Origin: Antrihabitans cavernicola
GTDB taxonomy: Bacteria; Actinomycetota; Actinomycetes; Mycobacteriales; Mycobacteriaceae
Direction: 5' to 3'
Length of the DNA stretch: 64,000 nt
Assembly (NCBI RefSeq): GCF_008297975.1
Contig: NZ_VLNY01000005.1
Span: forward strand, 1 to 64,000
Below are positions 1-64,000 of this stretch, piece after piece. Position 1 is the stretch's first letter; each line of letters begins with the position of its first letter. The notes beneath the pieces are model-generated. The model was not told the DNA's origin and ran no database searches. It saw only the letters and a list, made by a program, of their open reading frames with translations. The position numbers were made by a program, and so were the translations under genes.

Positions 1-122
1 AGGCGCGCCGTTCTTTCGTAAGCCGTCGAACGACGGGACAACACAGGCATCACCGAGCGGCAGACCCACAAGGAACAAATCCCGGCCAGTCGACCGGCCA
101 CCCATCCCTACTAAACGATTAG

Positions 123-533
123 GTCTACGCCAAGCCAAGCACCGGCGCGCTGACCGCAATGGAATCCACATCGCGTTGCTTCCCGACCGGATTGGCACGG
201 CTGATCGATATTCGCGACCGGTTCTGCCGAACCCCGTGGTGTGATGCACCGATCCGGCATCGTGATCACATCGTCGAGCATCAGGCCGGCGGACCGACGG
301 ACGCGAACAACGGAGCCGGGTTGTGCGAAGCGTGCAACCATGCCAAACAGGGCGAAGGGTGGCGTGCGCAGCCCGAATCCGCGGAGAATGGCCAGCTGCA
401 CAGCTACAGATTCACCACACCGACCGGCCACGAGTACCGATCGACAGCACCACCCTTGCCGACGCCGTTCGACGGCGAGATCTACATCCCGATCGGGCGA
501 CGAATGGAAGTGATCTTTGTCGACGCCGCCTGA
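123..533 (+). pseudogene. C-terminal remnant of a DUF222/HNH endonuclease-type protein
   Basis: The frame is open from a stop codon at 120-122. It first reads a segment resembling the end of the DUF222 core ([10 protein letters not shown]), then an HNH-type nuclease module: [16 protein letters not shown], a [20 protein letters not shown] stretch and a typical [15 protein letters not shown] tail. Full-length members of this actinobacterial family are usually 400-500 residues and carry the large DUF222 domain in front. Here only about 136 codons remain, and none of the three upstream frames reads as DUF222 up to the window edge. An in-frame ATG at 159 would give a 124-residue protein, so a short product is possible. 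Truncated pseudogene is the better reading; a stand-alone HNH protein is the alternative. Confidence 0.7.
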
Positions 534-568
534 CCGTTCTGACCGGCTCGACATGCGAAGATCGAACG

Positions 569-1108
569 ATGCCGTTGCCACCGCCGCTCCCCCTCGACCC
601 CATCGAGGAGGCGCACCGCCAGTGGATCGATCACGGCTGGGGTGCAGTTGCCGACGGCATGGCCGCGGTGACGTCGCTGATGCGTGCGCAGCAGATCATG
701 ATGGCTCGCGTGGACGAGGTGCTCAAGCCGACCGGGCTGACGTTCGCTCGCTACGAACTGCTGACGCTGCTCAGCTTCAGCCGCAGCGGCGCATTGCCGA
801 TGGCGAAAGCCAGTGCACGGCTTCAGGTTCACCCGACCAGCGTGACCAATGCCGTAGATCGTCTCGAAGCCGCGAGCCTGGTGAAACGCGTCCCGCATCC
901 CAGCGACAGGCGCGCGACGCTGATCGAAATCACCGACGCCGGAAGAGCATTGGCGCTCGATGCCACAAAGCAGTTGAACGCCACCGTATTTACCCTTCCG
1001 GACCTGGACGGGACGAAGATCGACGCCTTGGTTCGCATTCTCGCGGAGCTGCGCCACGAGGCCGGCGACTTCGACACCGGCGACTCCCCCGGCAAGTGGA
1101 CTAAGTAA
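569..1108 (+). CDS. MarR family transcriptional regulator
   Basis: This is a 179-residue winged-helix regulator of the MarR family, expected to act as a dimer that releases DNA when it binds a small ligand. The central part has the family layout: a helical dimerisation N-terminus (residues 1-50), then the DNA-binding helix-turn-helix (LQVHPTSVTNAVDRLEAASL) and the wing with the signature PSDRRATLIEITDAG. The ATG at 569 is chosen because the protein then starts just before the first conserved helix; the frame stays open further upstream but that sequence is not MarR-like. It lies between the HNH remnant and an Hsp70-like gene on the same strand. No operator could be assigned and the target genes are unknown. 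Confidence 0.88.
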   Translation: MPLPPPLPLDPIEEAHRQWIDHGWGAVADGMAAVTSLMRAQQIMMARVDEVLKPTGLTFARYELLTLLSFSRSGALPMAKASARLQVHPTSVTNAVDRLEAASLVKRVPHPSDRRATLIEITDAGRALALDATKQLNATVFTLPDLDGTKIDALVRILAELRHEAGDFDTGDSPGKWTK

Positions 1109-1160
1109 CAAGATCATCTACGTCTTGGATTCTGACGCCGTAGGGTCCAAGATTGATCGC

Positions 1161-2219
1161 ATGGTCTTGGTGTTAGGGGTGTCCGCAGGCGCGAGTGGCG
1201 CCCGCGCGATCCTGGCACATTCCGACCAGGCCCACCAAGATCCGATCGACCAATGCGTGCAGGTCAGGCGACCGGGAGCCGATGTCGGCGAGCCGGTGTG
1301 CAGATCGATTCGCGCGATGGAAACCGCAGCTCGGCAGCGCGGTGAGCTGATTACGGCAGCCGCCGTCTCGTACCGCACAGAAGCGCAGGCAGACGCCATT
1401 CGCGATGCAATCGACGCTTCGCGACTTGCTCCGGTTCGCCTGGTCTGGGAGCCCGTGGCCCAGCTGCGCTACCTCCGGTTCACCGGACGCCTGCCGAAAT
1501 CCGGAACGGTCATTCTGTACGACCTCGGCAGCTCCGGTCTCACCCTCACCTTGAGCGACTGCGAAACGGGAGTCGCCCTACGCAGTCGACGAAGCGCGAT
1601 CCTGGGCGGCGACGAATGCGACGGCATGCTGCAGCGACGCCTGGCACACGCCAGCATCGCCGCCGATCTCGCGACCAGCCGTCGCTACAAGGAAGAGCTG
1701 ACTGCCCAACGTGTCGTGACGGCCGAGGACGCAGCCACCGGCAATCGAATCGTGCTGACACGTACCGACCTTGCCGACATGGAGACCGCGGGAATTCATC
1801 ACTCTGCCTCGTTCATTCGCCAGTTGGTCGACGAGACCGGAAGCAAACCCGAGGCAATCGTGTTGCTCGGCGGTTGCGCGCGTAGTCCGTTCATCCAGAA
1901 TTGGCTCGAGCGGAGCTTGAACATTCCGGTGATCACCGAGGAACAACCGGAATCCGTATCTGCCCGTGGCGCACTGCTACTCGCAGGAGATCGGCCCGCT
2001 CGCGTCGTTCGTGCGGCTCGGGCCATCGGGTCAGCGGCGCCGGTGGCGAAGCCGACGTCGCGTCGAAAGCTGCTGGCGGCGTTGGCAGTTACCGGCGTGC
2101 TCGCAGGAACGGCAGCTGGATTGATCTTGACGAATCAGGATTCGAACGATCCGAGCACAGGCGAGACGACGCCGACGCCCGTCGAGGTCGCCGGCATCCC
2201 GTCCACGTCGTTCCCCTGA
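1161..2219 (+). CDS. Hsp70-like actin-fold ATPase with C-terminal membrane anchor
   Basis: The 352-residue protein shows an Hsp70/DnaK-like nucleotide-binding fold. It begins with a phosphate-1-like loop (VLGVSAGASGARA), has a VILYDLGSSGLTLTLSD phosphate-2-like segment and an IVLLGGCARSPFIQNWL adenosine motif. There is no substrate-binding domain. Instead residues about 304-324 form one hydrophobic membrane segment after an RRK stop-transfer-like cluster, followed by a short Thr/Pro-rich tail that would lie outside. Such single-pass Hsp70-like proteins recur in mycolic-acid bacteria with no clear function. An in-frame ATG at 1125 is possible, but the ATG at 1161 sits right at the first conserved strand. 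The stop lies one base from the stop of the convergent echA gene. Confidence 0.75.
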   Translation: MVLVLGVSAGASGARAILAHSDQAHQDPIDQCVQVRRPGADVGEPVCRSIRAMETAARQRGELITAAAVSYRTEAQADAIRDAIDASRLAPVRLVWEPVAQLRYLRFTGRLPKSGTVILYDLGSSGLTLTLSDCETGVALRSRRSAILGGDECDGMLQRRLAHASIAADLATSRRYKEELTAQRVVTAEDAATGNRIVLTRTDLADMETAGIHHSASFIRQLVDETGSKPEAIVLLGGCARSPFIQNWLERSLNIPVITEEQPESVSARGALLLAGDRPARVVRAARAIGSAAPVAKPTSRRKLLAALAVTGVLAGTAAGLILTNQDSNDPSTGETTPTPVEVAGIPSTSFP

Positions 2220-2220
2220 T

Positions 2221-2997
2221 CTACCGGTTCTTGAACTCGGGCGCGCGCTTCTCCACGAACGCCGCCATGCCTTCCTTCTGATCTTCCGTCGCGAACAACG
2301 AGTGGAAGACCCGACGCTCGAACCGCACGCCCTCCGACAGCGTGGTCTCGAACGAGCGGTTCACCGCTTCCTTCGCCACCATCGCGACTGGAAGCGACAT
2401 GGACGCGATCGTCTCGGCAGTCTTCAACGCTTCGTCGAGAAGCTCGTCGGCTGGAATGACCCGCGCGACCAAGCCTGCTCGCTCGGCCTCTTCGGCGTCC
2501 ATGTTGCGTCCGGTCAGCACCAGGTCCATCGCCTTGGCCTTGCCGACGGCACGGGTAAGCCGTTGCGAGCCACCGATTCCCGGAATCACACCGAGCTTGA
2601 TCTCGGGTTGACCGAACTTCGCCGTATCCGACGCCAGCAGAATGTCGCACAGCATCGCCAGTTCGCAGCCACCGCCGAGGGCGAAGCCGGACACAGCAGC
2701 GATCGTCGGCTTACGCGCCGACGCGAGCCGATCCCAGCCTGCGAAGAAGTCCGCCATGAACATGTCCATATACGACTTCGGCTGCATCTCCTTGATGTCG
2801 GCGCCGGCCGCGAAGGCACGCTCCGAACCGGTGATCAGGATTGCGCCGATGCCGTCGTCGGTCTCGAGGTCGTCGAGCGCAACGACAAGTTCTTGCAGCA
2901 CTTGACTGTTCAGCGCATTGAGCGCCTTCGGCCGGTTCAGCGTGATGACGCCGACGCGGCCACGCTTCTCCAGCAGAATCGTTTCGAAGTCCGTCAT
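2221..2997 (-). CDS. echA8: Enoyl-CoA hydratase (EchA8-like, crotonase family)
   Basis: This 258-residue crotonase-fold enzyme hydrates trans-2-enoyl-CoA thioesters to 3-hydroxyacyl-CoA. It has the oxyanion-hole segment [11 protein letters not shown] (61-71), the glycine-rich [11 protein letters not shown] with catalytic Glu112, and [12 protein letters not shown] with catalytic Glu132, so both hydratase glutamates are kept. Length and sequence are close to mycobacterial EchA8 as I recall it. It is the last gene of a five-gene minus-strand operon. In valine breakdown it would hydrate methacrylyl-CoA, but a broad beta-oxidation role is equally possible. Its ATG overlaps the mmsB stop in an ATGA, implying translational coupling. 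Confidence 0.92.
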
Positions 2998-3905
2998 TTG
3001 CCTGCCTCGTTCGATCGATCGCGAATGTCCGTCACGATCGCCGAGAAGTCTTTGCCACCGTTTTCTTCCATGAAGCGAGTGTAGATCTCCGCCGCATGCA
3101 GTCCGAGCTGACCGTCGACCCCGTTGGCCTGCAACGCGTTTGCCGCGAGACCGAGATCCTTGTTCATCAGGGCAGTGGCGAAGCCAGGCTGGTAATCGTT
3201 GTTCGCCGGGCTGGTGGGGACCGGTCCGGGAACGGGACAGTAGGTGGTCAGCGACCAGCACTGACCCGATGCGTTCGATGCGACGTCGAAGAACGCCTGA
3301 TTCGACAGACCGAGCTTCTCACCGAGGACGAAGGCCTCGCTGATGGCGATCATCGAGATTCCCAGCACCATGTTGTTGCAGATCTTCGCGGCTTGACCGA
3401 CGCCGGCGTCACCGCAGTGCACAACCTTGGCACCCATCACGTCGAGCAGCGGCTTGGCCGCCTCGAAGTTCTCGGCCGGTCCGCCGACCATGAACGCAAG
3501 AGTTCCTGCGGCAGCGCCGGAGACACCGCCGGAGACCGGAGCGTCGACCGGACGGTGGCCTGCTGCCACTGCCGCGTCGGCAGCCGTCTTGGCATCCGCG
3601 ACGTCGATGGTCGAACTGTCGATGAACAACGTTCCGGGCTTGGCCGAGGCGAGCAGTCCGCCGTTGTACAGATCGATCACGTGCTTGCCGCTTGGCAGCA
3701 TCGTGATGACGACGTCTGCTTGTGACGCACCTTCGTCGGAGGACGACACGACGGTGAGACCGTCCTTGCCCGCCTGCTCGAGCGCGGCAGGCGCCAGGTC
3801 GAAGCCGAGCACCTTGTAGCCGGCCTTCACCAGGTTCGCGGCCATCGGACCGCCCATGTGGCCGAGTCCCACGAATGCGACTGTCGTGTCCTGTGGTTGC
3901 GTCAT
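2994..3905 (-). CDS. mmsB: 3-hydroxyisobutyrate dehydrogenase
   Basis: The 303-residue protein oxidises 3-hydroxyisobutyrate to methylmalonate semialdehyde with NAD+, a late step of valine catabolism. It has the N-terminal Rossmann motif [14 protein letters not shown] (12-25), the family motif [16 protein letters not shown] (121-136) and the catalytic lysine Lys174 in [10 protein letters not shown]. It sits between the hydrolase that makes its substrate (upstream gene) and an enoyl-CoA hydratase, with ATGA overlaps at both ends. The product is the substrate of MmsA, encoded first in the same operon. The start at 3905 is fixed by the overlap and by the Rossmann strand that follows within ten residues. 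Confidence 0.94.
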
Positions 3906-5002
3906 CGCTGTCCTTCCGAAAGTCCTGTTGCGGGCGCACCGAGCCCGAGTTCCGATTCGCCGAGATCCCCGAAGAATGCCTCGACCTGCTCGTCGCTGAC
4001 GGCGTCGAGCGTTGCGGGCGACCACCGGGGGTTGCGGTCTTTGTCTATCACTTGGGCGCGAATTCCCTCGACCAGATCATGGGATTTGAGGCAGGCCAAC
4101 GACACTCGATACTCGTCGTCGAGAACCTCTTCGATGCTCTCTGCGTCACGAGCGCGGCGAAGCGACAGCAAGGCCACCTTCACCGAGACCGGCGACTTGC
4201 TCAGGATCTGCTCTGCCGCGGCGTTGGCCTCCGGTGCGCTGTGCGCCTGCAACCGCGAGACGATTTCCTCCACGGTGTCGGCGGAATAGCACTCGTCGAT
4301 CCAGGATCGCTGAGCAAGCAGATCCGAGTCCGGGGCGGCCTGCGCGAACTTGTCGACGGCGGCTTGTGCGCCCGCCGTCCGAACGTGGTCCAGGAAGGCG
4401 GGCAATTCAGACGTCGGGACGTAGTGGTCGGCGAAGCCGCAGGCGATTGCGTCACCGGCACGCATCTGGGTCGTGGTCAGCGCAACGTGCGTTCCCAACT
4501 CCCCTGGTGTGCGCGCGAGTAGGTAGGTGCCACCGACGTCGGGGACGAAACCGATGCCCACTTCGGGCATTCCGATCTTCGATCGCTCGGTGACGATGCG
4601 GACGCTGCCGTGCGCGGAAATGCCCACACCGCCACCCATGACGATGCCGTCCATGATCGCTACATACGGCTTCGGGAAGCGCGCGATCAGCGCGTTGAGG
4701 ATGTACTCCTCGCGCCAGAACTCCGCGCTCCCCGATGCCCCGACTGCGTCATTTCCCCCTCGCTCCGCTCGACCGGAAGCATCGTGGTAGATCGACACGA
4801 TGTCACCGCCGGCGCACAATCCACGTTCACCCGAGCCGGTGACGACGACCGCATTGACGTCGTCGTCGACGGCCCACTCCCGCAATGCAGGCGTAATCGC
4901 CTGCACCATGGGGTGATTGAGAGCGTTGATGGCCTTCGGCCGGTTGAGTGTGATGGTGCCCAGTCCGTCGTTCTTGTCGATCAGGACTTCAGGTTCGGAC
5001 AT
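3902..5002 (-). CDS. 3-hydroxyisobutyryl-CoA hydrolase (crotonase superfamily)
   Basis: This 366-residue crotonase-superfamily enzyme has the layout of 3-hydroxyisobutyryl-CoA hydrolase, which frees 3-hydroxyisobutyrate from CoA in valine degradation. Supporting motifs are ERGLCAGGDIVSIY, GIVMGGGVGISAHG and the long signature SKIGMPEVGIGFVPDVGG. Length (about 350-370) separates it from plain enoyl-CoA hydratases of about 260. The ATG at 5002 is preferred over an in-frame GTG at 5008 because AAAGGTGG lies just upstream of the ATG. Between the GGDI motif and the conserved FWREEY segment there is an insertion of roughly a dozen Gly/Ala/Arg-rich residues, encoded by a short repeat that also occurs in pntAa. 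Confidence 0.92.
   Translation of the reverse strand: MSEPEVLIDKNDGLGTITLNRPKAINALNHPMVQAITPALREWAVDDDVNAVVVTGSGERGLCAGGDIVSIYHDASGRAERGGNDAVGASGSAEFWREEYILNALIARFPKPYVAIMDGIVMGGGVGISAHGSVRIVTERSKIGMPEVGIGFVPDVGGTYLLARTPGELGTHVALTTTQMRAGDAIACGFADHYVPTSELPAFLDHVRTAGAQAAVDKFAQAAPDSDLLAQRSWIDECYSADTVEEIVSRLQAHSAPEANAAAEQILSKSPVSVKVALLSLRRARDAESIEEVLDDEYRVSLACLKSHDLVEGIRAQVIDKDRNPRWSPATLDAVSDEQVEAFFGDLGESELGLGAPATGLSEGQR
4748..4774 (+). repeat. Short dispersed repeat inside the hydrolase gene (copy 1)
   Basis: A stretch of about 27 bases with core TCGCTCCGCTCG, preceded by TTCCCC and GTC, interrupts the hydrolase coding region without breaking its frame. A near copy lies at 23638-23666 in pntAa. 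The two copies are in the same orientation relative to the gene but are translated in different frames. Confidence 0.5.
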
Positions 5003-5032
5003 GTCCACCTTTGCAAGTTCGGCGTGCGGTGC

Positions 5033-6172
5033 TCACGCAGCTCCGACCACGGAGCGCGCGATCACCACCCGCATGATTTCGTTGGTGCCCTCGAGAATTT
5101 GATGCACCCGCAAGTCGCGGACAATCTTCTCGACACCGTACTCGGACAAGTAGCCGTATCCACCGTGCAGTTGCAGAGCCTTGTTCGCGACATCGAAACC
5201 GGTGTCCGTGCCGAAACGCTTTGCCATGGCACACAGTTCGACCATGTCGGGTGCGCCGTCCTCCAGTGCCCCTGCCGCGCGCCACAGAATCGAGCGCGCC
5301 GCTTCCAACTCCGTCCGCATGTCGGCGAGCTGGAACTGGAGCGCCTGATTGTCGAGCAGTCGATTGCCGAAGGCCTTGCGCTCGGCCAAGTACGCAACGG
5401 CCTTGTCCAGCGCGGCCTGCGCTCCACCGAGGGAGGCCGCGGCGATGTTGATGCGACCACCGTTCAAGCCGGACATGGCAATTCGGAATCCGTTGCCTTC
5501 CTCGCCGACCAGGTTTGCAACGGGAACGCGCACGTCCTCCATGATCACCTGACGAGTGGGCTGTGCATTCCAGCCCATCTTCTTCTCGTTCGCGCCGAAC
5601 GACAGACCCTCGGTGTCCTTCGGAACGATGATCGCGGAGATCCCTCTCGGACCGACATCGCCAGTGCGTGCCATGACGACGTACACATCGGACGTGCCTG
5701 CCCCGGAGATGAACTGCTTGACCCCGTTGAGGATGTAATCGTCCCCGTCGCGAACGGCCTTGGTACTCAAAGCCGCCGCGTCGGATCCGGCGCCGGGCTC
5801 GGTGAGGCAGTAGCTACCCAGATGCTCCATGGACGTCAGCTGCGGCAGCCACTTGTGGCGCTGCTCGTCGTTACCGAACTTGTCGATCATCCAGCAGACC
5901 ATGTTGTGAATCGACACGTATGCAGAGATCGTCGGGCAACCGGTAGCCAGCTGCTCGAAGATGCGGACGGCGTCGAGCCTGGTGAGGCCCGACCCGCCGA
6001 CGTCCTCGGAGATGTAGATCCCGCCCATGCCCAGCGCGCCTGCCTTACGCAGCACGTCGACCGGGAAATGCTTGGACTGGTCCCACTCCACCGCGTTGGG
6101 CTCGAGATACTCGTCGGCGAAGTCGCGGGCGGTTTCGACAATCGCCCGTTCGTCGTCGGTCAAGGTGAACAT
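5033..6172 (-). CDS. Acyl-CoA dehydrogenase, probable isobutyryl-CoA dehydrogenase
   Basis: The 379-residue flavoprotein has the full acyl-CoA dehydrogenase layout: helical N-domain, beta domain with [15 protein letters not shown] and [17 protein letters not shown], and a C-terminal helical domain with [20 protein letters not shown]. The catalytic base is Glu361 in the segment [10 protein letters not shown]. This family position matches short/branched-chain dehydrogenases. In this operon the natural substrate is isobutyryl-CoA from valine, giving methacrylyl-CoA and passing electrons to an electron-transfer flavoprotein encoded elsewhere. The start ATG lies one base after the mmsA stop (TGA-C-ATG), and the next gene starts about 30 bases downstream. 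A 2-methylbutyryl-CoA substrate is a possible alternative. Confidence 0.92.
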
Positions 6173-6173
6173 G

Positions 6174-7679
6174 TCAGTCCATCGTCGGGATCACGAAGTG
6201 ATCAGCGTTTTCTTTGATGCCGCCACCGGGCCAGCGCTGTGTGACCGTCTTGGTCTTGGTGTAGAACCGAATCGAATCCGGTCCGTGCTGGTTGAGGTCG
6301 CCGAATCCGGACGCCTTCCAGCCACCGAAGGTGTGGTAGGCGATCGGGACCGGAATCGGCACGTTGATGCCGACCATGCCGACCTGAACACGGGTCGCGA
6401 AGTCGCGAGCTGTGTCGCCGTCACGAGTGAAGATCGCGACACCGTTGCCGTATTCGTGATCGGTCGGGAGTGCGAGTGCCTCTTCGAAATCGTGCGCACG
6501 GACGATCTGCAGAACAGGTCCGAAGATCTCTTCCTTGTAGACCTTCATGTCCTTCGTGACGTCGTCGAGCAGCGTCGCGCCCGTGAAGAAGCCTTCGTCG
6601 CCACCATCGATCTTCTGGGCGCGGCCGTCGACAACCACCGTGGCGCCTTCGTCGATCGCGATCTGCACGTAGTCGTTGACACGCTTGACGGCTTCGGCGC
6701 TGACGAGTGGGCCGAAGTCCACACCCTTCTCGTCCGACTTGCCCACGTTGAGCTTGTGCACGCGCTCGGTCAGCTTGGCCACCAACCGGTCGGCGGTGTC
6801 CTTGCCGACCGGAACGGCGACGGAGATCGCCATGCAACGCTGACCGGCAGAGCCGTAGCCTGCACCGATGAGCTGATCCGCAGTGTCGTCCAGGTCGGCA
6901 TCCGGCATGACGATCGCGTGGTTCTTGGCACCGCCGAAGCACTGTGCGCGCTTTCCGTTGGCGGTCGCGGTCTCGTAGATGTACTGCGCGATCGGCGTGG
7001 AGCCGACGAAGCCGACCGCCTTGACGCGGGGATCATGCAGCAGCGCGTCGACGGCTTCCTTGTCACCGTTGACCACGTTGAAGACACCGGCGGGCAGGCC
7101 GGCCTCGAGGAACAGCTCGGCAAGGCGCAGCGGCACCGACGGGTCACGCTCGGACGGCTTGAGGATGAAGGCGTTGCCACAGGCCAACGCGGGGCCCGCC
7201 TTCCAGAGCGGGATCATGGCCGGGAAGTTGAACGGCGTGATGCCTGCGACGACGCCGAGGGGCTGGCGCATGGAGTAGACGTCGATGCCCGTTCCGGCGC
7301 TCTCCGTGTACTCGCCCTTGAGCAAGTGCGGGATTCCGATGGCGAACTCGATGACCTCGATGCCACGCTGGATATCGCCCTTGGCGTCGGGGACGGTCTT
7401 GCCGTGCTCCGACGAGAGCAGTGCCGCGAGCTCCTCGACGTTGTCGTTGACGAGCGCGACGAACTTCATCAGCACGCGGGCGCGCTTCTGCGGATTCCAC
7501 TTCGCCCATTCGAGCTGCGCCTCGGCTGCGTTCGCGATGACCGCCTCGACCTCGGACTTGCTTGCCAACGGCACCTTGGCCTGGACGACACCGGTGTTCG
7601 GGTCGTACACGTCACCGAACTTGCCGGAGGTGCCAGCGACGTTCTTGCCGCCGACGAAGTGCGTCAATTCACGAGCCAT
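6174..7679 (-). CDS. mmsA: CoA-acylating methylmalonate-semialdehyde dehydrogenase
   Basis: This 501-residue aldehyde dehydrogenase converts methylmalonate semialdehyde, NAD+ and CoA to propionyl-CoA, the end of the valine pathway. It carries the MmsA hallmarks [14 protein letters not shown] (147-160), [12 protein letters not shown], and the catalytic Cys282 in [12 protein letters not shown]. The C-terminus is of the family type ([22 protein letters not shown]). It is the first gene of the minus-strand operon. The ATG at 7679 is chosen; an upstream in-frame TTG at 7739 falls inside the dyad that probably belongs to the promoter. The following acyl-CoA dehydrogenase gene starts one base after the stop. 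Confidence 0.95.
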
Positions 7680-7735
7680 CGTTATCGAATCCAATCCCAC
7701 TCGATGAATGGCCGCGCAGGTCCGAAGAACGACGG

Positions 7736-7776
7736 CCAACTATGTGTGCCCATCCTATAGTTGGATGTCCATGTAA
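7736..7776 (-). promoter_or_regulatory. Operator-like dyads upstream of mmsA
   Basis: A perfect 8-base inverted repeat, CCAACTAT (7736-7743) and ATAGTTGG (7757-7764), has centres 21 bases apart. The right arm runs into an imperfect palindrome TTGGATGTCCAT (7761-7772). This lies about 60 bases upstream of the mmsA start in the only large gap before the operon, so it is a good candidate binding site for a TetR/GntR-type repressor of the valine genes. The regulator is not encoded next to it. Confidence 0.5.
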
Positions 7777-7821
7777 GTAAACCCCGGTGCGCCTTTCCGA
7801 CCCCATGGGGACCAGACGGAC

Positions 7822-8592
7822 TCACGAACGACGTAGTCGCCCGTACAGTCCCTCCAGCTCCCGAATACCGGCTCCAACAGCGCGTTCATCGGCGGCGAGC
7901 TGGCGCATCGCCTTGCGCAGCAGGGCCGGGTCCAGGTCCTCGATCGCAGGCCGCTGCGGAACGATGGGCAGCGCGGGAAGCACCGTCCGATCACCGTAGA
8001 GATCGTCGTCATCGACTATCGACTTTTCGTTCTCGACACCGCTGATGAGGTTGTCCAGCTCGACGCCGCGGATGGCCAAGATGTCGAGCGGATACTTGTC
8101 GAGGTGTTCGGCAGTCAGGTACGCGACGGCCGCGACGTGCTTGCACGGCCAGCCCGAATCGGGGCAGGTGCAATCGAAATCGAGTTCCCCCGCGCTGGTA
8201 GGTAGCAGCAGCGGACCCAAGGTCGCAGGCAACGAGCCCGACACGATCTCGGCCAGCATGCCCGGCGTTGCGCGTACTTGCGCGATGAGCTCGGCTACCG
8301 CATCCTCGTCCAGCGCGCGCAGAAAGAACGTCGACTCGAACGGTTGTGGTTGGCTGCCTTGCACTTCGGCGGTGACGGCTCCGGTACCGACCCGAAACGC
8401 GATCACCTGGCCTGCGCGCGCATAGGTACGACCGCGCGACAGCCGACCCGCGTCAGCAAGATTTTCGACGGCGTCGATCAGGGCTCGCCCCCACCAGGTG
8501 GTGCCGAAAGCTCCCCTTCTGCTGCGCGCTTCGACGCCGCCCTCCACCCGGCGGCGTGGACCGTACTCACTGAAATCGCGGAACGGACTCAT
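7822..8592 (-). CDS. SWIM zinc-finger protein
   Basis: The 256-residue protein contains a SWIM zinc finger with Cys141, Cys143, Cys150 and His152 (FDCTCPDSGWPCKHVAAV). SWIM modules bind zinc and usually mediate DNA or protein contact. Around it are an N-terminal FGTTWWGRALIDAVENL motif typical of actinobacterial members and an acidic/hydrophobic C-terminus with no known domain. Its ATG overlaps the stop of the SNF2 helicase gene (ATGA), and helicase plus SWIM protein is a conserved pair in actinobacteria. That suggests the two act together on DNA or nucleoprotein. The exact process is not known; repair or chromosome maintenance is only a guess. Confidence 0.88.
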   Translation of the reverse strand: MSPFRDFSEYGPRRRVEGGVEARSRRGAFGTTWWGRALIDAVENLADAGRLSRGRTYARAGQVIAFRVGTGAVTAEVQGSQPQPFESTFFLRALDEDAVAELIAQVRATPGMLAEIVSGSLPATLGPLLLPTSAGELDFDCTCPDSGWPCKHVAAVAYLTAEHLDKYPLDILAIRGVELDNLISGVENEKSIVDDDDLYGDRTVLPALPIVPQRPAIEDLDPALLRKAMRQLAADERAVGAGIRELEGLYGRLRRS

Positions 8593-11372
8593 TCGCCCAC
8601 CGCATCTGCGCCAAGGCTCAGCAGGTCGCGCAGCTGATCCGTACTGAGCTCCGTCACCCAGCTCTCACCGCTGCCGACGGCCAGATCGGCCAATTCCTGC
8701 TTGCTGGCCAGCATCTCGTCGATGCGCTCTTCGACCGTCCCGACGCAGATCAGCTTGCGAACCTGGACATCCTTGCGCTGTCCGATTCGGAACGCACGGT
8801 CTGTGGCTTGGTTCTCCACCGCCGGATTCCACCAACGGTCCAAGTGCACAACATGATTGGCAGCCGTCAGGTTCAAGCCGGTGCCGCCCGCCTTCAGCGA
8901 CAGCAACATCAGCGGCGGACCATCTTCGCCTTGAAATTTCGTGACCATCGAGTCGCGACCGCGCTTGGACACTCCGCCGTGCAGAAATGGAACGTCGACG
9001 TCGAATCGATCCCGCAGGTAGGGCGTGACCATTTCACCGAACTCGCGAAACTGGGTGAAGAGCAAGGCTTTCTCGTCGTCGGCGAGGACCGACTCGACGA
9101 TGTCCTCCACCAGACCCAGTTTCCCCGACCGATGCTTGCCACGGCGCAGCACGTTGCTGCCGTCGCCGAGAAAATGCGCGGGATGGTTGCATACCTGCTT
9201 CAGTCGAGTCAGTGCCGCCAGCACCGCGCCTTTTCGACTCATTCCTTCGGACTTGTCGATCTGCTTCAGCATCTCATCCACGATCGCCCGATACAGCGCC
9301 GCCTGTTCCTCGGTCAGGTTGGCGCGCATGGTCATTTCGAACTTGTCCGGCAGATCGGAGATGACGGTCGGATCCGTCTTGACCCGGCGCAACACGAACG
9401 GTGACGTGATGGTGCGCAACCGTGCGGCCGCGTTGTCGTCGTGCTCGCGCTCGATCGGAATCGCGAACTTGGCCCGAAAGCTCTGCGGACTTCCCAGCAT
9501 CTTGGGGTTCGCGAAATCCAGGATCGCGCGCAGTTCTTCCAAACGGTTCTCCACGGGAGTTCCGGTGAGCGCAATGCGATGCCGCGCAGGCACCGATCGC
9601 ACAGCCTTGGACTGCGCGGTGCCCGCATTCTTGACGTGCTGCGCCTCGTCGAGAACCACGCGGTCCCACGTCAACTCCTTCAGCTGCTCGAAGTCCTTGG
9701 CCACCAGCGCATACGTCGTGATCACCAGATCGGCGGACGCGACGGCCTGAGCGAGTTCTTCGCCTGCCAACCGACCCGAACCGTGGTGGACCTGCACCCG
9801 CAGGTCGGGCGTGAACCGGCTTGCCTCTCGCTGCCAGTTCCCCACCACGGACATGGGGCACACCAACAGCGTTGGGTGCGCTGCCCGTTCGTGCTCGAGC
9901 AGGGCAAGAAGCTGAACGGTTTTGCCGAGCCCCATGTCGTCGGCCAACACGCCACCGATACCCAACGTGCTCATGAACGACAACCAGTCGAGGCCACGGC
10001 GCTGGTACGGACGCAGCTCCGCGTTCAATCCCGCCGGCACGGCGACCTCAGCAGGCTTTCGATCGACGTCGAGCAGCGTCTGCGCCCAGCCTGTTGCCGT
10101 GACCTCCATGACGGGAACGGGCGGCGGATCGGCGGCACCGAACTGCCCGATCAGATCGTTGAGGGTGCCCTCGCCGGTATGGGCCGCAACGAACTTCGCA
10201 GCCTTGGCGAGTGCAGCATGATCGGCTTGCACCCAATGTCCGCGTAGGCGAACGAGATCCGACTTCGCGTGTATCAACCTGGCCATCTCGTCTGCCGTCA
10301 GTACGGTGTAGCCGACCGCGAGTTGCCAGTTGTAGGTGACCAATTCGTTCATACCGACCACGCTGGTGTTCGCTGCCACCACCGTCGGCGATTCCACCTT
10401 CAGCCGCAACGACGGCGCTGCGATGCTTCCCCAGGATCGCGGCAACAGCAACCCGATGCCGTTGGCCCGCAGCTCCAGGGCACCGTGCACCACCAGGTCT
10501 GTGACCACGCTCGTCGGGAGCAGCAGGTCGAGACTGTGCGGATCGCTCGGCACATCCCGGAGCCTCGGGTAGGCGGCGATGGCCTCGCCCAGTTTCCGAA
10601 CAGCGATGCGCAACAACACCGGATCGGCGTTGCGTACCGGAATCGGCTGCGGTGCCTCACCTTCCGGGCGCAGACATACTTCGAGGCGCCACAGCACGTC
10701 GTCGCGCAGGTCGGCCTCGTCATCGTCGGGTTCGAGGAGGCGCAGCACCAGTTCGGGTTCGTCGACGGTCAGGCTGGTCCGCCACGTATCGAACGACCGA
10801 GCCAGCGCTTGCGTACCCCTGATCAGCGGATCGCCGCCGATCAACGATTCGATCAGGGGATGCGAACCGTGGTCGTCGAGTCCGATCAGGTCGCGGGCGA
10901 TGGGGTCGGTGAGCTCGGCGACGAAGTCGGCGAGGATCTGCGACGCGGGCCCGAGCTGCCGCTGCACGGGCGGCATCGCGGCCGCGAGCTCTGCCAACCA
11001 TGCCCGCTGGCGCTCGCCACCGACCAATCGCCACCTGGTCCACCACTCCCCTTCGGCGCGGTACACCTCGGGGACAACCCGACCTGCGCGCACCCAACGA
11101 TCGAGGCCGCGCGCAACGTGGCGGAGGTAGATCAGGTCGCTCGCCAGGCCCTCGTCCCAGTCGGTGCCGAGCAAGACCTCTGCCGTCGCAAGCGGGGTGA
11201 ATGCCTGAGCGCGAATCTGCTCGGTCTCCGACGACGGTTGCAGCACAGTCGCGCGGTGGCGAAACTTGCCGTTCGCGACCGCACGGGCCAGCGGACTGTC
11301 AGGGAGCCGATCCGACTCGTCGTCGCGCCACACCAGGAGGCCGGCGCCCGGCGACCACAGTCCGTGCAGCAT
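8589..11372 (-). CDS. SNF2-family DEAD/DEAH-like helicase
   Basis: This large protein (927 residues) has an actinobacteria-type N-terminal half of about 450 residues with no clear known motif, then a SNF2/Swi2 ATPase. Motifs seen are the Walker A segment LADDMGLGKTVQLL, DEAQHVKN (motif II), LTGTPVENRLEEL (motif III), a C-terminal helicase lobe with LMLLSLKAGGTGLNL, and TDRAFRIGQ (motif VI). Such enzymes use ATP to translocate on double-stranded DNA and remodel bound protein. The start at 11372 (ATG, MLHGLWSPGAGLL) matches the usual family start; an in-frame TTG at 11384 would add four residues. It is coupled by an ATGA overlap to the SWIM-protein gene. Confidence 0.92.
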   Translation of the reverse strand: MLHGLWSPGAGLLVWRDDESDRLPDSPLARAVANGKFRHRATVLQPSSETEQIRAQAFTPLATAEVLLGTDWDEGLASDLIYLRHVARGLDRWVRAGRVVPEVYRAEGEWWTRWRLVGGERQRAWLAELAAAMPPVQRQLGPASQILADFVAELTDPIARDLIGLDDHGSHPLIESLIGGDPLIRGTQALARSFDTWRTSLTVDEPELVLRLLEPDDDEADLRDDVLWRLEVCLRPEGEAPQPIPVRNADPVLLRIAVRKLGEAIAAYPRLRDVPSDPHSLDLLLPTSVVTDLVVHGALELRANGIGLLLPRSWGSIAAPSLRLKVESPTVVAANTSVVGMNELVTYNWQLAVGYTVLTADEMARLIHAKSDLVRLRGHWVQADHAALAKAAKFVAAHTGEGTLNDLIGQFGAADPPPVPVMEVTATGWAQTLLDVDRKPAEVAVPAGLNAELRPYQRRGLDWLSFMSTLGIGGVLADDMGLGKTVQLLALLEHERAAHPTLLVCPMSVVGNWQREASRFTPDLRVQVHHGSGRLAGEELAQAVASADLVITTYALVAKDFEQLKELTWDRVVLDEAQHVKNAGTAQSKAVRSVPARHRIALTGTPVENRLEELRAILDFANPKMLGSPQSFRAKFAIPIEREHDDNAAARLRTITSPFVLRRVKTDPTVISDLPDKFEMTMRANLTEEQAALYRAIVDEMLKQIDKSEGMSRKGAVLAALTRLKQVCNHPAHFLGDGSNVLRRGKHRSGKLGLVEDIVESVLADDEKALLFTQFREFGEMVTPYLRDRFDVDVPFLHGGVSKRGRDSMVTKFQGEDGPPLMLLSLKAGGTGLNLTAANHVVHLDRWWNPAVENQATDRAFRIGQRKDVQVRKLICVGTVEERIDEMLASKQELADLAVGSGESWVTELSTDQLRDLLSLGADAVGE

Positions 11373-11399
11373 CCGACCATCCAATCAGGAGGCCGAGTG

Positions 11400-12182
11400 T
11401 CAGGTCGGATCCACCCGCACCGTCACCTTCGCCGGGTCGAAGCACACCAGGCCTGCGATCGCGGCCGACTCGCTGAACGGCGCCTGATAGCGCCAGGCCA
11501 CGTCGTCGATACCGGCTGCGGCGACGTAGTCGGCCTCACCCTTGTAGGGGCAATACGTGCTGGTCGCGGTCGCGGTCAGCTCGGCGGACACGTCGTCGAC
11601 CGGAATGTAGAACCGTGCGGGCAGGCCGGTCTCGAACAATGCAACCGGCCGTGTGCTGCGTGCCAATTCGGTATCGCCCGCGGTGACGACCACCGTGCGA
11701 CTGGACGGCAGGCAATCGATGCGGTGGAACGGATCGCGCGGATGGCCTCGAACGGGTTGGTCCTCCTCGAACCACTGATCGACGGCGTCGGTCCGAATCG
11801 AGCACAGTTCGGCGAGCACCTCGACCCCCGCGATCGGCTCCGGATACGACCACACCGCATCCGGCACCACACGATCACCGACGCGCAGATGGTGATAGCG
11901 CGCCTGACCCTTGAACGGGCAGGTGGTCACGGTGTCACTGGGTTCGAGCGCCTCGGCGCGAATGTCGGCAAGCGGCAGGTAGTACACGGGCAGGTAACCG
12001 GTTTCGTGCAACAGCACCGCCGACGTGGTGTCCGCGACGGTCGCGCCTGCCAGTTCGGCGCGGATGCGTTTCTCGACCGGGTGCGTGAACACGGCGTGGT
12101 CGGGAAGTACCGACCACAGATCGCCGTTCAGCGTTCCGCTCGACGGCTTGGCGAAGGGTCCGGGGCCGAAGGTCAGCGTCAT
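11400..12182 (-). CDS. Tandem DUF427 domain protein
   Basis: The 260-residue protein consists of two DUF427 modules. Each shows the family pattern with a LFETGLPARFYIP or LHETGYLPVYYLP strand and a CPFKGQARYHHL or CPYKGEADYVAA signature, so the gene looks like an internal duplication. DUF427 proteins have a small beta-fold and no established enzymatic role. The start ATG at 12182 directly precedes the first conserved strand. The gene ends about 27 bases before the helicase gene start on the same strand and is divergent from the HNH-type lipoprotein gene. I cannot assign a function beyond the family. Confidence 0.85.
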   Translation of the reverse strand: MTLTFGPGPFAKPSSGTLNGDLWSVLPDHAVFTHPVEKRIRAELAGATVADTTSAVLLHETGYLPVYYLPLADIRAEALEPSDTVTTCPFKGQARYHHLRVGDRVVPDAVWSYPEPIAGVEVLAELCSIRTDAVDQWFEEDQPVRGHPRDPFHRIDCLPSSRTVVVTAGDTELARSTRPVALFETGLPARFYIPVDDVSAELTATATSTYCPYKGEADYVAAAGIDDVAWRYQAPFSESAAIAGLVCFDPAKVTVRVDPT

Positions 12183-12251
12183 GAAATCCAGCGTACGACC
12201 GCCGTGTCGGTACCGGCAGGCACACTGCTCGCTGTGGAGGGGAGAGCGTTG

Positions 12252-12977
12252 ATGACGATGGTGCGGGCAGCGTTGGTCGGAATGCTGTCGGTGGCGCTGC
12301 TCGCGTCGGCAGGATGCGCGCTGCTGGTGCGACCTGTTCCCGCGCCCGCCCCGGGCAGTCCGACGCGGGCGGCGCTGAACGCCCTCGTCGCCGCGGCCAC
12401 GGTCGTACCCACGCGAACGCATGTCGCCGGCTACGTCCGAGGGTGCAAGGCAGGCCAGGCCTGTGTGTTCGGGCCCGCGTGGAGCGACGACACCGATGCC
12501 GCATTCAGCCACGACGGCTGTGACACCCGCAACAACGTCCTGGCCGTTCAGCTCACCAGCGTGCAGTTCAAGGCGGGAACCCGCAACTGTGTGGTCGTCA
12601 GCGGATCATTGGCAGATCCCTACTCGGGCAGGGTGATCGGGTTCTCGAAAAGCGATGCGAAAGCCGTGCAGATCGATCACGTCTACCCGCTCGCGGCGGC
12701 TTGGGACATGGGCGCCTGGGCGTGGCCGCTCGAGCGTCGCATGCGATTCGCCAACGACGTCGACTTCAACCTCCTCGCCGTCGACGGTCCCACCAACCTG
12801 TCGAAGGGCGACGACACGCCCGCACAATGGCTACCGCCCGACGCTGCCCACCACTGTTACTACGCGGGCAAATATCTGACAGTCGCTGCGCAATACCGAT
12901 TGCCGATCAGTGTCGCGGACCGCGAGGTGCTCTCGCGAATCGCGAGCACCTGCGGCGACGATCAACGGCTAGGTTGA
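12252..12977 (+). CDS. Secreted HNH/DUF1524-type nuclease-like lipoprotein
   Basis: A 241-residue exported protein starting at an ATG with a strong ribosome site (GGAGGGGAG). Residues 1-21 are a hydrophobic signal ending in a lipobox-like LLASAGC, with Cys22 the likely lipid-modified residue. The mature part has the DUF1524/GmrSD C-terminal-type HNH motif QIDHVYPLAAAWDMGAW followed by NDVDFNLLAVDGPTNLSKGD, and paired cysteines that could form disulfides outside the cell. This layout is common in actinobacterial secreted HNH proteins, thought to be extracellular nucleases. Nuclease activity here is inferred from the fold only. Confidence 0.85.
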   Translation: MTMVRAALVGMLSVALLASAGCALLVRPVPAPAPGSPTRAALNALVAAATVVPTRTHVAGYVRGCKAGQACVFGPAWSDDTDAAFSHDGCDTRNNVLAVQLTSVQFKAGTRNCVVVSGSLADPYSGRVIGFSKSDAKAVQIDHVYPLAAAWDMGAWAWPLERRMRFANDVDFNLLAVDGPTNLSKGDDTPAQWLPPDAAHHCYYAGKYLTVAAQYRLPISVADREVLSRIASTCGDDQRLG

Positions 12978-12981
12978 AGGC

Positions 12982-13803
12982 ATGGACCACGCGCGGAGCA
13001 TCGACAAAGACACGACACTGTGCATCTCGCTGGCAGCACGGCCGAGCAACATCGGCACGCGGTTCCACAACTATCTCTACAACGAGCTTTGCCTGAACTA
13101 CGTCTACAAGGCGTTCACCACCACCGACCTCACCGCAGCGATCGGCGGGCTGCGCGGACTGGGCATCCGCGGTTGCGCCATCTCCATGCCGTACAAGGAA
13201 GACGTGATCGCGTTGGTGGACGTGATGCACGATTCGGCGTCGGCCATCGACTCGGTCAACACCATCGTCAACGAGGACGGTGTGCTGCACGCGTACAACA
13301 CCGACTACCAGTCGGTCGCAAATCTGTTGCGGGACAAGGCCGTTTCCACGGACCAGTCGTTCGCGCTCGCCGGTAGCGGCGGGATGGCCAAAGCTGTTGC
13401 TGCCGCGCTGCGGGATGCCGGCTTCACCGACGGCACCGTCGTCGCACGCAATGAAGCTGCCGGAAGCGCACTGGCCGCGAAGTACGGATTCCGCTGGGTT
13501 CCGACGCTCGACACCACACCCGACTTGCTGCTCAACGCGACGCCGATCGGGATGGACGGTGCCGACGCAGACCGCTCGCCGTTCACCGACACCGCCGTGA
13601 ACGCAGCACAGACCGTCTTCGACGTAGTCGCGAAACCGCCGAACACGCCGCTTGTCCGCGCAGCCACGGAGCAGGGCAAGACGGTGATCACAGGCGCGGA
13701 AGTGATTGCGCTGCAAGCGGCTGAGCAGTTCGAGCTCTACACGGGTGTCCGACCGTCGGCGGAGCAGATCGACCGTGCATCGGAGTATTCGCGGGCCGTC
13801 TAG
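12982..13803 (+). CDS. Shikimate 5-dehydrogenase-like protein
   Basis: This 273-residue AroE-like dehydrogenase resembles the shikimate-dehydrogenase-like group rather than the biosynthetic AroE. The catalytic Lys72 in SMPYKEDVI and Asp108 in YNTDYQSV are kept, and the NADP-binding glycine motif AGSGGMAKAVAAAL lies in the middle. The N-terminal substrate region (SLAARPSNIGTRFHNYLYN) lacks the SKSP-type shikimate motif of true AroE but has the serine/arginine pattern of the SdhL group. These enzymes turn over shikimate poorly and their real substrate is unclear. It starts four bases after the lipoprotein gene and overlaps the convergent sulfurtransferase gene by CTAG. Confidence 0.85.
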   Translation: MDHARSIDKDTTLCISLAARPSNIGTRFHNYLYNELCLNYVYKAFTTTDLTAAIGGLRGLGIRGCAISMPYKEDVIALVDVMHDSASAIDSVNTIVNEDGVLHAYNTDYQSVANLLRDKAVSTDQSFALAGSGGMAKAVAAALRDAGFTDGTVVARNEAAGSALAAKYGFRWVPTLDTTPDLLLNATPIGMDGADADRSPFTDTAVNAAQTVFDVVAKPPNTPLVRAATEQGKTVITGAEVIALQAAEQFELYTGVRPSAEQIDRASEYSRAV

Positions 13804-14627
13804 AGATCTTCGACGGGCTCCAGTCCGACCGGTCGGGTGTCGTCGTTCGACCACTGCGACCATGAACCCGGATACAGCGACGCTTCGATACCCGCGACGG
13901 CCAACGCCGCAATCTCGTGCGCGGCGGTGACTCCGGAGCCGCAGTAGACGGCAACCGGAACATCATTTCCGAGTGCATCGAACCGCGCCTTCAGCACCTC
14001 CGCCGACTTGAAATGTCCTGAACTGTCCAGGTTCTCGGCCGTCGGCGCACTGATCGCGCCGGGTATGTGCCCGGCACGCGGATCTACCGGCTCCGTCTCG
14101 CCGCGGTAGCGCTCGCCCGCTCTCGCGTCGAGAAGTACGCCACAGGCAGGCCAGCCGGCCGCCGTATCGATGTCGATGGTCGGCATCGAGTCGCCGGCCA
14201 GAGTCACAGTGCCAGGCGCGGTTTCGTGCGAACCGACCTCCGGCTCCCCACCTGTCGCCAGCCACGCCTGCAATCCACCGTCCAGGATACGAACGTCGGC
14301 GACGCCACCCCACCGCAACAACCACCACGCGCGCGCAGCGGCCATGCCACCCGTGCCGTCGTAGACGACAACGGCGTCGCCGTCGCCGATTCCCCAACGA
14401 CGCGCGGCGGCTTGCAGGTCAGGCAACGACGGCAGCGGGTGTCGACCGGATGCTGTGCTCGGCGGAGCAGCCAACTCGGTTTCCAGATCGACGAACACTG
14501 CTCCGGGGATGTGTCCATCGAGGTAGTCCTGTCGGCCGTTCGGAGCGCCGAGTGCCCATCGAACGTCGAGCACCACCGAGGGGTGAGCTGCCACCGCATC
14601 GGCGCGGATCAACACCGGATCTGTCAT
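13800..14627 (-). CDS. sseA: Sulfurtransferase with two rhodanese domains (SseA-like)
   Basis: This 275-residue protein has two rhodanese domains. The N-terminal one is inactive-type, with LDVRWALG, GHIPGAVFVDLETEL and VVYDGTGGMAAARAWWLLRW, where aspartate stands at the persulfide position. The C-terminal one has the active cysteine Cys229 in the loop VYCGSGVTA. Such enzymes move sulfane sulfur from thiosulfate or mercaptopyruvate to acceptors; the CGSGVT loop favours 3-mercaptopyruvate. It shares an ATGA overlap with the upstream macrodomain gene, so the two are co-transcribed, and it meets the AroE-like gene tail to tail. Confidence 0.9.
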   Translation of the reverse strand: MTDPVLIRADAVAAHPSVVLDVRWALGAPNGRQDYLDGHIPGAVFVDLETELAAPPSTASGRHPLPSLPDLQAAARRWGIGDGDAVVVYDGTGGMAAARAWWLLRWGGVADVRILDGGLQAWLATGGEPEVGSHETAPGTVTLAGDSMPTIDIDTAAGWPACGVLLDARAGERYRGETEPVDPRAGHIPGAISAPTAENLDSSGHFKSAEVLKARFDALGNDVPVAVYCGSGVTAAHEIAALAVAGIEASLYPGSWSQWSNDDTRPVGLEPVEDL

Positions 14628-15139
14628 GACGCGCTCAATTCTGTTCGCAGCAGGTCCGCCATTCGCTCACTGAACGCCACGAAGGTCACAGTGGTCACCT
14701 TCGTGTCGGACGACCGGACGGCGGTGACGGCCTGATGGACTGCGTCGTCGGCGGGCCAGCCGTACACACCCGCCGAGACCAGCGGAAACGCCACTGTGCG
14801 CGCTCCTAGCTCATCGGCAACGGCGAGGCTGCGCGAATAGGCCGAGCGGAGCAGAGCCGACCGGTCCTCGTCGCGCGAATAGACCGGGCCGACCGTATGA
14901 ATGACCCAGGTGGCGGGAAGTGTGCCCGCGGTGGTGGCTACCGCGTCACCGGTGGGAAGTCCGTCAGGAAGCCTCGTCGCACGCAGCTGTCTGCACGCCG
15001 CCAAGATTTCCGGCCCGCCGGCACGATGGATGGCCCCATCGACGCCGCCACCGCCGAGCAACCCTGAATTCGCCGCGTTGACGATCGCGTCGACTGCCAC
15101 GGTGGTGATATCGCCCAGGACCACTTCGATGTCCGTCAC
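14624..15139 (-). CDS. Macrodomain protein, probable O-acetyl-ADP-ribose deacetylase
   Basis: The 171-residue protein is a single macrodomain that binds ADP-ribose. Diagnostic stretches are VDAIVNAANSGLLGGGGVDG followed by AIHRAGG, GDAVATTAGTLPATWVIHTV, and AFPLVSAGVYGWPADDA. MacroD-type proteins with this NAAN..GGGGVDGAIH pattern remove acetyl or ADP-ribosyl groups. The GTG at 15139 is chosen because it directly precedes the first strand (TDIEVVLGDIT). Another GTG is adjacent at 15142. An ATG at 15187 in the same frame overlaps the start codon of the divergent transporter and is less likely. Downstream it is coupled by ATGA to the sulfurtransferase gene. Confidence 0.88.
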   Translation of the reverse strand: MTDIEVVLGDITTVAVDAIVNAANSGLLGGGGVDGAIHRAGGPEILAACRQLRATRLPDGLPTGDAVATTAGTLPATWVIHTVGPVYSRDEDRSALLRSAYSRSLAVADELGARTVAFPLVSAGVYGWPADDAVHQAVTAVRSSDTKVTTVTFVAFSERMADLLRTELSAS

Positions 15140-15185
15140 CACCCCATAATGCCGGGCCAGGAGCTGTCCGGCAGCATGTCCTGAC

Positions 15186-16373
15186 ATGACGCCGAATCCC
15201 GAGCCGACACGCGTCGGGCTGGCACATCCGATCGGCGCGGGCGTGATCACCGCGCTTGTCGGCTTCACCAGTTCGTTTGCCGTCGTCCTCACCGGATTGC
15301 GGGCGGTCGGCGCCACTCCGACGCAAGCTGCGTCCGGGCTGTTGGCGGTGTGCGTGGCTCAGGGCATCGGCATTCTGCTGCTCACCTGGCGTTTTCGGAT
15401 TCCGATCACGTTGGCGTGGTCGACACCCGGCGCCGCATTGCTCGCCGGAACCGGGGTGGTGGTCGGCGGCTGGCCTGCAGCCGTCGGTGCATTCGTCACG
15501 GTGGGACTGCTGATCGTCCTCACCGGTCTGTGGGACCGGTTGGGGCGGCTGATCGCGTCGATTCCCACCGAGTTGGCACAAGCAATGCTCGCGGGCGTGC
15601 TGCTTCCGTTGTGTCTGGCACCCGTGCACGCCGTCAAGGTGTCACCCGCTGCGGTCATCCCGGTGGTGCTGGTCTGGCTTGTGCTGCTGCGGTTCGCGAA
15701 ACGGTGGGCCGTTCCCGCCGCGTTCGGAGTGGCCGCCGTCGCGATCGTCGTCAGCTTGATCGTGAACAACCGGACGATCGATCCCGGTGACCTGGTGCCC
15801 GTCGTTTCGGTGGTCGCGCCGCATTGGACGTGGCAGGCGCTGGTCGGAATCGCGATCCCGCTCTACATCGTGACGATGGCGTCGCAGAACATTCCCGGCA
15901 CAGCCGTGATGGCGTCGTTCGGCTACCGAATTCCTTGGCGCGCAGCGATGTCGGTGACCGGAGTCGGCACCGTCATCGGCGCGCCGGCCGGCGGCTACAC
16001 GATCAACCTCGCCGCCATCAGTGCCGCGCTTGCGGCTGCACCCGAGGCGCATCCCGACAAGGACAAGCGGTGGACCGCGGCGTTCACCGCCGGCTGCACC
16101 TACCTGGTGTTGGCCCTGTGCTCGGCAGCGTTGGTCGCGTTGGTGACAGCGGCTCCCGAGGGAGTGGTCGAAACCGTTGCGGGCCTTGCCCTACTGGCCA
16201 CGCTGGGCTCGGCACTCGCCGGTGCGCTGAAGTCGGACACGCAGCGCGAGGCAGCGGTGACGACGTTCTTGATCGCAGCGTCGGGAATCAGCTTCTTGGG
16301 TATCGGATCGGCATTCTGGGCGCTCCTCGTCGGACTCGCCGTCCGATGGGTGCTCACCTCCCGCAGCCGCTGA
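15186..16373 (+). CDS. BenE family benzoate/proton symporter-like transporter
   Basis: This 395-residue integral membrane protein has about 11-12 hydrophobic segments and the BenE family pattern: an N-terminal GVITALVGFTSSFAVVLTGL, TLAWSTPGAALLAG, MASQNIPGTAVMASFGY and TGVGTVIGAPAGGYTINLAA. BenE proteins import benzoate with protons, but many relatives sit away from aromatic catabolism genes, as here, so the substrate is uncertain. The ATG at 15186 is divergent from the macrodomain gene. The next gene, a thioesterase, begins 16 bases after the stop and may be co-transcribed. Confidence 0.9.
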   Translation: MTPNPEPTRVGLAHPIGAGVITALVGFTSSFAVVLTGLRAVGATPTQAASGLLAVCVAQGIGILLLTWRFRIPITLAWSTPGAALLAGTGVVVGGWPAAVGAFVTVGLLIVLTGLWDRLGRLIASIPTELAQAMLAGVLLPLCLAPVHAVKVSPAAVIPVVLVWLVLLRFAKRWAVPAAFGVAAVAIVVSLIVNNRTIDPGDLVPVVSVVAPHWTWQALVGIAIPLYIVTMASQNIPGTAVMASFGYRIPWRAAMSVTGVGTVIGAPAGGYTINLAAISAALAAAPEAHPDKDKRWTAAFTAGCTYLVLALCSAALVALVTAAPEGVVETVAGLALLATLGSALAGALKSDTQREAAVTTFLIAASGISFLGIGSAFWALLVGLAVRWVLTSRSR

Positions 16374-16389
16374 CCGATACTGTCGTGGC

Positions 16390-16839
16390 GTGACTGCATC
16401 GGAGCGACCCGTCGACTATCCCGTCCTGTGGCGAGTTCCAACTCGGTGGGCGGACAACGATCACTACGGCCATGTCAACAACGTCACCTATTACGCGTAC
16501 TTCGACACGGCGGTCAACGCATGGTTGATGGACGCAACAGGCACCGATATTCGTGAGCTGTCCGCTATCGGCATCGTCGCCGAGACCTCGTGCACATTCG
16601 TCAGCGAGCTCAGCTTCCCCGAGCAGCTGCAGGTCGGGTTGTCGGTGGTGCGCCTCGGCAATCGGAGCATCGTCTACGCCCTGGCCATCTTTCGGGAGCA
16701 GTCCGACCGCCTGGAACTTGCCGCGACAGGCCGCTTCGTCCACGTCTACGTCGATCGTGACACCCGCAAGCCGGTGCCGATCCCCGACGAGATCCGCACC
16801 GCGGCAACCTCGCTGGTCGTCAATCGCGGTGAAGACTAA
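16390..16839 (+). CDS. Acyl-CoA thioesterase, hotdog fold (4HBT family)
   Basis: A 149-residue hotdog-fold protein with the 4-hydroxybenzoyl-CoA thioesterase signature: VPTRWADNDHYGHVNNVTYY, where the Asp of the ADNDHYGHVN motif is the family catalytic or substrate-activating residue. It would hydrolyse an acyl-CoA to free acid and CoA. The start is GTG at 16390, about 15 residues before the first conserved strand. It follows the BenE-like transporter by 16 bases, a pairing that could fit an aromatic acid, but no such pathway is nearby. It overlaps the convergent phosphotransferase gene by four bases (CTAA). Confidence 0.9.
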   Translation: MTASERPVDYPVLWRVPTRWADNDHYGHVNNVTYYAYFDTAVNAWLMDATGTDIRELSAIGIVAETSCTFVSELSFPEQLQVGLSVVRLGNRSIVYALAIFREQSDRLELAATGRFVHVYVDRDTRKPVPIPDEIRTAATSLVVNRGED

Positions 16840-17858
16840 AGCTGGTACTGGTCCGCGCTGATGACGGCACGCTCGATGATGTCGTCCACCAGCTCCGCCG
16901 TCGGACCGACGGCCGCCGCGTTGCGCGGATCGTTGGTCAGCCGACGCAGCACACCTTCGGCGATGATCCCCACCTTCCACAATGCCAGCGTGTGCCAGAA
17001 CCCCAATGCCGCTGCATCGCGACCGGTTTCGGCGAAGTACGCGGCCGCCAGTTCCGCGCGGCTGGGAAACCCCGGCAACGTCGACGACATGAACTGGCCG
17101 ATGTAGTTCTCACCCTGCTCCGGCCAATAGGCCAGCAGCGCACCGATGTCCGCAAGCGGATCGCCGAGCGTGCACAGCTCCCAATCCACCACCGCCACCA
17201 CCTGACCGTCGTCGTTCGACGTGATCACGTTGCTCATGTGGAAGTCGCCGTGCACCAACGTGAGCTCGTGCTGCTCCGGGATCGCGGCGTGCAGCCTGGT
17301 GGCCAGCTGTTCGACGGCGGGAACCTCACGGGTCTTGGACTTCTCCCACTGGCCGCTCCACCGGCGCAACTGACGTTCCGCGTACGGCTTGTGGCTCGCA
17401 AGATCGTCCAGCCCCGCACTTTCCAGGTCGACTGCATGGATGCGACCCAACGTCCGAGTCAGCGATGCACCGATCGCAGCACGGCGTTCGACGGAAAGCG
17501 TCTCGGCGACGGAGACGTCATCGACCACCGTTCCGTCCACGAAGCTCATCAACATCAGCGGCGCGTCGGTGATCGCGGGATCTTCGGTCAGCCCTAGCAC
17601 TTTCGGCACTGGCACCGCGGAACCCTGCAGCGCGGAGAGTATTCGGTGCTCGCGAACCACGTCGTGCGCGGATGCGAGCAACGTGCCGAGCGGCGGGCGA
17701 CGGAGCACCCACTTGGCACCGCCCGCATCGGTGATCAGGTTGGTCAGATTCGACTGGCCGTTGCCGATGCGTTTGAACGTCAGCGGTCCCGTCGCACCGA
17801 TCCCGAGGTCGGCAACCCAGGCCTCGACAGCCGATTCGTCGATTCCCGCCGACCCCAT
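16836..17858 (-). CDS. Phosphotransferase family protein (ACAD10/APH-like)
   Basis: This 340-residue aminoglycoside-phosphotransferase-fold kinase is of the ACAD10-like type. It has a nucleotide loop (RIGNGQSNLTNLI), the conserved KWVLRRPPLG, the catalytic loop LVHGDFHMSNVI and the metal-binding VVDWELCTLGDPLADIG. In actinobacteria these kinases usually lie with acyl-CoA dehydrogenases or SDR genes and are linked to lipid or 4-hydroxy-acid metabolism, not to antibiotic resistance. Here it follows an SDR gene; the SDR stop and this ATG share a base (TGATG), so they form an operon. The physiological substrate is unknown. Confidence 0.9.
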   Translation of the reverse strand: MGSAGIDESAVEAWVADLGIGATGPLTFKRIGNGQSNLTNLITDAGGAKWVLRRPPLGTLLASAHDVVREHRILSALQGSAVPVPKVLGLTEDPAITDAPLMLMSFVDGTVVDDVSVAETLSVERRAAIGASLTRTLGRIHAVDLESAGLDDLASHKPYAERQLRRWSGQWEKSKTREVPAVEQLATRLHAAIPEQHELTLVHGDFHMSNVITSNDDGQVVAVVDWELCTLGDPLADIGALLAYWPEQGENYIGQFMSSTLPGFPSRAELAAAYFAETGRDAAALGFWHTLALWKVGIIAEGVLRRLTNDPRNAAAVGPTAELVDDIIERAVISADQYQL

Positions 17859-18682
17859 CAGTTCTCCCCCTGCGCCAGCAAACCTGCTTGGTACCTTCGC
17901 ATTCCGCCGATCCAGCGGTCGTAGTCGGCGCCCTTCTGTCGATACATGTCGAGAACCTGCGGGTGTGGAAGAATCAGGAACCGGCCGTCGGCGATAGCTT
18001 CGACCACCCGTTCGGCCACCTCGGCAGGCTGCAATACCGTTCCCGCGGAGGTCACCGCACGGGCAGCCAGAACGGCGTCGCCGTCACCGATTTCGAATCC
18101 GGTGTCGAGCAATTCGGTCTTGACCCCCATGGGACACAGGCAGCTCACTCCGATGCCGCGATCGCCGTAGGTCACCGAGAGCCACTCCGCGAATCCAACT
18201 GCCGCGTGCTTGGTGACCGCGTACGGCACCGACCCGAGCTGGGTCAGCAGACCAGCTGCCGACGCCGTCGACACGAAGTAGCCACTGCCCCGCTCGATCC
18301 AGCCGGGCACCAAGAGTCTCGCCGCGCGGACGTGCGCCATCACGTTGACGCCCAGCGCCTTGGACCATTGCTCCTCGGTGCTGTCCAAACCCAGGCCACC
18401 CGGAATTCCGGCATTGGCGAAAAAGATGTCTACAGGCCCCAATTCGCGCTCGGCTCGGGCGATCAGGTCCGCGAGCACAGCTTCGTCGGCGACATCGCCG
18501 GCCACTGCCAGCGCGGTGCCAGGATGTTCCTCGTTGATGTCGGCGGCCACCCGTTCGGCCCCGTCGGAGTTGAGATCCGCGACGAGAACCTTGCCACCAC
18601 CGCTCACGATCCGGCGGGCAATGGCCTCCCCGATTCCTGCTCCGCCTCCGGTGACTATCGCTACTTTGCCTGAGATGTCCAC
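17858..18682 (-). CDS. Short-chain dehydrogenase/reductase
   Basis: The 274-residue protein is a classical SDR. It has the cofactor motif TGGGAGIG near the N-terminus, the Asp after strand 2 (VLVADLNSDG) that favours NAD, FFANAGIPGG (the NNAG position), STASAAGLLTQLGSVPYAVTK with the catalytic Ser, Tyr and Lys, and a CPMGVKTELL loop. It is the first gene of a two-gene operon with the phosphotransferase. The pairing suggests a shared pathway in fatty- or hydroxy-acid metabolism, but the substrate cannot be read from the sequence. Confidence 0.9.
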   Translation of the reverse strand: MDISGKVAIVTGGGAGIGEAIARRIVSGGGKVLVADLNSDGAERVAADINEEHPGTALAVAGDVADEAVLADLIARAERELGPVDIFFANAGIPGGLGLDSTEEQWSKALGVNVMAHVRAARLLVPGWIERGSGYFVSTASAAGLLTQLGSVPYAVTKHAAVGFAEWLSVTYGDRGIGVSCLCPMGVKTELLDTGFEIGDGDAVLAARAVTSAGTVLQPAEVAERVVEAIADGRFLILPHPQVLDMYRQKGADYDRWIGGMRRYQAGLLAQGEN

Positions 18683-18754
18683 CAGACGATGCTAGACGTC
18701 TCGATTCGGCCAAGGGCGCACTCGGCACGGACAGCCGATGATAGGAATTCAGTC

Positions 18755-19123
18755 ATGGATGTCGCCGCTGTTGTCTGCTCGGTAGCGCTTGCGGTTGCGG
18801 CGATGGTGTCCGGCGTCCCGAAAGTGCAGTTGCAAGGTTTGACGTGGGCATTCATGCGCAGCCGAGGAATAAGCGCAAATCAGGTGCGCGCCATAGGATC
18901 CGGCGAGCTGATCGGTGTCGTCGGTTTGATGGCAGGACTGTTCTGGCGACCCGCGGGAGTTGTCGCGGCCGCTCTCCTACTTCTGTTGTTCGGCGGAGCC
19001 GTCGTCTTCCACGTCAGACACGGCGACTACGGAAATCCGGACATGCGCATGCCCGCGCTGGCACCGTTCGCATTGACGATCCTCAGTTTCCTGACGCTCG
19101 TGGTCGTCTCGACCACGCTCTAG
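18755..19123 (+). CDS. DoxX-like small membrane protein
   Basis: This 122-residue membrane protein has four hydrophobic segments and the DoxX-like pattern: KVQLQGLTWAFMRSRGIS between helices 1 and 2, GSGELIGVVGLMAGL, and a final pair of helices. DoxX-like proteins are often linked to redox homeostasis at the membrane, but most have no tested role. The ATG at 18755 is chosen because the hydrophobic N-terminal helix follows at once and an AGGA lies nine bases upstream; the frame is open further upstream without similarity. Its stop overlaps the convergent Lrp-type regulator gene in CTAG. Confidence 0.82.
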   Translation: MDVAAVVCSVALAVAAMVSGVPKVQLQGLTWAFMRSRGISANQVRAIGSGELIGVVGLMAGLFWRPAGVVAAALLLLLFGGAVVFHVRHGDYGNPDMRMPALAPFALTILSFLTLVVVSTTL

Positions 19124-19596
19124 CGCCGTTCGTCGGCGAGCCTTTCCAGCAGCGGCGTCATCCGAGGTCCGACGAGTTCGCGCATCACCAACGCCATATT
19201 CGTGCGTTCCACACCAGGTATGCGGAGGATCTGGCCTGCGATGCGATACAGGTCGTCGGCGTCGGTTGCGACCACCTTCGCCTGCAGATCCGTGAGTCCG
19301 GTCATGCCGTGCACCTCGACCACTTCGGCGATGCCCGCCAACGCATCCACCGCGGAGTCCAGTTGATGCTGATCGACGACGATCGCAACGAAGGCTGACA
19401 GCGGATAGCCCAGCGCCCGAGGATCGACTCGCCGGTCGAACGAGCCGAGCACCCCGGCCGCATCCCAGCGGGACAGCCGCGCTTGCACGGTGTTGCGGGA
19501 CAGGCCCAATCGCTGTGCGAGTTCGACGCCCGTCGCGCGTGGGTTGCTTTCGAGCTGCAGTAGCAATCGCGCATCTGTGGCGTCCAACGTCGTCAT
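19120..19596 (-). CDS. Lrp/AsnC family transcriptional regulator
   Basis: The 158-residue protein has the Lrp/AsnC architecture: an N-terminal helix-turn-helix (ELAQRLGLSRNTVQARLSRW, about 25-44) and a C-terminal RAM/AsnC ligand domain with a VVEVHGMTGLTDLQAKVVA segment. These regulators form octamers that bind amino acids or related effectors. It is divergent from an MFS transporter gene with a 62-base shared gap that contains a perfect 8-base palindrome, so it probably controls that transporter and itself. Confidence 0.92.
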   Translation of the reverse strand: MTTLDATDARLLLQLESNPRATGVELAQRLGLSRNTVQARLSRWDAAGVLGSFDRRVDPRALGYPLSAFVAIVVDQHQLDSAVDALAGIAEVVEVHGMTGLTDLQAKVVATDADDLYRIAGQILRIPGVERTNMALVMRELVGPRMTPLLERLADERR

Positions 19597-19638
19597 GCGA
19601 GGCAGTATGCCATCCTTCGACGCTCTCGCCCGTGCATT

Positions 19639-19646
19639 TTGCGCAA
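19639..19646. promoter_or_regulatory. Palindromic operator candidate between Lrp and MFS genes
   Basis: TTGCGCAA is a perfect palindrome 43 bases from the regulator start and 13 bases before the transporter ATG. Its place in the short divergent gap makes it a candidate Lrp-type site. One 8-base palindrome alone can occur by chance. Confidence 0.35.
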
Positions 19647-19658
19647 CCGGTACATTGA

Positions 19659-20825
19659 ATGCTCGTGCCTATCCAACTGTCCCCGCGTCGTGCGCGGGCG
19701 AGCGTGTTCGGGATATTCGGGCTCAACGGCTTCTTGTTCGCCATGTGGGTGGTCCACATTCCGTCGATCACCCAACGAACCGGGGTCTCGAACGCGACGC
19801 TCGGCGGCCTACTGCTGGTGCTCGCTGCGGGCGCACTGATCGGAATGCGGATCGCCGGGCCCCTCGCCGACCGATTCGGCAGTCGGCTGCTCACTGGGGT
19901 TGCAGCGCTCGGCCTGTCTGCTGCGGTACTCGGTCCCGGCCTGGTGCACGACGCCGACGAGTTGGGAATTGCGTTGGGGCTGTTCGGCTTCTTCAACGGT
20001 GCGCTGGATGTGGCGATGAACTCGCAGGCGGTGGAGGTCGAGCGACTCTATCGACGACCGATCATGTCGGCATTCCATGCCCTGTACTCGTGCGGCGGGC
20101 TCGTCGGATCGCTGATCGGCGCCGCAACGCTGCGTGCCGACTGGAACCTGCACTTGTCGCTGGCGTTGGCTGCGTTACTCGGCCTGGTGGTCGTAGGCGT
20201 GTGCTGCATCGGTTTGCTTCCGCATCTGCACACTGCCAAGCCTGCACAGGGTCGTACGCGAATGTCGCGAAAGGCATTGGCGCTCGGTCTGATCGCCTTC
20301 GCCATGCTGCTCTCCGAAGGCGTCGCCAACGATTGGAGCACCCTGCAGATCAAGGAGCACCTCAGCGCCACCGATGCGACGGCGGCACTGGCGTTCGGTG
20401 CGTTCTCGGTGATGATGACGATCGGCCGTTTCGGCGCCGATCGAATCGCAGGGGCATTAGGGCCGGTAGCGATCGTCCGCTATGGAACGATCGTGGCCGC
20501 GGTCGGCATGGCGATCGTCGTGGTGTCCGGTTGGGTGCCGCTGACGCTGTTCGGCTGGGCGCTGTTCGGCCTTGGCCTCTCCGGCTGTATCCCCCAGATT
20601 TTCACCGCCGCAGGCAATCTCGGGACTGGTGCCGCGGGCGCGAACATGTCGAGGGTGTTCAGCATGGGCTACCTCGGCCTGCTCGCCGGACCAGCTGTGA
20701 TCGGCTGGCTGACCAAGCTGATCCCCCTCAATGCCGCAATGGCGGTACCGCTGGCAGCAGTGCTCATCACCTGCGCGGCCGCCGGGGTGGTCCGCCCATC
20801 GAGTGCTGCTCCAGTGCACGCCTGA
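19659..20825 (+). CDS. MFS transporter
   Basis: This 388-residue major facilitator protein has about 12 hydrophobic segments. An MFS-type loop between helices 2 and 3 (GMRIAGPLADRFGSRLLTG) is visible, as is a duplicated half with IGRFGADRIAGALGP. It resembles the small actinobacterial MFS group that includes FucP/YbjJ-like inner-membrane carriers. The ATG at 19659 is used; a GTG follows at 19665. The divergent Lrp-type regulator points to an amino acid or related metabolite as substrate or inducer, most likely efflux, but this is inference. The 3' end overlaps the decayed DUF559-type gene on the opposite strand by about 59 bases. Confidence 0.88.
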   Translation: MLVPIQLSPRRARASVFGIFGLNGFLFAMWVVHIPSITQRTGVSNATLGGLLLVLAAGALIGMRIAGPLADRFGSRLLTGVAALGLSAAVLGPGLVHDADELGIALGLFGFFNGALDVAMNSQAVEVERLYRRPIMSAFHALYSCGGLVGSLIGAATLRADWNLHLSLALAALLGLVVVGVCCIGLLPHLHTAKPAQGRTRMSRKALALGLIAFAMLLSEGVANDWSTLQIKEHLSATDATAALAFGAFSVMMTIGRFGADRIAGALGPVAIVRYGTIVAAVGMAIVVVSGWVPLTLFGWALFGLGLSGCIPQIFTAAGNLGTGAAGANMSRVFSMGYLGLLAGPAVIGWLTKLIPLNAAMAVPLAAVLITCAAAGVVRPSSAAPVHA

Positions 20826-21673
20826 TCGGCTCCGTGAACTTCTCAGGATCGCTGTAAACCTGGTCCGACGTCGCGTAGAACATTTGCCAGCCATGATCGG
20901 TCAGCCAGTTGTGACGCCTGTTGTCTCGGCTGACCGCCAGTTCGCTCGAGTGCAACTCCCTGCTCTCGTATTCGAGGCCGACCTTCCACCGTTCCCAACC
21001 GAGGTCGAGACGGCGATCCATTCCGCTCACCCGCACCACGACCTGCAGATCCGGCGTCGGTAGACCTGCATCGATACACCGCAAGCGAGTACGCGACTCC
21101 ATCGGCAATTCGGCAAGCGGATTCGCTATCGGAACCAGCTCGGTTGCTTGTCGAATGCCGCGGTTTCCAACCTGCCGAGCCAGTTCGGCATCCAGCATCC
21201 GGCGAGCGACGCCACGACGTAATGCGCTGTCCACCACGGCCAGTGCGTCGAGCCGACCGTAGAGACGCGCCAACTCGATTGCGGTGCGCGCCGCATCCGT
21301 CGTCGGTAGACCCCGGACGGTGGTCAGGTTCCCGACAGCATCTCGGTGCACGACCAGCCCCGAACTGCGTGACGTACGCGGCGCCGTGCACAACACGTGG
21401 GTTCGGGGGTCGTCGAGTACAGCGAATCCGTGTAGCTGAGCCGCGGTGTGTCTGCACGCCGCCACCTAGGCGCTCAGCGACAGACGTGCAGCTTCGAGAG
21501 CCAGCGGCACCGAATGCGGTGTAGTTGACTCTCGGTAGACCCCGTGAAACCCGGGCCCATTCACCACGGGAAACCCGACTGCGGAGCTCGGCAACGCTGT
21601 ACTCCGTCAGCGCTTGCTCCCGGGTTAATACGCCGCGCTGGCTGTTGCGGTATCTGCAGAGTTCGGTTCGCAC
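20767..21673 (-). pseudogene. DUF559-type endonuclease-like gene, broken by frameshift and nonsense
   Basis: The reading starts at 21673 with an N-terminal domain like that of type IV antitoxin/AbiEi-like proteins (GVLTREQALTEYSVAELRSR). Near 21535-21543 the coding sense moves to another frame: after WARVSRG the expected continuation VYRESTTPHSVPLALEAARL is in the next frame. That frame then meets a TAG at 21466-21468 (LSLSA-stop-VAACRHTAAQLHGF), where tryptophan (TGG) would fit. After the stop it runs open to 20767 and ends in a DUF559/Vsr-like nuclease domain (LDLGWERWKVGLEYESRE, RDNRRHNWLTDHGWQMFY). Two independent lesions mean a pseudogene; a GTG at 21465 could still make a truncated 232-residue product. 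Confidence 0.8.
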
Positions 21674-21756
21674 GCAGTCAGCATGCGCGACCAGCGACCG
21701 GAGCTAGCCGACGCGACCTGGGGAAACAGTCAGCTGTGGATACCTTTCTTCGCGTC

Positions 21757-21812
21757 GAGTGCATAGAAACGGTGGCTCGAGCAGCGCAAAGAGCGACCGT
21801 TTCTATGCACTC
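21757..21812 (-). terminator. Long hairpin downstream of pntB
   Basis: A perfect 17-base inverted repeat (arms 21757-21773 and 21796-21812, beginning GAGTGCATAGAAACGG) with a 22-base loop lies just after the pntB stop. It is a likely transcription terminator for the pnt operon, although no clear U-run follows. The stem is longer and less GC-rich than usual for this genome. Confidence 0.6.
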
Positions 21813-21820
21813 GGCGAAAA

Positions 21821-23239
21821 TTACAGCGCTTTCAGTTCCTCGGTCACTGCTGCCACAGATTTCTTGGCATCGCCGAAGAGCATCGAGGTGGTGTCGGCAT
21901 AGAACAGCGGGTTCTCGATGCCCGCGAAGCCGGAGTTCATCGAGCGCTTGAGCACGATCACCGACTTGGCCTGATCGACATTGAGAATCGGCATGCCGTG
22001 GATCGGTGAGCTCGGATCGTTGCGCGCGGCGGGGTTGGTGACGTCGTTGGCGCCGATCACCAGCACCACATCGGTGCGGCCGAATTCGCCGTTGATGTCG
22101 TCCATTTCCTTGAGCGCGTCGTACGGCACTTCGGCCTCGGCCAGCAGCACGTTCATGTGACCGGGCATGCGACCGGCGACCGGGTGGATCGCGTACTTGA
22201 CCTCGACGCCCTTGCCCTCGAGCATCGACGCCATCTCCTTGACCGCGTGCTGCGCCTGCGCGACCGCCATGCCGTAACCCGGCACAACGATCACCTGATT
22301 GGCGTACGCCATCTGGATAGCGGCGTCAGCGGCATTGGTGGATTTCGCGGTCTTGGCCTCACCGTCACCGGCGACCGCGGCAACGCCCGCACCGCCGAAC
22401 CCACCGGCCACGATCGCCGGAATCGACCGGTTCATCGCCTTGGCCATGAGGTTGGTGAGGATGGTGCCCGACGCACCGACGATCATGCCCGCCACGATCA
22501 TCGCCTGGTTGTTCAGCGCGAGACCTGCTGCGGCAGCGGATAATCCGGTCAACGCGTTCAGCAGCGAAATGACAACAGGCATATCTGCGCCACCGATCGG
22601 CAGCACCACCATGAGGCCGAGCACACCGGCGAGCACCAGCACACCGATGATCCACAACTGCGACGCACCGTCACCGGACGCGCTGATGCCGATGACCACC
22701 GACGCGGCGATTGCACCGATCAGCAGCAGCGCGTTGACCGGCTGCTGCAGCTTACCCAGCGTGATCGGCGAGCCGGGCAGGATCTCCTGCAGCTTGCCGA
22801 ACGCGATCAGCGAACCCCAGAACGAAATCGAGCCGATGATCGCCGCGAACAGCGAGCCGATGATGATGTGCACGGTCGGCTGCTCGCCGTGATTGAAGTG
22901 CGAAAAGCCGTTGGTATCGACGAACTCGGCCCAGGCGATCAGTGCGACTGTGCCGCCGCCGACGCCGTTGAACAGCGCGACCAGCTGCGGCATCGCCGTC
23001 ATCTTGGTGCGGCGTGCCGGCGGAATACCCAGCGCCACACCCACGACCAGCCCGGCGACGATCAGAATCCAATTGTTGGTGTCGCGGATCGAAATCAGTG
23101 TTGCCACAACGGCGATCACCATGCCGACGGCAGCGATCTGGTTACCGCGCACAGCTGTCTTGGGACCGGTGAGCCCCATCAAGCCGTAGATGAACATCGC
23201 GAACGCGATGATGTAGAGAACCGTGATCAGGTTGTTCAT
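21821..23239 (-). CDS. pntB: NAD(P) transhydrogenase subunit beta
   Basis: The 472-residue protein combines about nine membrane segments (residues 1-270) with a C-terminal NADP-binding domain (dIII). The latter shows VIVVPGYGMAVAQAQHAV, KYAIHPVAGRMPGHMNVLLA and VLVIGANDVTNPAAR, the hallmark dIII motifs. PntB with PntAa and PntAb couples hydride transfer from NADH to NADP+ to proton influx, supplying NADPH. It is the last gene of the operon; its ATG shares a base with the pntAb stop (TGATG). A strong hairpin follows the stop. Confidence 0.96.
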   Translation of the reverse strand: MNNLITVLYIIAFAMFIYGLMGLTGPKTAVRGNQIAAVGMVIAVVATLISIRDTNNWILIVAGLVVGVALGIPPARRTKMTAMPQLVALFNGVGGGTVALIAWAEFVDTNGFSHFNHGEQPTVHIIIGSLFAAIIGSISFWGSLIAFGKLQEILPGSPITLGKLQQPVNALLLIGAIAASVVIGISASGDGASQLWIIGVLVLAGVLGLMVVLPIGGADMPVVISLLNALTGLSAAAAGLALNNQAMIVAGMIVGASGTILTNLMAKAMNRSIPAIVAGGFGGAGVAAVAGDGEAKTAKSTNAADAAIQMAYANQVIVVPGYGMAVAQAQHAVKEMASMLEGKGVEVKYAIHPVAGRMPGHMNVLLAEAEVPYDALKEMDDINGEFGRTDVVLVIGANDVTNPAARNDPSSPIHGMPILNVDQAKSVIVLKRSMNSGFAGIENPLFYADTTSMLFGDAKKSVAAVTEELKAL

Positions 23240-23568
23240 CAGGCAGCATCCTTCTTCGACTCGACCACTGCCTTGTCAGCCGGCTTCGACTTGAACATGC
23301 CCAGCATCCGGTCGGTGACGACGAAGCCACCGATCACGTTCAGCGTTCCGAACACCAATGCGACGAACAAGATGATCTGGATCAGCACCGACGGGTGATC
23401 CATCCTGCCCAGCGTCACCAACGCGCCGAGCACGACGATGCCGTGGATCGCGTTGGTGCCGGACATCAGTGGGGTGTGCAGGGTGTTGGGCACCTTGGAG
23501 ATCACGGCGAACCCGACGAACCCGGACAGCACCAGGATCGCGATGTTCGCGAGCAGTTCGGTGTACAT
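23239..23568 (-). CDS. pntAb: NAD(P) transhydrogenase subunit alpha part 2 (membrane part)
   Basis: This 109-residue membrane protein has three to four helices and the conserved NTLHTPLMSGTNAIHGIVVL segment of the transhydrogenase dII region. In three-subunit enzymes it is the separate C-terminal half of PntA. It sits between pntAa and pntB with one-base TGATG overlaps at both ends, as expected for stoichiometric translation. The C-terminal tail (KSKPADKAVVESKKDAA) is charged and cytoplasmic. Confidence 0.95.
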   Translation of the reverse strand: MYTELLANIAILVLSGFVGFAVISKVPNTLHTPLMSGTNAIHGIVVLGALVTLGRMDHPSVLIQIILFVALVFGTLNVIGGFVVTDRMLGMFKSKPADKAVVESKKDAA

Positions 23569-24704
23569 CAGTTCGCCTCTCGCTCACGTGTCACGCAGGA
23601 ATCGGCAAGCACCTGATCGGTGAAGTCGGGTTCCACAGTCACATTCCCCGTCGCTCCGCTCGCCCCGTCACCCTCGACCAACATCAGCTCGAGCAGCGCG
23701 GAGATGTTCTTTGCATACAACTCGGACGCGTGCTCGGGCATGGTTGCCGGAAGGTTGAGCGGCGAGCAGATGGTCACGTCGTGCTTGACGACGGTCTGAC
23801 CGGGCTCGGTGAGCTCGCAGTTGCCGCCGGTCTCGCCCGCCAGGTCGACGATCACGCTGCCCGGCTTCATGCCTTCGACGGCCGCGGCCGTCACCAAACG
23901 CGGTGCGGGACGGCCGGGTACGAGCGCCGTGGTGATCACGACGTCGAAACCCTTGATCGCGTCTTCGAGCGCCTTCTGCTGCTGGGCGCGCTCGTCCTCG
24001 GTGAGCTCGCGGGCGTAGCCACCCTCACCGGCCGCGTCGATACCCAGATCGAGCCACTGCGCACCCACCGAGCGAACCTGGTCGGCGACCTCGGGTCGCA
24101 CGTCGTATCCGGTAGGACGACCGCCGAGGCGTTTCGCTGTCGCGAGTGCCTGCAGGCCTGCGACGCCGACACCGAGGATCAGCACGGTCGCGGGCTTCAC
24201 GGTGCCCGCCGCGGTGGTCAGCATCGGGAAGAACCGGGTGGATTCGGACGCGGCCAACAGCACGGCCTTGTATCCGGAGACATTGCCCTGCGAGGACAGC
24301 GCGTCCATCACCTGCGCACGAGAAATACGCGGAATCGCCTCGACGGCAAAGGCCTGCACACCGGCAGCCTTCAGCGCACCGATCTTGTTGTCGGCATTGC
24401 GCGGCGCCAGGAATCCGATCAGCGTCTGTCCCTTGGACAGCTTGCCCACCTCGGCATCGCTAGGCGGCGCGACCTTGACAACAACGTCCGTCGACCAGGC
24501 GTCACCGATGGTCGCACCGGCGTCGGTATAGAGAGAATCCGGAATCAGGGCGCCCAGGCCGGCACCGGATTCGACGATCACGTCGACTCCCTTACCCACC
24601 AGCGCGGTCACGGTCTTCGGCACGAGCGCCACACGCCGCTCGCCGTCGTTCGTTTCCCGAACGACGCCCACGCGGGGCCTTGGGGCACTACTAGCTGTCT
24701 CCAA
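23568..24704 (-). CDS. pntAa: NAD(P) transhydrogenase subunit alpha part 1
   Basis: The 378-residue protein is the NAD(H)-binding dI subunit, related to alanine dehydrogenase. Motifs are RVGVVRETNDGERRVALVPK at the N-terminus, VLILGVGVAGLQALATAKRLG (nucleotide binding) and the transhydrogenase-type YDVRPEVADQVRSVGAQWL. The start is TTG at 24704, supported by AGGAAG eight bases upstream and by the conserved RVGVVRE segment beginning about ten residues later. A short repeat inserts a Gly/Ala/Ser-rich segment (EGDGASGATGNVTVE) near the C-terminus. It heads the pntAa-pntAb-pntB operon. Confidence 0.95.
   Translation of the reverse strand: METASSAPRPRVGVVRETNDGERRVALVPKTVTALVGKGVDVIVESGAGLGALIPDSLYTDAGATIGDAWSTDVVVKVAPPSDAEVGKLSKGQTLIGFLAPRNADNKIGALKAAGVQAFAVEAIPRISRAQVMDALSSQGNVSGYKAVLLAASESTRFFPMLTTAAGTVKPATVLILGVGVAGLQALATAKRLGGRPTGYDVRPEVADQVRSVGAQWLDLGIDAAGEGGYARELTEDERAQQQKALEDAIKGFDVVITTALVPGRPAPRLVTAAAVEGMKPGSVIVDLAGETGGNCELTEPGQTVVKHDVTICSPLNLPATMPEHASELYAKNISALLELMLVEGDGASGATGNVTVEPDFTDQVLADSCVTREREAN
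23638..23666 (+). repeat. Short dispersed repeat inside pntAa (copy 2)
   Basis: This is the second copy of the element seen at 4748-4774, with the same TCGCTCCGCTCG core preceded by TTCCCCG and GTCACA. It lies near the 3' end of pntAa and is read in a different frame from copy 1. Confidence 0.5.
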
Positions 24705-24761
24705 CTGTCCGACTTCCTGTGAGTTTGTCGTACGGACGCGACTGAACCTACACTACCGTAA

Positions 24762-24777
24762 CTTACTCAAAAGTAAG
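24762..24777. promoter_or_regulatory. Operator-like inverted repeat upstream of pntAa
   Basis: CTTACT-CAAA-AGTAAG is a perfect 6-base inverted repeat with a 4-base centre, in the 180-base gap between pntAa (minus) and the HIT gene (plus). It is about 58 bases from the pntAa TTG and is AT-rich against the local background. It fits a TetR-type operator or part of the pnt promoter region. Nothing else stands out in the gap. Confidence 0.45.
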
Positions 24778-24884
24778 ATCGAGTGTCACACCTACCGCAG
24801 GCCAGCGGTGAGCGTAACCCACGACCGAAATCGACCGTGATGCCCGTAGACGGCGGCCGCCGGTCTGCCGCTACTGTCGAGCCC

Positions 24885-25322
24885 GTGACCTCCTGCATCT
24901 TCTGTTCCATCGTCGCGGGTGATGCGCCGTCGACTCGGGTGTACGAAGACGACGACATTCTCGCGTTTCTCGATGTGCGCCCGATCCTTCGCGGTCACAC
25001 CCTGGTGATACCGAAGACGCACGCGGCCCAACTCGACGAACTCGACCCGGAACTGGGCGCTCGCATGTTCCGCGTCGGCCACCGGTTGGCCAACGCGGTC
25101 CGCCACTCAGAGCTGGCCGCGGACGGCGCGAACTTGCTTGTCAACGACGGTAAATCTGCCTTCCAGACAGTTGCGCACACGCACTTGCACGTGCTCCCCC
25201 GGCACAACAGCGACAAGCTGCGGTTCGCACGCGGGTTGATCTTGCGCCCCAACAAGGATCCCGAAGGGGCGGCCGCGGCGATCCGATCGGCGCTGCAACG
25301 GACGGAATCGACGGATGACTAG
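24885..25322 (+). CDS. HIT family nucleotide hydrolase/transferase
   Basis: The 145-residue protein has the histidine-triad motif HTHLHVLPR near the C-terminus (His-x-His-x-His), the N-terminal CIFCSIVAGDAPSTRVYEDD zinc/nucleotide segment and LVIPKTHAAQL. HIT proteins hydrolyse nucleoside phosphoramidates or dinucleotide polyphosphates. The start is GTG at 24885, right before the conserved CIFC strand; longer in-frame starts have no similarity. The stop overlaps the next gene by eight bases (ATGACTAG), so they are co-translated. Confidence 0.92.
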   Translation: MTSCIFCSIVAGDAPSTRVYEDDDILAFLDVRPILRGHTLVIPKTHAAQLDELDPELGARMFRVGHRLANAVRHSELAADGANLLVNDGKSAFQTVAHTHLHVLPRHNSDKLRFARGLILRPNKDPEGAAAAIRSALQRTESTDD

Positions 25323-26127
25323 CAAAGCCGAGATCACCACCGCGCTCTTCGACGAGTGGACCGCGATCGACGATGTGCTCAGCGCCCTCGACGACAACCA
25401 GTGGCGGTTGCCGACGCCGCTGCCGGGCTGGGACGTGCATGCCGTCGTCGCGCACATGATCGGCACCGAGAGCCTCATGCGCGGCGACCAGTTACCGACC
25501 GTCGACGTCGACGTTCGAGCACGCCCGCACGTCAAGAACGAGCTCGCTGCGATGAACGAACTGTGGGTCGAGAGCCTTCGACCGCTGACCGGAACCGAGA
25601 TGCTCGCTCGATTCCGCGAGGTGACAGCGCTACGCAGAACCGACCTCACCGACATGTCCGACGACGACTGGAACGCGCCGACCCCGTCGCCGATCGGTGA
25701 CGTCCCTTACGGCCGTTTCATGCGAGTTCGGCTGTTCGACTGCTGGATGCACGAACACGACATTCGCGATGCGGTCGGAATCCCCGGCGACGAGGGCGGC
25801 GCGCGCGGACGCCTCGCGTTCCAGGACATCGCCGACGCGATCCCCCGCGTGTTCGCCAAACGCGGCAAGGCGCCGGAGGGCTCCCGCATCGCGGTGGCGC
25901 TGAGCGGACCGTTGCCGGAGAACCTCAACGTCGCCGTCGACGACAGGGCCGCGTTGGTCGACAGTTTCGACGGTCTCGCGACTACGACGATACGGATGGA
26001 TTCCGGTGTGTTCACGCGACTGGCCGGTGGAAGAACCAGCGTCGACGCGCACAAGGACGACATCGAAATCGAGGGCGACCGAGCGGTAGGTCAGCGAATC
26101 GTCGACAACCTCGCTTTCGTGTTCTGA
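25315..26127 (+). CDS. Maleylpyruvate isomerase family mycothiol-dependent enzyme
   Basis: The 270-residue protein has the DinB-like four-helix N-terminal domain of mycothiol-dependent maleylpyruvate isomerase (PLPGWDVHAVVAHMIGTESL), with metal-binding histidines in the VAHMIG helix and in CWMHEHDIRDAVG. A sterol-carrier-like C-terminal domain follows. Family members use mycothiol as cofactor in isomerisation or detoxification; the substrate here is unknown. It is placed between a HIT gene (8-base overlap) and a peptidase E-like gene (3-base gap) in one plus-strand transcript. Confidence 0.9.
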   Translation: MTSKAEITTALFDEWTAIDDVLSALDDNQWRLPTPLPGWDVHAVVAHMIGTESLMRGDQLPTVDVDVRARPHVKNELAAMNELWVESLRPLTGTEMLARFREVTALRRTDLTDMSDDDWNAPTPSPIGDVPYGRFMRVRLFDCWMHEHDIRDAVGIPGDEGGARGRLAFQDIADAIPRVFAKRGKAPEGSRIAVALSGPLPENLNVAVDDRAALVDSFDGLATTTIRMDSGVFTRLAGGRTSVDAHKDDIEIEGDRAVGQRIVDNLAFVF

Positions 26128-26130
26128 CCC

Positions 26131-26769
26131 ATGCGACTCTTTTTGGCCTCGTACCGGTTCGGCGACCATCAGGATCGCTTTCTGGAACTGGCAGGCACGC
26201 CCGGCAAAGTCGCGGTGATCGCCAATGCTGCGGATGCGTGGCCGCCGGCGGCGCGGGAATCGGCGGCGGTCAGTGACTGCGCTCCGCTACGCAAGTTGGG
26301 ATTCCAACCGAGCGAGGTCGACCTTCGCGACTACGTCGACAGGACCGATGCGCTGGCAGCAACCCTCGCCGAATTTCCCGTGGTCTGGGTTCGCGGCGGC
26401 AATACGTTCGTCCTACGCGCTCAATGCGCGCGTAGTGGCACCGATCGAGTTCTACGCGACCGCTTGGCCGACGACTCGCTGGTCTACGCGGGCTACAGCG
26501 CAGGCGCCTGCCTGCTGACGCCGTCGTTGCATGGCATCGAAGCCGCCGACGATCCGGACGAGGTGCTTCCCACCTGTGGCATCGAGCCGATCTGGGATGG
26601 GCTCGGCCTTGTCGACCGGGCAATCGTTCCGCACTGGAATTCGGTCATCGATACCGACAACGCGAGCCGGACGATCGTCGACCGCTATCTCGCCGACGAC
26701 ACCCCGCACTGGGCGCTGACAGATCACCAGGCGATCGTGGTGAACGGCGAATCGGTGCAGCGGCTCTAA
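26131..26769 (+). CDS. Peptidase E-like protein (peptidase S51, class I amidotransferase fold)
   Basis: This 212-residue protein has the S51 peptidase pattern: VVWVRGGNTFVLRAQ, the nucleophile elbow YAGYSAGACLL with the catalytic serine, GLGLVDRAIVPHWN with a histidine, and a short C-terminal strand. Peptidase E cleaves Asp-X dipeptides in the cytoplasm. It follows the mycothiol-type gene by three bases. The 3' end falls in a 16-base tandem duplication that also covers the end of the convergent gene. Confidence 0.88.
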   Translation: MRLFLASYRFGDHQDRFLELAGTPGKVAVIANAADAWPPAARESAAVSDCAPLRKLGFQPSEVDLRDYVDRTDALAATLAEFPVVWVRGGNTFVLRAQCARSGTDRVLRDRLADDSLVYAGYSAGACLLTPSLHGIEAADDPDEVLPTCGIEPIWDGLGLVDRAIVPHWNSVIDTDNASRTIVDRYLADDTPHWALTDHQAIVVNGESVQRL

Positions 26770-26796
26770 CCGATCTGGGCTTTAACCGATCTGGGC
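26767..26796. repeat. Tandem 16-base duplication at a convergent gene junction
   Basis: TAACCGATCTGGGC occurs at 26767-26780 and again at 26783-26796 with TT between. The first copy holds the stop of the peptidase E-like gene, the second (with the adjacent T) the TAA of the opposite-strand small gene. It looks like a slippage duplication. Confidence 0.7.
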
Positions 26797-27096
26797 GAGC
26801 GGAGCAATCCGATCGAGGGCGGCCCAGGTGATGAGGCAGCGCCGCATCGTCATCTCGTCGGCCTCGGCGAGCAGCAGATCCAACAGCAACTTCGGGTTCG
26901 ATCGCCACGCTTGTTCGATCTCGGCGACGACGGCGTCATCGAAGAGACCTGCGCTTTCCAGGGCGCTCACCCAGTCGTGGATGTCGCACCTGTGGATCTG
27001 CTCGAGCGAGTCGTAGTCGACGCCGCCGTCGACGAACTCGTACGAGAACAGCGCAGAGATCATTTCGGCAGAGTCCTGGTGAGCGGATTTAGGCAC
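26782..27096 (-). CDS. Small acidic protein of unknown function
   Basis: A 104-residue acidic, helical protein that I do not recognise. The start is GTG at 27096, supported by an excellent ribosome site (GAGGAGGT, five bases upstream). The sequence has no membrane segment or catalytic motif; it contains RCDIHDWVSALESAGLF and a Leu-rich LLLDLLLAEADEMTMR helix. It is transcribed alone from the minus strand, convergent with the peptidase E-like gene. Its last codons lie in a small tandem duplication, so the C-terminus may differ in relatives. Confidence 0.65.
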   Translation of the reverse strand: MPKSAHQDSAEMISALFSYEFVDGGVDYDSLEQIHRCDIHDWVSALESAGLFDDAVVAEIEQAWRSNPKLLLDLLLAEADEMTMRRCLITWAALDRIAPLAQIG

Positions 27097-27207
27097 TGCT
27101 ACCTCCTCGTTCGGGTTCGCTGACGCTATGCCTCCTACAGGCAACATTGCGTGTCGCACCCGCCACGATCTGGTAACAGAGTTACGGATGTGACTCATGT
27201 GACTCGC

Positions 27208-27834
27208 TCAGAATTGCTCCCAGTGCACCGCATCGTCGAGTGGTCGACCCGCCCGCCAGCCGAATCTCTCCAGGTCGGGTGCCGTCTGAAACTCTGCGAC
27301 ACTCCCCACGCACAACCATGCGATCGGGCGCACCCCGGCCGGGACGGCAACCAAGTCACTCAGGAACCGCTCGTCGTAGAACGACACCCATCCGACGCCG
27401 ACCCCCTCGGCGACCGCCGCAAGCCATAGGTTCTGAATGGCGAGCACGGCGGAGAACACCCCGGTGTCGGCGACGGTCTGGCGTCCGAGCACGTGTCGAC
27501 CACCGCGCGCGTGGTCGTAGGTGACGACGATGCCGGTGCCGCTCTCTACGATCCCGTCGATCTTGATGGGGTCGAACGTCGCTGCCCGATCGGGCGGCAA
27601 GGTGTCTGCGAACACCTGACGCTGTTCGGCCACATGGCCGGCGAACGTGGCCAGCACACCCTTGTCGCGAACGACGACGAAATCCCACGGCTGGCTGTTG
27701 CCAACGCTCGGTGCCCGATGCGCCGCGTCGAGGATGCGACGAAGCACGTCGTCCGCAACCACCTCACCCGTGTACTCGGCCCGCACATCGCGTCGGATTC
27801 TGATCGCGTCGTAGACAGACATGTCGGGGGTCAT
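27208..27834 (-). CDS. bluB: 5,6-dimethylbenzimidazole synthase
   Basis: This 208-residue nitroreductase-fold protein matches BluB, which cleaves FMN with oxygen to make 5,6-dimethylbenzimidazole, the lower ligand of vitamin B12. Features are IRIRRDVRAEYTGEVV, AAHRAPSVGNSQPWDF, an aspartate in the GVFSAVLAIQNLW region, and GVGVGWVSFYDERFLSDLV. The WVSFYD segment and the spacing separate BluB from ordinary nitroreductases. No other cobalamin gene and no cobalamin riboswitch is visible nearby. The following gene diverges with a 35-base gap. Confidence 0.9.
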   Translation of the reverse strand: MTPDMSVYDAIRIRRDVRAEYTGEVVADDVLRRILDAAHRAPSVGNSQPWDFVVVRDKGVLATFAGHVAEQRQVFADTLPPDRAATFDPIKIDGIVESGTGIVVTYDHARGGRHVLGRQTVADTGVFSAVLAIQNLWLAAVAEGVGVGWVSFYDERFLSDLVAVPAGVRPIAWLCVGSVAEFQTAPDLERFGWRAGRPLDDAVHWEQF

Positions 27835-27869
27835 CGCACCAGATTGGCACGGCTACTACCGTTGATCAG

Positions 27870-28487
27870 ATGAGGTGTACGCGAACGGCCGCATCGGCAG
27901 CTTTGTGCATCGGCGCGATCGGGCTCGTTGCATGCGGATCGGGCGACACGACGACGGCAACGACGGGAACCAGCACCGCTCCGACAACCGCGATTGCATC
28001 GTCGCAAGTGCCGTCGGCGCCACCGTCGACCACCCCGTCCGCTCCCGCGAACCCGGCCGGCTGCACCGTCGGAGAGTTGACCGCCTCCCTCGGCAACGAG
28101 GGCGCCGCGGCGGGTAGCACCGCATTCGCCGTCGTCTTCACCAACACCGGCAAGCGGTCCTGCACGCTCGATGGCTTTCCCGGCGTCTCGTACGTGCAGA
28201 GCGCAGACGGTCAGCCGGTCGGCGCTCCAGCTCAACGGCAGAGCATCGCCGCCGGGCCCGTGCGCATCGAGCCGGGCGAGCAAGCCTCGGCGTTGGTAAT
28301 CGCCGTCAACGTCCAGAATTACCCTGCGGGGCAATGCAATCCGACTCCGGTCAACGGCGTGCGCGTCTACCCGCCCAACTCGTACGACTCGGTGTACCTA
28401 CCGCGCAACGGACTTGCATGCGGGTTGGCGAGCGTGAACAGTCAGTTGAAAATTGGCCCAGTTGTGGCCGGAGCGAGCGGACAGTGA
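27870..28487 (+). CDS. DUF4232 lipoprotein
   Basis: The 205-residue protein starts with a lipoprotein signal (lipobox LVACGS, Cys22) followed by a Thr/Ser/Pro-rich linker to about residue 60. The mature part is a DUF4232 domain: AFAVVFTNTGKRSCTLDGFPGVSYV and IEPGEQASALVIAVNVQNY, with conserved cysteines likely in disulfides. DUF4232 proteins are exported actinobacterial proteins with an immunoglobulin-like fold and no proven role. The gene is divergent from bluB and ends 24 bases before the next start. Confidence 0.88.
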   Translation: MRCTRTAASAALCIGAIGLVACGSGDTTTATTGTSTAPTTAIASSQVPSAPPSTTPSAPANPAGCTVGELTASLGNEGAAAGSTAFAVVFTNTGKRSCTLDGFPGVSYVQSADGQPVGAPAQRQSIAAGPVRIEPGEQASALVIAVNVQNYPAGQCNPTPVNGVRVYPPNSYDSVYLPRNGLACGLASVNSQLKIGPVVAGASGQ

Positions 28488-28510
28488 CATCGATGGAACG
28501 CGGGACGCCG

Positions 28511-29869
28511 ATGGACCTGACCGAGCTTGTCGAGCAACTTCCCGACGGATCGGTGCTCACAGATCCCGATCTCACGGCGAGCTATCGGCAGGACTGGGCG
28601 CGCGATCCCGACGCCGGCTCACCCCTCGCCGTTGTCCGGGCTACGTCGACCGAGCACGTTCAAACGGTAATGCGTTGGGCGACCGCACATCACGTACCGG
28701 TGGTGCCCAGAGGCGCGGGTTCCGGATTGTCCGGCGGAGCGACCGCTGTCGACGGTGGCATCGTGCTCACCACGGAACGAATGCGCGACATCACGATCGA
28801 TCCGGTCACCCGTACGGCGGTGGTCCAACCCGGCCTGCTCAACGCAGAGGTGAAAAGGGCAGTCGCCGAACACGACCTGTGGTATCCGCCGGATCCGTCG
28901 TCGTTCGAGATCTGTTCCATCGGCGGCAATACCGCGACCAATGCAGGCGGACTCTGCTGCGTGAAGTACGGCGTAACCACCGACTACGTCCTCGGCATGC
29001 AGGTGGTGCTGGCCGACGGCACCGCGGTGCGGCTCGGCGGTCCACGTCTGAAAGATGTTGCGGGACTGTCGCTGACCAAGCTCTTCGTCGGTAGCGAAGG
29101 CACCCTCGGCATCATCACCGAAATCACCCTCCGGCTCATTCCGGCGCAGCCCAAGCAAGCGACGGTCGTCGCGACCTTCTCCACCATGGAGGATGCAACC
29201 GGAGCCATTCTCGACATCACCCGATCGCTACGGCCGTCCATGCTCGAGTTCATGGACAAGGTGGCGATCAACGCGGTCGAGGACGCGATGAACATGGGCC
29301 TCGACCGCACCGCCGAGGCGTTGCTGATCGCGCGATCGGATTCGCCGGGCGCGTTCGCCGCCAGTGAGGCCGCAACGATGGAGGCGGCCTGCTCCGCACA
29401 CAATGCCGCCGAAGTATTCAGCACGGAGGACGCCGAGGAGGGTGAAGCATTCTGCGCCGCACGCCGTTTCGCGATTCCGGCCGTCGAGCGCAAGGGCTCG
29501 CTGCTGCTCGAAGACGTGGGCGTCCCGCTCCCCCAGCTACCCGATCTGGTCAACGGCATCGCGGCCATCGCCGCCGAACGCGACGTGATGGTGTCGGTGA
29601 TCGCCCATGCCGGCGACGGCAACACGCACCCGTTGATCGTCTACAACGCCGACGACGCCGCGATGACAGAGCGAGCGCATCTGGCGTTCGGCGAGATCAT
29701 GGACCTGGCAATCGCGTTGGGCGGCACCATCACCGGCGAACACGGCGTCGGCAGGCTGAAGAAGGCATGGCTTCCCGACTACCTCGGCGAGGACGTCATG
29801 GAACTGACCCGACGGATCAAGCACGCACTCGACCCCGACGGAATCCTCAATCCCGGCGCAATCCTGTAA
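28511..29869 (+). CDS. FAD-linked oxidase (GlcD/D-lactate dehydrogenase type)
   Basis: The 452-residue flavoenzyme has the PCMH-type FAD domain: VVPRGAGSGLSGGATAV, PSSFEICSIGGNTATNAGG and GLSLTKLFVGSEGTLGIITE. The oxidase C-terminal domain carries the metal-site histidine region VIAHAGDGNTHPLIV and GTITGEHGVGRLKK. It oxidises a 2-hydroxy acid such as glycolate or D-lactate. The ATG at 28511 has GGGA five bases upstream; an ATG at 28493 would add six residues. No GlcE or GlcF partner is present, so a single-subunit D-lactate or 2-hydroxyglutarate dehydrogenase is likely. Confidence 0.9.
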   Translation: MDLTELVEQLPDGSVLTDPDLTASYRQDWARDPDAGSPLAVVRATSTEHVQTVMRWATAHHVPVVPRGAGSGLSGGATAVDGGIVLTTERMRDITIDPVTRTAVVQPGLLNAEVKRAVAEHDLWYPPDPSSFEICSIGGNTATNAGGLCCVKYGVTTDYVLGMQVVLADGTAVRLGGPRLKDVAGLSLTKLFVGSEGTLGIITEITLRLIPAQPKQATVVATFSTMEDATGAILDITRSLRPSMLEFMDKVAINAVEDAMNMGLDRTAEALLIARSDSPGAFAASEAATMEAACSAHNAAEVFSTEDAEEGEAFCAARRFAIPAVERKGSLLLEDVGVPLPQLPDLVNGIAAIAAERDVMVSVIAHAGDGNTHPLIVYNADDAAMTERAHLAFGEIMDLAIALGGTITGEHGVGRLKKAWLPDYLGEDVMELTRRIKHALDPDGILNPGAIL

Positions 29870-29883
29870 GAAAGGGCGACCCA

Positions 29884-30162
29884 ATGTCGACACGCATCGA
29901 GCACAAGCCGGAACTCAGCAGGTTCGAAATCTTTTCCGACGACGAGCTGGCCGGATACGCCGAGTACGCGGAGCGACCTGGTGTCCGCGACTTCAATCAC
30001 ACTCTGACCTTTCCGCAGTTTCGCGGCCGTGGTTTGGCGGCTCAGGTGGTGCAGTCCGCCCTTAATACCTCCCGCGAGCAGGGGTTCAAGGTGATGCCGA
30101 CCTGCTGGTTCGTCGACGAGTTCATAAACGGTCACGCCGAGTACAAGGATCTGGTGGCGTAG
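29884..30162 (+). CDS. Small GNAT-like N-acetyltransferase
   Basis: This 92-residue protein belongs to the minimal GNAT group related to YidJ/YjdJ. The acetyl-CoA binding loop is FRGRGLAAQVVQSAL, followed by the short FKVMPTCWFVDEFI strand-helix and a terminal HAEYKDLV. The start ATG at 29884 has an AAAGGG ribosome site. It follows the FAD-linked oxidase by 14 bases and is likely co-transcribed. Substrates of this group are mostly unknown. Confidence 0.88.
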   Translation: MSTRIEHKPELSRFEIFSDDELAGYAEYAERPGVRDFNHTLTFPQFRGRGLAAQVVQSALNTSREQGFKVMPTCWFVDEFINGHAEYKDLVA

Positions 30163-30234
30163 TCCGTACTGAATTCACGGCACAGCCACGGCGAAGTCGG
30201 CTGATCGTAAAGTCGGCCTGTCACGCTCCGATCC

Positions 30235-31815
30235 GTGGGCATCTCGCGACGCAGATTCCTCGGGTACGGCACTACGGGCGCAGCGGCGGTGCTGATGGGA
30301 ACCGGCGCGGTCGCGAGCGCGAAACCCTTTCCCACACCCGCCCGCATGGACAATCCCTTCACTCTGGGGATCGCGTCCGGTGATCCGGCACCCGACGGCA
30401 TAGTCCTGTGGACTCGATTGGCCCCCAATCCCTTTGCCCCGGATGGCTTCGGCGGGATGCCCGACGCTCCGGTCACCGTCGAGTACGAGGTCGCGCGCGA
30501 CGAAGGTTTCCGTCACGTGGTTCGGCGCGGGAGTGCGGTTGCCACTCGTGAACTCGGGCACTCGGTGCATCCGGAGGTCGCAGGGCTCGCGCCGGACTAT
30601 GTGTACTACTACCGATTTCGTGCAGGCGATGTCATCTCACCGGTCGGTCGTACGCGAACGGCTCCCCTGCCTGGCTTCGCCAAGAACAATCTGAAGTTCG
30701 CGTTCGCGTCGTGCCAGGCGTGGAACGACGGCTTCTACACCGCCTACGACCACATGGCCGCCGAAGACCTCGACCTGGTGGTACATCTCGGCGACTACAT
30801 CTACGAGCAAGGTCTGCGCGACAACAGGCGCGGCGCGCCCGTCGAACCGCAGTTCGGCGGCGAGGCGTTCGACCTCGCGCGCTATCGCCTGCAGTACGCG
30901 CGATACAAGGCGGAAGCACCGCTCCAGCTTGCACATTCGCGGTTCCCCTGGATCGTGACGATGGACGATCACGAGGTCGAAGACAATTGGGCGGGCGACA
31001 TCTCCGAACTCGACTTCGAGATCGACCAGATACCGGCGGTGTTTCGGCAACGCCGCGCTGCCGCATTCCAGGCGCTCTACGAGCATCAGCCGTTGCGAGC
31101 CGCACAGACCCCCGCAGGCCCGAACATGCGGTTGCACAGGCGAATCGCGTACGGCAACCTGGCCGAGTTCACCATTCTCGATACCCGCCAGTACCGCGAC
31201 GACCAGGCCTGCGGCGACACCCTCACCGCGAACTGCCCCGACCGATTCCGATCGGATCGCACATTGCTGGGTGCGGCGCAACGTGATTGGTTGCTCGGCG
31301 GCTTCACCACCTCGGCCGCGCGCTGGCAGGTGATCGGCAATCAGGTGCCGATGGGCCAGACCGATGCGGATCCAGGGCCTGCCACGCAGGTCTACACCGA
31401 TCCGTGGGACGGCTACGTAGCCGATCGCAACACGGTGCTGTCCGAGGCTCAGCGGCGAGGAGTGCGCAATCTGGTGGTGATCACCGGCGATCGTCGTCAG
31501 AACTACGCGGCAGATCTGCGCCGCGACTTCAGCGACCCGAATTCACCTGTGGTGGCAACGGAATTCGTCGGCACCTCGATCACCAGTGGCGGCGACGGCG
31601 CCGATATCGACGATCAGGGCAAGACCTTCCTTGCCGCGAACCCGAACCTGAAGTTCTTCAACGGCCAGCGCGGCTACGTCCGCGTGCACGTCGATCAAGC
31701 CCAGTGGCGCAGCGACTTCCGCGTCGTCCCCTACGTCGAGAAGCCAGGTGCACCGATCAGCACCCGCGCGACCTATGTCGTCGAAGACGGCGCCGCCGGT
31801 GCGGCCCGTGCGTGA
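30235..31815 (+). CDS. phoD: Alkaline phosphatase D / phosphodiesterase (PhoD family), Tat-exported
   Basis: The 526-residue protein begins at a GTG with a Tat signal (SRRRFLGYGTTGAAAVLMG), so it is exported folded. A fibronectin-like N-domain (LGIASGDPAPDGIVLWTRL) precedes the metallophosphatase core: FASCQAWNDGFYTAYDHM, LVVHLGDYIYEQG, VTMDDHEVEDNW and VVITGDRRQNYA, the residues that hold the metal centre in PhoD. Family enzymes release phosphate from diesters and monoesters outside the cell and are usually induced by phosphate starvation. No clear Pho box was identified upstream. It ends 12 bases from the convergent esterase gene. Confidence 0.94.
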   Translation: MGISRRRFLGYGTTGAAAVLMGTGAVASAKPFPTPARMDNPFTLGIASGDPAPDGIVLWTRLAPNPFAPDGFGGMPDAPVTVEYEVARDEGFRHVVRRGSAVATRELGHSVHPEVAGLAPDYVYYYRFRAGDVISPVGRTRTAPLPGFAKNNLKFAFASCQAWNDGFYTAYDHMAAEDLDLVVHLGDYIYEQGLRDNRRGAPVEPQFGGEAFDLARYRLQYARYKAEAPLQLAHSRFPWIVTMDDHEVEDNWAGDISELDFEIDQIPAVFRQRRAAAFQALYEHQPLRAAQTPAGPNMRLHRRIAYGNLAEFTILDTRQYRDDQACGDTLTANCPDRFRSDRTLLGAAQRDWLLGGFTTSAARWQVIGNQVPMGQTDADPGPATQVYTDPWDGYVADRNTVLSEAQRRGVRNLVVITGDRRQNYAADLRRDFSDPNSPVVATEFVGTSITSGGDGADIDDQGKTFLAANPNLKFFNGQRGYVRVHVDQAQWRSDFRVVPYVEKPGAPISTRATYVVEDGAAGAARA

Positions 31816-31827
31816 CGATCGAACAGC

Positions 31828-33414
31828 TCAGCTGAACGCCATCACCTCGTCGCCCCACGCCGACCGTAGATCCTTGTCCGGATCGTCGATGACAGCGTCG
31901 GTCGAATCGATCAGCAGGGTTGCGCGAGACTCCTCGTTGTAGGACGGCCAGTGCTTGGACCCGTCGATCGCTGCGGGAACGCCGTGTGCCGCAAAGGCCA
32001 ACCAGCGCCGTTGGATACGGCCGGAGACCTCCATCGCCGACTTGCGACCGCCGAGCCAGAACGTCGGATCGTGATCGAATGCTCCGAAATTGCCGAACAC
32101 GTAGGGCAATTCGGTCGCATGCCCCGCGCCGACGCGGGCCGCCTTCAGCATCGGCGTCGCGTGGTCGAAGCGATACAGCCACGTTGCCGAGTGCCTGCTG
32201 TGCGCCTCGGCGATCCAGATGCTCGGCATCCGGAAGGCCGCGTCCTGCGACAGCGCCTGCGCACCTTTCGCTTTCGATGCATCCGGGTAGGCGGAGATGA
32301 TTTCGGCAAGCCGCTCCGGAGAGAGGTCCGGGTGATCGACGGCGATACCGCTCAGCATCGCGTTGACGGCGTCCGGCGTCACCGGCATCAGTGACGACTT
32401 GATCAGCCGAAACAGTGACGCCTCATCATGATTGGTGCCGATGATCAGCGGAATCCTGTGCGACAACCCCTTCTGGAACGCGGCAACCGGGTAGCGCGGA
32501 ACTATGTCGCCGTCCACCACCGGCGCCATCGCCAGCGTCCCCGGCACCTTCTCGGGAATCTCGTCGACCAGCGCGTCGCTGGCTTCGATGATTTCCATGA
32601 TCGGCAGGTCGTACAGGTCGCCCGCGCGCTCCGGAGACAGGTCGAGCACCTCGAGGAAGCGCCGGGCAACGCCCGCGGCGCGCTCGGGCCCGTACACCGA
32701 TGTGGCAGGCGGGCTCTGCGCGATCGCCTGATGGAAGAGCCCTTCCGCGTGCGGCGACGTCATCAGGGTCGTCACCGATCCGCCGCCGGACGACTCACCG
32801 AAGAGCGTCACGTTCCCTGGATCACCGCCGAACGCGGCGATGTTGTCGCGGACCCACTCCAGTGCGGCGATCTGATCGCGCAAGCCCAAGTTCGACTCGA
32901 ACACATGCTCGTCGGTCGAGAACGACGACAGATCGAGGAAGCCGAGCGCGCCGAGCCGATAGTTGAAGGTGACGATGACGCAATCGCCGAGCTCGGCCAG
33001 CATCTTGCCGTCGTAGATCCGCTGCGCGGACGAGCCGAGACAGTATGCGCCGCCGTGAATCCAGACGAGAACCGGTCGCGGTGCCGCCTCCTCCGCGGGC
33101 GACCAGACGTTGAGCCACAGGCAGTCCTCGCCCGCCTTCAGCCCGGGATCGACGGGAACAGATACTGCAACGCCCTGCGGCGCGATCTTGCCGAACTCGG
33201 TGCATTCCCGCACGCCGTTCCACGGCTCCGGCGGAACGGGTGCCCGGAAGCGCAGCGGTCCGGTCGGCTCGGCGGCGAACGGGATGGCCTTCCACACGCG
33301 GGTCGTCCCGTCGCGGCGCCCCGCAACATCGCCGTACTTGGTGCTCACGATCGGCGTAGCCGCCTCTGCAACCGCATCATCGATTGCGCGTATGTCCTGG
33401 TCCAACTCCGACAT
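31828..33414 (-). CDS. Carboxylesterase type B
   Basis: The 528-residue alpha/beta hydrolase has the type-B carboxylesterase layout: PVLVWIHGGAYCLGSSAQ (oxyanion hole), EDCLWLNVWSPA, and the nucleophile elbow VTLFGESSGGGSVTTLM with the catalytic serine. The acidic and histidine residues fall in GTNHDEASLF and the C-terminal GAGHATELPYVFGNF. It would hydrolyse carboxylic esters; no export signal is seen. The ATG at 33414 is used because upstream residues lack similarity. It is divergent from the TPP riboswitch-controlled thiamin genes. Confidence 0.93.
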   Translation of the reverse strand: MSELDQDIRAIDDAVAEAATPIVSTKYGDVAGRRDGTTRVWKAIPFAAEPTGPLRFRAPVPPEPWNGVRECTEFGKIAPQGVAVSVPVDPGLKAGEDCLWLNVWSPAEEAAPRPVLVWIHGGAYCLGSSAQRIYDGKMLAELGDCVIVTFNYRLGALGFLDLSSFSTDEHVFESNLGLRDQIAALEWVRDNIAAFGGDPGNVTLFGESSGGGSVTTLMTSPHAEGLFHQAIAQSPPATSVYGPERAAGVARRFLEVLDLSPERAGDLYDLPIMEIIEASDALVDEIPEKVPGTLAMAPVVDGDIVPRYPVAAFQKGLSHRIPLIIGTNHDEASLFRLIKSSLMPVTPDAVNAMLSGIAVDHPDLSPERLAEIISAYPDASKAKGAQALSQDAAFRMPSIWIAEAHSRHSATWLYRFDHATPMLKAARVGAGHATELPYVFGNFGAFDHDPTFWLGGRKSAMEVSGRIQRRWLAFAAHGVPAAIDGSKHWPSYNEESRATLLIDSTDAVIDDPDKDLRSAWGDEVMAFS

Positions 33415-33544
33415 ATCAACCCCTTTCTGCGCTGCTTGGAGCGAAGATTCATTTCCAGAGTAAGCCGGACAACCTGGCGAACGACCGTTCGTCGACCCGG
33501 CGAGCCGCACGGATCTCGCAGGTACTGCTAGGGTCGGCGACGAC

Positions 33545-33619
33545 TGACACGGGGTGTTCCGCCAGTGCGGAGCTGAGATGAAACCCGCGAACCTGATGCA
33601 GGTAATGCTGACGAAGGGA
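33545..33619 (+). promoter_or_regulatory. TPP riboswitch (THI element)
   Basis: The leader of tenA has the conserved THI-box elements in order: GGGGTG (33551-33556), CTGAGA (33573-33578), ACCCGCGAACCTGATG (33583-33598), GGTAATGC (33601-33608) and ACGAAGGGA (33611-33619). The last element holds the Shine-Dalgarno sequence AAGGGA for the tenA ATG at 33624, so thiamin pyrophosphate binding should block translation initiation. It controls the downstream four-gene operon. Confidence 0.93.
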
Positions 33620-33623
33620 TGTC

Positions 33624-34337
33624 ATGGCTGATATTTCGAGCACCCATGAAACAACGGAGCGCTTCACGGACCGCCTGTGGTCCGAGACGGAGCAGCTTCG
33701 CAAATCGATCGATGAGCTGGACTTTCTCCGCCGCCTCGGCGATGGAACGCTCCCTCTCGACGTCTTTCGAACCTACATAGAGCAAGATGCGCTCTACCTG
33801 GCCGGATACACGAAAGCCCTGGCACTGCTCGCGGCGCGCTCACCCGACCCCGTCACCGCCGGGTTCTGGTCGAATGCGAGCTCGACCGCGGCCACCGTCG
33901 AGTTGTCGCTGCACCAGCGATTGCTCACCGGTGGGTCACTTCCCCAGGCCGACACCGCCCCCGTGCACTCCGCCGCGTGCCTCGGATATGTGTCGTATCT
34001 CATCGCAACGGCCGCCACCGAACCGTATGGAGTGGGCGCAGCCGCCGCGCTGCCGTGCTTCTGGATCTACGCCGACGTCGGGCGCACGCTGGCAGCAACC
34101 GCGAAGGACGTACTGGCCGCCGATCCAGCACATCCCTACGCACAGTGGGTGACCACCTACGACGACCCGGCATTCCAGGACGAAGTCGCCCGCGCTCGCG
34201 AGGTCGTCGACGCGGCAGGCGCAGCAGCCACCGAGGCCGAGCGCACGCAGATGATCACCGCATTCACCATCGCAGCGCGCTACGAGCTGATGTTCTGGGA
34301 TACCGCGCTGAACCCGCAACCGTGGCCCGCAGACTGA
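33624..34337 (+). CDS. tenA: Thiaminase II / aminopyrimidine aminohydrolase (TenA)
   Basis: This 237-residue all-helical protein is TenA of the cysteine class. The active-site Cys145 is in ALPCFWIYADVG, with Asp55 in YIEQDALYLAGY and Glu221 in ARYELMFWD. TenA hydrolyses aminopyrimidines from degraded thiamin to give HMP for thiamin salvage. Its start is five bases after the TPP riboswitch, with the ribosome site inside the riboswitch. It leads an operon with an ABC importer that would deliver the pyrimidine precursor. Confidence 0.95.
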   Translation: MADISSTHETTERFTDRLWSETEQLRKSIDELDFLRRLGDGTLPLDVFRTYIEQDALYLAGYTKALALLAARSPDPVTAGFWSNASSTAATVELSLHQRLLTGGSLPQADTAPVHSAACLGYVSYLIATAATEPYGVGAAAALPCFWIYADVGRTLAATAKDVLAADPAHPYAQWVTTYDDPAFQDEVARAREVVDAAGAAATEAERTQMITAFTIAARYELMFWDTALNPQPWPAD

Positions 34338-34366
34338 TCTCGCTGTACCCGAAAGGATCACCCCGA

Positions 34367-35380
34367 ATGCCATTTCGACGCACGCTCGTCAGTGCCGCTG
34401 TCGCAGTCGCGGCCCTGTCCATGTTGACCGCGTGCTCAGCAGGCAGCAACGACTCGTCCACCATTCGATTCGCTCTCGACTGGACGCCCAACACCAACCA
34501 CACCGGATTTTTCGTCGCCCAGCAGGAGGGCTACTTCAAGGACGCGGGCCTCGACGTCCAGATATTGCCCTACAACAACACCTCGCCGGACACGCTGATC
34601 GACTCCGGCAACGCCGAGTTCGGGGTCAGCTTCCAGAACTCCGCCACGTTCGCCAAGGCGGGTGGCGCCGACATCGTATCCGTCATGGCACCGCTGCAGC
34701 ATTGGGCGACCGGCATCGGCGTTCGAGCCGATCGCACGGACATCGCGACACCGAAAGACCTGGACGGCAAGACATATGCCGGGTTCGGTGATGCGGGCGA
34801 GGTGGACACCCTGAAGCAGGTGATCATCAATGCGGGCGGGAAGGGCGACTTCAAGAACGTCACCCTCGGAACTTCCGCCTACGACGCGGTGTATTCCGGC
34901 AAGGCCGATTTCACGGTCCCGTTCATCGCGTGGGAGGGCATCGAGGCGCAGCACAACAAGACGCCGTTCAAGATTTTCAACTACACCGATTACGGATTCC
35001 CCGACGCCTACGCGATCGTCATCGACGGCAGCCAGAAGTGGCTGAAAGATCATCCGGATCAGGCTCGAAAGTTCGTGCAGGCCTTGCAGAAGGGCTACCA
35101 GCTCGCCGCGGACAACCCGGCGAAGGGCGCACAGGATCTGATCGATGCCAACTCAGGAGCCTTCACCGACGAGGCCCTGGTGCGGGAAAGCCAGCAGATG
35201 CTCGCCGACAAATACATGAAGGACGCGAACGGCAAGGTCGGAACCCAAACTCTCCAACAGTGGACCGGGTACTCCCGATTGCTCTATCAGCACGGATTGT
35301 TGGTCGATCAGTCCGGCAAGAAGCTGACGACCGAACCCGATTGGTCCACGTACTTCACCGATGACTATCTCGCCAAGTAG
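34367..35380 (+). CDS. thiY: ABC transporter substrate-binding lipoprotein for HMP precursor (ThiY)
   Basis: The 337-residue exported lipoprotein (lipobox SMLTACSAG) belongs to the NMT1/THI5-like binding-protein family. Its FALDWTPNTNHTGFFVAQQ opening and FGVSFQNSATFAKAGG segment are typical of ThiY, which binds N-formyl-aminopyrimidine. The context (TPP riboswitch, tenA, permease, ATPase) strongly supports this. The ATG at 34367 follows tenA by 29 bases, and the 3' end overlaps thiX by 20 bases. Confidence 0.94.
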   Translation: MPFRRTLVSAAVAVAALSMLTACSAGSNDSSTIRFALDWTPNTNHTGFFVAQQEGYFKDAGLDVQILPYNNTSPDTLIDSGNAEFGVSFQNSATFAKAGGADIVSVMAPLQHWATGIGVRADRTDIATPKDLDGKTYAGFGDAGEVDTLKQVIINAGGKGDFKNVTLGTSAYDAVYSGKADFTVPFIAWEGIEAQHNKTPFKIFNYTDYGFPDAYAIVIDGSQKWLKDHPDQARKFVQALQKGYQLAADNPAKGAQDLIDANSGAFTDEALVRESQQMLADKYMKDANGKVGTQTLQQWTGYSRLLYQHGLLVDQSGKKLTTEPDWSTYFTDDYLAK

Positions 35381-36155
35381 CTGGTCCGGGGTTCGCGTAA
35401 CTCGAAAGATCGCGCCCGCCCTCGTCGCACTCGTCGCGTTGATCGCGACGTGGCAGATCTACGTGTCCGTCAGCGGTATCAGGCCACAGGTGTTGCCGTC
35501 GCCCGGTCGCGTCCTCACACAGGGCTGGGCGCACCGCGACGCGATCGCTACCAATGCCAGTGCAACGCTTCAGGTCACGCTGATCGGGTTCGCCGTGTCG
35601 TTGACGGTCGCGTGGGCGTTGGCGATTGTCGTCGACTTCTCCCCATGGCTGCGACGTGCGCTGGTTCCGCTGTTCGTGGCGTCGCAGACGCTCCCGATCA
35701 TCGCGATCGCTCCCCTGATGATCATCTGGTTCGGCTTCGGACTGCTACCGAAAATCCTGGTGATCTCGTTGACCACCTTCTTTCCCATGGCGATCGGTCT
35801 GATCGAAGGCTTTGCTGCCGCCGACCGGGAGGCGGGGGCCTTGCTGCGCAGCATGGGTGCGTCGCGATGGACCGAATTCCGTTATGTGCGGCTACCATCG
35901 GCGATGCCCCGTTTCTTCACCGCGTTGCGGATCGGCATCACCTACGCCGTGGTGGGTGCGGTGTTCGCCGAATACGTCGGAGCCAGTGCCGGTTTGGGCA
36001 TCTACATGGCGCAGCAGAAGAATTCCTTCCGCACGGACCTGGTACTGGCAGCGGTGCTCGTCACCTCGCTGATCAGCACCGCGCTTTTCCTGCTCACCTT
36101 CGTGGTGGAGCGGCTGGTCGCGCCCTGGATTGCGACGGAGAGGCGGCAGGCATGA
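35361..36155 (+). CDS. thiX: ABC transporter permease for HMP precursor (ThiX)
   Basis: The 264-residue integral membrane protein has about six helices and the binding-protein-dependent transport EAA loop (EGFAAADREAGALLRSMGAS). It pairs with the ThiY binding protein and ThiZ ATPase. The ATG at 35361 lies inside the end of thiY; no other start codon is available before the first helix (APALVALVALIATW). The 3' end overlaps thiZ in ATGA. Confidence 0.93.
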   Translation: MTISPSSWSGVRVTRKIAPALVALVALIATWQIYVSVSGIRPQVLPSPGRVLTQGWAHRDAIATNASATLQVTLIGFAVSLTVAWALAIVVDFSPWLRRALVPLFVASQTLPIIAIAPLMIIWFGFGLLPKILVISLTTFFPMAIGLIEGFAAADREAGALLRSMGASRWTEFRYVRLPSAMPRFFTALRIGITYAVVGAVFAEYVGASAGLGIYMAQQKNSFRTDLVLAAVLVTSLISTALFLLTFVVERLVAPWIATERRQA

Positions 36156-36952
36156 CCGGCACGCGCGTGGCAGTCGACGGGGTCACCAAGGCCTATCCCC
36201 TGCACAAAGATTCGCGACAGGTGCTCGCCGGCGTTACCTTCGCTGTCGAGCCCGGCGAGTTCGTCGCCGTGATCGGACCCAGCGGCTGCGGGAAGAGCAC
36301 AGTGTTCAACATGCTGGCGGGCCTCGACACCCCCGACGACGGCTCGATCACCGTGGGCGGTGACAGTCCGACCGTCGGATCGCACTGTGCCTACATGCCG
36401 CAGAAGGACCTCTTGTTTCCGTGGCGAACGGTCCTCGACAACACCGCACTCGGTCTCCAGGTGCAGGGCATGTCCAGGAACGCCGCGCGCCAGCAGGCCC
36501 GAAAGCTGTTCCCCACCTTCGGCCTTGCCGGCTTCGAAGGCGCACGACCGTTCCAGCTCTCGGGTGGCATGCGGCAACGCGCGGCGATGCTCCGAACGGT
36601 GGTGCAGGATCGCGAAGTACTGCTGCTCGACGAACCGTTCGGTGCACTCGATTCGCTGACCCGCACGGAGATGCAGACCTGGCTGCAAGAGGTACGCGAG
36701 GAATACCACTGGATGGTTCTGATGATCACCCACGACATCCGCGAAGCGGTCTACCTCGCCGATCGCGTGATCGTCCTGTCCGCCAGGCCCGCTCGCGTGG
36801 TGTGCGAGGTCGACGTCGACCTACCCCGCCCGCGCGAGCTTGCGGTGATGACGTCACCGGAGTTCGTCACTATCGAGCAGCAGTTGATCGAGGTGCTGCA
36901 CGAAGAATCGCGCCGCGCCCTCGCCGAGCAGGAGCTATTTCACCTCGACTGA
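36152..36952 (+). CDS. thiZ: ABC transporter ATP-binding protein for HMP precursor (ThiZ)
   Basis: This 266-residue ABC ATPase has Walker A GPSGCGKST, Q-loop YMPQKDLLFPWRTV, signature LSGGMRQRAAM, Walker B VLLLDEPFGALDS and the switch histidine in MITHDIREAVYLADR. It powers the ThiXY importer. The ATG overlaps the thiX stop (ATGA). Its last 18 bases overlap the end of the convergent phytase-like gene. Confidence 0.95.
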   Translation: MTGTRVAVDGVTKAYPLHKDSRQVLAGVTFAVEPGEFVAVIGPSGCGKSTVFNMLAGLDTPDDGSITVGGDSPTVGSHCAYMPQKDLLFPWRTVLDNTALGLQVQGMSRNAARQQARKLFPTFGLAGFEGARPFQLSGGMRQRAAMLRTVVQDREVLLLDEPFGALDSLTRTEMQTWLQEVREEYHWMVLMITHDIREAVYLADRVIVLSARPARVVCEVDVDLPRPRELAVMTSPEFVTIEQQLIEVLHEESRRALAEQELFHLD

Positions 36953-38545
36953 CGCTGTGTGCTCGGTAACCTTCGCAGGCAGCTTGGTGGTGTCGACGAT
37001 CAGGATCTCACCGGCATCCTGCGTGCCATTCGGCAGATCCTTCTCCTTCAGCGTGAAGGGCGGCTGCTTGTTCGTGACGCCGACGATCCCGAAATCGTTG
37101 TCGTTGGAGATGACGAACTTGGTGCCGTTGTCGATGGCCGCAACACCTTCCACCTTGTCGTGGCCGAAGAATTTGCCGTCCTTGTTCAGCGACGTGAGCA
37201 GGCCGCCCAGATCCAGCGACGAGGTCTTACGCACCGTCGTGATTCCGCTGTCCTGCAACGTCTTCACCGCGCCGTCCGTGTCGGTCGGCCCGACGAGGGT
37301 CTCCAGCGGCTTGTCGCCGACCAGCAGGCCACCGGCGCCCGCGTCGTAGCGCGCACCTGCGACGGTCGACTGCGGACCGACGTCCGTCGCACCGGTGATG
37401 TCGATCGTCCACAGCTTCTTGTCGGCTCCGGGCTCGAACTCGCCGTCGCGCTCGTCCACGACGAACGTCGTGTTCGACAGCGCTGTGATCTCGCTGTTCG
37501 CGACCTTCGTCTTCTTCGGGTTGTCCAACGGGTAGAGGAACTCCGCAGTCTTCTTGCTAGCGAGGTCCACCGTCACGATGCGCGCGAACGGCACGGACTT
37601 CGCCGAACCGTCCAGGCCCGGAGTCTTCAAGGCGCTCTGCATGATTCCTACCAGCTTCTTGCCATCAGGCGTGATGGTCAGCCCCTCCATGCCCTGGTTC
37701 GGCGTCCGCAGCTTCAATTCGCCGGGCAGCGTTGCGTCGAACGGTGACAGCCGCTCCGTCGCTCGTCCGTCGGCGCCGAAATGCGTGATGTACGGACCGT
37801 ATTCGTCGGACACCCAGAAGGTGCCGTCGGCGAGGGCGACGACGCCTTCGGGGTCGTAGCCGTTGGGACTCGGCGGCAGGACAGCGCCGTTGATGTCGAC
37901 GATGGTCTCGCCGGTGCTCGCTTCCGTCGAGACCTGACCGTTGAGCGGACTGCCGTCGGCTGCCTTCAGCGGAATCGACTGCAGCAGTTCAGCTTTTCCG
38001 TCGGCGAGTTTGAATCGGCCGATCGCGGGTGTGAAGGACGGGATCGGCTCGACCTTCTGGTTGTCCTGCACCCCGTCGACGTTGGGACCGCGGTCAGTCA
38101 AGCCGAAGTACTCGCCCGCAACTCCCGGCGCAGGTGTCCACGACGAACCGTATCCACTCCCGGAGATCTTCACGCCGCCGACCTCACCGAGCGGCGGAAT
38201 CGATGTCGTGTAGTTGTGCACGGCGTCCGTGGTGTTGTAGGTGAAGGTGTCGGTACCGGTGAAACCCGGGTTGGGCGTGTAGGAATACGAGCCGTCGGCG
38301 GCGACTGCGATCTTGCCGTTCTTGGGGTCGGACACTCCGACCACGGCTGTCGCATCGGTGCCGCGCAACAGGTCACCGGAACCGAACGTCGTGGCCTGTC
38401 CGTCCTTGGCCGTGAGCGCGAAGGCGCTGTCCTTCGGTTTTTCGGTGTTCGAACTGTCGTCGGAGCACCCGGCCAGTGCTGCCAAGACCGCTACCGCCAC
38501 GACCGCCCCGACGCGCTTGCTCCCCATGTCCATCATGCGCAGCAT
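36935..38545 (-). CDS. Esterase-like activity of phytase family lipoprotein
   Basis: The 536-residue exported protein has a lipobox (LAALAGCSDD) and a cadherin/Ig-like repeat (AADGSYSYTPNPGFTGTDTFTY, residues about 80-100) before a beta-propeller of the esterase-like phytase family. Signature strands are GEYFGLTDRGPNVDG, YDPEGVVALADGTFWVSDEY and NQGMEGLTITPDGKKLVG. Family members are extracellular phosphoesterases or esterases, often with phosphate-starvation genes. Several in-frame ATGs (38545, 38536, 38533, 38527) could start it and no ribosome site decides; the longest is given. Confidence 0.85.
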   Translation of the reverse strand: MLRMMDMGSKRVGAVVAVAVLAALAGCSDDSSNTEKPKDSAFALTAKDGQATTFGSGDLLRGTDATAVVGVSDPKNGKIAVAADGSYSYTPNPGFTGTDTFTYNTTDAVHNYTTSIPPLGEVGGVKISGSGYGSSWTPAPGVAGEYFGLTDRGPNVDGVQDNQKVEPIPSFTPAIGRFKLADGKAELLQSIPLKAADGSPLNGQVSTEASTGETIVDINGAVLPPSPNGYDPEGVVALADGTFWVSDEYGPYITHFGADGRATERLSPFDATLPGELKLRTPNQGMEGLTITPDGKKLVGIMQSALKTPGLDGSAKSVPFARIVTVDLASKKTAEFLYPLDNPKKTKVANSEITALSNTTFVVDERDGEFEPGADKKLWTIDITGATDVGPQSTVAGARYDAGAGGLLVGDKPLETLVGPTDTDGAVKTLQDSGITTVRKTSSLDLGGLLTSLNKDGKFFGHDKVEGVAAIDNGTKFVISNDNDFGIVGVTNKQPPFTLKEKDLPNGTQDAGEILIVDTTKLPAKVTEHTASVEVK

Positions 38546-38588
38546 GGTAGAGCGACTCGATGGATCGAACGTGGACGCGCGGTGAAGA

Positions 38589-38945
38589 TCAGGAATGGCT
38601 GAGCACGTTCACAACTCGGCCGTCAGGGTCGCGAACGAAGAATCGTCGTACACCCCACGGCTCGTCCGTCAGTGGGTACACGATCTCGCTACCGGCAGCG
38701 GTGGCAGCGTCGAACACGGAGTCCACGTCGTCGACCTCTGCGGAGATAGCCGGCGAAACCGCGGACGAGGCGTCGTCGACCATCAGATTGAGCTGCGCTG
38801 TCGGGCTATCGGGACTCGCCAGCATCGCGACCCATTGCAGGTCCATCACCACTTCGAGCCCGAGAACGGATGTGTAGAACTGTTTGGCCGCAACGACATC
38901 TTCCGTTTGCAAGTCGGGAAGTATGCGGCGCACGGTGGTTGTCAT
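38589..38945 (-). CDS. VOC family protein
   Basis: This 118-residue vicinal-oxygen-chelate fold protein has two beta-alpha-beta-beta-beta modules: TEDVVAAKQFYTSVLGLEVV and PWGVRRFFVRDPDGRVVNVL. Metal-ligand residues of glyoxalase or dioxygenase type are only partly kept, so the activity (resistance, isomerase or binding) is unknown. The ATG at 38945 starts the first conserved strand. It lies about 50 bases downstream of the ECF42-type sigma factor gene on the same strand and may be a third VOC member of that cluster. Confidence 0.88.
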   Translation of the reverse strand: MTTTVRRILPDLQTEDVVAAKQFYTSVLGLEVVMDLQWVAMLASPDSPTAQLNLMVDDASSAVSPAISAEVDDVDSVFDAATAAGSEIVYPLTDEPWGVRRFFVRDPDGRVVNVLSHS

Positions 38946-38994
38946 GTACCCAGTGTGTGCTCGGGGCTGCACTACCGCTTGGACAAATGGGCAG

Positions 38995-40230
38995 TCACGC
39001 CAAGCGGTTCGCCTTACCGAGCAGATATCGGTGCTCCGGCACACTCGTCGTTCGATGTGCTGCTTCCAAATATTGCTCGCGTGCTTTGTCGTGCTCCCCC
39101 GCCAGCTCGAGAAGATGTGCGCGGACCGCACTGAGCCGATGATGCTCGGCGAGCCGCTGATCACCGTCGAGGGTGGCGAGCAGGTCGAGTCCGGCGTGCG
39201 GGCCGTCGACCATTGCCACGGCGACAGCATGATTGAGCGTCACCATCGGCCCCGGCGCGACCTGTTCCAGCAATTCGTAGAGCGCAACGATCTGCGGCCA
39301 GTCGGTGGTTGCGGCAGAGTCTGCCTCGTCGTGCAGCGCCGAGATCGCGGCCTGCACCTGGTAGGGGCCGAGCGGTGATTCCGACAGTGCTGCACTCACT
39401 ATCGCGACGCCCTCGGCGATCGCCTTCGCATCCCACAAGGTCCGATCCTGTTCCTCGAGCGGAATCAACGAGCCGTCGGTGCCGGAACGCGCCGCACTTC
39501 GTGCATCGGTCAACAACATGAGCGCGAGTAGACCGGCCACCTCGCCGTCTTTCGGCAGTTGGCGATATACGTTGCGGGTCAATCGGATCGACTCGGCGGT
39601 GAGATCGGGCCGGTGCAGGTCGTCACCAGACGTAGCCGTGTAGCCCTCGTTGAAGATCAGGTAGAGCACGTGCAGGGCCGCGCCGAGCCTGTCGTTCCAC
39701 TCGTCACCCTGCGGCATCCGAAAGCGCGCGCCTGCTTGCTTCACCTGCCGCTTGGATCTGCTGATGCGTTGCGCCATAGTGGCTTCCGGCACCAGGAACG
39801 CCATCGCGATCTGCCCTGTGGAGAGGCCGCCGACCGCACGCAGTGTCAGCGCAACCTGCGACGACGTACTCAGCGCCGGATGGCAGCACAGAAACAGGAG
39901 CGTGAGCGTGTCGTCTTCGTCGGCCGTATCCGACTCGTCGACGGCAGGTGCGACCACCTCCGGTTCCAGTGCCGCGACGCCCAGTTCACGGTTGCGTCGC
40001 GCCTCGTCGCTGCGAAACAGATCGGTCAAGCGACGCGACGCGACGGTGATCAACCAGCCCCGGGGATTCGACGGCAAGCCCTCGTCGGGCCACTGCATCG
40101 ATGCCGCGAGCAACGCCTCCTGCACCGCGTCTTCGGCCATGTCGAAATGCCCGTAACGCCGAACCAGAGCGCCCAATACGTGCGGTGTCAGCTCACGCAG
40201 CAGGTCGTCGAGATGGCGGTCTGGGTTCAC
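38995..40230 (-). CDS. ECF42-type RNA polymerase sigma factor with C-terminal TPR-like domain
   Basis: The 411-residue sigma factor has a short ECF core: region 2 (GHFDMAEDAVQEALLAA, NPRGWLITVASRRLTDLFRSD) and region 4 (LTLRAVGGLSTGQIAMAFLV, MAQRISRSKRQVKQAG). A long C-terminal extension (about residues 180-411) has DUF6596/TPR-like helices (ALHVLYLIFNEGYTATSGDD). This architecture and the neighbouring DGPF protein define the ECF42 group, which lacks an anti-sigma factor and is thought to be controlled by its own C-terminal domain. It follows two VOC genes on the same strand with a 34-base gap. Confidence 0.93.
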   Translation of the reverse strand: MNPDRHLDDLLRELTPHVLGALVRRYGHFDMAEDAVQEALLAASMQWPDEGLPSNPRGWLITVASRRLTDLFRSDEARRNRELGVAALEPEVVAPAVDESDTADEDDTLTLLFLCCHPALSTSSQVALTLRAVGGLSTGQIAMAFLVPEATMAQRISRSKRQVKQAGARFRMPQGDEWNDRLGAALHVLYLIFNEGYTATSGDDLHRPDLTAESIRLTRNVYRQLPKDGEVAGLLALMLLTDARSAARSGTDGSLIPLEEQDRTLWDAKAIAEGVAIVSAALSESPLGPYQVQAAISALHDEADSAATTDWPQIVALYELLEQVAPGPMVTLNHAVAVAMVDGPHAGLDLLATLDGDQRLAEHHRLSAVRAHLLELAGEHDKAREQYLEAAHRTTSVPEHRYLLGKANRLA

Positions 40231-40264
40231 CCGCCAAGTTGATCACACCGGATATCGCTGGGCC

Positions 40265-40648
40265 CTACTCTTCGATCACTGCGAGCACGTTTCCGGCGGG
40301 GTCGGTGAACCAGGCGATGTCGGGTCCGTAGTTGTTCTTCTTGCCGCGCATCACGCCACGCTCGTCCTGCGGAAATCCGTCGTACCGCAGGGTCTGTACG
40401 CCTTTCGCGGCGAGCTGATCGACAGCCTCGTCGATGTTGTCGACCGTGAAGTTCAGAATCGTGAACGTCGCTGGAACATGGTTTTCCTTCGGGTAGACCA
40501 AGATGTTCGCACCGTTCGGGAGCTGCACCGCTACGTTGCCCATCTCGCCGTCGTCTACGCCCAATCCCAGTGTGTCGCCGTAGAACTTCTTGGCGGCGTC
40601 GACGTCGTCGACCGCAAACCCACTGAACGCCTTGCTGTTACCGAACAT
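40265..40648 (-). CDS. VOC family protein, second of the ECF42 cluster
   Basis: The 127-residue VOC-fold protein has modules DVDAAKKFYGDTLGLGVDD and KKNNYGPDIAWFTDPAGNVL. The start ATG at 40648 has an AAGGAGAG ribosome site and overlaps the upstream VOC gene by 11 bases. Together with its neighbour and the sigma factor it forms a three-gene operon. Proteins of this kind in ECF42 loci have no tested substrate. Confidence 0.9.
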   Translation of the reverse strand: MFGNSKAFSGFAVDDVDAAKKFYGDTLGLGVDDGEMGNVAVQLPNGANILVYPKENHVPATFTILNFTVDNIDEAVDQLAAKGVQTLRYDGFPQDERGVMRGKKNNYGPDIAWFTDPAGNVLAVIEE

Positions 40649-41030
40649 GATCGCTCTCCTTGTTTCGTAGCATTTCGTTGTATTCGCTGCCCAGCTCGAT
40701 GATCTGGACATAGTTGCCGTCCGGGTCGATCAGCGTTCCGAACAACATGCCGTAGTCGCGCTCCGCCAGCCTCGACAACCAGGTTGCGCCGATGGCGTCG
40801 AGGTGTTGTTCGAGCGCCCGGGCGTCGTCGACGTGAAAGTTGACGATCACCCGGCCGGGTTCCGTTGTGGACGCAGCGACGTCGTCGCGGCCGTCGATCA
40901 GAAGCCCGACCTCCCCGAACATGATGAAGCCGTCGTCACGAGCAACAGCGCCCAACGCGGTGCTGTACCAGGCTCGAAGCCGCTCCGGATCGGTCGTGCC
41001 CAACAGGATGCTGCCGATAGGTGGCGTCAT
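40638..41030 (-). CDS. VOC family protein, first gene of the ECF42 operon
   Basis: This 130-residue VOC-fold protein (LLGTTDPERLRAWYSTALG, LAERDYGMLFGTLIDPDGNY) starts at 41030 with a strong GAGGAGGT ribosome site. It is the first gene of the minus-strand operon ending in the ECF42 sigma factor. The gap to the divergent DGPF/YCII gene holds candidate ECF42 promoter elements. Activity unknown. Confidence 0.9.
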   Translation of the reverse strand: MTPPIGSILLGTTDPERLRAWYSTALGAVARDDGFIMFGEVGLLIDGRDDVAASTTEPGRVIVNFHVDDARALEQHLDAIGATWLSRLAERDYGMLFGTLIDPDGNYVQIIELGSEYNEMLRNKESDHVR

Positions 41031-41068
41031 CGTGACCTCCTCGATTGTTTTCGCTCTTACAGGTGGGA

Positions 41069-41096
41069 CGTCGAAGCCGATTCTTCGTTCTCGACA
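41069..41096. promoter_or_regulatory. Back-to-back ECF42-like promoter elements
   Basis: On the minus strand TGTCGA (41091-41096) is followed after about 16 bases by TCGACG (41069-41074). Read on the plus strand the same bases give CGTCGA, 16 bases, then TCGACA. The ECF42 group is reported, as I recall, to use TGTCGA at -35 and a CGA-type -10, so this near-symmetrical site could serve both divergent transcripts. Confidence 0.5.
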
Positions 41097-41134
41097 TCGG
41101 TGACAAAATCGCCGATCGGTGTGAGTCTGGAGAG

Positions 41135-41500
41135 GTGAAGTACATGATGCTCATCTACAGCAATGCCGAGAGTTGGGCGGCGCTCTCTCACGACGAACGC
41201 ATTGCGCTGGGCCGCGGCCATGCCGCGTTGAAGAAGGAGCTCGAGGACGCGGGCAAGTACGCCGGCGGCCACGGTCTGTCCGATCCCCGCGAGACAACGA
41301 CGGTTCGGGTTCGAGCGGGGGCGATTGCCACCACCGACGGTCCATACATCGAGTCCAAAGAACACCTGGCCGGCTTCTACGTGGTCGAGTGCGCAGATGT
41401 CGATGAGGCCACGGCAATCGCTGCGCGTATTCCTGACGCGGCGGTGAATTTCGTCGAGGTCCGGCCCGTCCTCGACCCGCCCGAGATACCCGCGCAGTAG
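41135..41500 (+). CDS. YCII/DGPF-domain protein
   Basis: The 121-residue protein has the YCII-related DGPF fold: KYMMLIYSNAESWAALSHDE at the start, the signature region IATTDGPYIESKEHLAGFYV (DGPY for DGPF) and a C-terminal AVNFVEVRPVL strand. These proteins are the typical regulatory targets of ECF42 sigma factors; their biochemical role is unknown. The usual family start MKYM points to the GTG at 41135, but a GGAGAG is placed better for the ATG at 41144. It is divergent from the VOC-VOC-sigma operon. Confidence 0.88.
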   Translation: MKYMMLIYSNAESWAALSHDERIALGRGHAALKKELEDAGKYAGGHGLSDPRETTTVRVRAGAIATTDGPYIESKEHLAGFYVVECADVDEATAIAARIPDAAVNFVEVRPVLDPPEIPAQ

Positions 41501-41508
41501 CGCTGCCC

Positions 41509-42651
41509 ATGCTGATTACTCCCCGCTATGGCGACACCGCCCTTGCAGACTTGATGCCGTCCGTTCTCGCTGTGCTGGGCGTGCCAGGCGAAACCGATCG
41601 GGTCGGCCTGGGCTTGGCGGGGATCGATCGGGTCTGCGTGCTGCTGGTCGACGGCATGGGCGCGGACCTGCTTGCGGCCCATCCCGACGAGGCACCGTTC
41701 CTGACCGGCGCAGCCTCGAGAACGCTCACGGCCGGATTTCCCAGCACCACCGCCGCCAGCCTCGGCTCGCTCGGCACCGGTGTCCCGCCGGGTGAGCACG
41801 GTGTTGTCGGCTATCTTCTTGCTGTTCCGGGGCAGAAGCGATTGATGAACCCGCTCAAGTGGCGGTTGCACGGGCAAGGCCCGCACGTAGACCTCTTGAA
41901 AGAGGTTGTACCGGAAGAGTTTCAGCCGGGCCCCACAATATTCGAGCGCGCCGTCGACGCCGGCATTGCGGTCACCCGAGTGTGCCCGCCGTACCAAGCG
42001 CAATCCGGTCTGACACGAGCCGCGTTGCGCGGCGGCAACTTTCGCCCGAACTTCTCGATGGGCGATCTTGTCGACGGCGCGGCCAAGGCGATGCGCGAAG
42101 GCTCGAAGTCGCTGGTCTACGCGTATCACGGCGAACTCGATCTGACCGGACACGCACGCGGACCGAACTCGGATGCGTGGGCCCTCGAACTGGCCCAGGT
42201 CGATTCGATGGCCCGACTGCTTGCGGATCGACTGCCACCCGACGGCGCGCTGATCGTCACTGCCGACCACGGCATGGTCGAGATCGTCGAACCAGTGGAC
42301 TTCGACTCGGAATCGGTGCTGCAGCACGGGGTCGCACGGCTCGGCGGCGAACCTCGCGCCCGCCACGCCTATACGACGGACGGAGCCACGCACGACGTCG
42401 TGCAAGCGTGGCGCTCCGAATTGGGCAACGAGTTCATGGTCGTGTCACGCGACGACGCGGTGTCGCGCGGCTGGTTCGGACCTTCGGTGACGACGCGCAG
42501 CGCAGACCGAATCGGCGATGTCATCGCTGTACCGACAGGATCCAGTGCGGTTATCCGAAGCGGCGCCGAGCCGCTGCAATCTCGAATGATCGGACACCAT
42601 GGGTCGCTGACGCAAGCAGAGATGTTGGTCCCCCTGCGCGTAGTTACTTAG
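41509..42651 (+). CDS. Alkaline phosphatase superfamily nucleotide pyrophosphatase/phosphodiesterase
   Basis: This 380-residue enzyme belongs to the type I phosphodiesterase/nucleotide pyrophosphatase family. The metal and nucleophile motifs are VCVLLVDGMGADLLAAH, AGFPSTTAASLGSLGTG with the catalytic threonine, and LIVTADHGMVEI plus a second histidine at GSLTQAEMLVPL. It likely cleaves nucleotide or phospholipid-type phosphodiesters in the cytoplasm, as no signal peptide is seen. It begins eight bases after the DGPF gene and may be read through from it. Confidence 0.9.
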   Translation: MLITPRYGDTALADLMPSVLAVLGVPGETDRVGLGLAGIDRVCVLLVDGMGADLLAAHPDEAPFLTGAASRTLTAGFPSTTAASLGSLGTGVPPGEHGVVGYLLAVPGQKRLMNPLKWRLHGQGPHVDLLKEVVPEEFQPGPTIFERAVDAGIAVTRVCPPYQAQSGLTRAALRGGNFRPNFSMGDLVDGAAKAMREGSKSLVYAYHGELDLTGHARGPNSDAWALELAQVDSMARLLADRLPPDGALIVTADHGMVEIVEPVDFDSESVLQHGVARLGGEPRARHAYTTDGATHDVVQAWRSELGNEFMVVSRDDAVSRGWFGPSVTTRSADRIGDVIAVPTGSSAVIRSGAEPLQSRMIGHHGSLTQAEMLVPLRVVT

Positions 42652-42849
42652 TGTGCTTTACTTGTAGGCGGTCGTAGTTTTTGTGTTCGTTCATTTACGT
42701 GCTCAGGATCATTGTTGCGGTCGTCCAGCACGCGTTCGGAACACTTGGAAGTAACTTCCCGGAAGCCCAATCGAGGCGCTGCGACTTCAGCCGGCCCGAT
42801 GGACAGTAAGAGCCGTCCATTGCAACTGGTACAGAAAGAAATAAAACGC
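42652..42849 (+). promoter_or_regulatory. 5' region of the cold-shock gene
   Basis: The 198-base gap before the cold-shock gene holds no convincing ORF. It has an almost perfect palindrome GGAAGT-A-ACTTCC (42747-42759) and a small stem ATGGAC/GTCCAT (42799-42804 with 42815-42820) near the start codon. Long structured leaders are usual for cspA-type genes and may act as an RNA thermometer-like control. The exact transcription start cannot be placed. Confidence 0.45.
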
Positions 42850-43053
42850 ATGACACAGGGCACTGTTAAGTGGTTCAACGCGGAAAAGGGCTTCGGCTTC
42901 ATCGCTCCCGCTGATGGATCGGCTGACGTTTTCGTCCACTACTCCGAAATCCAGGACAGCGGCTTCCGCACCCTGGAGGAGAACCAGAAGGTCGAGTTCG
43001 AGGTCGGCCAGGGCGCCAAGGGCCCGCAGGCCACCGGCGTTCGTCCGCTCTGA
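42850..43053 (+). CDS. cspA: Cold-shock protein (CspA family)
   Basis: This 67-residue single OB-fold protein binds single-stranded RNA and acts as an RNA chaperone. RNP1 (KGFGFI) and RNP2 (VFVHY) motifs are intact within [15 protein letters not shown] and [10 protein letters not shown]. The ATG at 42850 fits the constant family start (MTQGTVKWF). A strong hairpin follows about 30 bases after the stop. Confidence 0.97.
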
Positions 43054-43084
43054 GGTTAATTCCTCAACCTGAGCTTCTCTAGAA

Positions 43085-43120
43085 ACTGTTCCCCGGTGCC
43101 GCAAGGTGCCGGGGAACAGT
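43085..43120 (+). terminator. Strong hairpin after cspA
   Basis: The arms ACTGTTCCCCGG (43085-43096) and CCGGGGAACAGT (43109-43120) are perfectly complementary, with a 12-base loop. It lies 32 bases after the cspA stop and fits a terminator, although no T-run follows. Confidence 0.8.
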
Positions 43121-43191
43121 GCATTGAGCAGGCTTTTCCTTCCTGTCGGACCCCCTCGTTACCCTGGCAACATCAACCAGGAGGGGAACAC

Positions 43192-44529
43192 ATGTTCGAG
43201 CAGCCCGCACGCGAATCAATATCCAGCGACGTCTTCTGGACGGTGCAGTTCGTCTTCGATCCGGACTCGCTCTCGAACGACTTCGCCTACACGATCGGCC
43301 TCGCAGATCGTGGATTTCCGGAGCTCCGCATCGATGCGACGCCGCGCCAGGACGTCACCGATGCGCCGTGGACGTTGAGTTCCCGCGACTGCGGTGCGCA
43401 ATTGAATCGCTTCGCGCGCAGGCTCGTCGAGGGCAAGCTGGAGCCCGGCCGCTCGTTCATCGAGAAGTACGACCACGGCACCACCACAATCCTCTGGACA
43501 CCGGGTACTCCCACCGAGCCGACCGAGGTGAAGGCCTATCGCGCCGACTCCTCCGCTTCGGTCATTCCGATCGCTGCCGAGTTGGTTCCGGTGGAGATAG
43601 TTCCGCTCGCGGATCTGAGCGAACGCGAGGAGGCGCGATGGCGCTGGGAGCTCGGGGACATGCTGACAGCGTCCGCCCCGAATCGCCAGGGGCTCAGAGG
43701 GTTTCGCCTTCCCGATATCGACGCGTCGTTTTCGTGCGATCAGTCCTATGGTCCGCTGACCCCGTTGGTCGAGGCGCGCGCATACATGGTTTCCCAGTGC
43801 ACGCCGGAGATGCTTGCCGACGTGGTTCTCCGCAGTCTCGACTGTGAACGATCGATGAGCACCCGGGCAACGCTGGGCACCAGCTATTCGTACGCCGCCG
43901 CGGTCAGCCGGACGCCGGCCGCCTGGAATGCCGAAGCACTCGCGGTCAGCTTGGTGAAATCGATTCGCGGTCCCCAGGGCAAGTCGTCGGCATGGCGCGC
44001 GATGATGAAGATGTCGGACTTCGGACCCGCAGAGGACGGTCCGGACATTCACCGGGGTCTATCGGGCGTTCTTGTGCACGCCGTGGCAGCACTGCTGGTC
44101 TCGACGTCAGTCATCGATCGGCTCGATCCGGAGATGCGTTTGCAAGCTTTCGGCATCTGGAGTTCGGTGGTCGACTCCAGGTCGATGGCGCCCGATGAGC
44201 CCTGGTGGGCCCCGGACCACGTTCTCGACATCATCCAGAACGAGGTAGCCGAAATCGGCGACGTCCGCATTTCGGAGCTGATCGAGATCTGGTCGTACAT
44301 GCGCGAGAACGAACAGCTCGTCACCCTGCTGCGCGGCCTTGCTGTCACCGGCGAGCGCGGCTCCCCTGCAGCGAGCGAGCTGTTGCCGAGTAGCTACGTA
44401 GGCGTTCGCGCTGCACTCGACGGCGAAGCCGAGTGGTACCTCACCGAATTTCTCTGCTGTGCAACGGCATTCTGTCGGAGCGCGCCATGTTCTCAGCTGA
44501 AGAAGTCCACAACTTCTGCTGGCGGTTGA
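43192..44529 (+). CDS. DUF4262-like protein with probable 3' frameshift
   Basis: A 445-residue protein with a DUF4262-like N-terminus (FAYTIGLADRGFPELRIDA) and a long C-terminal part I do not recognise. The ATG at 43192 has a GGAGGGGA ribosome site. The last ~27 codons look non-coding (many TGT, TCT and ACT codons, cysteine-rich), while an adjacent frame from about 44451 reads SLLCNGILSERAMFSAEEVH and onward with normal codon use to a TGA at 44592-44594. A one-base slip in the GAATTT run (44446-44451) would join them into a protein of about 467 residues whose stop overlaps the next gene's upstream ATG. Confidence 0.7.
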   Translation: MFEQPARESISSDVFWTVQFVFDPDSLSNDFAYTIGLADRGFPELRIDATPRQDVTDAPWTLSSRDCGAQLNRFARRLVEGKLEPGRSFIEKYDHGTTTILWTPGTPTEPTEVKAYRADSSASVIPIAAELVPVEIVPLADLSEREEARWRWELGDMLTASAPNRQGLRGFRLPDIDASFSCDQSYGPLTPLVEARAYMVSQCTPEMLADVVLRSLDCERSMSTRATLGTSYSYAAAVSRTPAAWNAEALAVSLVKSIRGPQGKSSAWRAMMKMSDFGPAEDGPDIHRGLSGVLVHAVAALLVSTSVIDRLDPEMRLQAFGIWSSVVDSRSMAPDEPWWAPDHVLDIIQNEVAEIGDVRISELIEIWSYMRENEQLVTLLRGLAVTGERGSPAASELLPSSYVGVRAALDGEAEWYLTEFLCCATAFCRSAPCSQLKKSTTSAGG

Positions 44530-44616
44530 GTGGCGTACTGCCCAACCTCGAAGCCGCAATGAATACACCGATCGTCATGCAGGTGGCGTCATGACGGTTG
44601 CATCGAGTATCCCATC

Positions 44617-44639
44617 TAGGCATACTTTAGGTATGCCTA
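44617..44639 (+). promoter_or_regulatory. Operator over the antitoxin start codon
   Basis: A perfect 9-base inverted repeat, TAGGCATAC (44617-44625) and GTATGCCTA (44631-44639), has a 5-base centre TTTAG. The antitoxin ATG at 44633 lies in the right arm. Such dyads are typical of autoregulated toxin-antitoxin operons, where the antitoxin binds its own promoter. Confidence 0.8.
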
Positions 44640-44869
44640 TGACGACGATCAAGGTGGACGCCTCCATCCGAGACCGGTTGAAGGTCGAGGCCGTTCGAAA
44701 AGGAGTAACCATCGGCAAACTGTTGGAAGACCTTGTCGCGCTGAGTGAGCGAGAGGCACGCTTCGCCGCCATCAAGGAGGCAATCGAGGCAACCCCTCCG
44801 GCATCCATCGCCGCGTACGAGGCCGAGTTGCGGCACTGGTCTCGCCTCGAACCAGATGCCACACAGTGA
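44633..44869 (+). CDS. Antitoxin of a MazEF-like module (ribbon-helix-helix type)
   Basis: This 78-residue protein has a short N-terminal strand and two helices (TTIKVDASIRDRLKVEAVRK, GKLLEDLVALSEREARFAAI) like a ribbon-helix-helix antitoxin. The C-terminal acidic helix would wrap the toxin. ATGs at 44633 and 44639 are both possible and lie in a strong operator; a longer start at 44591 is less likely. Its GTGA overlap with the toxin gene couples their translation. The target is the MazF-type toxin encoded next. Confidence 0.85.
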   Translation: MPMTTIKVDASIRDRLKVEAVRKGVTIGKLLEDLVALSEREARFAAIKEAIEATPPASIAAYEAELRHWSRLEPDATQ

Positions 44870-45219
44870 GCCGGCATGCGCCGACAGAGCTGTCCCGAGG
44901 GTCCGTTGTCTGGATCGATTTCGACCCAACGCTCGGCCGCGAGCAATCAGGACACCGACCTGCACTGGTTGTGTCGAGCGACCACTACTTGGACGTCGTC
45001 ACCACACTTGCAATCGTTGTGCCCATCACGACAGTCGATCGAGGTTGGCCGAACCATGTACGTCTAGGCGACGAGGCAGGATTGAATCAACCGAGTTGGG
45101 CGATCGTCGAACAACCGCGCGCAGTCGCGAGGGTGCGGATTTCGGCATCCGCAGGATTCGCGAGCCGTTCGACAATGGCCACTGTCGATATGTACTTGAA
45201 AGACTTTCTCGGGCTGTGA
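44866..45219 (+). CDS. mazF: MazF/PemK-family endoribonuclease toxin
   Basis: The 117-residue protein has the MazF/PemK fold: RGSVVWIDFDPTLGREQSGH followed by RPALVVS, then VVPITTVDRGW and a C-terminal VDMYLKDFLGL helix. MazF toxins cut single-stranded RNA at short motifs; the conserved arginine and the SGHRPALVVS region are present, so activity is likely. The start is GTG at 44866, overlapping the antitoxin stop. The convergent SDR gene ends 12 bases away. Confidence 0.93.
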   Translation: MSRHAPTELSRGSVVWIDFDPTLGREQSGHRPALVVSSDHYLDVVTTLAIVVPITTVDRGWPNHVRLGDEAGLNQPSWAIVEQPRAVARVRISASAGFASRSTMATVDMYLKDFLGL

Positions 45220-45230
45220 CTCTGCGGATT

Positions 45231-46028
45231 TCAGTAATAGACAGCCCCAGGTACGCCGCCGCCTGCTGCGATGGCGTCACCCGTGATCGCGATACTGCGC
45301 GGTGAAGCCAGGAACGTCACGACGTCGGCGACCTCACTGGCATCGATGATTCGGCGAATGGAGTTGCGGACGATACCGGCCTCCAGCTCCTCGACCGACT
45401 TGCCCTCGTCCGCAGATTGGGCGGTCAGACGGTCGGTGAATCTTTCGGTTCGGGTGATGCCTGGGTGTACGACGGAGACGTTGATTCCCTTGGGCCCCAA
45501 CTCGTCCGCAAGGTTCTTCGTGAGCGCCGAGACACTGACGTTGCGGATGGTCTGTGCGATCGAATTCGCCGTGCGCGCACCGAGACCGCTGATGTTGATG
45601 ATCCGGCCCCACCCCTGATCGACCAGATGGGGTGCCACCGCGCGGGCCGTCCGCAGGTAGCCGAGAACTTTGATCTCGACCTCCCGACGGACGATGTCAT
45701 CGGTCGTGGATGCGAAATCCGTTGGCGCTCCTGCACTCCACGGGGTGGCTGCCGAGTTGACCAGGATATCGACGCCGCCGAGTTCCTCGACAGTCTGTGC
45801 CACAAGAGCTTTGACGGCCTCGTCGTCGCCGGTATCGGTGGGGATTCCGATCACCTTGCGTCCGGTCTCCTGAGCGAGCGCTGTGGCGGCACGGTCCAGC
45901 ACCTCCGCGTCACGCGCAGCGAGTACGACGTCGACACCTTCTGCCGCAAGTCCACGCGCAATTGCCAAACCGATGCCTTTGCTGCCGCCAGTGACGATTG
46001 CCCGCTTGCCGTCCAGTCCCAGATCCAT
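45231..46028 (-). CDS. SDR-fold protein lacking the classical catalytic residues
   Basis: The 265-residue protein has the SDR Rossmann fold with intact cofactor motif TGGSKGIG (13-20) and the segment VDILVNSAATPW. Where the catalytic tetrad is expected the residues differ: the Asn position reads Lys120 (EIKVLGYL), Ser147 is kept (INISGLG), but the YxxxK motif at about 160-164 reads TIRNV. I recall actinobacterial relatives with the same change, so it is probably a family trait, not damage. It may bind a nucleotide and a substrate without classical redox chemistry. Confidence 0.85.
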   Translation of the reverse strand: MDLGLDGKRAIVTGGSKGIGLAIARGLAAEGVDVVLAARDAEVLDRAATALAQETGRKVIGIPTDTGDDEAVKALVAQTVEELGGVDILVNSAATPWSAGAPTDFASTTDDIVRREVEIKVLGYLRTARAVAPHLVDQGWGRIINISGLGARTANSIAQTIRNVSVSALTKNLADELGPKGINVSVVHPGITRTERFTDRLTAQSADEGKSVEELEAGIVRNSIRRIIDASEVADVVTFLASPRSIAITGDAIAAGGGVPGAVYY

Positions 46029-46037
46029 TGACCCAAC

Positions 46038-46826
46038 CTATCCAAAGGTTCTCGACAGGCCACCCGTTCGCGTCAGCGTGACGCTAGAGCGCCGGACCGC
46101 GAGGGTAACTGCCGCGACCGCTGCACACATCACCGCGAAGACGATCATCGGTAACGCCTTACCGTCTTCTTCGTTCATCAACAGCAGCAGCCCGATGTTG
46201 ATCAACCAGTGGAATGTCCCGGCGATCAACAGATTCCCACCAGGCGCACGCTCGATCAGTGCAGCCATGATCAGCGACATCGACACCGTCGAGACCAGGA
46301 ACCCGGCCACGACCAGCGGGCCGAAAGCAAAGTACTGGATGTGCCACACACCCCACATCAACCCGACCAGTACGGCCGACACCACCAGCGAATACCGAGT
46401 CTGCAGGTACGGCTGCAGGAAACAACGCCAGCCCAACTCTTCGCCGCACGCCCCGATGAACTGAAAGACCAGTATCACCAGAAACGGCTCGGCGAGATCG
46501 GCAGGCCGAGTGACCATGACATCGTCGCCGAGCACTGCGAACAGAGCAATACAGCCTCCGAACATGGCTACATTCGCGGCAACGACCGCTGACAGCCGTG
46601 CGCACACGCCCCTCGCCCGTCCGAAGCCGACGTTCACCGGAACACCCGATCGAAACAGCGGAATCAACGCCAGCAATGCCACGCTCGGCGCGAACTGGAC
46701 GATGGAGATGATCTCGTTGTCGACACCCAGTACGCCTTGCAGTACGAGAAGTACCCCGGACACCAGAAACGTGGCCAATAAGTACACGCCGATTGCGGGC
46801 CATATCGGACGCTGAGTTCTGATCAC
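46038..46826 (-). CDS. CPBP family intramembrane metalloprotease
   Basis: This 262-residue membrane protein has about eight hydrophobic segments and the CPBP/Abi signature: EELGWRCFLQPYL (Glu-Glu and Arg) and a downstream HWLIN histidine; MWGVWHIQYF carries the second conserved histidine. It is predicted to cleave membrane proteins, and relatives affect bacteriocin immunity or protein maturation. It lies between an SDR gene (9-base gap on the same strand) and a monooxygenase gene, from which a hairpin separates it. Confidence 0.9.
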   Translation of the reverse strand: MIRTQRPIWPAIGVYLLATFLVSGVLLVLQGVLGVDNEIISIVQFAPSVALLALIPLFRSGVPVNVGFGRARGVCARLSAVVAANVAMFGGCIALFAVLGDDVMVTRPADLAEPFLVILVFQFIGACGEELGWRCFLQPYLQTRYSLVVSAVLVGLMWGVWHIQYFAFGPLVVAGFLVSTVSMSLIMAALIERAPGGNLLIAGTFHWLINIGLLLLMNEEDGKALPMIVFAVMCAAVAAVTLAVRRSSVTLTRTGGLSRTFG

Positions 46827-46864
46827 CCGATCAGTGCATCAACGACCACACGGTCGGCACATCA

Positions 46865-46898
46865 CCCTCTGGTGGCAACGCAACCTACAACCAGAGGG
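46865..46898 (-). terminator. Hairpin between monooxygenase and CPBP genes
   Basis: The arms CCCTCTGGT (46865-46873) and ACCAGAGGG (46890-46898) are perfectly complementary with a 16-base loop, immediately after the stop of the monooxygenase gene. It likely ends that transcript ahead of the CPBP gene promoter. Confidence 0.6.
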
Positions 46899-47183
46899 CT
46901 AGAGCGCGACTTCTTTCTCGTAGAAGAACTCCCGCACATCCGCACCGAGAATCTGGGCGCCCTGCTCTTCGTCGGTACCACTACCTCGGAACGTGTCGAG
47001 CGCTTCGCGCGTGGCCCATCGTTCATAGATATTGATTCGGTCGGGCTCCAGAAGATCAGCCGAGAGACCGAAGTCGAAGCAGCCCTCGGTGGCGCGGGCC
47101 TGCCGCATCACCTCGACGCAGGTATCCAGATATGCGGCACGCTGAGCTGGGTCGACCCGGAGATATCCGGCAACGATGATCAT
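46899..47183 (-). CDS. Antibiotic biosynthesis monooxygenase (ABM) domain protein
   Basis: A 94-residue dimeric ferredoxin-like-fold protein of the ABM group (VAGYLRVDPAQRAAYLDTCV; FDFGLSADLLEPDRINIYER followed by W). Family members are cofactor-free monooxygenases or quinol/heme-degrading proteins; no substrate is indicated here. The single gene is divergent from the GntR regulator of the AprAB-like operon (228-base gap) and ends in a hairpin. Confidence 0.88.
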   Translation of the reverse strand: MIIVAGYLRVDPAQRAAYLDTCVEVMRQARATEGCFDFGLSADLLEPDRINIYERWATREALDTFRGSGTDEEQGAQILGADVREFFYEKEVAL

Positions 47184-47411
47184 GCTCCGATCCTAGTGAG
47201 GCCGCTTCGAATCAGCGTGATCGAAACCCGGCCTTCGCACCGCAAGGTGGCGTATTGGCCGCCGCCTCCATCCTTTCCGCAGGTAGAGCCGCATCTTTAG
47301 CCGGCGCATTGATCCGATCCCGCCAGAGCCACGTTCGAGGGTGGATTTCAGCAGCTCGCAACCCCATTACCGTGACTCTCCGACCAGGTCAGCGCACGAA
47401 AGGGGAACCCG

Positions 47412-48167
47412 ATGGCCGCCGAGCCCACACCGATTCGACGCCCGCGTGCCGACCAAGCACGTCAAGTGGCCGACGTGATGCGACACCAAATTCTTGCTCG
47501 CACATTCGAGTCGACCCTCCCCACCGAGTCTGCGTTGGCCGCCGAGTTCGACGTCTCACGCAACACCATCCGCGACGCACTAGCGCTACTGAAAGATCAA
47601 GGGCTCATCGACCGAGCACCCAAGGTCGGCACGCACGTTGCTCAACGCCGGTACGACCACGGGCTCGATGCGCTGCTCGGCCTGAAGGAAACCCTCAAAG
47701 GGCACGGCGACGTCCGCAACGAAGTTCGAGCCGCTATGCGTATCACCGCACCGCCTGCAGTGGCCCGTCGACTCCAGCTCTCCCCCGGCGAGCAGGCCGT
47801 CTACATCGAACGGCTGCGCTACCTCGGCGACATTCCACTGAGCCTCGACCTCACCTATCTCTCCCCCGACATCGGCGACGAGCTCATCACGCGCGACCTG
47901 GAATCCAACGACGTCTTCGCCCTCATCGAGCAGATCAGCGGCGGACCGCTCGGGTCGGCAGACCTTGCGCTGGAAGCGATCACAGCGGACGCGCACTCCG
48001 CGGCGACTTTGGAAGTCCCTGAGGGTGCAGCACTGCTGATGATGGAGCGCCTCACCAAGTTGGAAGACGGCCGACCCGTCGACCTCGAATACATCCGCAT
48101 GCGCGGTGACCGAATCACCATGCGCGGCAGCCTCACTCGCGATCCACTGAACTGGGAGATCACCTGA
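47412..48167 (+). CDS. GntR/HutC family regulator of the AprAB-like operon
   Basis: The 251-residue regulator has a GntR helix-turn-helix (LPTESALAAEFDVSRNTIRD, about 36-55) and a UTRA ligand domain (AVYIERLRYLGDIPLSLDLT, LEYIRMRGDRITM). UTRA domains sense small molecules, here probably the transported compound or its product. It has an AAAGGGGA ribosome site and is the first gene of a six-gene operon; its stop shares a base with the ferredoxin ATG (TGATG). The 228-base upstream gap (47184-47411) must hold the promoter, but I found no clear dyad in it. Confidence 0.92.
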   Translation: MAAEPTPIRRPRADQARQVADVMRHQILARTFESTLPTESALAAEFDVSRNTIRDALALLKDQGLIDRAPKVGTHVAQRRYDHGLDALLGLKETLKGHGDVRNEVRAAMRITAPPAVARRLQLSPGEQAVYIERLRYLGDIPLSLDLTYLSPDIGDELITRDLESNDVFALIEQISGGPLGSADLALEAITADAHSAATLEVPEGAALLMMERLTKLEDGRPVDLEYIRMRGDRITMRGSLTRDPLNWEIT

Positions 48168-48394
48168 TGGCATTGGTCAATCAGCGGGCCGACGTGCCCG
48201 TCACCATCGACGAATCACTGTGCATCGAGGGCTGCACCCTCTGCGTCGAAATCTGCCCACTCGACTCGCTCGCGATCAACCCGGACAACGGCAAAGCCTT
48301 CATGCATGTCGACGAATGTTGGTACTGCGGGCCATGTGCCGCCCGCTGCCCCACCGGGGCCGTCACCGTCAACATGCCGTATCTCCTGCGTTGA
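48167..48394 (+). CDS. AprB-like 4Fe-4S dicluster ferredoxin
   Basis: The 75-residue protein has eight cysteines arranged for two [4Fe-4S] clusters: Cys19, 23, 26, 30 (CIEGCTLCVEICP, with an unusual three-residue first gap) and Cys51, 54, 57, 61 (CWYCGPCAARCP). The CW-x-C-x-x-C pattern of the second cluster resembles AprB, the electron partner of adenylylsulfate reductase. The AprA-like flavoprotein at the end of the operon is its probable partner. It is coupled to the GntR gene by TGATG and lies 11 bases before the binding-protein gene. Confidence 0.9.
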   Translation: MALVNQRADVPVTIDESLCIEGCTLCVEICPLDSLAINPDNGKAFMHVDECWYCGPCAARCPTGAVTVNMPYLLR

Positions 48395-48405
48395 GGACCC
48401 CTTTC

Positions 48406-49812
48406 ATGAAACGAATCATCGCCCCACTCGTATTGGCGACCGCGTTGTCCCTGACCGCCGCAGGGTGCTCGCTCGAACAAACCGATACTGCCGACGGCAC
48501 CGTCAAGGTCGTCATCGGCTACCAGTCGAAGACCATCAACACCGTCACTGCCGGAACGCTTCTCAAGGCCAAGGGCTATCTCGAGCAGCGCCTGCAGAAG
48601 GTCACCGACAAGACCGGAACCAAGTACTCGGTGGAGTGGCAGGACTACGACACCGGCGCTCCCATCACCGCGCAGATGGTCGCCCAGAAGATCGACATCG
48701 GTTCGATGGGCGACTACCCGTTGCTGATCAACGGATCTCGCACCCAATCCGTCGAGGCTGCGCAGACCCAGCTCGTCTCGATCACCGGTTACAACCCCAA
48801 GGGCGCGCTCAATATGGTTGTGGTGCCGCCTGATTCGACGGCAACATCGATCGATGACCTGAAGGGCCAAAAGGTCTCGGCGAGCGTGGGCTCCGCCGGC
48901 CACGGCACTCTCGTCCAGGCGCTGAGCCGTGCCGGTATCGACCCGAAAACCGGCGTCGAAGTGCTCAACCAGCAACCGCAGGTCGGCGCATCGGCGCTGG
49001 AATCTGGCCAGGTGAAGGCACTTTCGCAGTTCGTGGCATGGCCCGGACTGCTGGTGTTCGAGAACAAGGCGAAGCTGCTCTACGACGGTGCCGAGCTGAA
49101 CGTCCCGACGTTCCATGGGGTCGTCGCCCGCAAGTCGTACTCCAGTGCACATCCCGAGGTGCTCGACGCGTTCCTACAGGCGCAACTCGACGCGACGACG
49201 TTCATCCAGCAGCAGCCGCTCGAAGCAGCCAAGCTGGTCGCCGACGGTTCCGGCTTGCCTGCCGAGGTCGTCTACCTCTACAACGGTCCCGGTGGCACCT
49301 CGTTCGACACCACACTGAAGCCGAGCCTGATCACCGCGTTCAAGGGCGACGTTGCTTACCTGAAGTCGATCGGTGACTTCGCCGATCTCGACATCGACAA
49401 GTTCGTCAACGACGAGCCGCTACGCAAGGCGTACAGCGAAGTGGGACAGGGCAACTACGACACCGACCTCGCCAACACTGCCAACCCCACGGCGGTGCCG
49501 GGCACGACGAATCCGGCGCTAGCCGGTGACATCTGGTTCGACGGCGCCGACAAGACGGTGCCCGAGGCCGACCCGACGTCGCTTCTGCGTGCGGTGAAAG
49601 CGGCGCAGGCCGACGGCAAGAAGGTCAAGGCCGCCTATGTGCCCGACGCCGAGCTCGGCACCCGCTGGTTCGCCGACAAGGCCATCTGGGTACGCGACGG
49701 CGACACCTTCCTACCCTTCACCACGACCGCCGCAGCACAGCGCTACCACCAAGCACATCCGACGGGAACCACGGTGTCCTACGAGCAGGCAGTCTCGGAG
49801 GTTCGGCAATGA
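48406..49812 (+). CDS. ABC substrate-binding lipoprotein (SsuA/NMT1-like) with NosL-like C-terminal segment
   Basis: The 468-residue lipoprotein (lipobox LTAAGC) is of the sulfonate/taurine/nitrate binding type: KVVIGYQSKTINTVTAG, IDIGSMGDYPLLINGS, TSIDDLKGQKVSASVGSAG. It is about 120-150 residues longer than usual. The extra C-terminal part ends in TRWFADKAIWVRDGDTFLPF and a following HPTGTTVSYEQAVSEV, which resembles the end of NosL-type domains. A fused NosL-like segment could bind a metal or a second ligand. It overlaps the permease gene by ATGA. Confidence 0.88.
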   Translation: MKRIIAPLVLATALSLTAAGCSLEQTDTADGTVKVVIGYQSKTINTVTAGTLLKAKGYLEQRLQKVTDKTGTKYSVEWQDYDTGAPITAQMVAQKIDIGSMGDYPLLINGSRTQSVEAAQTQLVSITGYNPKGALNMVVVPPDSTATSIDDLKGQKVSASVGSAGHGTLVQALSRAGIDPKTGVEVLNQQPQVGASALESGQVKALSQFVAWPGLLVFENKAKLLYDGAELNVPTFHGVVARKSYSSAHPEVLDAFLQAQLDATTFIQQQPLEAAKLVADGSGLPAEVVYLYNGPGGTSFDTTLKPSLITAFKGDVAYLKSIGDFADLDIDKFVNDEPLRKAYSEVGQGNYDTDLANTANPTAVPGTTNPALAGDIWFDGADKTVPEADPTSLLRAVKAAQADGKKVKAAYVPDAELGTRWFADKAIWVRDGDTFLPFTTTAAAQRYHQAHPTGTTVSYEQAVSEVRQ

Positions 49813-50663
49813 CCGCCGTGCTGTCGGCGCCGGTGACCGAGTCCGTCGCGGAGGCAACCCCGGCAGTCCGCAGCAGGAATACCCACGTCTGGCGTTCCCG
49901 CGCAATCAAACTGGCGTCCGTGCTCGTCGCCATCGGCGCCTGGCAGTTGCTCACCGCGAACAACGTCCGACTTTGGTTGCGCTTCGACACGCTACCTACG
50001 GTCACCGAGATCCTCTCAGCGTTCGGCCGTCAGCTCGGTACCGACACCTACTACCTGGACCTCGCTCAGTCGTTGATCCGCATCCTCACCGGATTCGGTC
50101 TCGCAGCACTGGTCGGCGTCGCGAGCGGTATCGCGTTGGGTCGCTCGCGCCTGTTCGCGGACATACTCGGTCCACTCACCGAGTTGGCCAGACCCATCCC
50201 GGCCATCGCGGTGGTGCCGGTCGCAATCCTGTTGTTCCCCAACGACGAAGCCGGAATCGTGTTCATCACGTTCCTCGCCGCCTACTTCCCGATCATGGTC
50301 AGTACCCGCCACGCAGTGCGCGCCCTGCCGACCCTGTGGGAAGACTCCGTCCGTACGCTCGGCGGTAGTCGATGGGACGTGCTGCTGCGAGTCGTGCTGC
50401 CCGGCAGCCTCCCCGGCGTGTTCGGTGGGCTGTCGGTCGGCATCGGAGTGTCCTGGATCTGCGTGATCTCGGCGGAGATGATCTCCGGCAGGCTCGGTGT
50501 CGGCTACCGCACCTGGCAGGCGTACACGATCGTCGATTACCCGGGTGTCTTCGTCGGCATCATCACCATCGGAGTGCTGGGCTTCGCCACCTCGGCCGCC
50601 GTCGAAATTCTCGGTCGCCGTGTCACCCGCTGGCTGCCCCGCGCCGAGGAGAACGCGCGATGA
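49809..50663 (+). CDS. ABC transporter permease (SsuC/TauC-like)
   Basis: This 284-residue membrane protein has about six to seven helices and the EAA loop of the SsuC/TauC family (ALPTLWEDSVRTLGGSRWDV followed by LLRVVLPGSLPGVFGG). It forms the channel for the binding protein encoded before it. It overlaps both neighbours by ATGA, which implies strict co-translation. Confidence 0.92.
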   Translation: MTAVLSAPVTESVAEATPAVRSRNTHVWRSRAIKLASVLVAIGAWQLLTANNVRLWLRFDTLPTVTEILSAFGRQLGTDTYYLDLAQSLIRILTGFGLAALVGVASGIALGRSRLFADILGPLTELARPIPAIAVVPVAILLFPNDEAGIVFITFLAAYFPIMVSTRHAVRALPTLWEDSVRTLGGSRWDVLLRVVLPGSLPGVFGGLSVGIGVSWICVISAEMISGRLGVGYRTWQAYTIVDYPGVFVGIITIGVLGFATSAAVEILGRRVTRWLPRAEENAR

Positions 50664-51415
50664 CCAGCACTTTGAAAAGCACACGTGTTGCCGCGGGCAT
50701 GAGCCTGCGACTCGACGACGTCACCTTGTCCTACACCGGAACTCCGGTCATCGCAGGTCTGTCGCTCGACGTGCGTCCGGGCGAGATCCTGGTGTTGACC
50801 GGACCGTCGGGCTGCGGAAAGTCGACGGTACTCCGTGCATTGGCAGGCCTACTTGCACCCGACTCCGGCCGCATCACGGCGGACGGCGACACGGTCACCA
50901 CCACCTCCCGCGACCGCGCTGTCGTGTTTCAGGACAACGCACTACTACCCTGGCGTTCGGTCCGCTCCAACATCGAACTGGCGCTGAAGCTTCGCGGCGA
51001 GCCGAAGACCGGTCGTCGCGCCGCCGCCGACCGTTGGATCGACGAGGTCGGGTTGACCGGATTCGGTGACTATTTCCCGAAGAATCTATCGGGTGGTATG
51101 CGCCAGCGCGTGCAATTGGCGCGCGGTCTCGCAGGCGCACCTCGTGCGGTGATGATGGACGAGCCGTTCGGCGCCCTCGACACCCAGACCCGAGCGACCG
51201 TGCAGCGCTTGCTCATCGACACGTGGAGCACCCACCCGACCACCCTCGTCTTCGTGACACACGATGTCGACGAGGCCCTGCTCCTCGGCGACCGCGTCGC
51301 CGTGCTCGGCCGCGCGGGCCAGCCGCTGCGCGCACTCCTCGATGTACCCAGCCCTCGTGAATCGGTCGACCGCACCACGACAAGGGCCGAAATCCTTACT
51401 GCACTGGAGAATTGA
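50660..51415 (+). CDS. ABC transporter ATP-binding protein (SsuB/TauB-like)
   Basis: The 251-residue ATPase has Walker A GPSGCGKST, Q-loop VFQDNALLPWRSV, signature LSGGMRQRVQLARGL, Walker B AVMMDEPFGALDT and the switch-histidine segment VFVTHDVDEALLL. It energises the sulfonate-type importer. The ATG overlaps the permease stop (ATGA), and its stop shares a base with the flavoprotein ATG (TGATG). Confidence 0.94.
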   Translation: MTSTLKSTRVAAGMSLRLDDVTLSYTGTPVIAGLSLDVRPGEILVLTGPSGCGKSTVLRALAGLLAPDSGRITADGDTVTTTSRDRAVVFQDNALLPWRSVRSNIELALKLRGEPKTGRRAAADRWIDEVGLTGFGDYFPKNLSGGMRQRVQLARGLAGAPRAVMMDEPFGALDTQTRATVQRLLIDTWSTHPTTLVFVTHDVDEALLLGDRVAVLGRAGQPLRALLDVPSPRESVDRTTTRAEILTALEN

Positions 51416-54090
51416 TGCAAGCCCCCGAATTGGCCGACACCGTCCGTCTCGATTGCGACGTCCTGGTGATCGGCGGCGGAACCGCGGGAACGATGGCCGC
51501 ACTGACCGCCGCCGAGAACGGCGCAAACGTCCTGTTGCTGGAGAAGGCACACGTCCGCCACTCGGGTGCCCTCGCGATGGGCATGGACGGCGTCAACAAC
51601 GCCGTCATTCCCGGTAAGGCCGAGCCTGAGGACTACGTCGCCGAGATCACTCGCGCCAACGACGGAATCGTCAACCAGCGCACCGTGTATCAGACCGCGA
51701 CGCGCGGCTTCGCGATGGTGCAACGGCTCGAGCGTTACGGCGTCAAGTTCGAGAAGGACGAGTACGGCGAGTACGCCGTCCGCCGTGTGCACCGCTCCGG
51801 CTCGTACGTGCTGCCGATGCCCGAGGGCAAGGACGTGAAGAAGGCGCTGTACCGCGTACTGCGGCAGCGCAAGATGCGCGAGAAGATCCGAATCGAGAAC
51901 CGGTTGATGCCGGTGCGGGTCCTCACCGAGAACGGCCGAGCCGTCGGTGCCGCTGCATTGAACACGCGGACAGGCGAATTCGTCGCCGTCGGCGCCAAGG
52001 CCGTCATCCTCGCCACCGGCCCGTGCGGCCGCCTGGGGCTTCCCGCGTCGGGCTATTTGTACGGCACCTACGAGAACCCCACCAACGCGGGTGACGGCTA
52101 CTCGATGGCCTACCACGCAGGTGCCGAACTCAGCGGCATCGAATGCTTCCAGATCAACCCGCTGATCAAGGACTACAACGGTCCGGCGTGCGCGTACGTT
52201 GCGAACCCGTTCGGCGGCTACCAGGTCAACGCGCAAGGTGAGCGCTTCGTCGACTCCGACTATTGGTCCGGCGCGATGATGAGTGAGGTCAAGGCGGAGA
52301 TCGAATCCGCCCGCGGCCCCATATATCTCAAGGTATCGCATCTACCGAACGAAACTCTGGACACTCTCGAAAGCATCCTGCACACCACCGAGCGTCCGAC
52401 GCGTGGCACCTTCCACGCCAACCGCGGCCACGATTACCGCACGCACGACATCGAGATGCACATCTCCGAGATCGGTTTGTGCAGTGGGCATTCCGCGTCA
52501 GGCGTGTGGGTGGACGAGAAAGCCCGCACCACGGTCCCCGGCCTGTATGCCGCGGGCGACCTGGCTTGCGTACCGCACAACTACATGATCGGCGCGTTCG
52601 TCTACGGCGACCTGGCAGGCGCGGACGCTTCGTCGACGCTGCCGGATGTCGCTGCGCCGGAATCACTCCCGGAAGACCAGCTGAAGGAAGCTCACGAGCT
52701 GATCTACCGTCCGCTGCAACATCCCGACGGTCCCCCGCAGCCGCAGGTCGAGTACAAGCTGCGCCGCTTCGTCAACGATTATGTCGCACCGCCGAAGACT
52801 GCCACCAAGCTGTCCATCGCGGTCGAGACGTTCGAGCGGATGCGCGACGAGATCGCCAAGATGGGCGCCACCACTCCGCACGAGTTGATGCGCACTGTGG
52901 AAGTCTCGTTCATCCGGGACTGCGCCGAGATGGCGTCGCGGTCATCGCTGACCCGGACCGAATCACGTTGGGGCCTCTACCACGAGCGCGCTGACCTACC
53001 CGAGCGTGACGACGTGGAGTGGCGCTACCACCTCAACCTCAGCAAGAACGCCGACGGCGAGATGGAGTTCGTGAAGCGGCCTGTCGCACCGTATTTCGTT
53101 CCGGTTCCGGGTCTCGACGATCTGCCGCCTGCCGATCAGTCGTCGCACCACGTGCACCAGCCGGATCTGGTCGGCGGCCGCGCACCTGCGGAGGAACTCA
53201 GCCGTCTGCAGCCGGTGGCGCGCACCGAGCCGTCGTCGCCGCGCATCGTCGAGGTACTCGGCTTGGACTCCCCCGACACCGAGGAACTCGCGTCGTACCT
53301 CACCGACGAGGACGCACAGGTCCGGACTACGGCGCTGTCGGTGCTGACCGAAGGCACCCCGGATGGGTTCGCGGTGCCGCTGGTGGCGGCATTGGGTGAC
53401 GCGGATGTGTCGGTTCGACGAGCAGCGACCGAAGGCTTGCGCGAACTGGTCGAGGTACTGCCATCAGCGGACGGCATTGTCGCCCATATCGATTCGAGCG
53501 ACGCATCGGTGCGGGCGACCGTCATCGACCTGCTGCGTGCATTGTACGCGGGCGGTGCCGACTTGTTCGCTCGCTCGATCACCGACCCCGACCACCGCGT
53601 CCGCATCGAAGCCGTGCGTGCACTGGTCTCGGTCGACGATTGGGAAGCCGTCGCGTCGGCTGCCGGCGACGACAACCGCGAAGTCCGGGTTGCCGTCGCA
53701 CACGGACTCGCGACGATCGGCACCGGCGGTGCCGACACCGCGCGCACCCTGGTCGACGACCGTGACCCTCTTGTCCGCGCCGCGGCCCTCACGGCGTTCG
53801 CCGGACTCGGCGCCACCGACGACGACGCGGTGGTGCTGAGCAAAGCCCTGACCGAATCTGCCTGGCAGGTAAGGCAAGGTGCGGCACGAGGCCTGGCAGG
53901 CGCCACACCCTCGAGTGCGGTCCCTGCCCTGGCTACGGCGCTGTCCGATCCGCATCTCGACGTGCGCAAGGCCGCGGTGCTGTCGTTGAGCAATTGGTCC
54001 GACAATGACTCGGCGCGAGATGCACTGGCGACGGCGTTGGCAGACAACGACGCCGACGTGCGCGCCTACGCACGTCGGGCCGTCGCCTGA
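51415..54090 (+). CDS. AprA-like FAD flavoprotein fused to HEAT repeats
   Basis: This 891-residue protein has an N-terminal fumarate-reductase/AprA-type flavoprotein (about 1-560): GGGTAGTMAALTAAE for FAD, IKDYNGPACAY (251-261, like the FKDGYGPVGAW segment of AprA), SGHSASGVWVDEKA with His359 at the position of the AprA active-site histidine, LYAAGDLACVPHNY, and a SRWGLYHERADLPERDD tail. A linker follows, then nine HEAT repeats of about 30 residues (about 615-891; e.g. LVAALGDADVSVRRAATEGL), like PBS-lyase HEAT modules. True AprA has no HEAT domain. It probably takes electrons from the AprB-like ferredoxin to act on the imported compound. Confidence 0.9.
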   Translation: MQAPELADTVRLDCDVLVIGGGTAGTMAALTAAENGANVLLLEKAHVRHSGALAMGMDGVNNAVIPGKAEPEDYVAEITRANDGIVNQRTVYQTATRGFAMVQRLERYGVKFEKDEYGEYAVRRVHRSGSYVLPMPEGKDVKKALYRVLRQRKMREKIRIENRLMPVRVLTENGRAVGAAALNTRTGEFVAVGAKAVILATGPCGRLGLPASGYLYGTYENPTNAGDGYSMAYHAGAELSGIECFQINPLIKDYNGPACAYVANPFGGYQVNAQGERFVDSDYWSGAMMSEVKAEIESARGPIYLKVSHLPNETLDTLESILHTTERPTRGTFHANRGHDYRTHDIEMHISEIGLCSGHSASGVWVDEKARTTVPGLYAAGDLACVPHNYMIGAFVYGDLAGADASSTLPDVAAPESLPEDQLKEAHELIYRPLQHPDGPPQPQVEYKLRRFVNDYVAPPKTATKLSIAVETFERMRDEIAKMGATTPHELMRTVEVSFIRDCAEMASRSSLTRTESRWGLYHERADLPERDDVEWRYHLNLSKNADGEMEFVKRPVAPYFVPVPGLDDLPPADQSSHHVHQPDLVGGRAPAEELSRLQPVARTEPSSPRIVEVLGLDSPDTEELASYLTDEDAQVRTTALSVLTEGTPDGFAVPLVAALGDADVSVRRAATEGLRELVEVLPSADGIVAHIDSSDASVRATVIDLLRALYAGGADLFARSITDPDHRVRIEAVRALVSVDDWEAVASAAGDDNREVRVAVAHGLATIGTGGADTARTLVDDRDPLVRAAALTAFAGLGATDDDAVVLSKALTESAWQVRQGAARGLAGATPSSAVPALATALSDPHLDVRKAAVLSLSNWSDNDSARDALATALADNDADVRAYARRAVA

Positions 54091-54100
54091 CGAGCGGTAG

Positions 54101-54580
54101 CTAGGCGGGCGGGGCAGGCGGCGCTCCCTGCTCTGGAGCGGCAGGCGTACCCTGCGGAGCAGCAGGAGGCGCGGGCGGTGCAGGACGTGCGCCACCCGCA
54201 GGCGGAGGCGGCGGGCATCCGGGACCCCCGGGCGGAGGTGGTCCCACAGGTGCGGGCGGCGCGGCTGGCGCGCCGTTCTGATCCGTCGGAGGCTGCTGCT
54301 GCGAACCCGAACTCTGCTGCTGCGGAGCGGACGGGGTCGCCGGCGCGGACGTCGTCGGAGCACCGACCGTGCTGTAGGCCGTCGACTTCTCCGACGGTCC
54401 ACCGATAACCGCCGCGACCAGCACACCGCCGATCAGTGCGCCTGCGAGACCGACGCCGATCAGCGGCCCTCGGCTCTTCACCGCGCCGAATGCGCGCTTA
54501 CCGCGACGGGGGCGTCCTGCGGCAACCGGCTCGCTCGGCTGGGTTGGCATCGGTTCGGTACCAGCATCGTTGTCGTTCAT
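54101..54580 (-). CDS. Proline-rich single-pass membrane protein, divergent from a two-component system
   Basis: The 159-residue protein has a charged N-terminus, one membrane helix (about 39-60, RGPLIGVGLAGALIGGVLVA) and a Ser/Gln- then Pro/Ala/Gly-rich C-terminal region (about 75-159), with the outside part containing Cys122 in CPPPPPAGG. The start ATG at 54580 has an AAGGGA ribosome site. It is divergent from the response regulator gene with a shared operator region, and its proline segment resembles that in the sensor kinase, so it is likely a regulatory target or partner. Confidence 0.8.
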   Translation of the reverse strand: MNDNDAGTEPMPTQPSEPVAAGRPRRGKRAFGAVKSRGPLIGVGLAGALIGGVLVAAVIGGPSEKSTAYSTVGAPTTSAPATPSAPQQQSSGSQQQPPTDQNGAPAAPPAPVGPPPPGGPGCPPPPPAGGARPAPPAPPAAPQGTPAAPEQGAPPAPPA

Positions 54581-54631
54581 GGCAATCCCTTCGATGTGAT
54601 TGTTGTGTCTTGACCGACGTTTGCGTGCAAT

Positions 54632-54689
54632 CCTGAAGCTCACCTGAAGACTCCGGTCGCACCGGCGAACTCTTCAGGTTCGCCTCAGG
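54632..54689. promoter_or_regulatory. Response-regulator operator with four heptamers
   Basis: Two direct CCTGAAG heptamers (54632-54638 and 54643-54649, 11 bases apart) are followed by CTTCAGG (54672-54678) and CCTCAGG (54683-54689), again 11 bases apart and inverted. The inner pair forms a perfect 9-base inverted repeat ACCTGAAGA / TCTTCAGGT. Two 11-base-spaced pairs are typical of OmpR-family tandem-dimer sites. It lies between the divergent proline-rich and regulator genes. Confidence 0.75.
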
Positions 54690-54711
54690 TGGGCAGAGTG
54701 AGTTGGGAGTC

Positions 54712-55395
54712 ATGGAACGTCGAAACCAGCCCCGCGTCTTGGTCGTGGAAGATTCCGCGGCCATTCGCGAGACCGTCGTTGCCGCCCTCACCGATTCCGG
54801 CTACGCATCGACGGGCCGAGCCGACGGCTCCGGGCTCGAGGACCAGATCGACGCGTTTCGTCCCGATCTGGTGATACTCGACGTGATGTTGCCTGGTGAA
54901 CGCGACGGCTTCACCTTGATCGACGTGGTTCGCGGTAGTTGCGACGCCGGGATCGTGATGCTCACGGCCCGAGATGAATTGGTCGATCGGCTGCGTGGCT
55001 TGGACGGTGGCGCGGACGATTACGTCGTCAAGCCGTTCCTGCTCGACGAGCTGGTGTCGAGGGTCGGTGCCGTGCTGCGGCGTCGGGGTCGCTCACCCAG
55101 CGCGACCCAGGTGGGCGACCTGGTCGTCGATCGGGCAGCGGGTACCGCGAGCCGAGCGGGCGCCGTCCTCGACCTCACCGCGACCGAGTTGAAAGTGTTG
55201 GCGTTCTTGGTCGCTCAGCGTGGACGAGCGATGAGCAAGACCCAGATCCTGACAGCTGTGTGGGGCTATGACGCGTACGACCCGAACCTCGTCGAGGTGT
55301 ATGTCAGCGCATTGCGTCGAAAGCTGGAAGTTCACGGCCCGCGGCTGATCCATACGGTGCGCGGTATCGGTTACACGTTGCGAGCCGAGCAATGA
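54712..55395 (+). CDS. OmpR-family response regulator
   Basis: This 227-residue regulator has a receiver domain with phospho-acceptor Asp57 (LVILDVMLPGERDG), acidic pocket Glu13/Asp14 (VVEDSAAIRE) and Lys in YVVKPFLLDE, then an OmpR winged-helix (LTATELKVLAFLVAQRGRAM, NLVEVYVSALRRKLE). The ATG at 54712 is preferred over a TTG at 54703. Its stop overlaps the kinase gene start (ATGAGC). The four-heptamer site upstream suggests autoregulation and control of the divergent gene. Confidence 0.94.
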   Translation: MERRNQPRVLVVEDSAAIRETVVAALTDSGYASTGRADGSGLEDQIDAFRPDLVILDVMLPGERDGFTLIDVVRGSCDAGIVMLTARDELVDRLRGLDGGADDYVVKPFLLDELVSRVGAVLRRRGRSPSATQVGDLVVDRAAGTASRAGAVLDLTATELKVLAFLVAQRGRAMSKTQILTAVWGYDAYDPNLVEVYVSALRRKLEVHGPRLIHTVRGIGYTLRAEQ

Positions 55396-56804
55396 GCACG
55401 CACACTCCATCACTTCGTCGTCGAGTAACGCTGACCGTGCTCGGGCTGTTCGCGCTGCTGCTGGTGTTGGTGGGCATTGCTGTCGACGTGGCGTTGGGCG
55501 CTCAGCTTCGCAAAGACCTCGACGCGCGCATCGCGGATCGGATCCAGCGGGCGACGTCGTTGGCCGAAAGTGGCACCACGCCAGAGCAACTCGTATCGGC
55601 GCTGAACGGGCCGGGCATCCGAGTTCGAGTGACTACCGCCGACGGACAGTCGTACGGCGACCCCGGCGTGCCGTCGACGCCCGACGCCTGTCCACCACCG
55701 CCGCCGGCGCCGGGCAACGGTCCAATCCCACCGGCTCCCCCGTGCCCGCCACCGGGCCCGCCGGATGCGGCACCGACGATCGTCACGCGCGACCTTCCGA
55801 ACGGATCGTCCGTCACACTGCTCGGCGATACTGCTCAAATCGCCGATGTGCGAAAAGAATTGCGCGAGGTCATGATTGCCGCCGCCGTTGCAACCCTCGC
55901 GGTCGCGGGCGTCGTTCTCTACATCTCGATCGGACAGGCGCTCCGACCGTTGCAGGCAATGACAGCGGTCGCGCGGCAGATCACCGCGGGTGATCGGGGA
56001 CGACGACTGCGTCCGGACCGCAGTTCCAGCGACCTCGGACAATCGGCATCCGCATTCGACGGCATGCTCGACGCGCTCGAGCACGCCGAGACACGCGAGC
56101 GCGACGCCGCTGAGGCCGCCCGCCTCGCAGAGGCCGACACCCGCCGCTTTCTGTCCGACGCGGCGCACGAACTGCGCACGCCGGTAGCCGGAATACAGAA
56201 CATCGCGGAGACTCTGGCCAGGGACGACGGAACCCGTCCCGAGCGCCGCGCCCGATTCACCGAGCTGCTGGTCACCGAGTCCGGTCAGGCGGCGCGACTG
56301 GTCGCCGACATGCTCGAACTCGCCCGCATCGACAGCGATCTGCCACCGAACACCGTCGCCACAGACCTTGTGCGGATCGCCGACAACGAGGTGGAGCGGG
56401 CGAAGCTGCTGGTCACCGATCTGACCATCGAACGGACGGGCATCGACACCGCGCCGGTGACCGTCGATCCGGACCGGATCGGTCGAGTGCTGCGGAATCT
56501 GCTCAACAACGCGTTGCGACACACGCCGTCCGGTGGTCGGATCGTCGTCGAAGTCTCCACTACGGCAACGGAAGCCGCAGTGACCGTCACCGATACAGGC
56601 CCCGGCATCCCCGATGCGGAACGCGAACGCATCTTCACCCGACTCGTCCGCCTGCAGGAAGCTCGTGATCGCGACAGCGGCGGCTCGGGCCTCGGCCTCA
56701 CCATCGCTCGCGGCCTCGCGCGAGCCCATCACGGCGACCTGACCTGCGAGCCCTGCACGAGTGGCGCCGAGTTCGTGCTGACGCTGCCGTTGCAATCAGC
56801 CTGA
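55392..56804 (+). CDS. Sensor histidine kinase with proline-rich extracytoplasmic loop
   Basis: The 470-residue sensor has two membrane helices (about 11-34 and 160-180) around an extracytoplasmic loop that contains a proline-rich segment with two cysteines (CPPPPPAPG at 100, Cys118; residues 96-125). It continues with a HAMP domain, the H-box with His259 (FLSDAAHELRTPVAGI), N-box (LRNLLNNALRHT), and G boxes (DTGPGIPD, GGSGLGLTIA). It phosphorylates the regulator encoded just before it. The loop resembles the proline-rich divergent protein, which may be its ligand or a regulated partner. Confidence 0.93.
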   Translation: MSTHTPSLRRRVTLTVLGLFALLLVLVGIAVDVALGAQLRKDLDARIADRIQRATSLAESGTTPEQLVSALNGPGIRVRVTTADGQSYGDPGVPSTPDACPPPPPAPGNGPIPPAPPCPPPGPPDAAPTIVTRDLPNGSSVTLLGDTAQIADVRKELREVMIAAAVATLAVAGVVLYISIGQALRPLQAMTAVARQITAGDRGRRLRPDRSSSDLGQSASAFDGMLDALEHAETRERDAAEAARLAEADTRRFLSDAAHELRTPVAGIQNIAETLARDDGTRPERRARFTELLVTESGQAARLVADMLELARIDSDLPPNTVATDLVRIADNEVERAKLLVTDLTIERTGIDTAPVTVDPDRIGRVLRNLLNNALRHTPSGGRIVVEVSTTATEAAVTVTDTGPGIPDAERERIFTRLVRLQEARDRDSGGSGLGLTIARGLARAHHGDLTCEPCTSGAEFVLTLPLQSA

Positions 56805-56882
56805 TCGCAAAGGTGTCGTATCGCTCGTCGATGGCATGAACTGACTCGGTTGTCTGTCATCACGAGTTCAGGAGCCACAGCC

Positions 56883-58259
56883 ATGTCACGCGAGATCCGT
56901 TTCAACGCCTTCGACATGAACTGTGTCGCTCATCAATCGCCCGGTCTGTGGCGCCACCCCGACGATCAGTCGGCGCGGTACAAGGAGCTCGGTTACTGGA
57001 CCGAGCTGGCAAAGCTGTTGGAGGTCGGCAAGTTCGACGGCCTGTTCATCGCCGACGTCCTCGGCACCTACGACGTGTACGGCGGCAACCACGAGGCGGC
57101 CATTCGTCAGGGTGCGCAGATCCCGGTGTCCGACCCGCTGTTGCTCGTGACCGCACTCGCGTCGGTCACCGACCATCTGGGCTTCGGAATCACGGCCGGA
57201 ACGGGTTTCGAGCATCCGTACCCGTTCGCGCGTCGCCTCTCCACCCTCGATCACCTCACCAACGGACGGATCGGCTGGAACGTCGTCACCGGATATCTAC
57301 CCTCGGCAGCGCAGAACATGGGCCACGACGACCAGTTGCAGCACGACGACCGCTACGACCACGCCGACGAGTACCTCGAGGTTCTCTACAAACTGTGGGA
57401 AGGCTCCTGGGAAGACGACGCCGTTGTCCGCGATCGGGAGACCGGAGTGTTCACCGACCCCGCAAAGGTGCACCCGATCGAGCATCGCGGCAAGCACTTC
57501 ACCGTTCCTGGAATACATTTGGCGGAACCATCGGTACAGCGCACACCGGTGATCTTCCAGGCAGGGGCATCACCTCGCGGCACCCGTTTCGCCGCCGAGA
57601 ATGCGGAAGCGATCTTTGTCGGCGCACCCACCAAAGCCATCTTGAAGAACACGGTGGCCAACATTCGTGAGGCACTGAAGAAGGCCGGACGCGACCCCTA
57701 CTCGGCGCGGATCTACCAGCTCCTCACCATCATCACCGACGAGACCTCGGACGCGGCACACGCGAAACATGCCGAGTACCAGTCGTATGCGAGCGATGAG
57801 GGTGCACTGGTCTTCATGTCGGGGTGGATGGGCATCGATCTGTCGAAGTACGACCTGGACGAGCCGATCGGCAACGTGGAGAGCAACGCGATCCAGTCGT
57901 TCGTCAGCGCATTCCAACAGGCCAGCGGCGACGGTAGTGAGTGGACCGTGCGCGATATCGCGGCGTGGGGCGGCATCGGCGGTGCGGGGCCGCGCGTCGT
58001 CGGATCGCCTGCGGAGGTCGCAGACGAATTGCAGGCCTGGGTCGACGAGACCGATGTCGACGGCTTCAATCTCGCCTACGCGATCACACCGGGAACGTTC
58101 GAAGACGTCGTGAAGTACGTGGTCCCCGAGTTGCAGCGGCGCGGCGTCTATCGCACCGAGTACACGGAAGGGACGCTGCGAAACAAGCTGCTCGGAAAGG
58201 GCGATCGACTGCCTGACGACCACCGAGGCGCAAGCTACCGAATCGGCGCGAGCGGCTAG
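56883..58259 (+). CDS. NtaA/DmoA family FMN-dependent monooxygenase
   Basis: The 458-residue flavin-dependent monooxygenase belongs to the NtaA/SnaA/DszA/DmoA group: FNAFDMNCVAHQSPGLWRHP at the start, FDGLFIADVLGTYDVYGGN, TGFEHPYPFARRLSTLDHL, GRIGWNVVTGYLPSAAQNMG, and RTPVIFQAGASPRG. These use reduced FMN from a reductase to attack sulfur compounds (dimethyl sulfide, dibenzothiophene sulfone) or aminopolycarboxylates. The start ATG at 56883 has AGGAG upstream. No reductase gene is adjacent. Location near the AprAB-like operon is suggestive but they are separate transcripts. Confidence 0.92.
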   Translation: MSREIRFNAFDMNCVAHQSPGLWRHPDDQSARYKELGYWTELAKLLEVGKFDGLFIADVLGTYDVYGGNHEAAIRQGAQIPVSDPLLLVTALASVTDHLGFGITAGTGFEHPYPFARRLSTLDHLTNGRIGWNVVTGYLPSAAQNMGHDDQLQHDDRYDHADEYLEVLYKLWEGSWEDDAVVRDRETGVFTDPAKVHPIEHRGKHFTVPGIHLAEPSVQRTPVIFQAGASPRGTRFAAENAEAIFVGAPTKAILKNTVANIREALKKAGRDPYSARIYQLLTIITDETSDAAHAKHAEYQSYASDEGALVFMSGWMGIDLSKYDLDEPIGNVESNAIQSFVSAFQQASGDGSEWTVRDIAAWGGIGGAGPRVVGSPAEVADELQAWVDETDVDGFNLAYAITPGTFEDVVKYVVPELQRRGVYRTEYTEGTLRNKLLGKGDRLPDDHRGASYRIGASG

Positions 58260-58366
58260 TCGCACAGCTCGACGCAACGAATTGTCGTACCTCGCCGATA
58301 CGGTCCACAGAGAGGTTCGAGGAGCGACCATTCCTCACCTCGACCGCCGTGGAAGAGGAGAGTGCG

Positions 58367-59665
58367 ATGTCGGAATCGGATTTCGATCGTGGGATCGACA
58401 ACGCGTGGGCCGACTTCCAACGGGTACTTGGCGACTATGTCGGCGCAATGCAGGACGACGACGTTTTGGTATTGGAATCCCGTCACGAGAGCACCAACGA
58501 CATCGCGGACGTCGGCGGCTGTGTGCAGTTCTTCGCCTGGGGCAACGACATGGTGCGCTGCGAAGTCCCGTCGAATCAGTTCCTCCATCCGCTGCGACAG
58601 CTGAGCTCGGCGCAGCAAGATCAGGTTGCAGGCTGCGGTTTCCGGCGCCCGGACGACTCCGCGAACGGGCCGGCGTCGTTCTACGTCGACCGAAACCGGG
58701 CGTGGGGCGACTATCTGGCGTTGCGCTGCGTGCAGGTGTTGCGCCAGGTGTGGAACGTCGCGCATCCCTCCTTCCTTGCCGCGTCGACAACGGGCGGCAA
58801 GACGACACCGGCCTTCGATTTCACGCCCGCACCTGCGCGCCCTGTTCCAGACCTGGGCTCTGCGGTCGATCCGATCGACCACGAACATCTCCAGGCATTG
58901 GTCGACGCGACGATCGGGGCGCTGCTCGGCCACGCCCCGATCAAAGACCGCGAGGGTGACATTCCGCTGCACCTCGACAATCTGACGTTGTTCGTATCTG
59001 TGCTCGAATCCGAGCCTGCGGTGGAGGTGGTTGCGCCGCTGATCAGCAATATCGACGATCTGACCCGAGCCGCCGAGGTGATCGCCGATCAGAACCGTCG
59101 TTGGCCCGAGATCAAGCTGCTGCTCGCGCACGAAGGTGTTGTTGCCGTGATGCGGATCGATGCGGACCCGTACGTGGGACGGCACCTGCTGAGTGCACTC
59201 GATAAGTTTCGTGAGCTTTTGGGTGCCGTCGACCAGGAATTCGTCGAGCGGATCGGCGGCAGCGGACTATGGGCCGACACCGCAGACGAGGCGTTGGTCG
59301 ACCAGCCTGCGCGCGACGTTCCCGAAGCATTGCTCGATATCGCTCACGAACTCGCGATTGACCCGAAGGACGTCGCACGGCTCTGCGACAACACGCAGGC
59401 CACCATTCTCGAGTACATCCGGATCAGCCGCGAGCAAGTAGCCACCTGGCGCGAATCAGAGCTGGAAGCAGCCTATGCCGACGACACAGCGAAGGCACAG
59501 CACTGCCACAGCGAGGCACTCGGCTGGGAACAGACCACAAGGGTGCTGTGGGAGGCGCTACGGGTGAATCGGCGCCCCACGCTGCCGATACCGAAGCAGG
59601 GGCGACAGCTGGAATTGTTCGGGAACACCTCGGAAGCAACGCTTTTCGACGACACGGCGGAATGA
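58367..59665 (+). CDS. Large protein with a type III secretion chaperone-like (YbjN-type) fold
   Basis: This 432-residue protein starts at ATG 58367 with a GAGGAGA ribosome site. An N-terminal region (VLVLESRHESTNDIADVGGC and onward) and a central segment with SALDKFRELLGAVDQEF resemble, at a guess, the two-module YbjN/TY3S-chaperone-like fold seen in actinobacterial hypothetical proteins. The C-terminal part (DVARLCDNTQATILEYIRIS) has a helical DNA-binding look. I do not recognise a function. It ends 33 bases before the alarmone synthetase gene. Confidence 0.6.
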   Translation: MSESDFDRGIDNAWADFQRVLGDYVGAMQDDDVLVLESRHESTNDIADVGGCVQFFAWGNDMVRCEVPSNQFLHPLRQLSSAQQDQVAGCGFRRPDDSANGPASFYVDRNRAWGDYLALRCVQVLRQVWNVAHPSFLAASTTGGKTTPAFDFTPAPARPVPDLGSAVDPIDHEHLQALVDATIGALLGHAPIKDREGDIPLHLDNLTLFVSVLESEPAVEVVAPLISNIDDLTRAAEVIADQNRRWPEIKLLLAHEGVVAVMRIDADPYVGRHLLSALDKFRELLGAVDQEFVERIGGSGLWADTADEALVDQPARDVPEALLDIAHELAIDPKDVARLCDNTQATILEYIRISREQVATWRESELEAAYADDTAKAQHCHSEALGWEQTTRVLWEALRVNRRPTLPIPKQGRQLELFGNTSEATLFDDTAE

Positions 59666-59698
59666 GCAGTCACGCCCTCAGACTTGTCTCAGCTGTCG

Positions 59699-60496
59699 AT
59701 GGCACACTCGATAAGAGACAATGCAGACAGCCGTGACTTTCGAGTGGGTGGGATCGACGTGGACGTGGAGGGCATCCCGGATGCCGTGACGAGTGCGGAG
59801 CTTGTTCATTTTCGCGCGGAGTTCACGCGATTCATGATGGCCTATCAGTTCGGCGTCGCCGAGTTGATGACCAAGATCAACATCTTGAAGGACGAGTTCA
59901 CACACATCCACAGCTACAGCCCGATCGAGCACGTCACGTCTCGGATGAAGTCGCCGCAGAGCTTGCTGCAGAAGGTGCAACGCAAGAACACCGCCTTCAC
60001 CCTCGATGACATTCGCAAGAACATCGTCGACATCGCGGGTGTTCGGATCACGTGCAGCTTCATCAAGGACACGTACCGGATCGCCGAGATGCTGACCAGC
60101 CAGTCCGACATCACCGTTCTCGAGGTTCGCGACTATATCGCGGATCCGAAGCCCAACGGCTACAAGAGCTTGCACATTCTGCTCGAGGTTCCCGTCTTCA
60201 TGAGCGATCGGGTACAGCAGGTGCCCATCGAACTCCAAATCCGCACCATTGCGATGGATTTCTGGGCGAGCCTCGAGCACAAGATCTTCTACAAATACAG
60301 CGGGGAGGTGCCGCCGGGATTGCAGGCGGAGCTCACCGAAGCAGCCGAAGCCGCCAACAAGCTCGACGTGCGGATGGAGCATCTGCACGACGAAATTTCG
60401 CAGGTCAGAGCTGAGCATCCGATGGCCGACGATCAGTTCGGATTGTCGATCGAGTTGTTGGAATCGTTCGTTCGGCGCCACCGAGAGATCAGCTGA
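59699..60496 (+). CDS. Small alarmone synthetase (RelA/SpoT-like GTP pyrophosphokinase)
   Basis: The 265-residue protein is a single-domain (p)ppGpp synthetase: VTSRMKSPQSLLQKVQRKN (ATP binding), DIAGVRITCSFIKDTYRIAE, PNGYKSLHILLEVPV, and VPIELQIRTIAMDFWASLEH (catalytic Glu in the ELQIRT motif). It lacks hydrolase, TGS and ACT domains, so it makes pppGpp or ppGpp under control of its own expression. The ATG at 59699 is used, as the TTG at 59684 is weaker. It is convergent with the NRPS gene (nine-base gap). Confidence 0.93.
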   Translation: MAHSIRDNADSRDFRVGGIDVDVEGIPDAVTSAELVHFRAEFTRFMMAYQFGVAELMTKINILKDEFTHIHSYSPIEHVTSRMKSPQSLLQKVQRKNTAFTLDDIRKNIVDIAGVRITCSFIKDTYRIAEMLTSQSDITVLEVRDYIADPKPNGYKSLHILLEVPVFMSDRVQQVPIELQIRTIAMDFWASLEHKIFYKYSGEVPPGLQAELTEAAEAANKLDVRMEHLHDEISQVRAEHPMADDQFGLSIELLESFVRRHREIS

Positions 60497-60505
60497 CCCA
60501 ACGAC

Positions 60506-63500
60506 TCACCCGCGCTTCACAATCCACTCGTCGAGCAGTGGACCGATCTGGGTCAACGACGCCTCTGCCAGCATCTCGGTGTGCCGCGACATGATCGGCT
60601 GATTCTCGATACGCCCCCGGACGTACGGCTGCCACTTGGAGGCGTCGGCTGCACTCGCCAGCCCCTCCAATTGCGCTGTGAAGAACAACATGTCGCCGTC
60701 GAATGCCTGGGGCCGATATTCGTTGACCAGTTTTGCCGCCCCTGCCGCATCGGCAAAGATTCGCTGAATCCGATCTGCGGTGAAGTCGGCGATATCGGCC
60801 TGGGTAGCGGCGATGAACTGCTCAGCCTTCTCGGTCGAGAGGTCTGCCAGATCCATGTCGTCGCGGACGGCCACCCCCGTGGATCTGAAGAAGGCGCGCA
60901 GCGCCTTCATGAACAGGTCGCTGTCCATTTCGAGGTGGCTGTCCGCCAATGCAAGAACCGACACCTCCGCGCCGGTCGCCTGCAGGTGCACAGCCATCGC
61001 ATGCGCGACTACGCCGCCCAGCGACCACCCGAACAGGCGATACGGCCCCTCCGGCTGGACCGTACGAATCTCCGCGACATAGCGCGCCGCCATCTGGTCG
61101 ATCGATGTCGGCGACGGCTCGGAAGCAACGATATTGGGCGACTGAATTCCGACGATGTCGGTTCGGTCGAGGTGCCGCGTCAACGCTAGGTATTGCCACG
61201 CGAGTCCACCGACCGGATGAACGCAGAACAGCGGCGGTCCATCACCTGATTCTCGAATGGGAAGCAACACTTCCAGCCCCCCCGTGTCCTCCATGACGAC
61301 GTCCGGTCGTTCGATCTTGGCCGCCAGCTCGGCCACCGTGCGATGGGTGAACAACCAGCGCAGCCCGACATCGAGCGCGGTCGCGTCCTTGATCTTCGTG
61401 ATGGCTTGCGCGCCGACCAGCGAGTTGCCGCCGAGTGTGAAGAAATCGTCGTTGCGCCCGACCCGGTCGATGTCGAGCAGTTCGGCAAACACCTCGGCGA
61501 CAGCGCGCTCCACCGGCGTACGCGGCTCCTCGAACACCAAGTCGTTGGATCGGGTCGGCTTCGGCAATGCCTTGCGGTCCAACTTTCCGCTGGAGTTCGA
61601 CGGAAACGATTCGAGCACCACGATCGTGTCCGGAACCATGTAGCCGGGCAGCCGATCACGTAGAGCAGACAGCAACCGTTCCGGGGAGGGCGCGGTGCCG
61701 GTCACGCCGACCACGTAGCCGACCAGCTGCTCCCCCACCGCCGTTGCGACCACTTCGACGGCCGCCTGCGATACCTGCGCAGACTCGGTCAGAGCAGCCT
61801 CCACCTCGCCGAGCTCGATCCGCTGGCCTCGCAGCTTCACCTGGAAGTCGGTGCGGCCCAGGTAGTTCAAACCACCCCGAACGTTCCAGGAGGCCAGGTC
61901 ACCGGAACGGTACATCCGAGATCCGGCTGCGCCGAACGGATTTGCGACAAACCTGTCCGCGGTCAGATCGGGGCGCGCGACGTAGCCGCGCGCGAGTTGC
62001 GCACCGGCCAGATAGAGTTCACCGGTCACACCGACAGGCACCGGTGCCAGATTGGCGTCGAGAACGTAGACCTGGGTGTTCCAGATCGGCCGCCCGATGG
62101 GTACCGGTAGCCCATTGGCGAAAGCGCGTGCCGCCGTGACGGATACGGCAGCTTCCGTGGGACCGTACAGGTTGTGCAAGGCGGCATCGCTGACACGGCT
62201 CAACGCTGTCACCGTCGCAGGCGGCAAAGCCTCGCCGATCACGAAGACGCACCGCAACGTCGCCAACGCGCTGGGATCGGCTCCGCCTGCAAACACTGCG
62301 AGCATCGACGGCACGAAGTCGGTCACCGTGATCCGTTGCTCCGCAATGAGCTTGGCAACGTAGGAAGGGTTGCGATGCCCGTCCGGCGTAGCGAGCACCA
62401 GTCGGGCGCCGGAGCGCCACGGCACGAAGTACCCCCACATCGACACGTCGAACGTGGTGGCAGTCTTCTGGAGGTACGCATCTTCCGCGGACATCGGGTA
62501 GGTCGACTGCATCCATTCCAGCTGATTGAGGAAGGCCCCGCGTGACACCGAGACGCCCTTGGGGCGACCTGTCGATCCCGACGTGAAGATGACGTAGGCA
62601 GGGTTCGTGGCGACCGCGGGCCTGAAACCGGTTGCGGTGGCTGAGTATTCGGCCGCGTCGAGCAGATCGACTCGAACGACGGGCAAGTCATCGGGCACCA
62701 CCAGGTCGATATCGCCGTTGGTCAGCACGCATACCGGCCCGGCAGTCTCGAAGATGTAGGCGTTTCGGGTCGGCGGGTGGTCGGGGTCCACCGGAACGAA
62801 CGCTCCCCCGGCTCGCAGAACGGCATACATGGCGACGACCAGATCGACCGACCGGCGAATCGCCAGCGCGACAAGCGACTCCGGACCCACACCCAGCGTC
62901 GTCAAATGCGCCGCCAGCAAATCGATCTGCTCGCCGACCTCGGCAAAGGTCATGGCGACGCCCTCGAACGCCAACGCCGTCGCGTCGGGTGTTCGGCGAA
63001 CTCGATCATCGAATGCCGCCAGGATGTCGGCGTCGACAACCTTGTGCGCGGTGGCATTTCGCACGACCAGCAATTCGTGTCGCTCGTCCGGCGTCACGAT
63101 GTCGATCGCGCCGATTCGGCAGTCGCCCTCGTCGGCCATCGCGGTCAGGATACGAATGAGACGCTCGCCGAGTGCACTGACCTCGGTGCGGTCGAAAAGG
63201 TCGCTCAGGTAACGCAATTGCAGATGGATACCGGTGTCCACGGTCGTCACGAGGGTCAACGGATAGTGAGTGGCGTCCTGCAGCCTCACCCCCGTCAGCG
63301 CCATTCCGTCGACGGCACTTGCTTGTTCCGCCAAACCCTGCGCATCGATCGGATACGACTCGAAGACCGTGAGAGTGTCGAAGACCGCCGCACCGTTTGC
63401 GGCGCTCTGGATCTCGGAGATGCCCAGGTAATGGTGGTCGAGCAATCGTGCCTGTTCGGTTTGTACTCGAACCAGCAGATTTTCGACGGTCTCGTCCAGG

Positions 63501-64000
63501 TCGAGGCGGACCCGCACGGGCAGGGTGTTGATGAACAAGCCGACCATCGACTCGACACCCGCCAAACCAGCGGGCCTACCCGACACGGTCGCGCCGAACA
63601 CCACGTCGTCGCGCGCCAGCATCCGTCCGAGAAGAACGCCCCACGATGCCTGCACCACCGTGTTGAGCGTGACTCCGAGATCCCCTGCCCGGGCTGTCAT
63701 TCTGGTCGTCAGATCCACATCGAGGTCGAGGCTCACCGAATCCGACAACGCACTCAGCTCGCGCCCAGGATCGATCGCGGCCACCAGCGTGGATTCGGCG
63801 CCGGCCAGCTCTGCCTGCCAGATGTGCAGCGACACATCGCGATCCTGCTCACCGACCCAGGCCAGATAGGACCGGTATGGACGCACGCGCGGTAACGCCG
63901 AGCCGTCGCCACCGGTCGCGTAGAGGCTCAGGAGATCTTTGAGCAACAGCGGCATAGACCAGCCGTCGAGCAGTATGTGGTGGTTGGTCACCACTAGGGC
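60506..64000 (-). CDS. Non-ribosomal peptide synthetase, terminal module (partial, 5' end outside window)
   Basis: The visible part (about 1165 codons, open to the right edge) gives the end of an NRPS: a partial condensation domain starting at the catalytic HHILLDGWS motif, an adenylation domain ([40 protein letters not shown]), a PCP with phosphopantetheine serine ([13 protein letters not shown]), and a thioesterase with [13 protein letters not shown] as nucleophile elbow. By eye against EntF the specificity residues read D V W D F I L V S K, not a code I recognise. It would release the peptide by hydrolysis or cyclisation; siderophore synthesis is a common use in Nocardiaceae. Confidence 0.93.

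Follow-up and report, generated by a model that had tools for sequence, protein, structure and literature searches.

The operon and its parts

The window analysed here, i.e., positions 1 to 64,000 of contig NZ_VLNY01000005.1 from Antrihabitans cavernicola, carries a six-gene operon at 47412-54090. Its existence and position, first proposed in a sequence-only reading, were confirmed by reading frames and family matches. The features are as follows.

47412..48167, + strand: GntR-UTRA transcriptional regulator (PF00392, PF07702)
48167..48394, + strand: AprB-like ferredoxin, 75 aa, two 4Fe-4S motifs (Fer4_7, 4Fe-4S dicluster)
48406..49812, + strand: lipoprotein binding protein (SBP), SsuA domain plus C-terminal extension (SsuA family/NMT1)
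49519..49809, + strand: C-terminal extension of the SBP, NosL-like, spanning roughly residues 372-468 with limits judged by eye (alignment with homologues)
49809..50663, + strand: ABC permease (PF00528, BPD_transp_1)
50660..51415, + strand: ABC ATPase (PF00005, ABC_tran)
51415..54090, + strand: flavoprotein, 891 aa, starting with ATG at 51415 (FAD_binding_2, Succ_DH_flav_C and HEAT_2)
51415..53109, + strand: AprA-like FAD domain of the flavoprotein, residues 1-565 (NF010374, NF006131)
53278..54087, + strand: HEAT-repeat domain fused to the flavoprotein (PF13646)

The ferredoxin start shares one base with the regulator's stop, 11 bases separate ferredoxin and SBP, the permease overlaps the SBP and the ATPase overlaps the permease by 4 bases each, and the flavoprotein's ATG overlaps the ATPase by one base. 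The regulator is 44-46% identical to that of actinobacterial sulfatase-type operons (see below), while the next GntRs from the same genome reach 30-31%.

The ferredoxin carries an ECWYC motif with the AprB-type Trp and ends in PYLLR, i.e., it shows the two 4Fe-4S motifs and the electron-transfer Trp of AprB, while its score for the AprB model TIGR02060 (29.8 bits) stays below the cut-off of 135.65. ECW is present in 15/15 aligned ferredoxins, including the Ilyobacter PAPSR-type one. PDB matches include the beta subunit of MtPAPSR (8a8o_C) and AprB (3gyx_B), among many other ferredoxins.

For the SBP, the PDB matches are taurine- and sulfonate-binding proteins. Its score for the SsuA model TIGR01728 (129.3 bits) stays below the cut-off of 163.5; the superfamily assignment is clear. 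The sequence-only reading overlooked its C-terminal extension. The corresponding part passes NosL (PF05573, cut-off 24) in the homologues L038 and L039 (28.7 and 27.8 bits) and scores 18.6 bits in L034; neither the operon's own extension nor any of three sulfatase-type SBPs, scanned over their full length, matched NosL. The copper ligands of NosL are Met/Cys. A copper role for the NosL-like part was dropped, given that such ligands are not visible and that the three sulfatase-type SBPs do not match NosL.

Family and active site of the flavoprotein

The flavoprotein is a full member of NF010374 (PRK13800; 1744 bits over residues 1-890, cut-off 1196) and a member of NF006131 (PRK08275; 869 bits over residues 9-565, cut-off 587), both titled "fumarate reductase/succinate dehydrogenase" in NCBIfam. 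It stays below the cut-offs of the AprA models TIGR02061 (135.8 bits, cut-off 641.75) and NF005331 (274.8 bits, cut-off 557) as well as of the fumarate reductase/succinate dehydrogenase model TIGR01812 (154.9 bits, cut-off 567.3). In the tree, its family forms a clade of its own (100/99) beside AprA and PAPS reductase and outside the PAPS reductase group. Two SdhA/FrdA-like rows from the same genome fall outside the flavoprotein/AprA/PAPS reductase group (100/100), where these two rows are the only outside ones, were classed by eye, sit on long branches (the tree program warned that long branches meet) and stand in for characterised FrdA, which is absent. Among solved structures, the top match is the alpha subunit of the Methanothermococcus PAPS reductase (8a8o_A), followed by AprA, i.e., the flavoprotein is nearer to PAPS reductase than to SdhA. 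Tree and model scores thus place it as neither SdhA/FrdA-like nor AprA itself, and the NCBIfam name is not borne out by this sequence-based tree. The earlier puzzle of an AprBA in an aerobic actinobacterium dissolves, since the flavoprotein belongs to a separate, common family for which NCBIfam already has models, albeit misleadingly named.

The HEAT-repeat half (about residues 620-890) had been overlooked as well. It is the only part with a good AlphaFold prediction (pLDDT 88-96 over about residues 621-880); mean pLDDT is 62 for the flavoprotein, a large part of whose flavin domain stays under 50, and 57 for the SBP. HEAT is a separate neighbouring gene in 20/20 non-actinobacterial loci examined (for some translations of these, of the class-genome loci and of the SBP tree, stop signs were removed).

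Roles of AprA residues, including the AMP clamp Arg317/Leu278, were taken from an excerpt of PMC2211403, according to which Asn74 and His398 of A. fulgidus AprA contact sulfate oxygens. Both sulfo-group contacts (A. fulgidus numbering) are kept in 28/28 family rows, and His359 of the flavoprotein aligns with the AprA active-site His, as had been noted. Asn61 and His359 are predicted to be essential. The arginine that precedes FKDGYGP in AprA is indeed replaced, by Leu250. Across the family, Arg265 is Leu, Trp234 is Tyr, Gln145 is Val and Arg317 (placed by position) is Met in 28/28 rows, while the Leu278 position holds Ala (19), Thr (8) or Gly (1). That is, of the AprA active-site set (Asn74, Trp234, Arg265, His398, AMP clamp) only Asn and His are kept, and the positions that serve contacts to phosphate, ribose and adenine as well as stacking on the flavin are altered. 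The MtPAPSR set is not kept either: R121, S122 and W206 correspond to Tyr, Val and Tyr in 28/28 rows (S122 itself varies within PAPSR-type rows, two having Ser and three Asn), and the K120 position is mixed (S 12, T 8, A 4, K 3, N 1). New invariant cysteines (Cys244, Cys259, Cys356) adjoin the active-site motifs. Since the nucleotide-binding residues are replaced in all 28 family rows, the substrate is most likely a compound other than APS, in accordance with the sequence-only reading.

The closest solved relative is MtPAPSR from Methanothermococcus thermolithotrophicus (8a8o), which has an assimilatory role and shares the FAD alpha subunit and a small di-cluster ferredoxin with Trp (PMC10322725). 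In contrast to it, the operon's flavoprotein lies in a separate clade without K120/R121/S122 and W206, and comes with a HEAT partner and a dedicated importer. With AprBA, the operon shares family, Asn74, His398, His446 and ferredoxin type; Arg265, Trp234, Gln145, Lys281, Arg317 (by position) and Tyr95 are replaced, and ATP sulfurylase is not annotated beside the flavoprotein.

Distribution, neighbourhoods and sulfatase loci

We searched 61 related genomes and found the FAD domain in 13 (E up to 1e-100) and the SBP in 12 (E up to 1e-60), all of them among the 13. Importer and enzyme thus occur together in 12/13 genomes having either (Fisher p 7e-12), which supports their reading as a unit. Beyond these genomes, 54 plasmid records (one of PAPS-reductase type) and at least 584 confirmed stretches of genome contigs carry the family. 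Related strains are among those counted for plasmids and genomes throughout, such that the counts do not represent independent events. The 80 nearest of the genome-contig loci are all actinobacterial; the module recurs in Actinomycetota, Proteobacteria and cyanobacteria. In the open-access literature, judged by titles and abstract openings, we found no description of the six-gene operon and, under the family identifiers, nothing relevant to it; the ABC genes named in an excerpt of PMC8557817 could not be matched to it. The gene set is widespread but unstudied.

Many mycobacterial loci lie, by eye, in a nusB/pepQ/pyrB region that is uninformative on function, such that neighbours were judged on plasmids. 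Sulfur-named genes occur near 9/17 annotated plasmid loci and near none of the other 8. Counted by hand from product names after viewing the tables, 16/198 non-operon neighbours have sulfur names compared to 0/169 in control windows (four of these plasmids contributed 50 kb each), with the rhizobial plasmids being related to one another and YeiH in L039, ThiS in L034 and the SBP beside the Nostoc enzyme left out. By annotation, the neighbours include ssuD, tauA, tauD and NtaA/DmoA, and TauE/SafE, TSUP or sulfate-exporter genes in 5/17 loci; SsuD- and SfnB-like proteins are found by model, below cut-off. FdxA is near 3/20 and ferredoxin-NADP reductase near 2/20 non-actinobacterial loci, which suits electron input to the enzyme. 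For the 17 annotated family stretches, the plasmid gene tables, which are incomplete, list neither ATP sulfurylase nor APS kinase, whereas both are present in the PAPS-reductase-type locus L037.

Most telling are related importers that lack the enzyme, which mostly accompany one dedicated sulfatase. Among 35 loci with an SBP of this family in 296 genomes of the class (including L131-L133 and the operon studied here), 31 have the flavoprotein, 3 a sulfatase and 1 neither within the stretch read. Similarly, 42/44 plasmid SBP records come with the flavoprotein (two as fragment only) and the other two with a sulfatase. The five sulfatases (L179-L181, L212, L213) are 70-94% identical and carry CTPTR; by eye, they have no signal peptide. 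A SulP gene lies near the sulfatase in such loci. In the SBP tree, one sulfatase-type SBP is nested in the proteobacterial flavoprotein type (96/92), and four (99/99) group, with weaker support (88/91), with two flavoprotein types from actinobacteria. Given the starred branches, a minimum of two flavoprotein/sulfatase switches is required. The exchange could also reflect a change of cargo, since gyrB and a DUF202 gene are found in 5/5 actinobacterial sulfatase loci but in 0/129 flavoprotein loci and since one SBP relative adjoins a glycosidase-like gene and galactokinase.

A possible reductive desulfation

The earlier idea of a different, perhaps organosulfur, substrate finds support in outline, i.e., with regard to a non-APS substrate, the importer-enzyme unit and the organosulfur context given by sulfur-named neighbours and the sulfatase in the enzyme's place. 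We infer the cargo, the reaction and its direction from these observations, as we would any role of the HEAT and NosL-like parts. Our leading, still tentative reading is the reductive desulfation of an imported -SO3 compound, most likely a sulfate ester, which would release sulfite without ATP activation. Held somewhat less firmly, its narrower form is possible as well: a reductive sulfatase, i.e., a ferredoxin-fed AprAB relative that would convert an imported sulfate ester directly to alcohol and sulfite and thereby spare ATP, and whose position behind this importer family may also be taken by a formylglycine sulfatase.

The SsuA-type ABC importer would take up the small -SO3 compound and the ferredoxin would supply electrons to the FAD in the flavoprotein that bears the HEAT repeats. 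N5 of the reduced flavin may then attack the sulfur with the alcohol part as leaving group, and the resulting flavin-sulfite adduct would decay to sulfite, destined for sulfite reductase or export. The GntR regulator may sense the imported compound or its product.

A known parallel is Pseudomonas atsRBC/atsA, i.e., sulfate-ester uptake with an arylsulfatase. Both this system and the five sulfatase loci likewise combine an SsuA-type ABC importer with a desulfating enzyme, which is a hydrolase yielding sulfate there and a flavin/iron-sulfur enzyme here. With regard to energetics, the sulfate/sulfite couple is at -516 mV, and 88 kJ/mol gives -60 mV for APS, which matches its known value. By the same arithmetic, the 80 kJ/mol given in an excerpt of PMC2211403 yields -101 mV. 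An ester at a guessed 20-30 kJ/mol would lift the couple to about -410 to -360 mV; as this lies within ferredoxin reach, reductive desulfation is energetically plausible.

Several observations argue against reductive desulfation. In genome G408, the enzyme is kept but an importer is missing within 19 kb, an intact long-SBP importer is absent in 5/20 non-actinobacterial loci within the stretch read, and M. adipatum has the sulfatase while an SBP of this kind is absent within 17.5 kb. The lack of sulfur-named neighbours at 8/17 annotated plasmid loci also counts against it. An alcohol would leave less readily than AMP. Furthermore, Arg265 and Trp234, lost here, also aid catalysis in AprA (PMC2211403), and the named sulfur neighbours are mostly sulfonate-related, which speaks against a sulfate-ester cargo.

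The latter neighbours and the SsuA/TauA-like SBP would rather suit a sulfonate, sulfamate or S-sulfonate cargo, with sulfite released by reductive C-S, N-S or S-S cleavage. The operon shares importer family and sulfur neighbourhood with the Ssu/Tau sulfonate systems, but has no internal oxygen-dependent monooxygenase or dioxygenase. We consider such a cargo doubtful, given that a carbanion is a hard leaving group and that the flavoprotein's place is taken elsewhere by a sulfatase, an enzyme whose substrates are sulfate esters or N-sulfates.

It is unlikely that the substrate contains no sulfur, i.e., that an imported acid undergoes fumarate-reductase-like or other redox chemistry beside incidental sulfur genes. 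The NCBIfam name, the missing Arg265/Trp234, the invariant cysteines and the SBP relative next to galactokinase would fit this, but the tree and the solved structures set the flavoprotein apart from SdhA/FrdA-like proteins, the sulfo-site Asn and His are kept, and sulfur neighbours as well as the sulfatase remain to be accommodated. Less probable again is an oxidative run, in which sulfite or sulfinate from an imported organosulfur compound is detoxified with electrons passing to the ferredoxin. In sulfur oxidisers, AprBA is assumed to work in the opposite direction (PMC2211403), and nearby sulfite-exporter-family genes are also compatible with sulfite stress; yet reverse AprA requires AMP, whose binding residues are replaced, the operon has no desulfonating enzyme, and ferredoxin-NADP reductase neighbours suggest electron input. 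Finally, a true APS or PAPS reductase recruited to sulfate assimilation has homology on its side but is almost certainly not present, given the replaced nucleotide-binding residues, the SsuA-type importer, and ATP sulfurylase and APS kinase being annotated, as far as the incomplete plasmid gene tables show, in L037 but in none of the 17 family stretches.

With a sulfatase found behind related importers, the question of the substrate can be put to the test. If reductive desulfation holds, it would give aerobes a new enzymatic route into sulfur assimilation, which takes organic sulfate to sulfite in one two-electron step via an AprA-type enzyme working without nucleotide. A role would then also be assigned to a large family that public annotation misnames "fumarate reductase".

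The operon and the clade of its flavoprotein

Reading frames, junctions and family models confirm the six-gene operon claimed in the sequence-only reading:

47412-54090, plus strand: six genes head to tail; one junction is an 11-base gap, and at the other four the frames overlap by 1 or 4 bases

By Pfam and NCBIfam models, these encode a GntR-UTRA regulator, a 75-aa di-cluster ferredoxin, an SsuA-family lipoprotein (the substrate-binding protein, SBP, of the ABC importer), a permease, an ATPase and an 891-aa flavoprotein. Against NF010374 (cut-off 1196), the latter reaches 1744 bits. Residues 1-565 are an AprA/FrdA-type FAD protein; the HEAT repeats that follow (about 620-890) had gone unmentioned in the sequence-only reading. 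The nearest solved structure is 8a8o, i.e., the alpha subunit of a methanogen PAPS reductase (E 3e-57; AprA 2e-31, SdhA 6.5e-25), which the family profile matches with E 1.9e-83. The ferredoxin is matched by many ferredoxins, including beta subunits of PAPS reductase and AprA-type enzymes. The flavoprotein family is already known to databases by sequence; no description of its function was found in the open-access literature searched.

Downstream of the operon lies an NtaA/DmoA-type monooxygenase gene (56850-58259; 568 bits, cut-off 279.7), with an apparent response regulator and histidine kinase, assigned by eye, in between. Also by eye, a large minus-strand frame with an HHILLDGWS motif (60506-63994) probably encodes a nonribosomal peptide synthetase condensation domain, and two small genes at 44591-45219 resemble MazEF/PemK-type toxin-antitoxin pairs.

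The proposed phylogeny was computed from 28 rows of the family, 5 of AprA, 5 of the PAPS-reductase type and two of SdhA/FrdA-like appearance from the genome itself; three near-duplicate AprA rows (L139, L142, L143) and two remote own-genome flavoproteins (L004, L006) were omitted. In this tree, which holds no characterised FrdA, the family forms a single clade with a long stem (branch supports 100/99), next to AprA plus the PAPS-reductase type and apart from the two own-genome rows.

We also compared active-site residues of the 28 family rows with those of 7 AprA and 5 PAPS-reductase-type rows (divergent L144 omitted), using residue numbers and roles from PMC2211403 (A. fulgidus) and PMC10322725 (Methanothermococcus). 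According to the former, Asn74 and His398 of A. fulgidus AprA hold sulfate oxygens. All 28 rows keep Asn61 (=Asn74), His359 (=His398), as the sequence-only reading had noted for the window, and His388 (=His446). Replaced throughout are Trp234 (Tyr219), Gln145 (Val132), Lys281 (Gly267), Tyr95 (Glu77) and Arg265 (Leu250), the last being the arginine whose loss had been suspected. An invariant AprA arginine at about 317 corresponds to Met288 in all 28 rows, a position-based placement that is one residue off by count. Since Lys281, Gln145 and Tyr95 also vary in PAPS-reductase-type rows (Tyr95 also among AprA rows), the argument rests on Arg265, Trp234 and Arg317. New invariant cysteines are found at 244, 259 and 356. 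Given the kept and replaced residues, the pocket retains its sulfo end and has largely lost its nucleotide end, which argues against APS/PAPS as substrate more firmly than for any other substrate. Predicted structure models were too poor in quality for reading the pocket.

Spread, partner genes and the importer-enzyme unit

NF010374 is present in 8 of 296 genomes sampled from the phylum, and relatives of the flavoprotein occur in 54 plasmid records out of 72,556; the 54 come from Actinomycetota, Proteobacteria and cyanobacteria. We retrieved 22 of these 54 records, of which 21 belong to the family (20 non-actinobacterial; 17 of the 21 annotated); an Ilyobacter record among the 54 is of PAPS-reductase type, with cysC and cysD. 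A separate HEAT-repeat gene adjoins flavoprotein and ferredoxin in all 20 non-actinobacterial loci, so the actinobacterial protein is a fusion of partners, which probably touch each other. A long-SBP importer is found in 15 of the 20 (in L123, the SBP reads as two pieces) and is absent or broken in L027, L030, L031, L122 and L124. By annotation and homology, a DUF971 gene (two by eye) or an Mrp-type ATPase adjoins 15/20 loci; a cluster-loading role is likely, since Pfam names the Mrp match an iron-transfer NTPase. FdxA lies near three of the 20 (L031, L125, L126), ferredoxin-NADP reductase near two (L125, L126), and in L214 and L223 FdxA-like pieces come after the importer.

Two further loci are recorded here. 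Close to the module, Ensifer adhaerens carries one more flavoprotein, remote and fumarate-reductase-like (L122, 13829-15451), which adjoins another Ssu-like ABC set. In another genome of the phylum (L128, 5829-15443), sulfite reductase and PAPS-reductase-type AprAB genes stand in a row with, partly by eye, ATP sulfurylase, an Ssu-like importer and a cysteine-synthase-like gene, likely an assimilatory sulfate reduction cluster.

Importer and enzyme form a single unit: among 61 related genomes, 13 carry the FAD domain and 12 the SBP, all 12 within the 13 (p 7e-12). The sole exception, G408 (L178), retains GntR regulator, ferredoxin and flavoprotein; the 19 kb that were read showed no importer, and a TauE-like gene lies about 4 kb off (29% identical, E 9e-8).

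Sulfatase in place of the flavoprotein

The strongest lead comes from importers of the same family without flavoprotein. A plasmid search with a Rhizobium SBP (E up to 1e-40) gave 44 records, 42 of which are also in the flavoprotein list (two, from Acidithiobacillus, with a fragment only). The other two, Gordonia amicalis and Paraburkholderia largidicola p2, carry arylsulfatase, formylglycine-generating enzyme (FGE) and SulP. Among 296 class genomes, 33 hold 35 SBP loci: 31 with flavoprotein, three with sulfatase (L179, L212, L213) and one with neither (L224, 2491-8689). In the latter, overlapping frames couple an SBP/permease/ATPase relative to a galactokinase gene and to one that by a weak model match is glycosidase-like; the importer family may therefore carry other cargo too.

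The five sulfatases are 70-94% identical, share the motif CTPTR and, by eye, have no signal peptide. Their importers are far apart despite this similarity. In an SBP tree with 24 flavoprotein-type rows, the Paraburkholderia sulfatase-type SBP is nested among proteobacterial flavoprotein-type SBPs (96/92), while the four actinobacterial ones group together (99/99) and join two actinobacterial flavoprotein-type SBPs more weakly (88/91). The starred branches force at least two flavoprotein/sulfatase changes; the tree gives no direction of change. The window's GntR is 44-46% identical to those of actinobacterial sulfatase-type operons, compared to 30-31% for the next GntRs of its own genome. The two GntRs at the Paraburkholderia locus are 33-35% identical to the window's, and 41-52% and 54-68% to GntRs of flavoprotein operons from four proteobacterial loci.

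The actinobacterial sulfatase loci, five with that of M. adipatum, all carry gyrB and a DUF202 gene:

L179, 1948-3867
L180, 2600-4510
L212, 12414-14342
L213, 6394-8313
L247, 8579-10498

Both genes are absent from the Paraburkholderia locus and from 129 flavoprotein loci, some from the same genomes (five family loci lie outside this set). The gyrB genes, two on plasmids, share 73-89% identity with that of M. adipatum and are presumably extra copies. The cargo of these loci may therefore be special, which counts against the reading proposed below; from gyrB, one might suspect that the product of desulfation acts on DNA gyrase, flavonoid sulfates being a guess. A further point against it is M. 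adipatum, where regulator, sulfatase, FGE and SulP are present but no SBP of the importer family lies within 17.5 kb.

Cargo and proposed chemistry

Because a sulfatase is found in the enzyme's place, we favor a sulfate ester as cargo. The main rival is a sulfonate, which the SsuA-type importer and the neighbor genes support. A sulfur-named gene outside the operon occurs in 9 of the 17 annotated loci (L027, L028, L029, L033, L034, L035, L039, L123, L127), i.e., TauE/SafE or TSUP transporters, sulfate and sulfonate ABC genes, tauA, ssuD, tauD or NtaA/DmoA, and in none of the other eight (L026, L030, L031, L032, L036, L038, L121, L126). This amounts to 16/198 non-operon features vs. 0/169 in four 50-kb control windows from the same plasmids (p 4e-5). 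Two of four unannotated stretches (L120, L122) hold SsuD-like proteins, one also an SfnB-like protein, with model scores below cut-off. A sulfate-yielding hydrolase near SulP and a reductase near sulfite-exporter-family genes (5/17 loci) make a consistent pair. The earlier suggestion of a different, perhaps organosulfur, substrate is supported by evidence that the sequence-only reading lacked.

In AprA, as described in PMC2211403, N5 of the reduced flavin attacks the sulfur, AMP departs and the N5-sulfite adduct gives off sulfite; flavin N5 adducts are also described in PMC7662398. Loss of Arg265 and Trp234 would need compensation and counts against such chemistry here. We propose that the imported sulfo compound would likewise undergo N5 attack, lose its leaving group and yield sulfite from the adduct; by analogy, electrons would pass from NAD(P)H or FdxA via the AprB-like ferredoxin to FAD.
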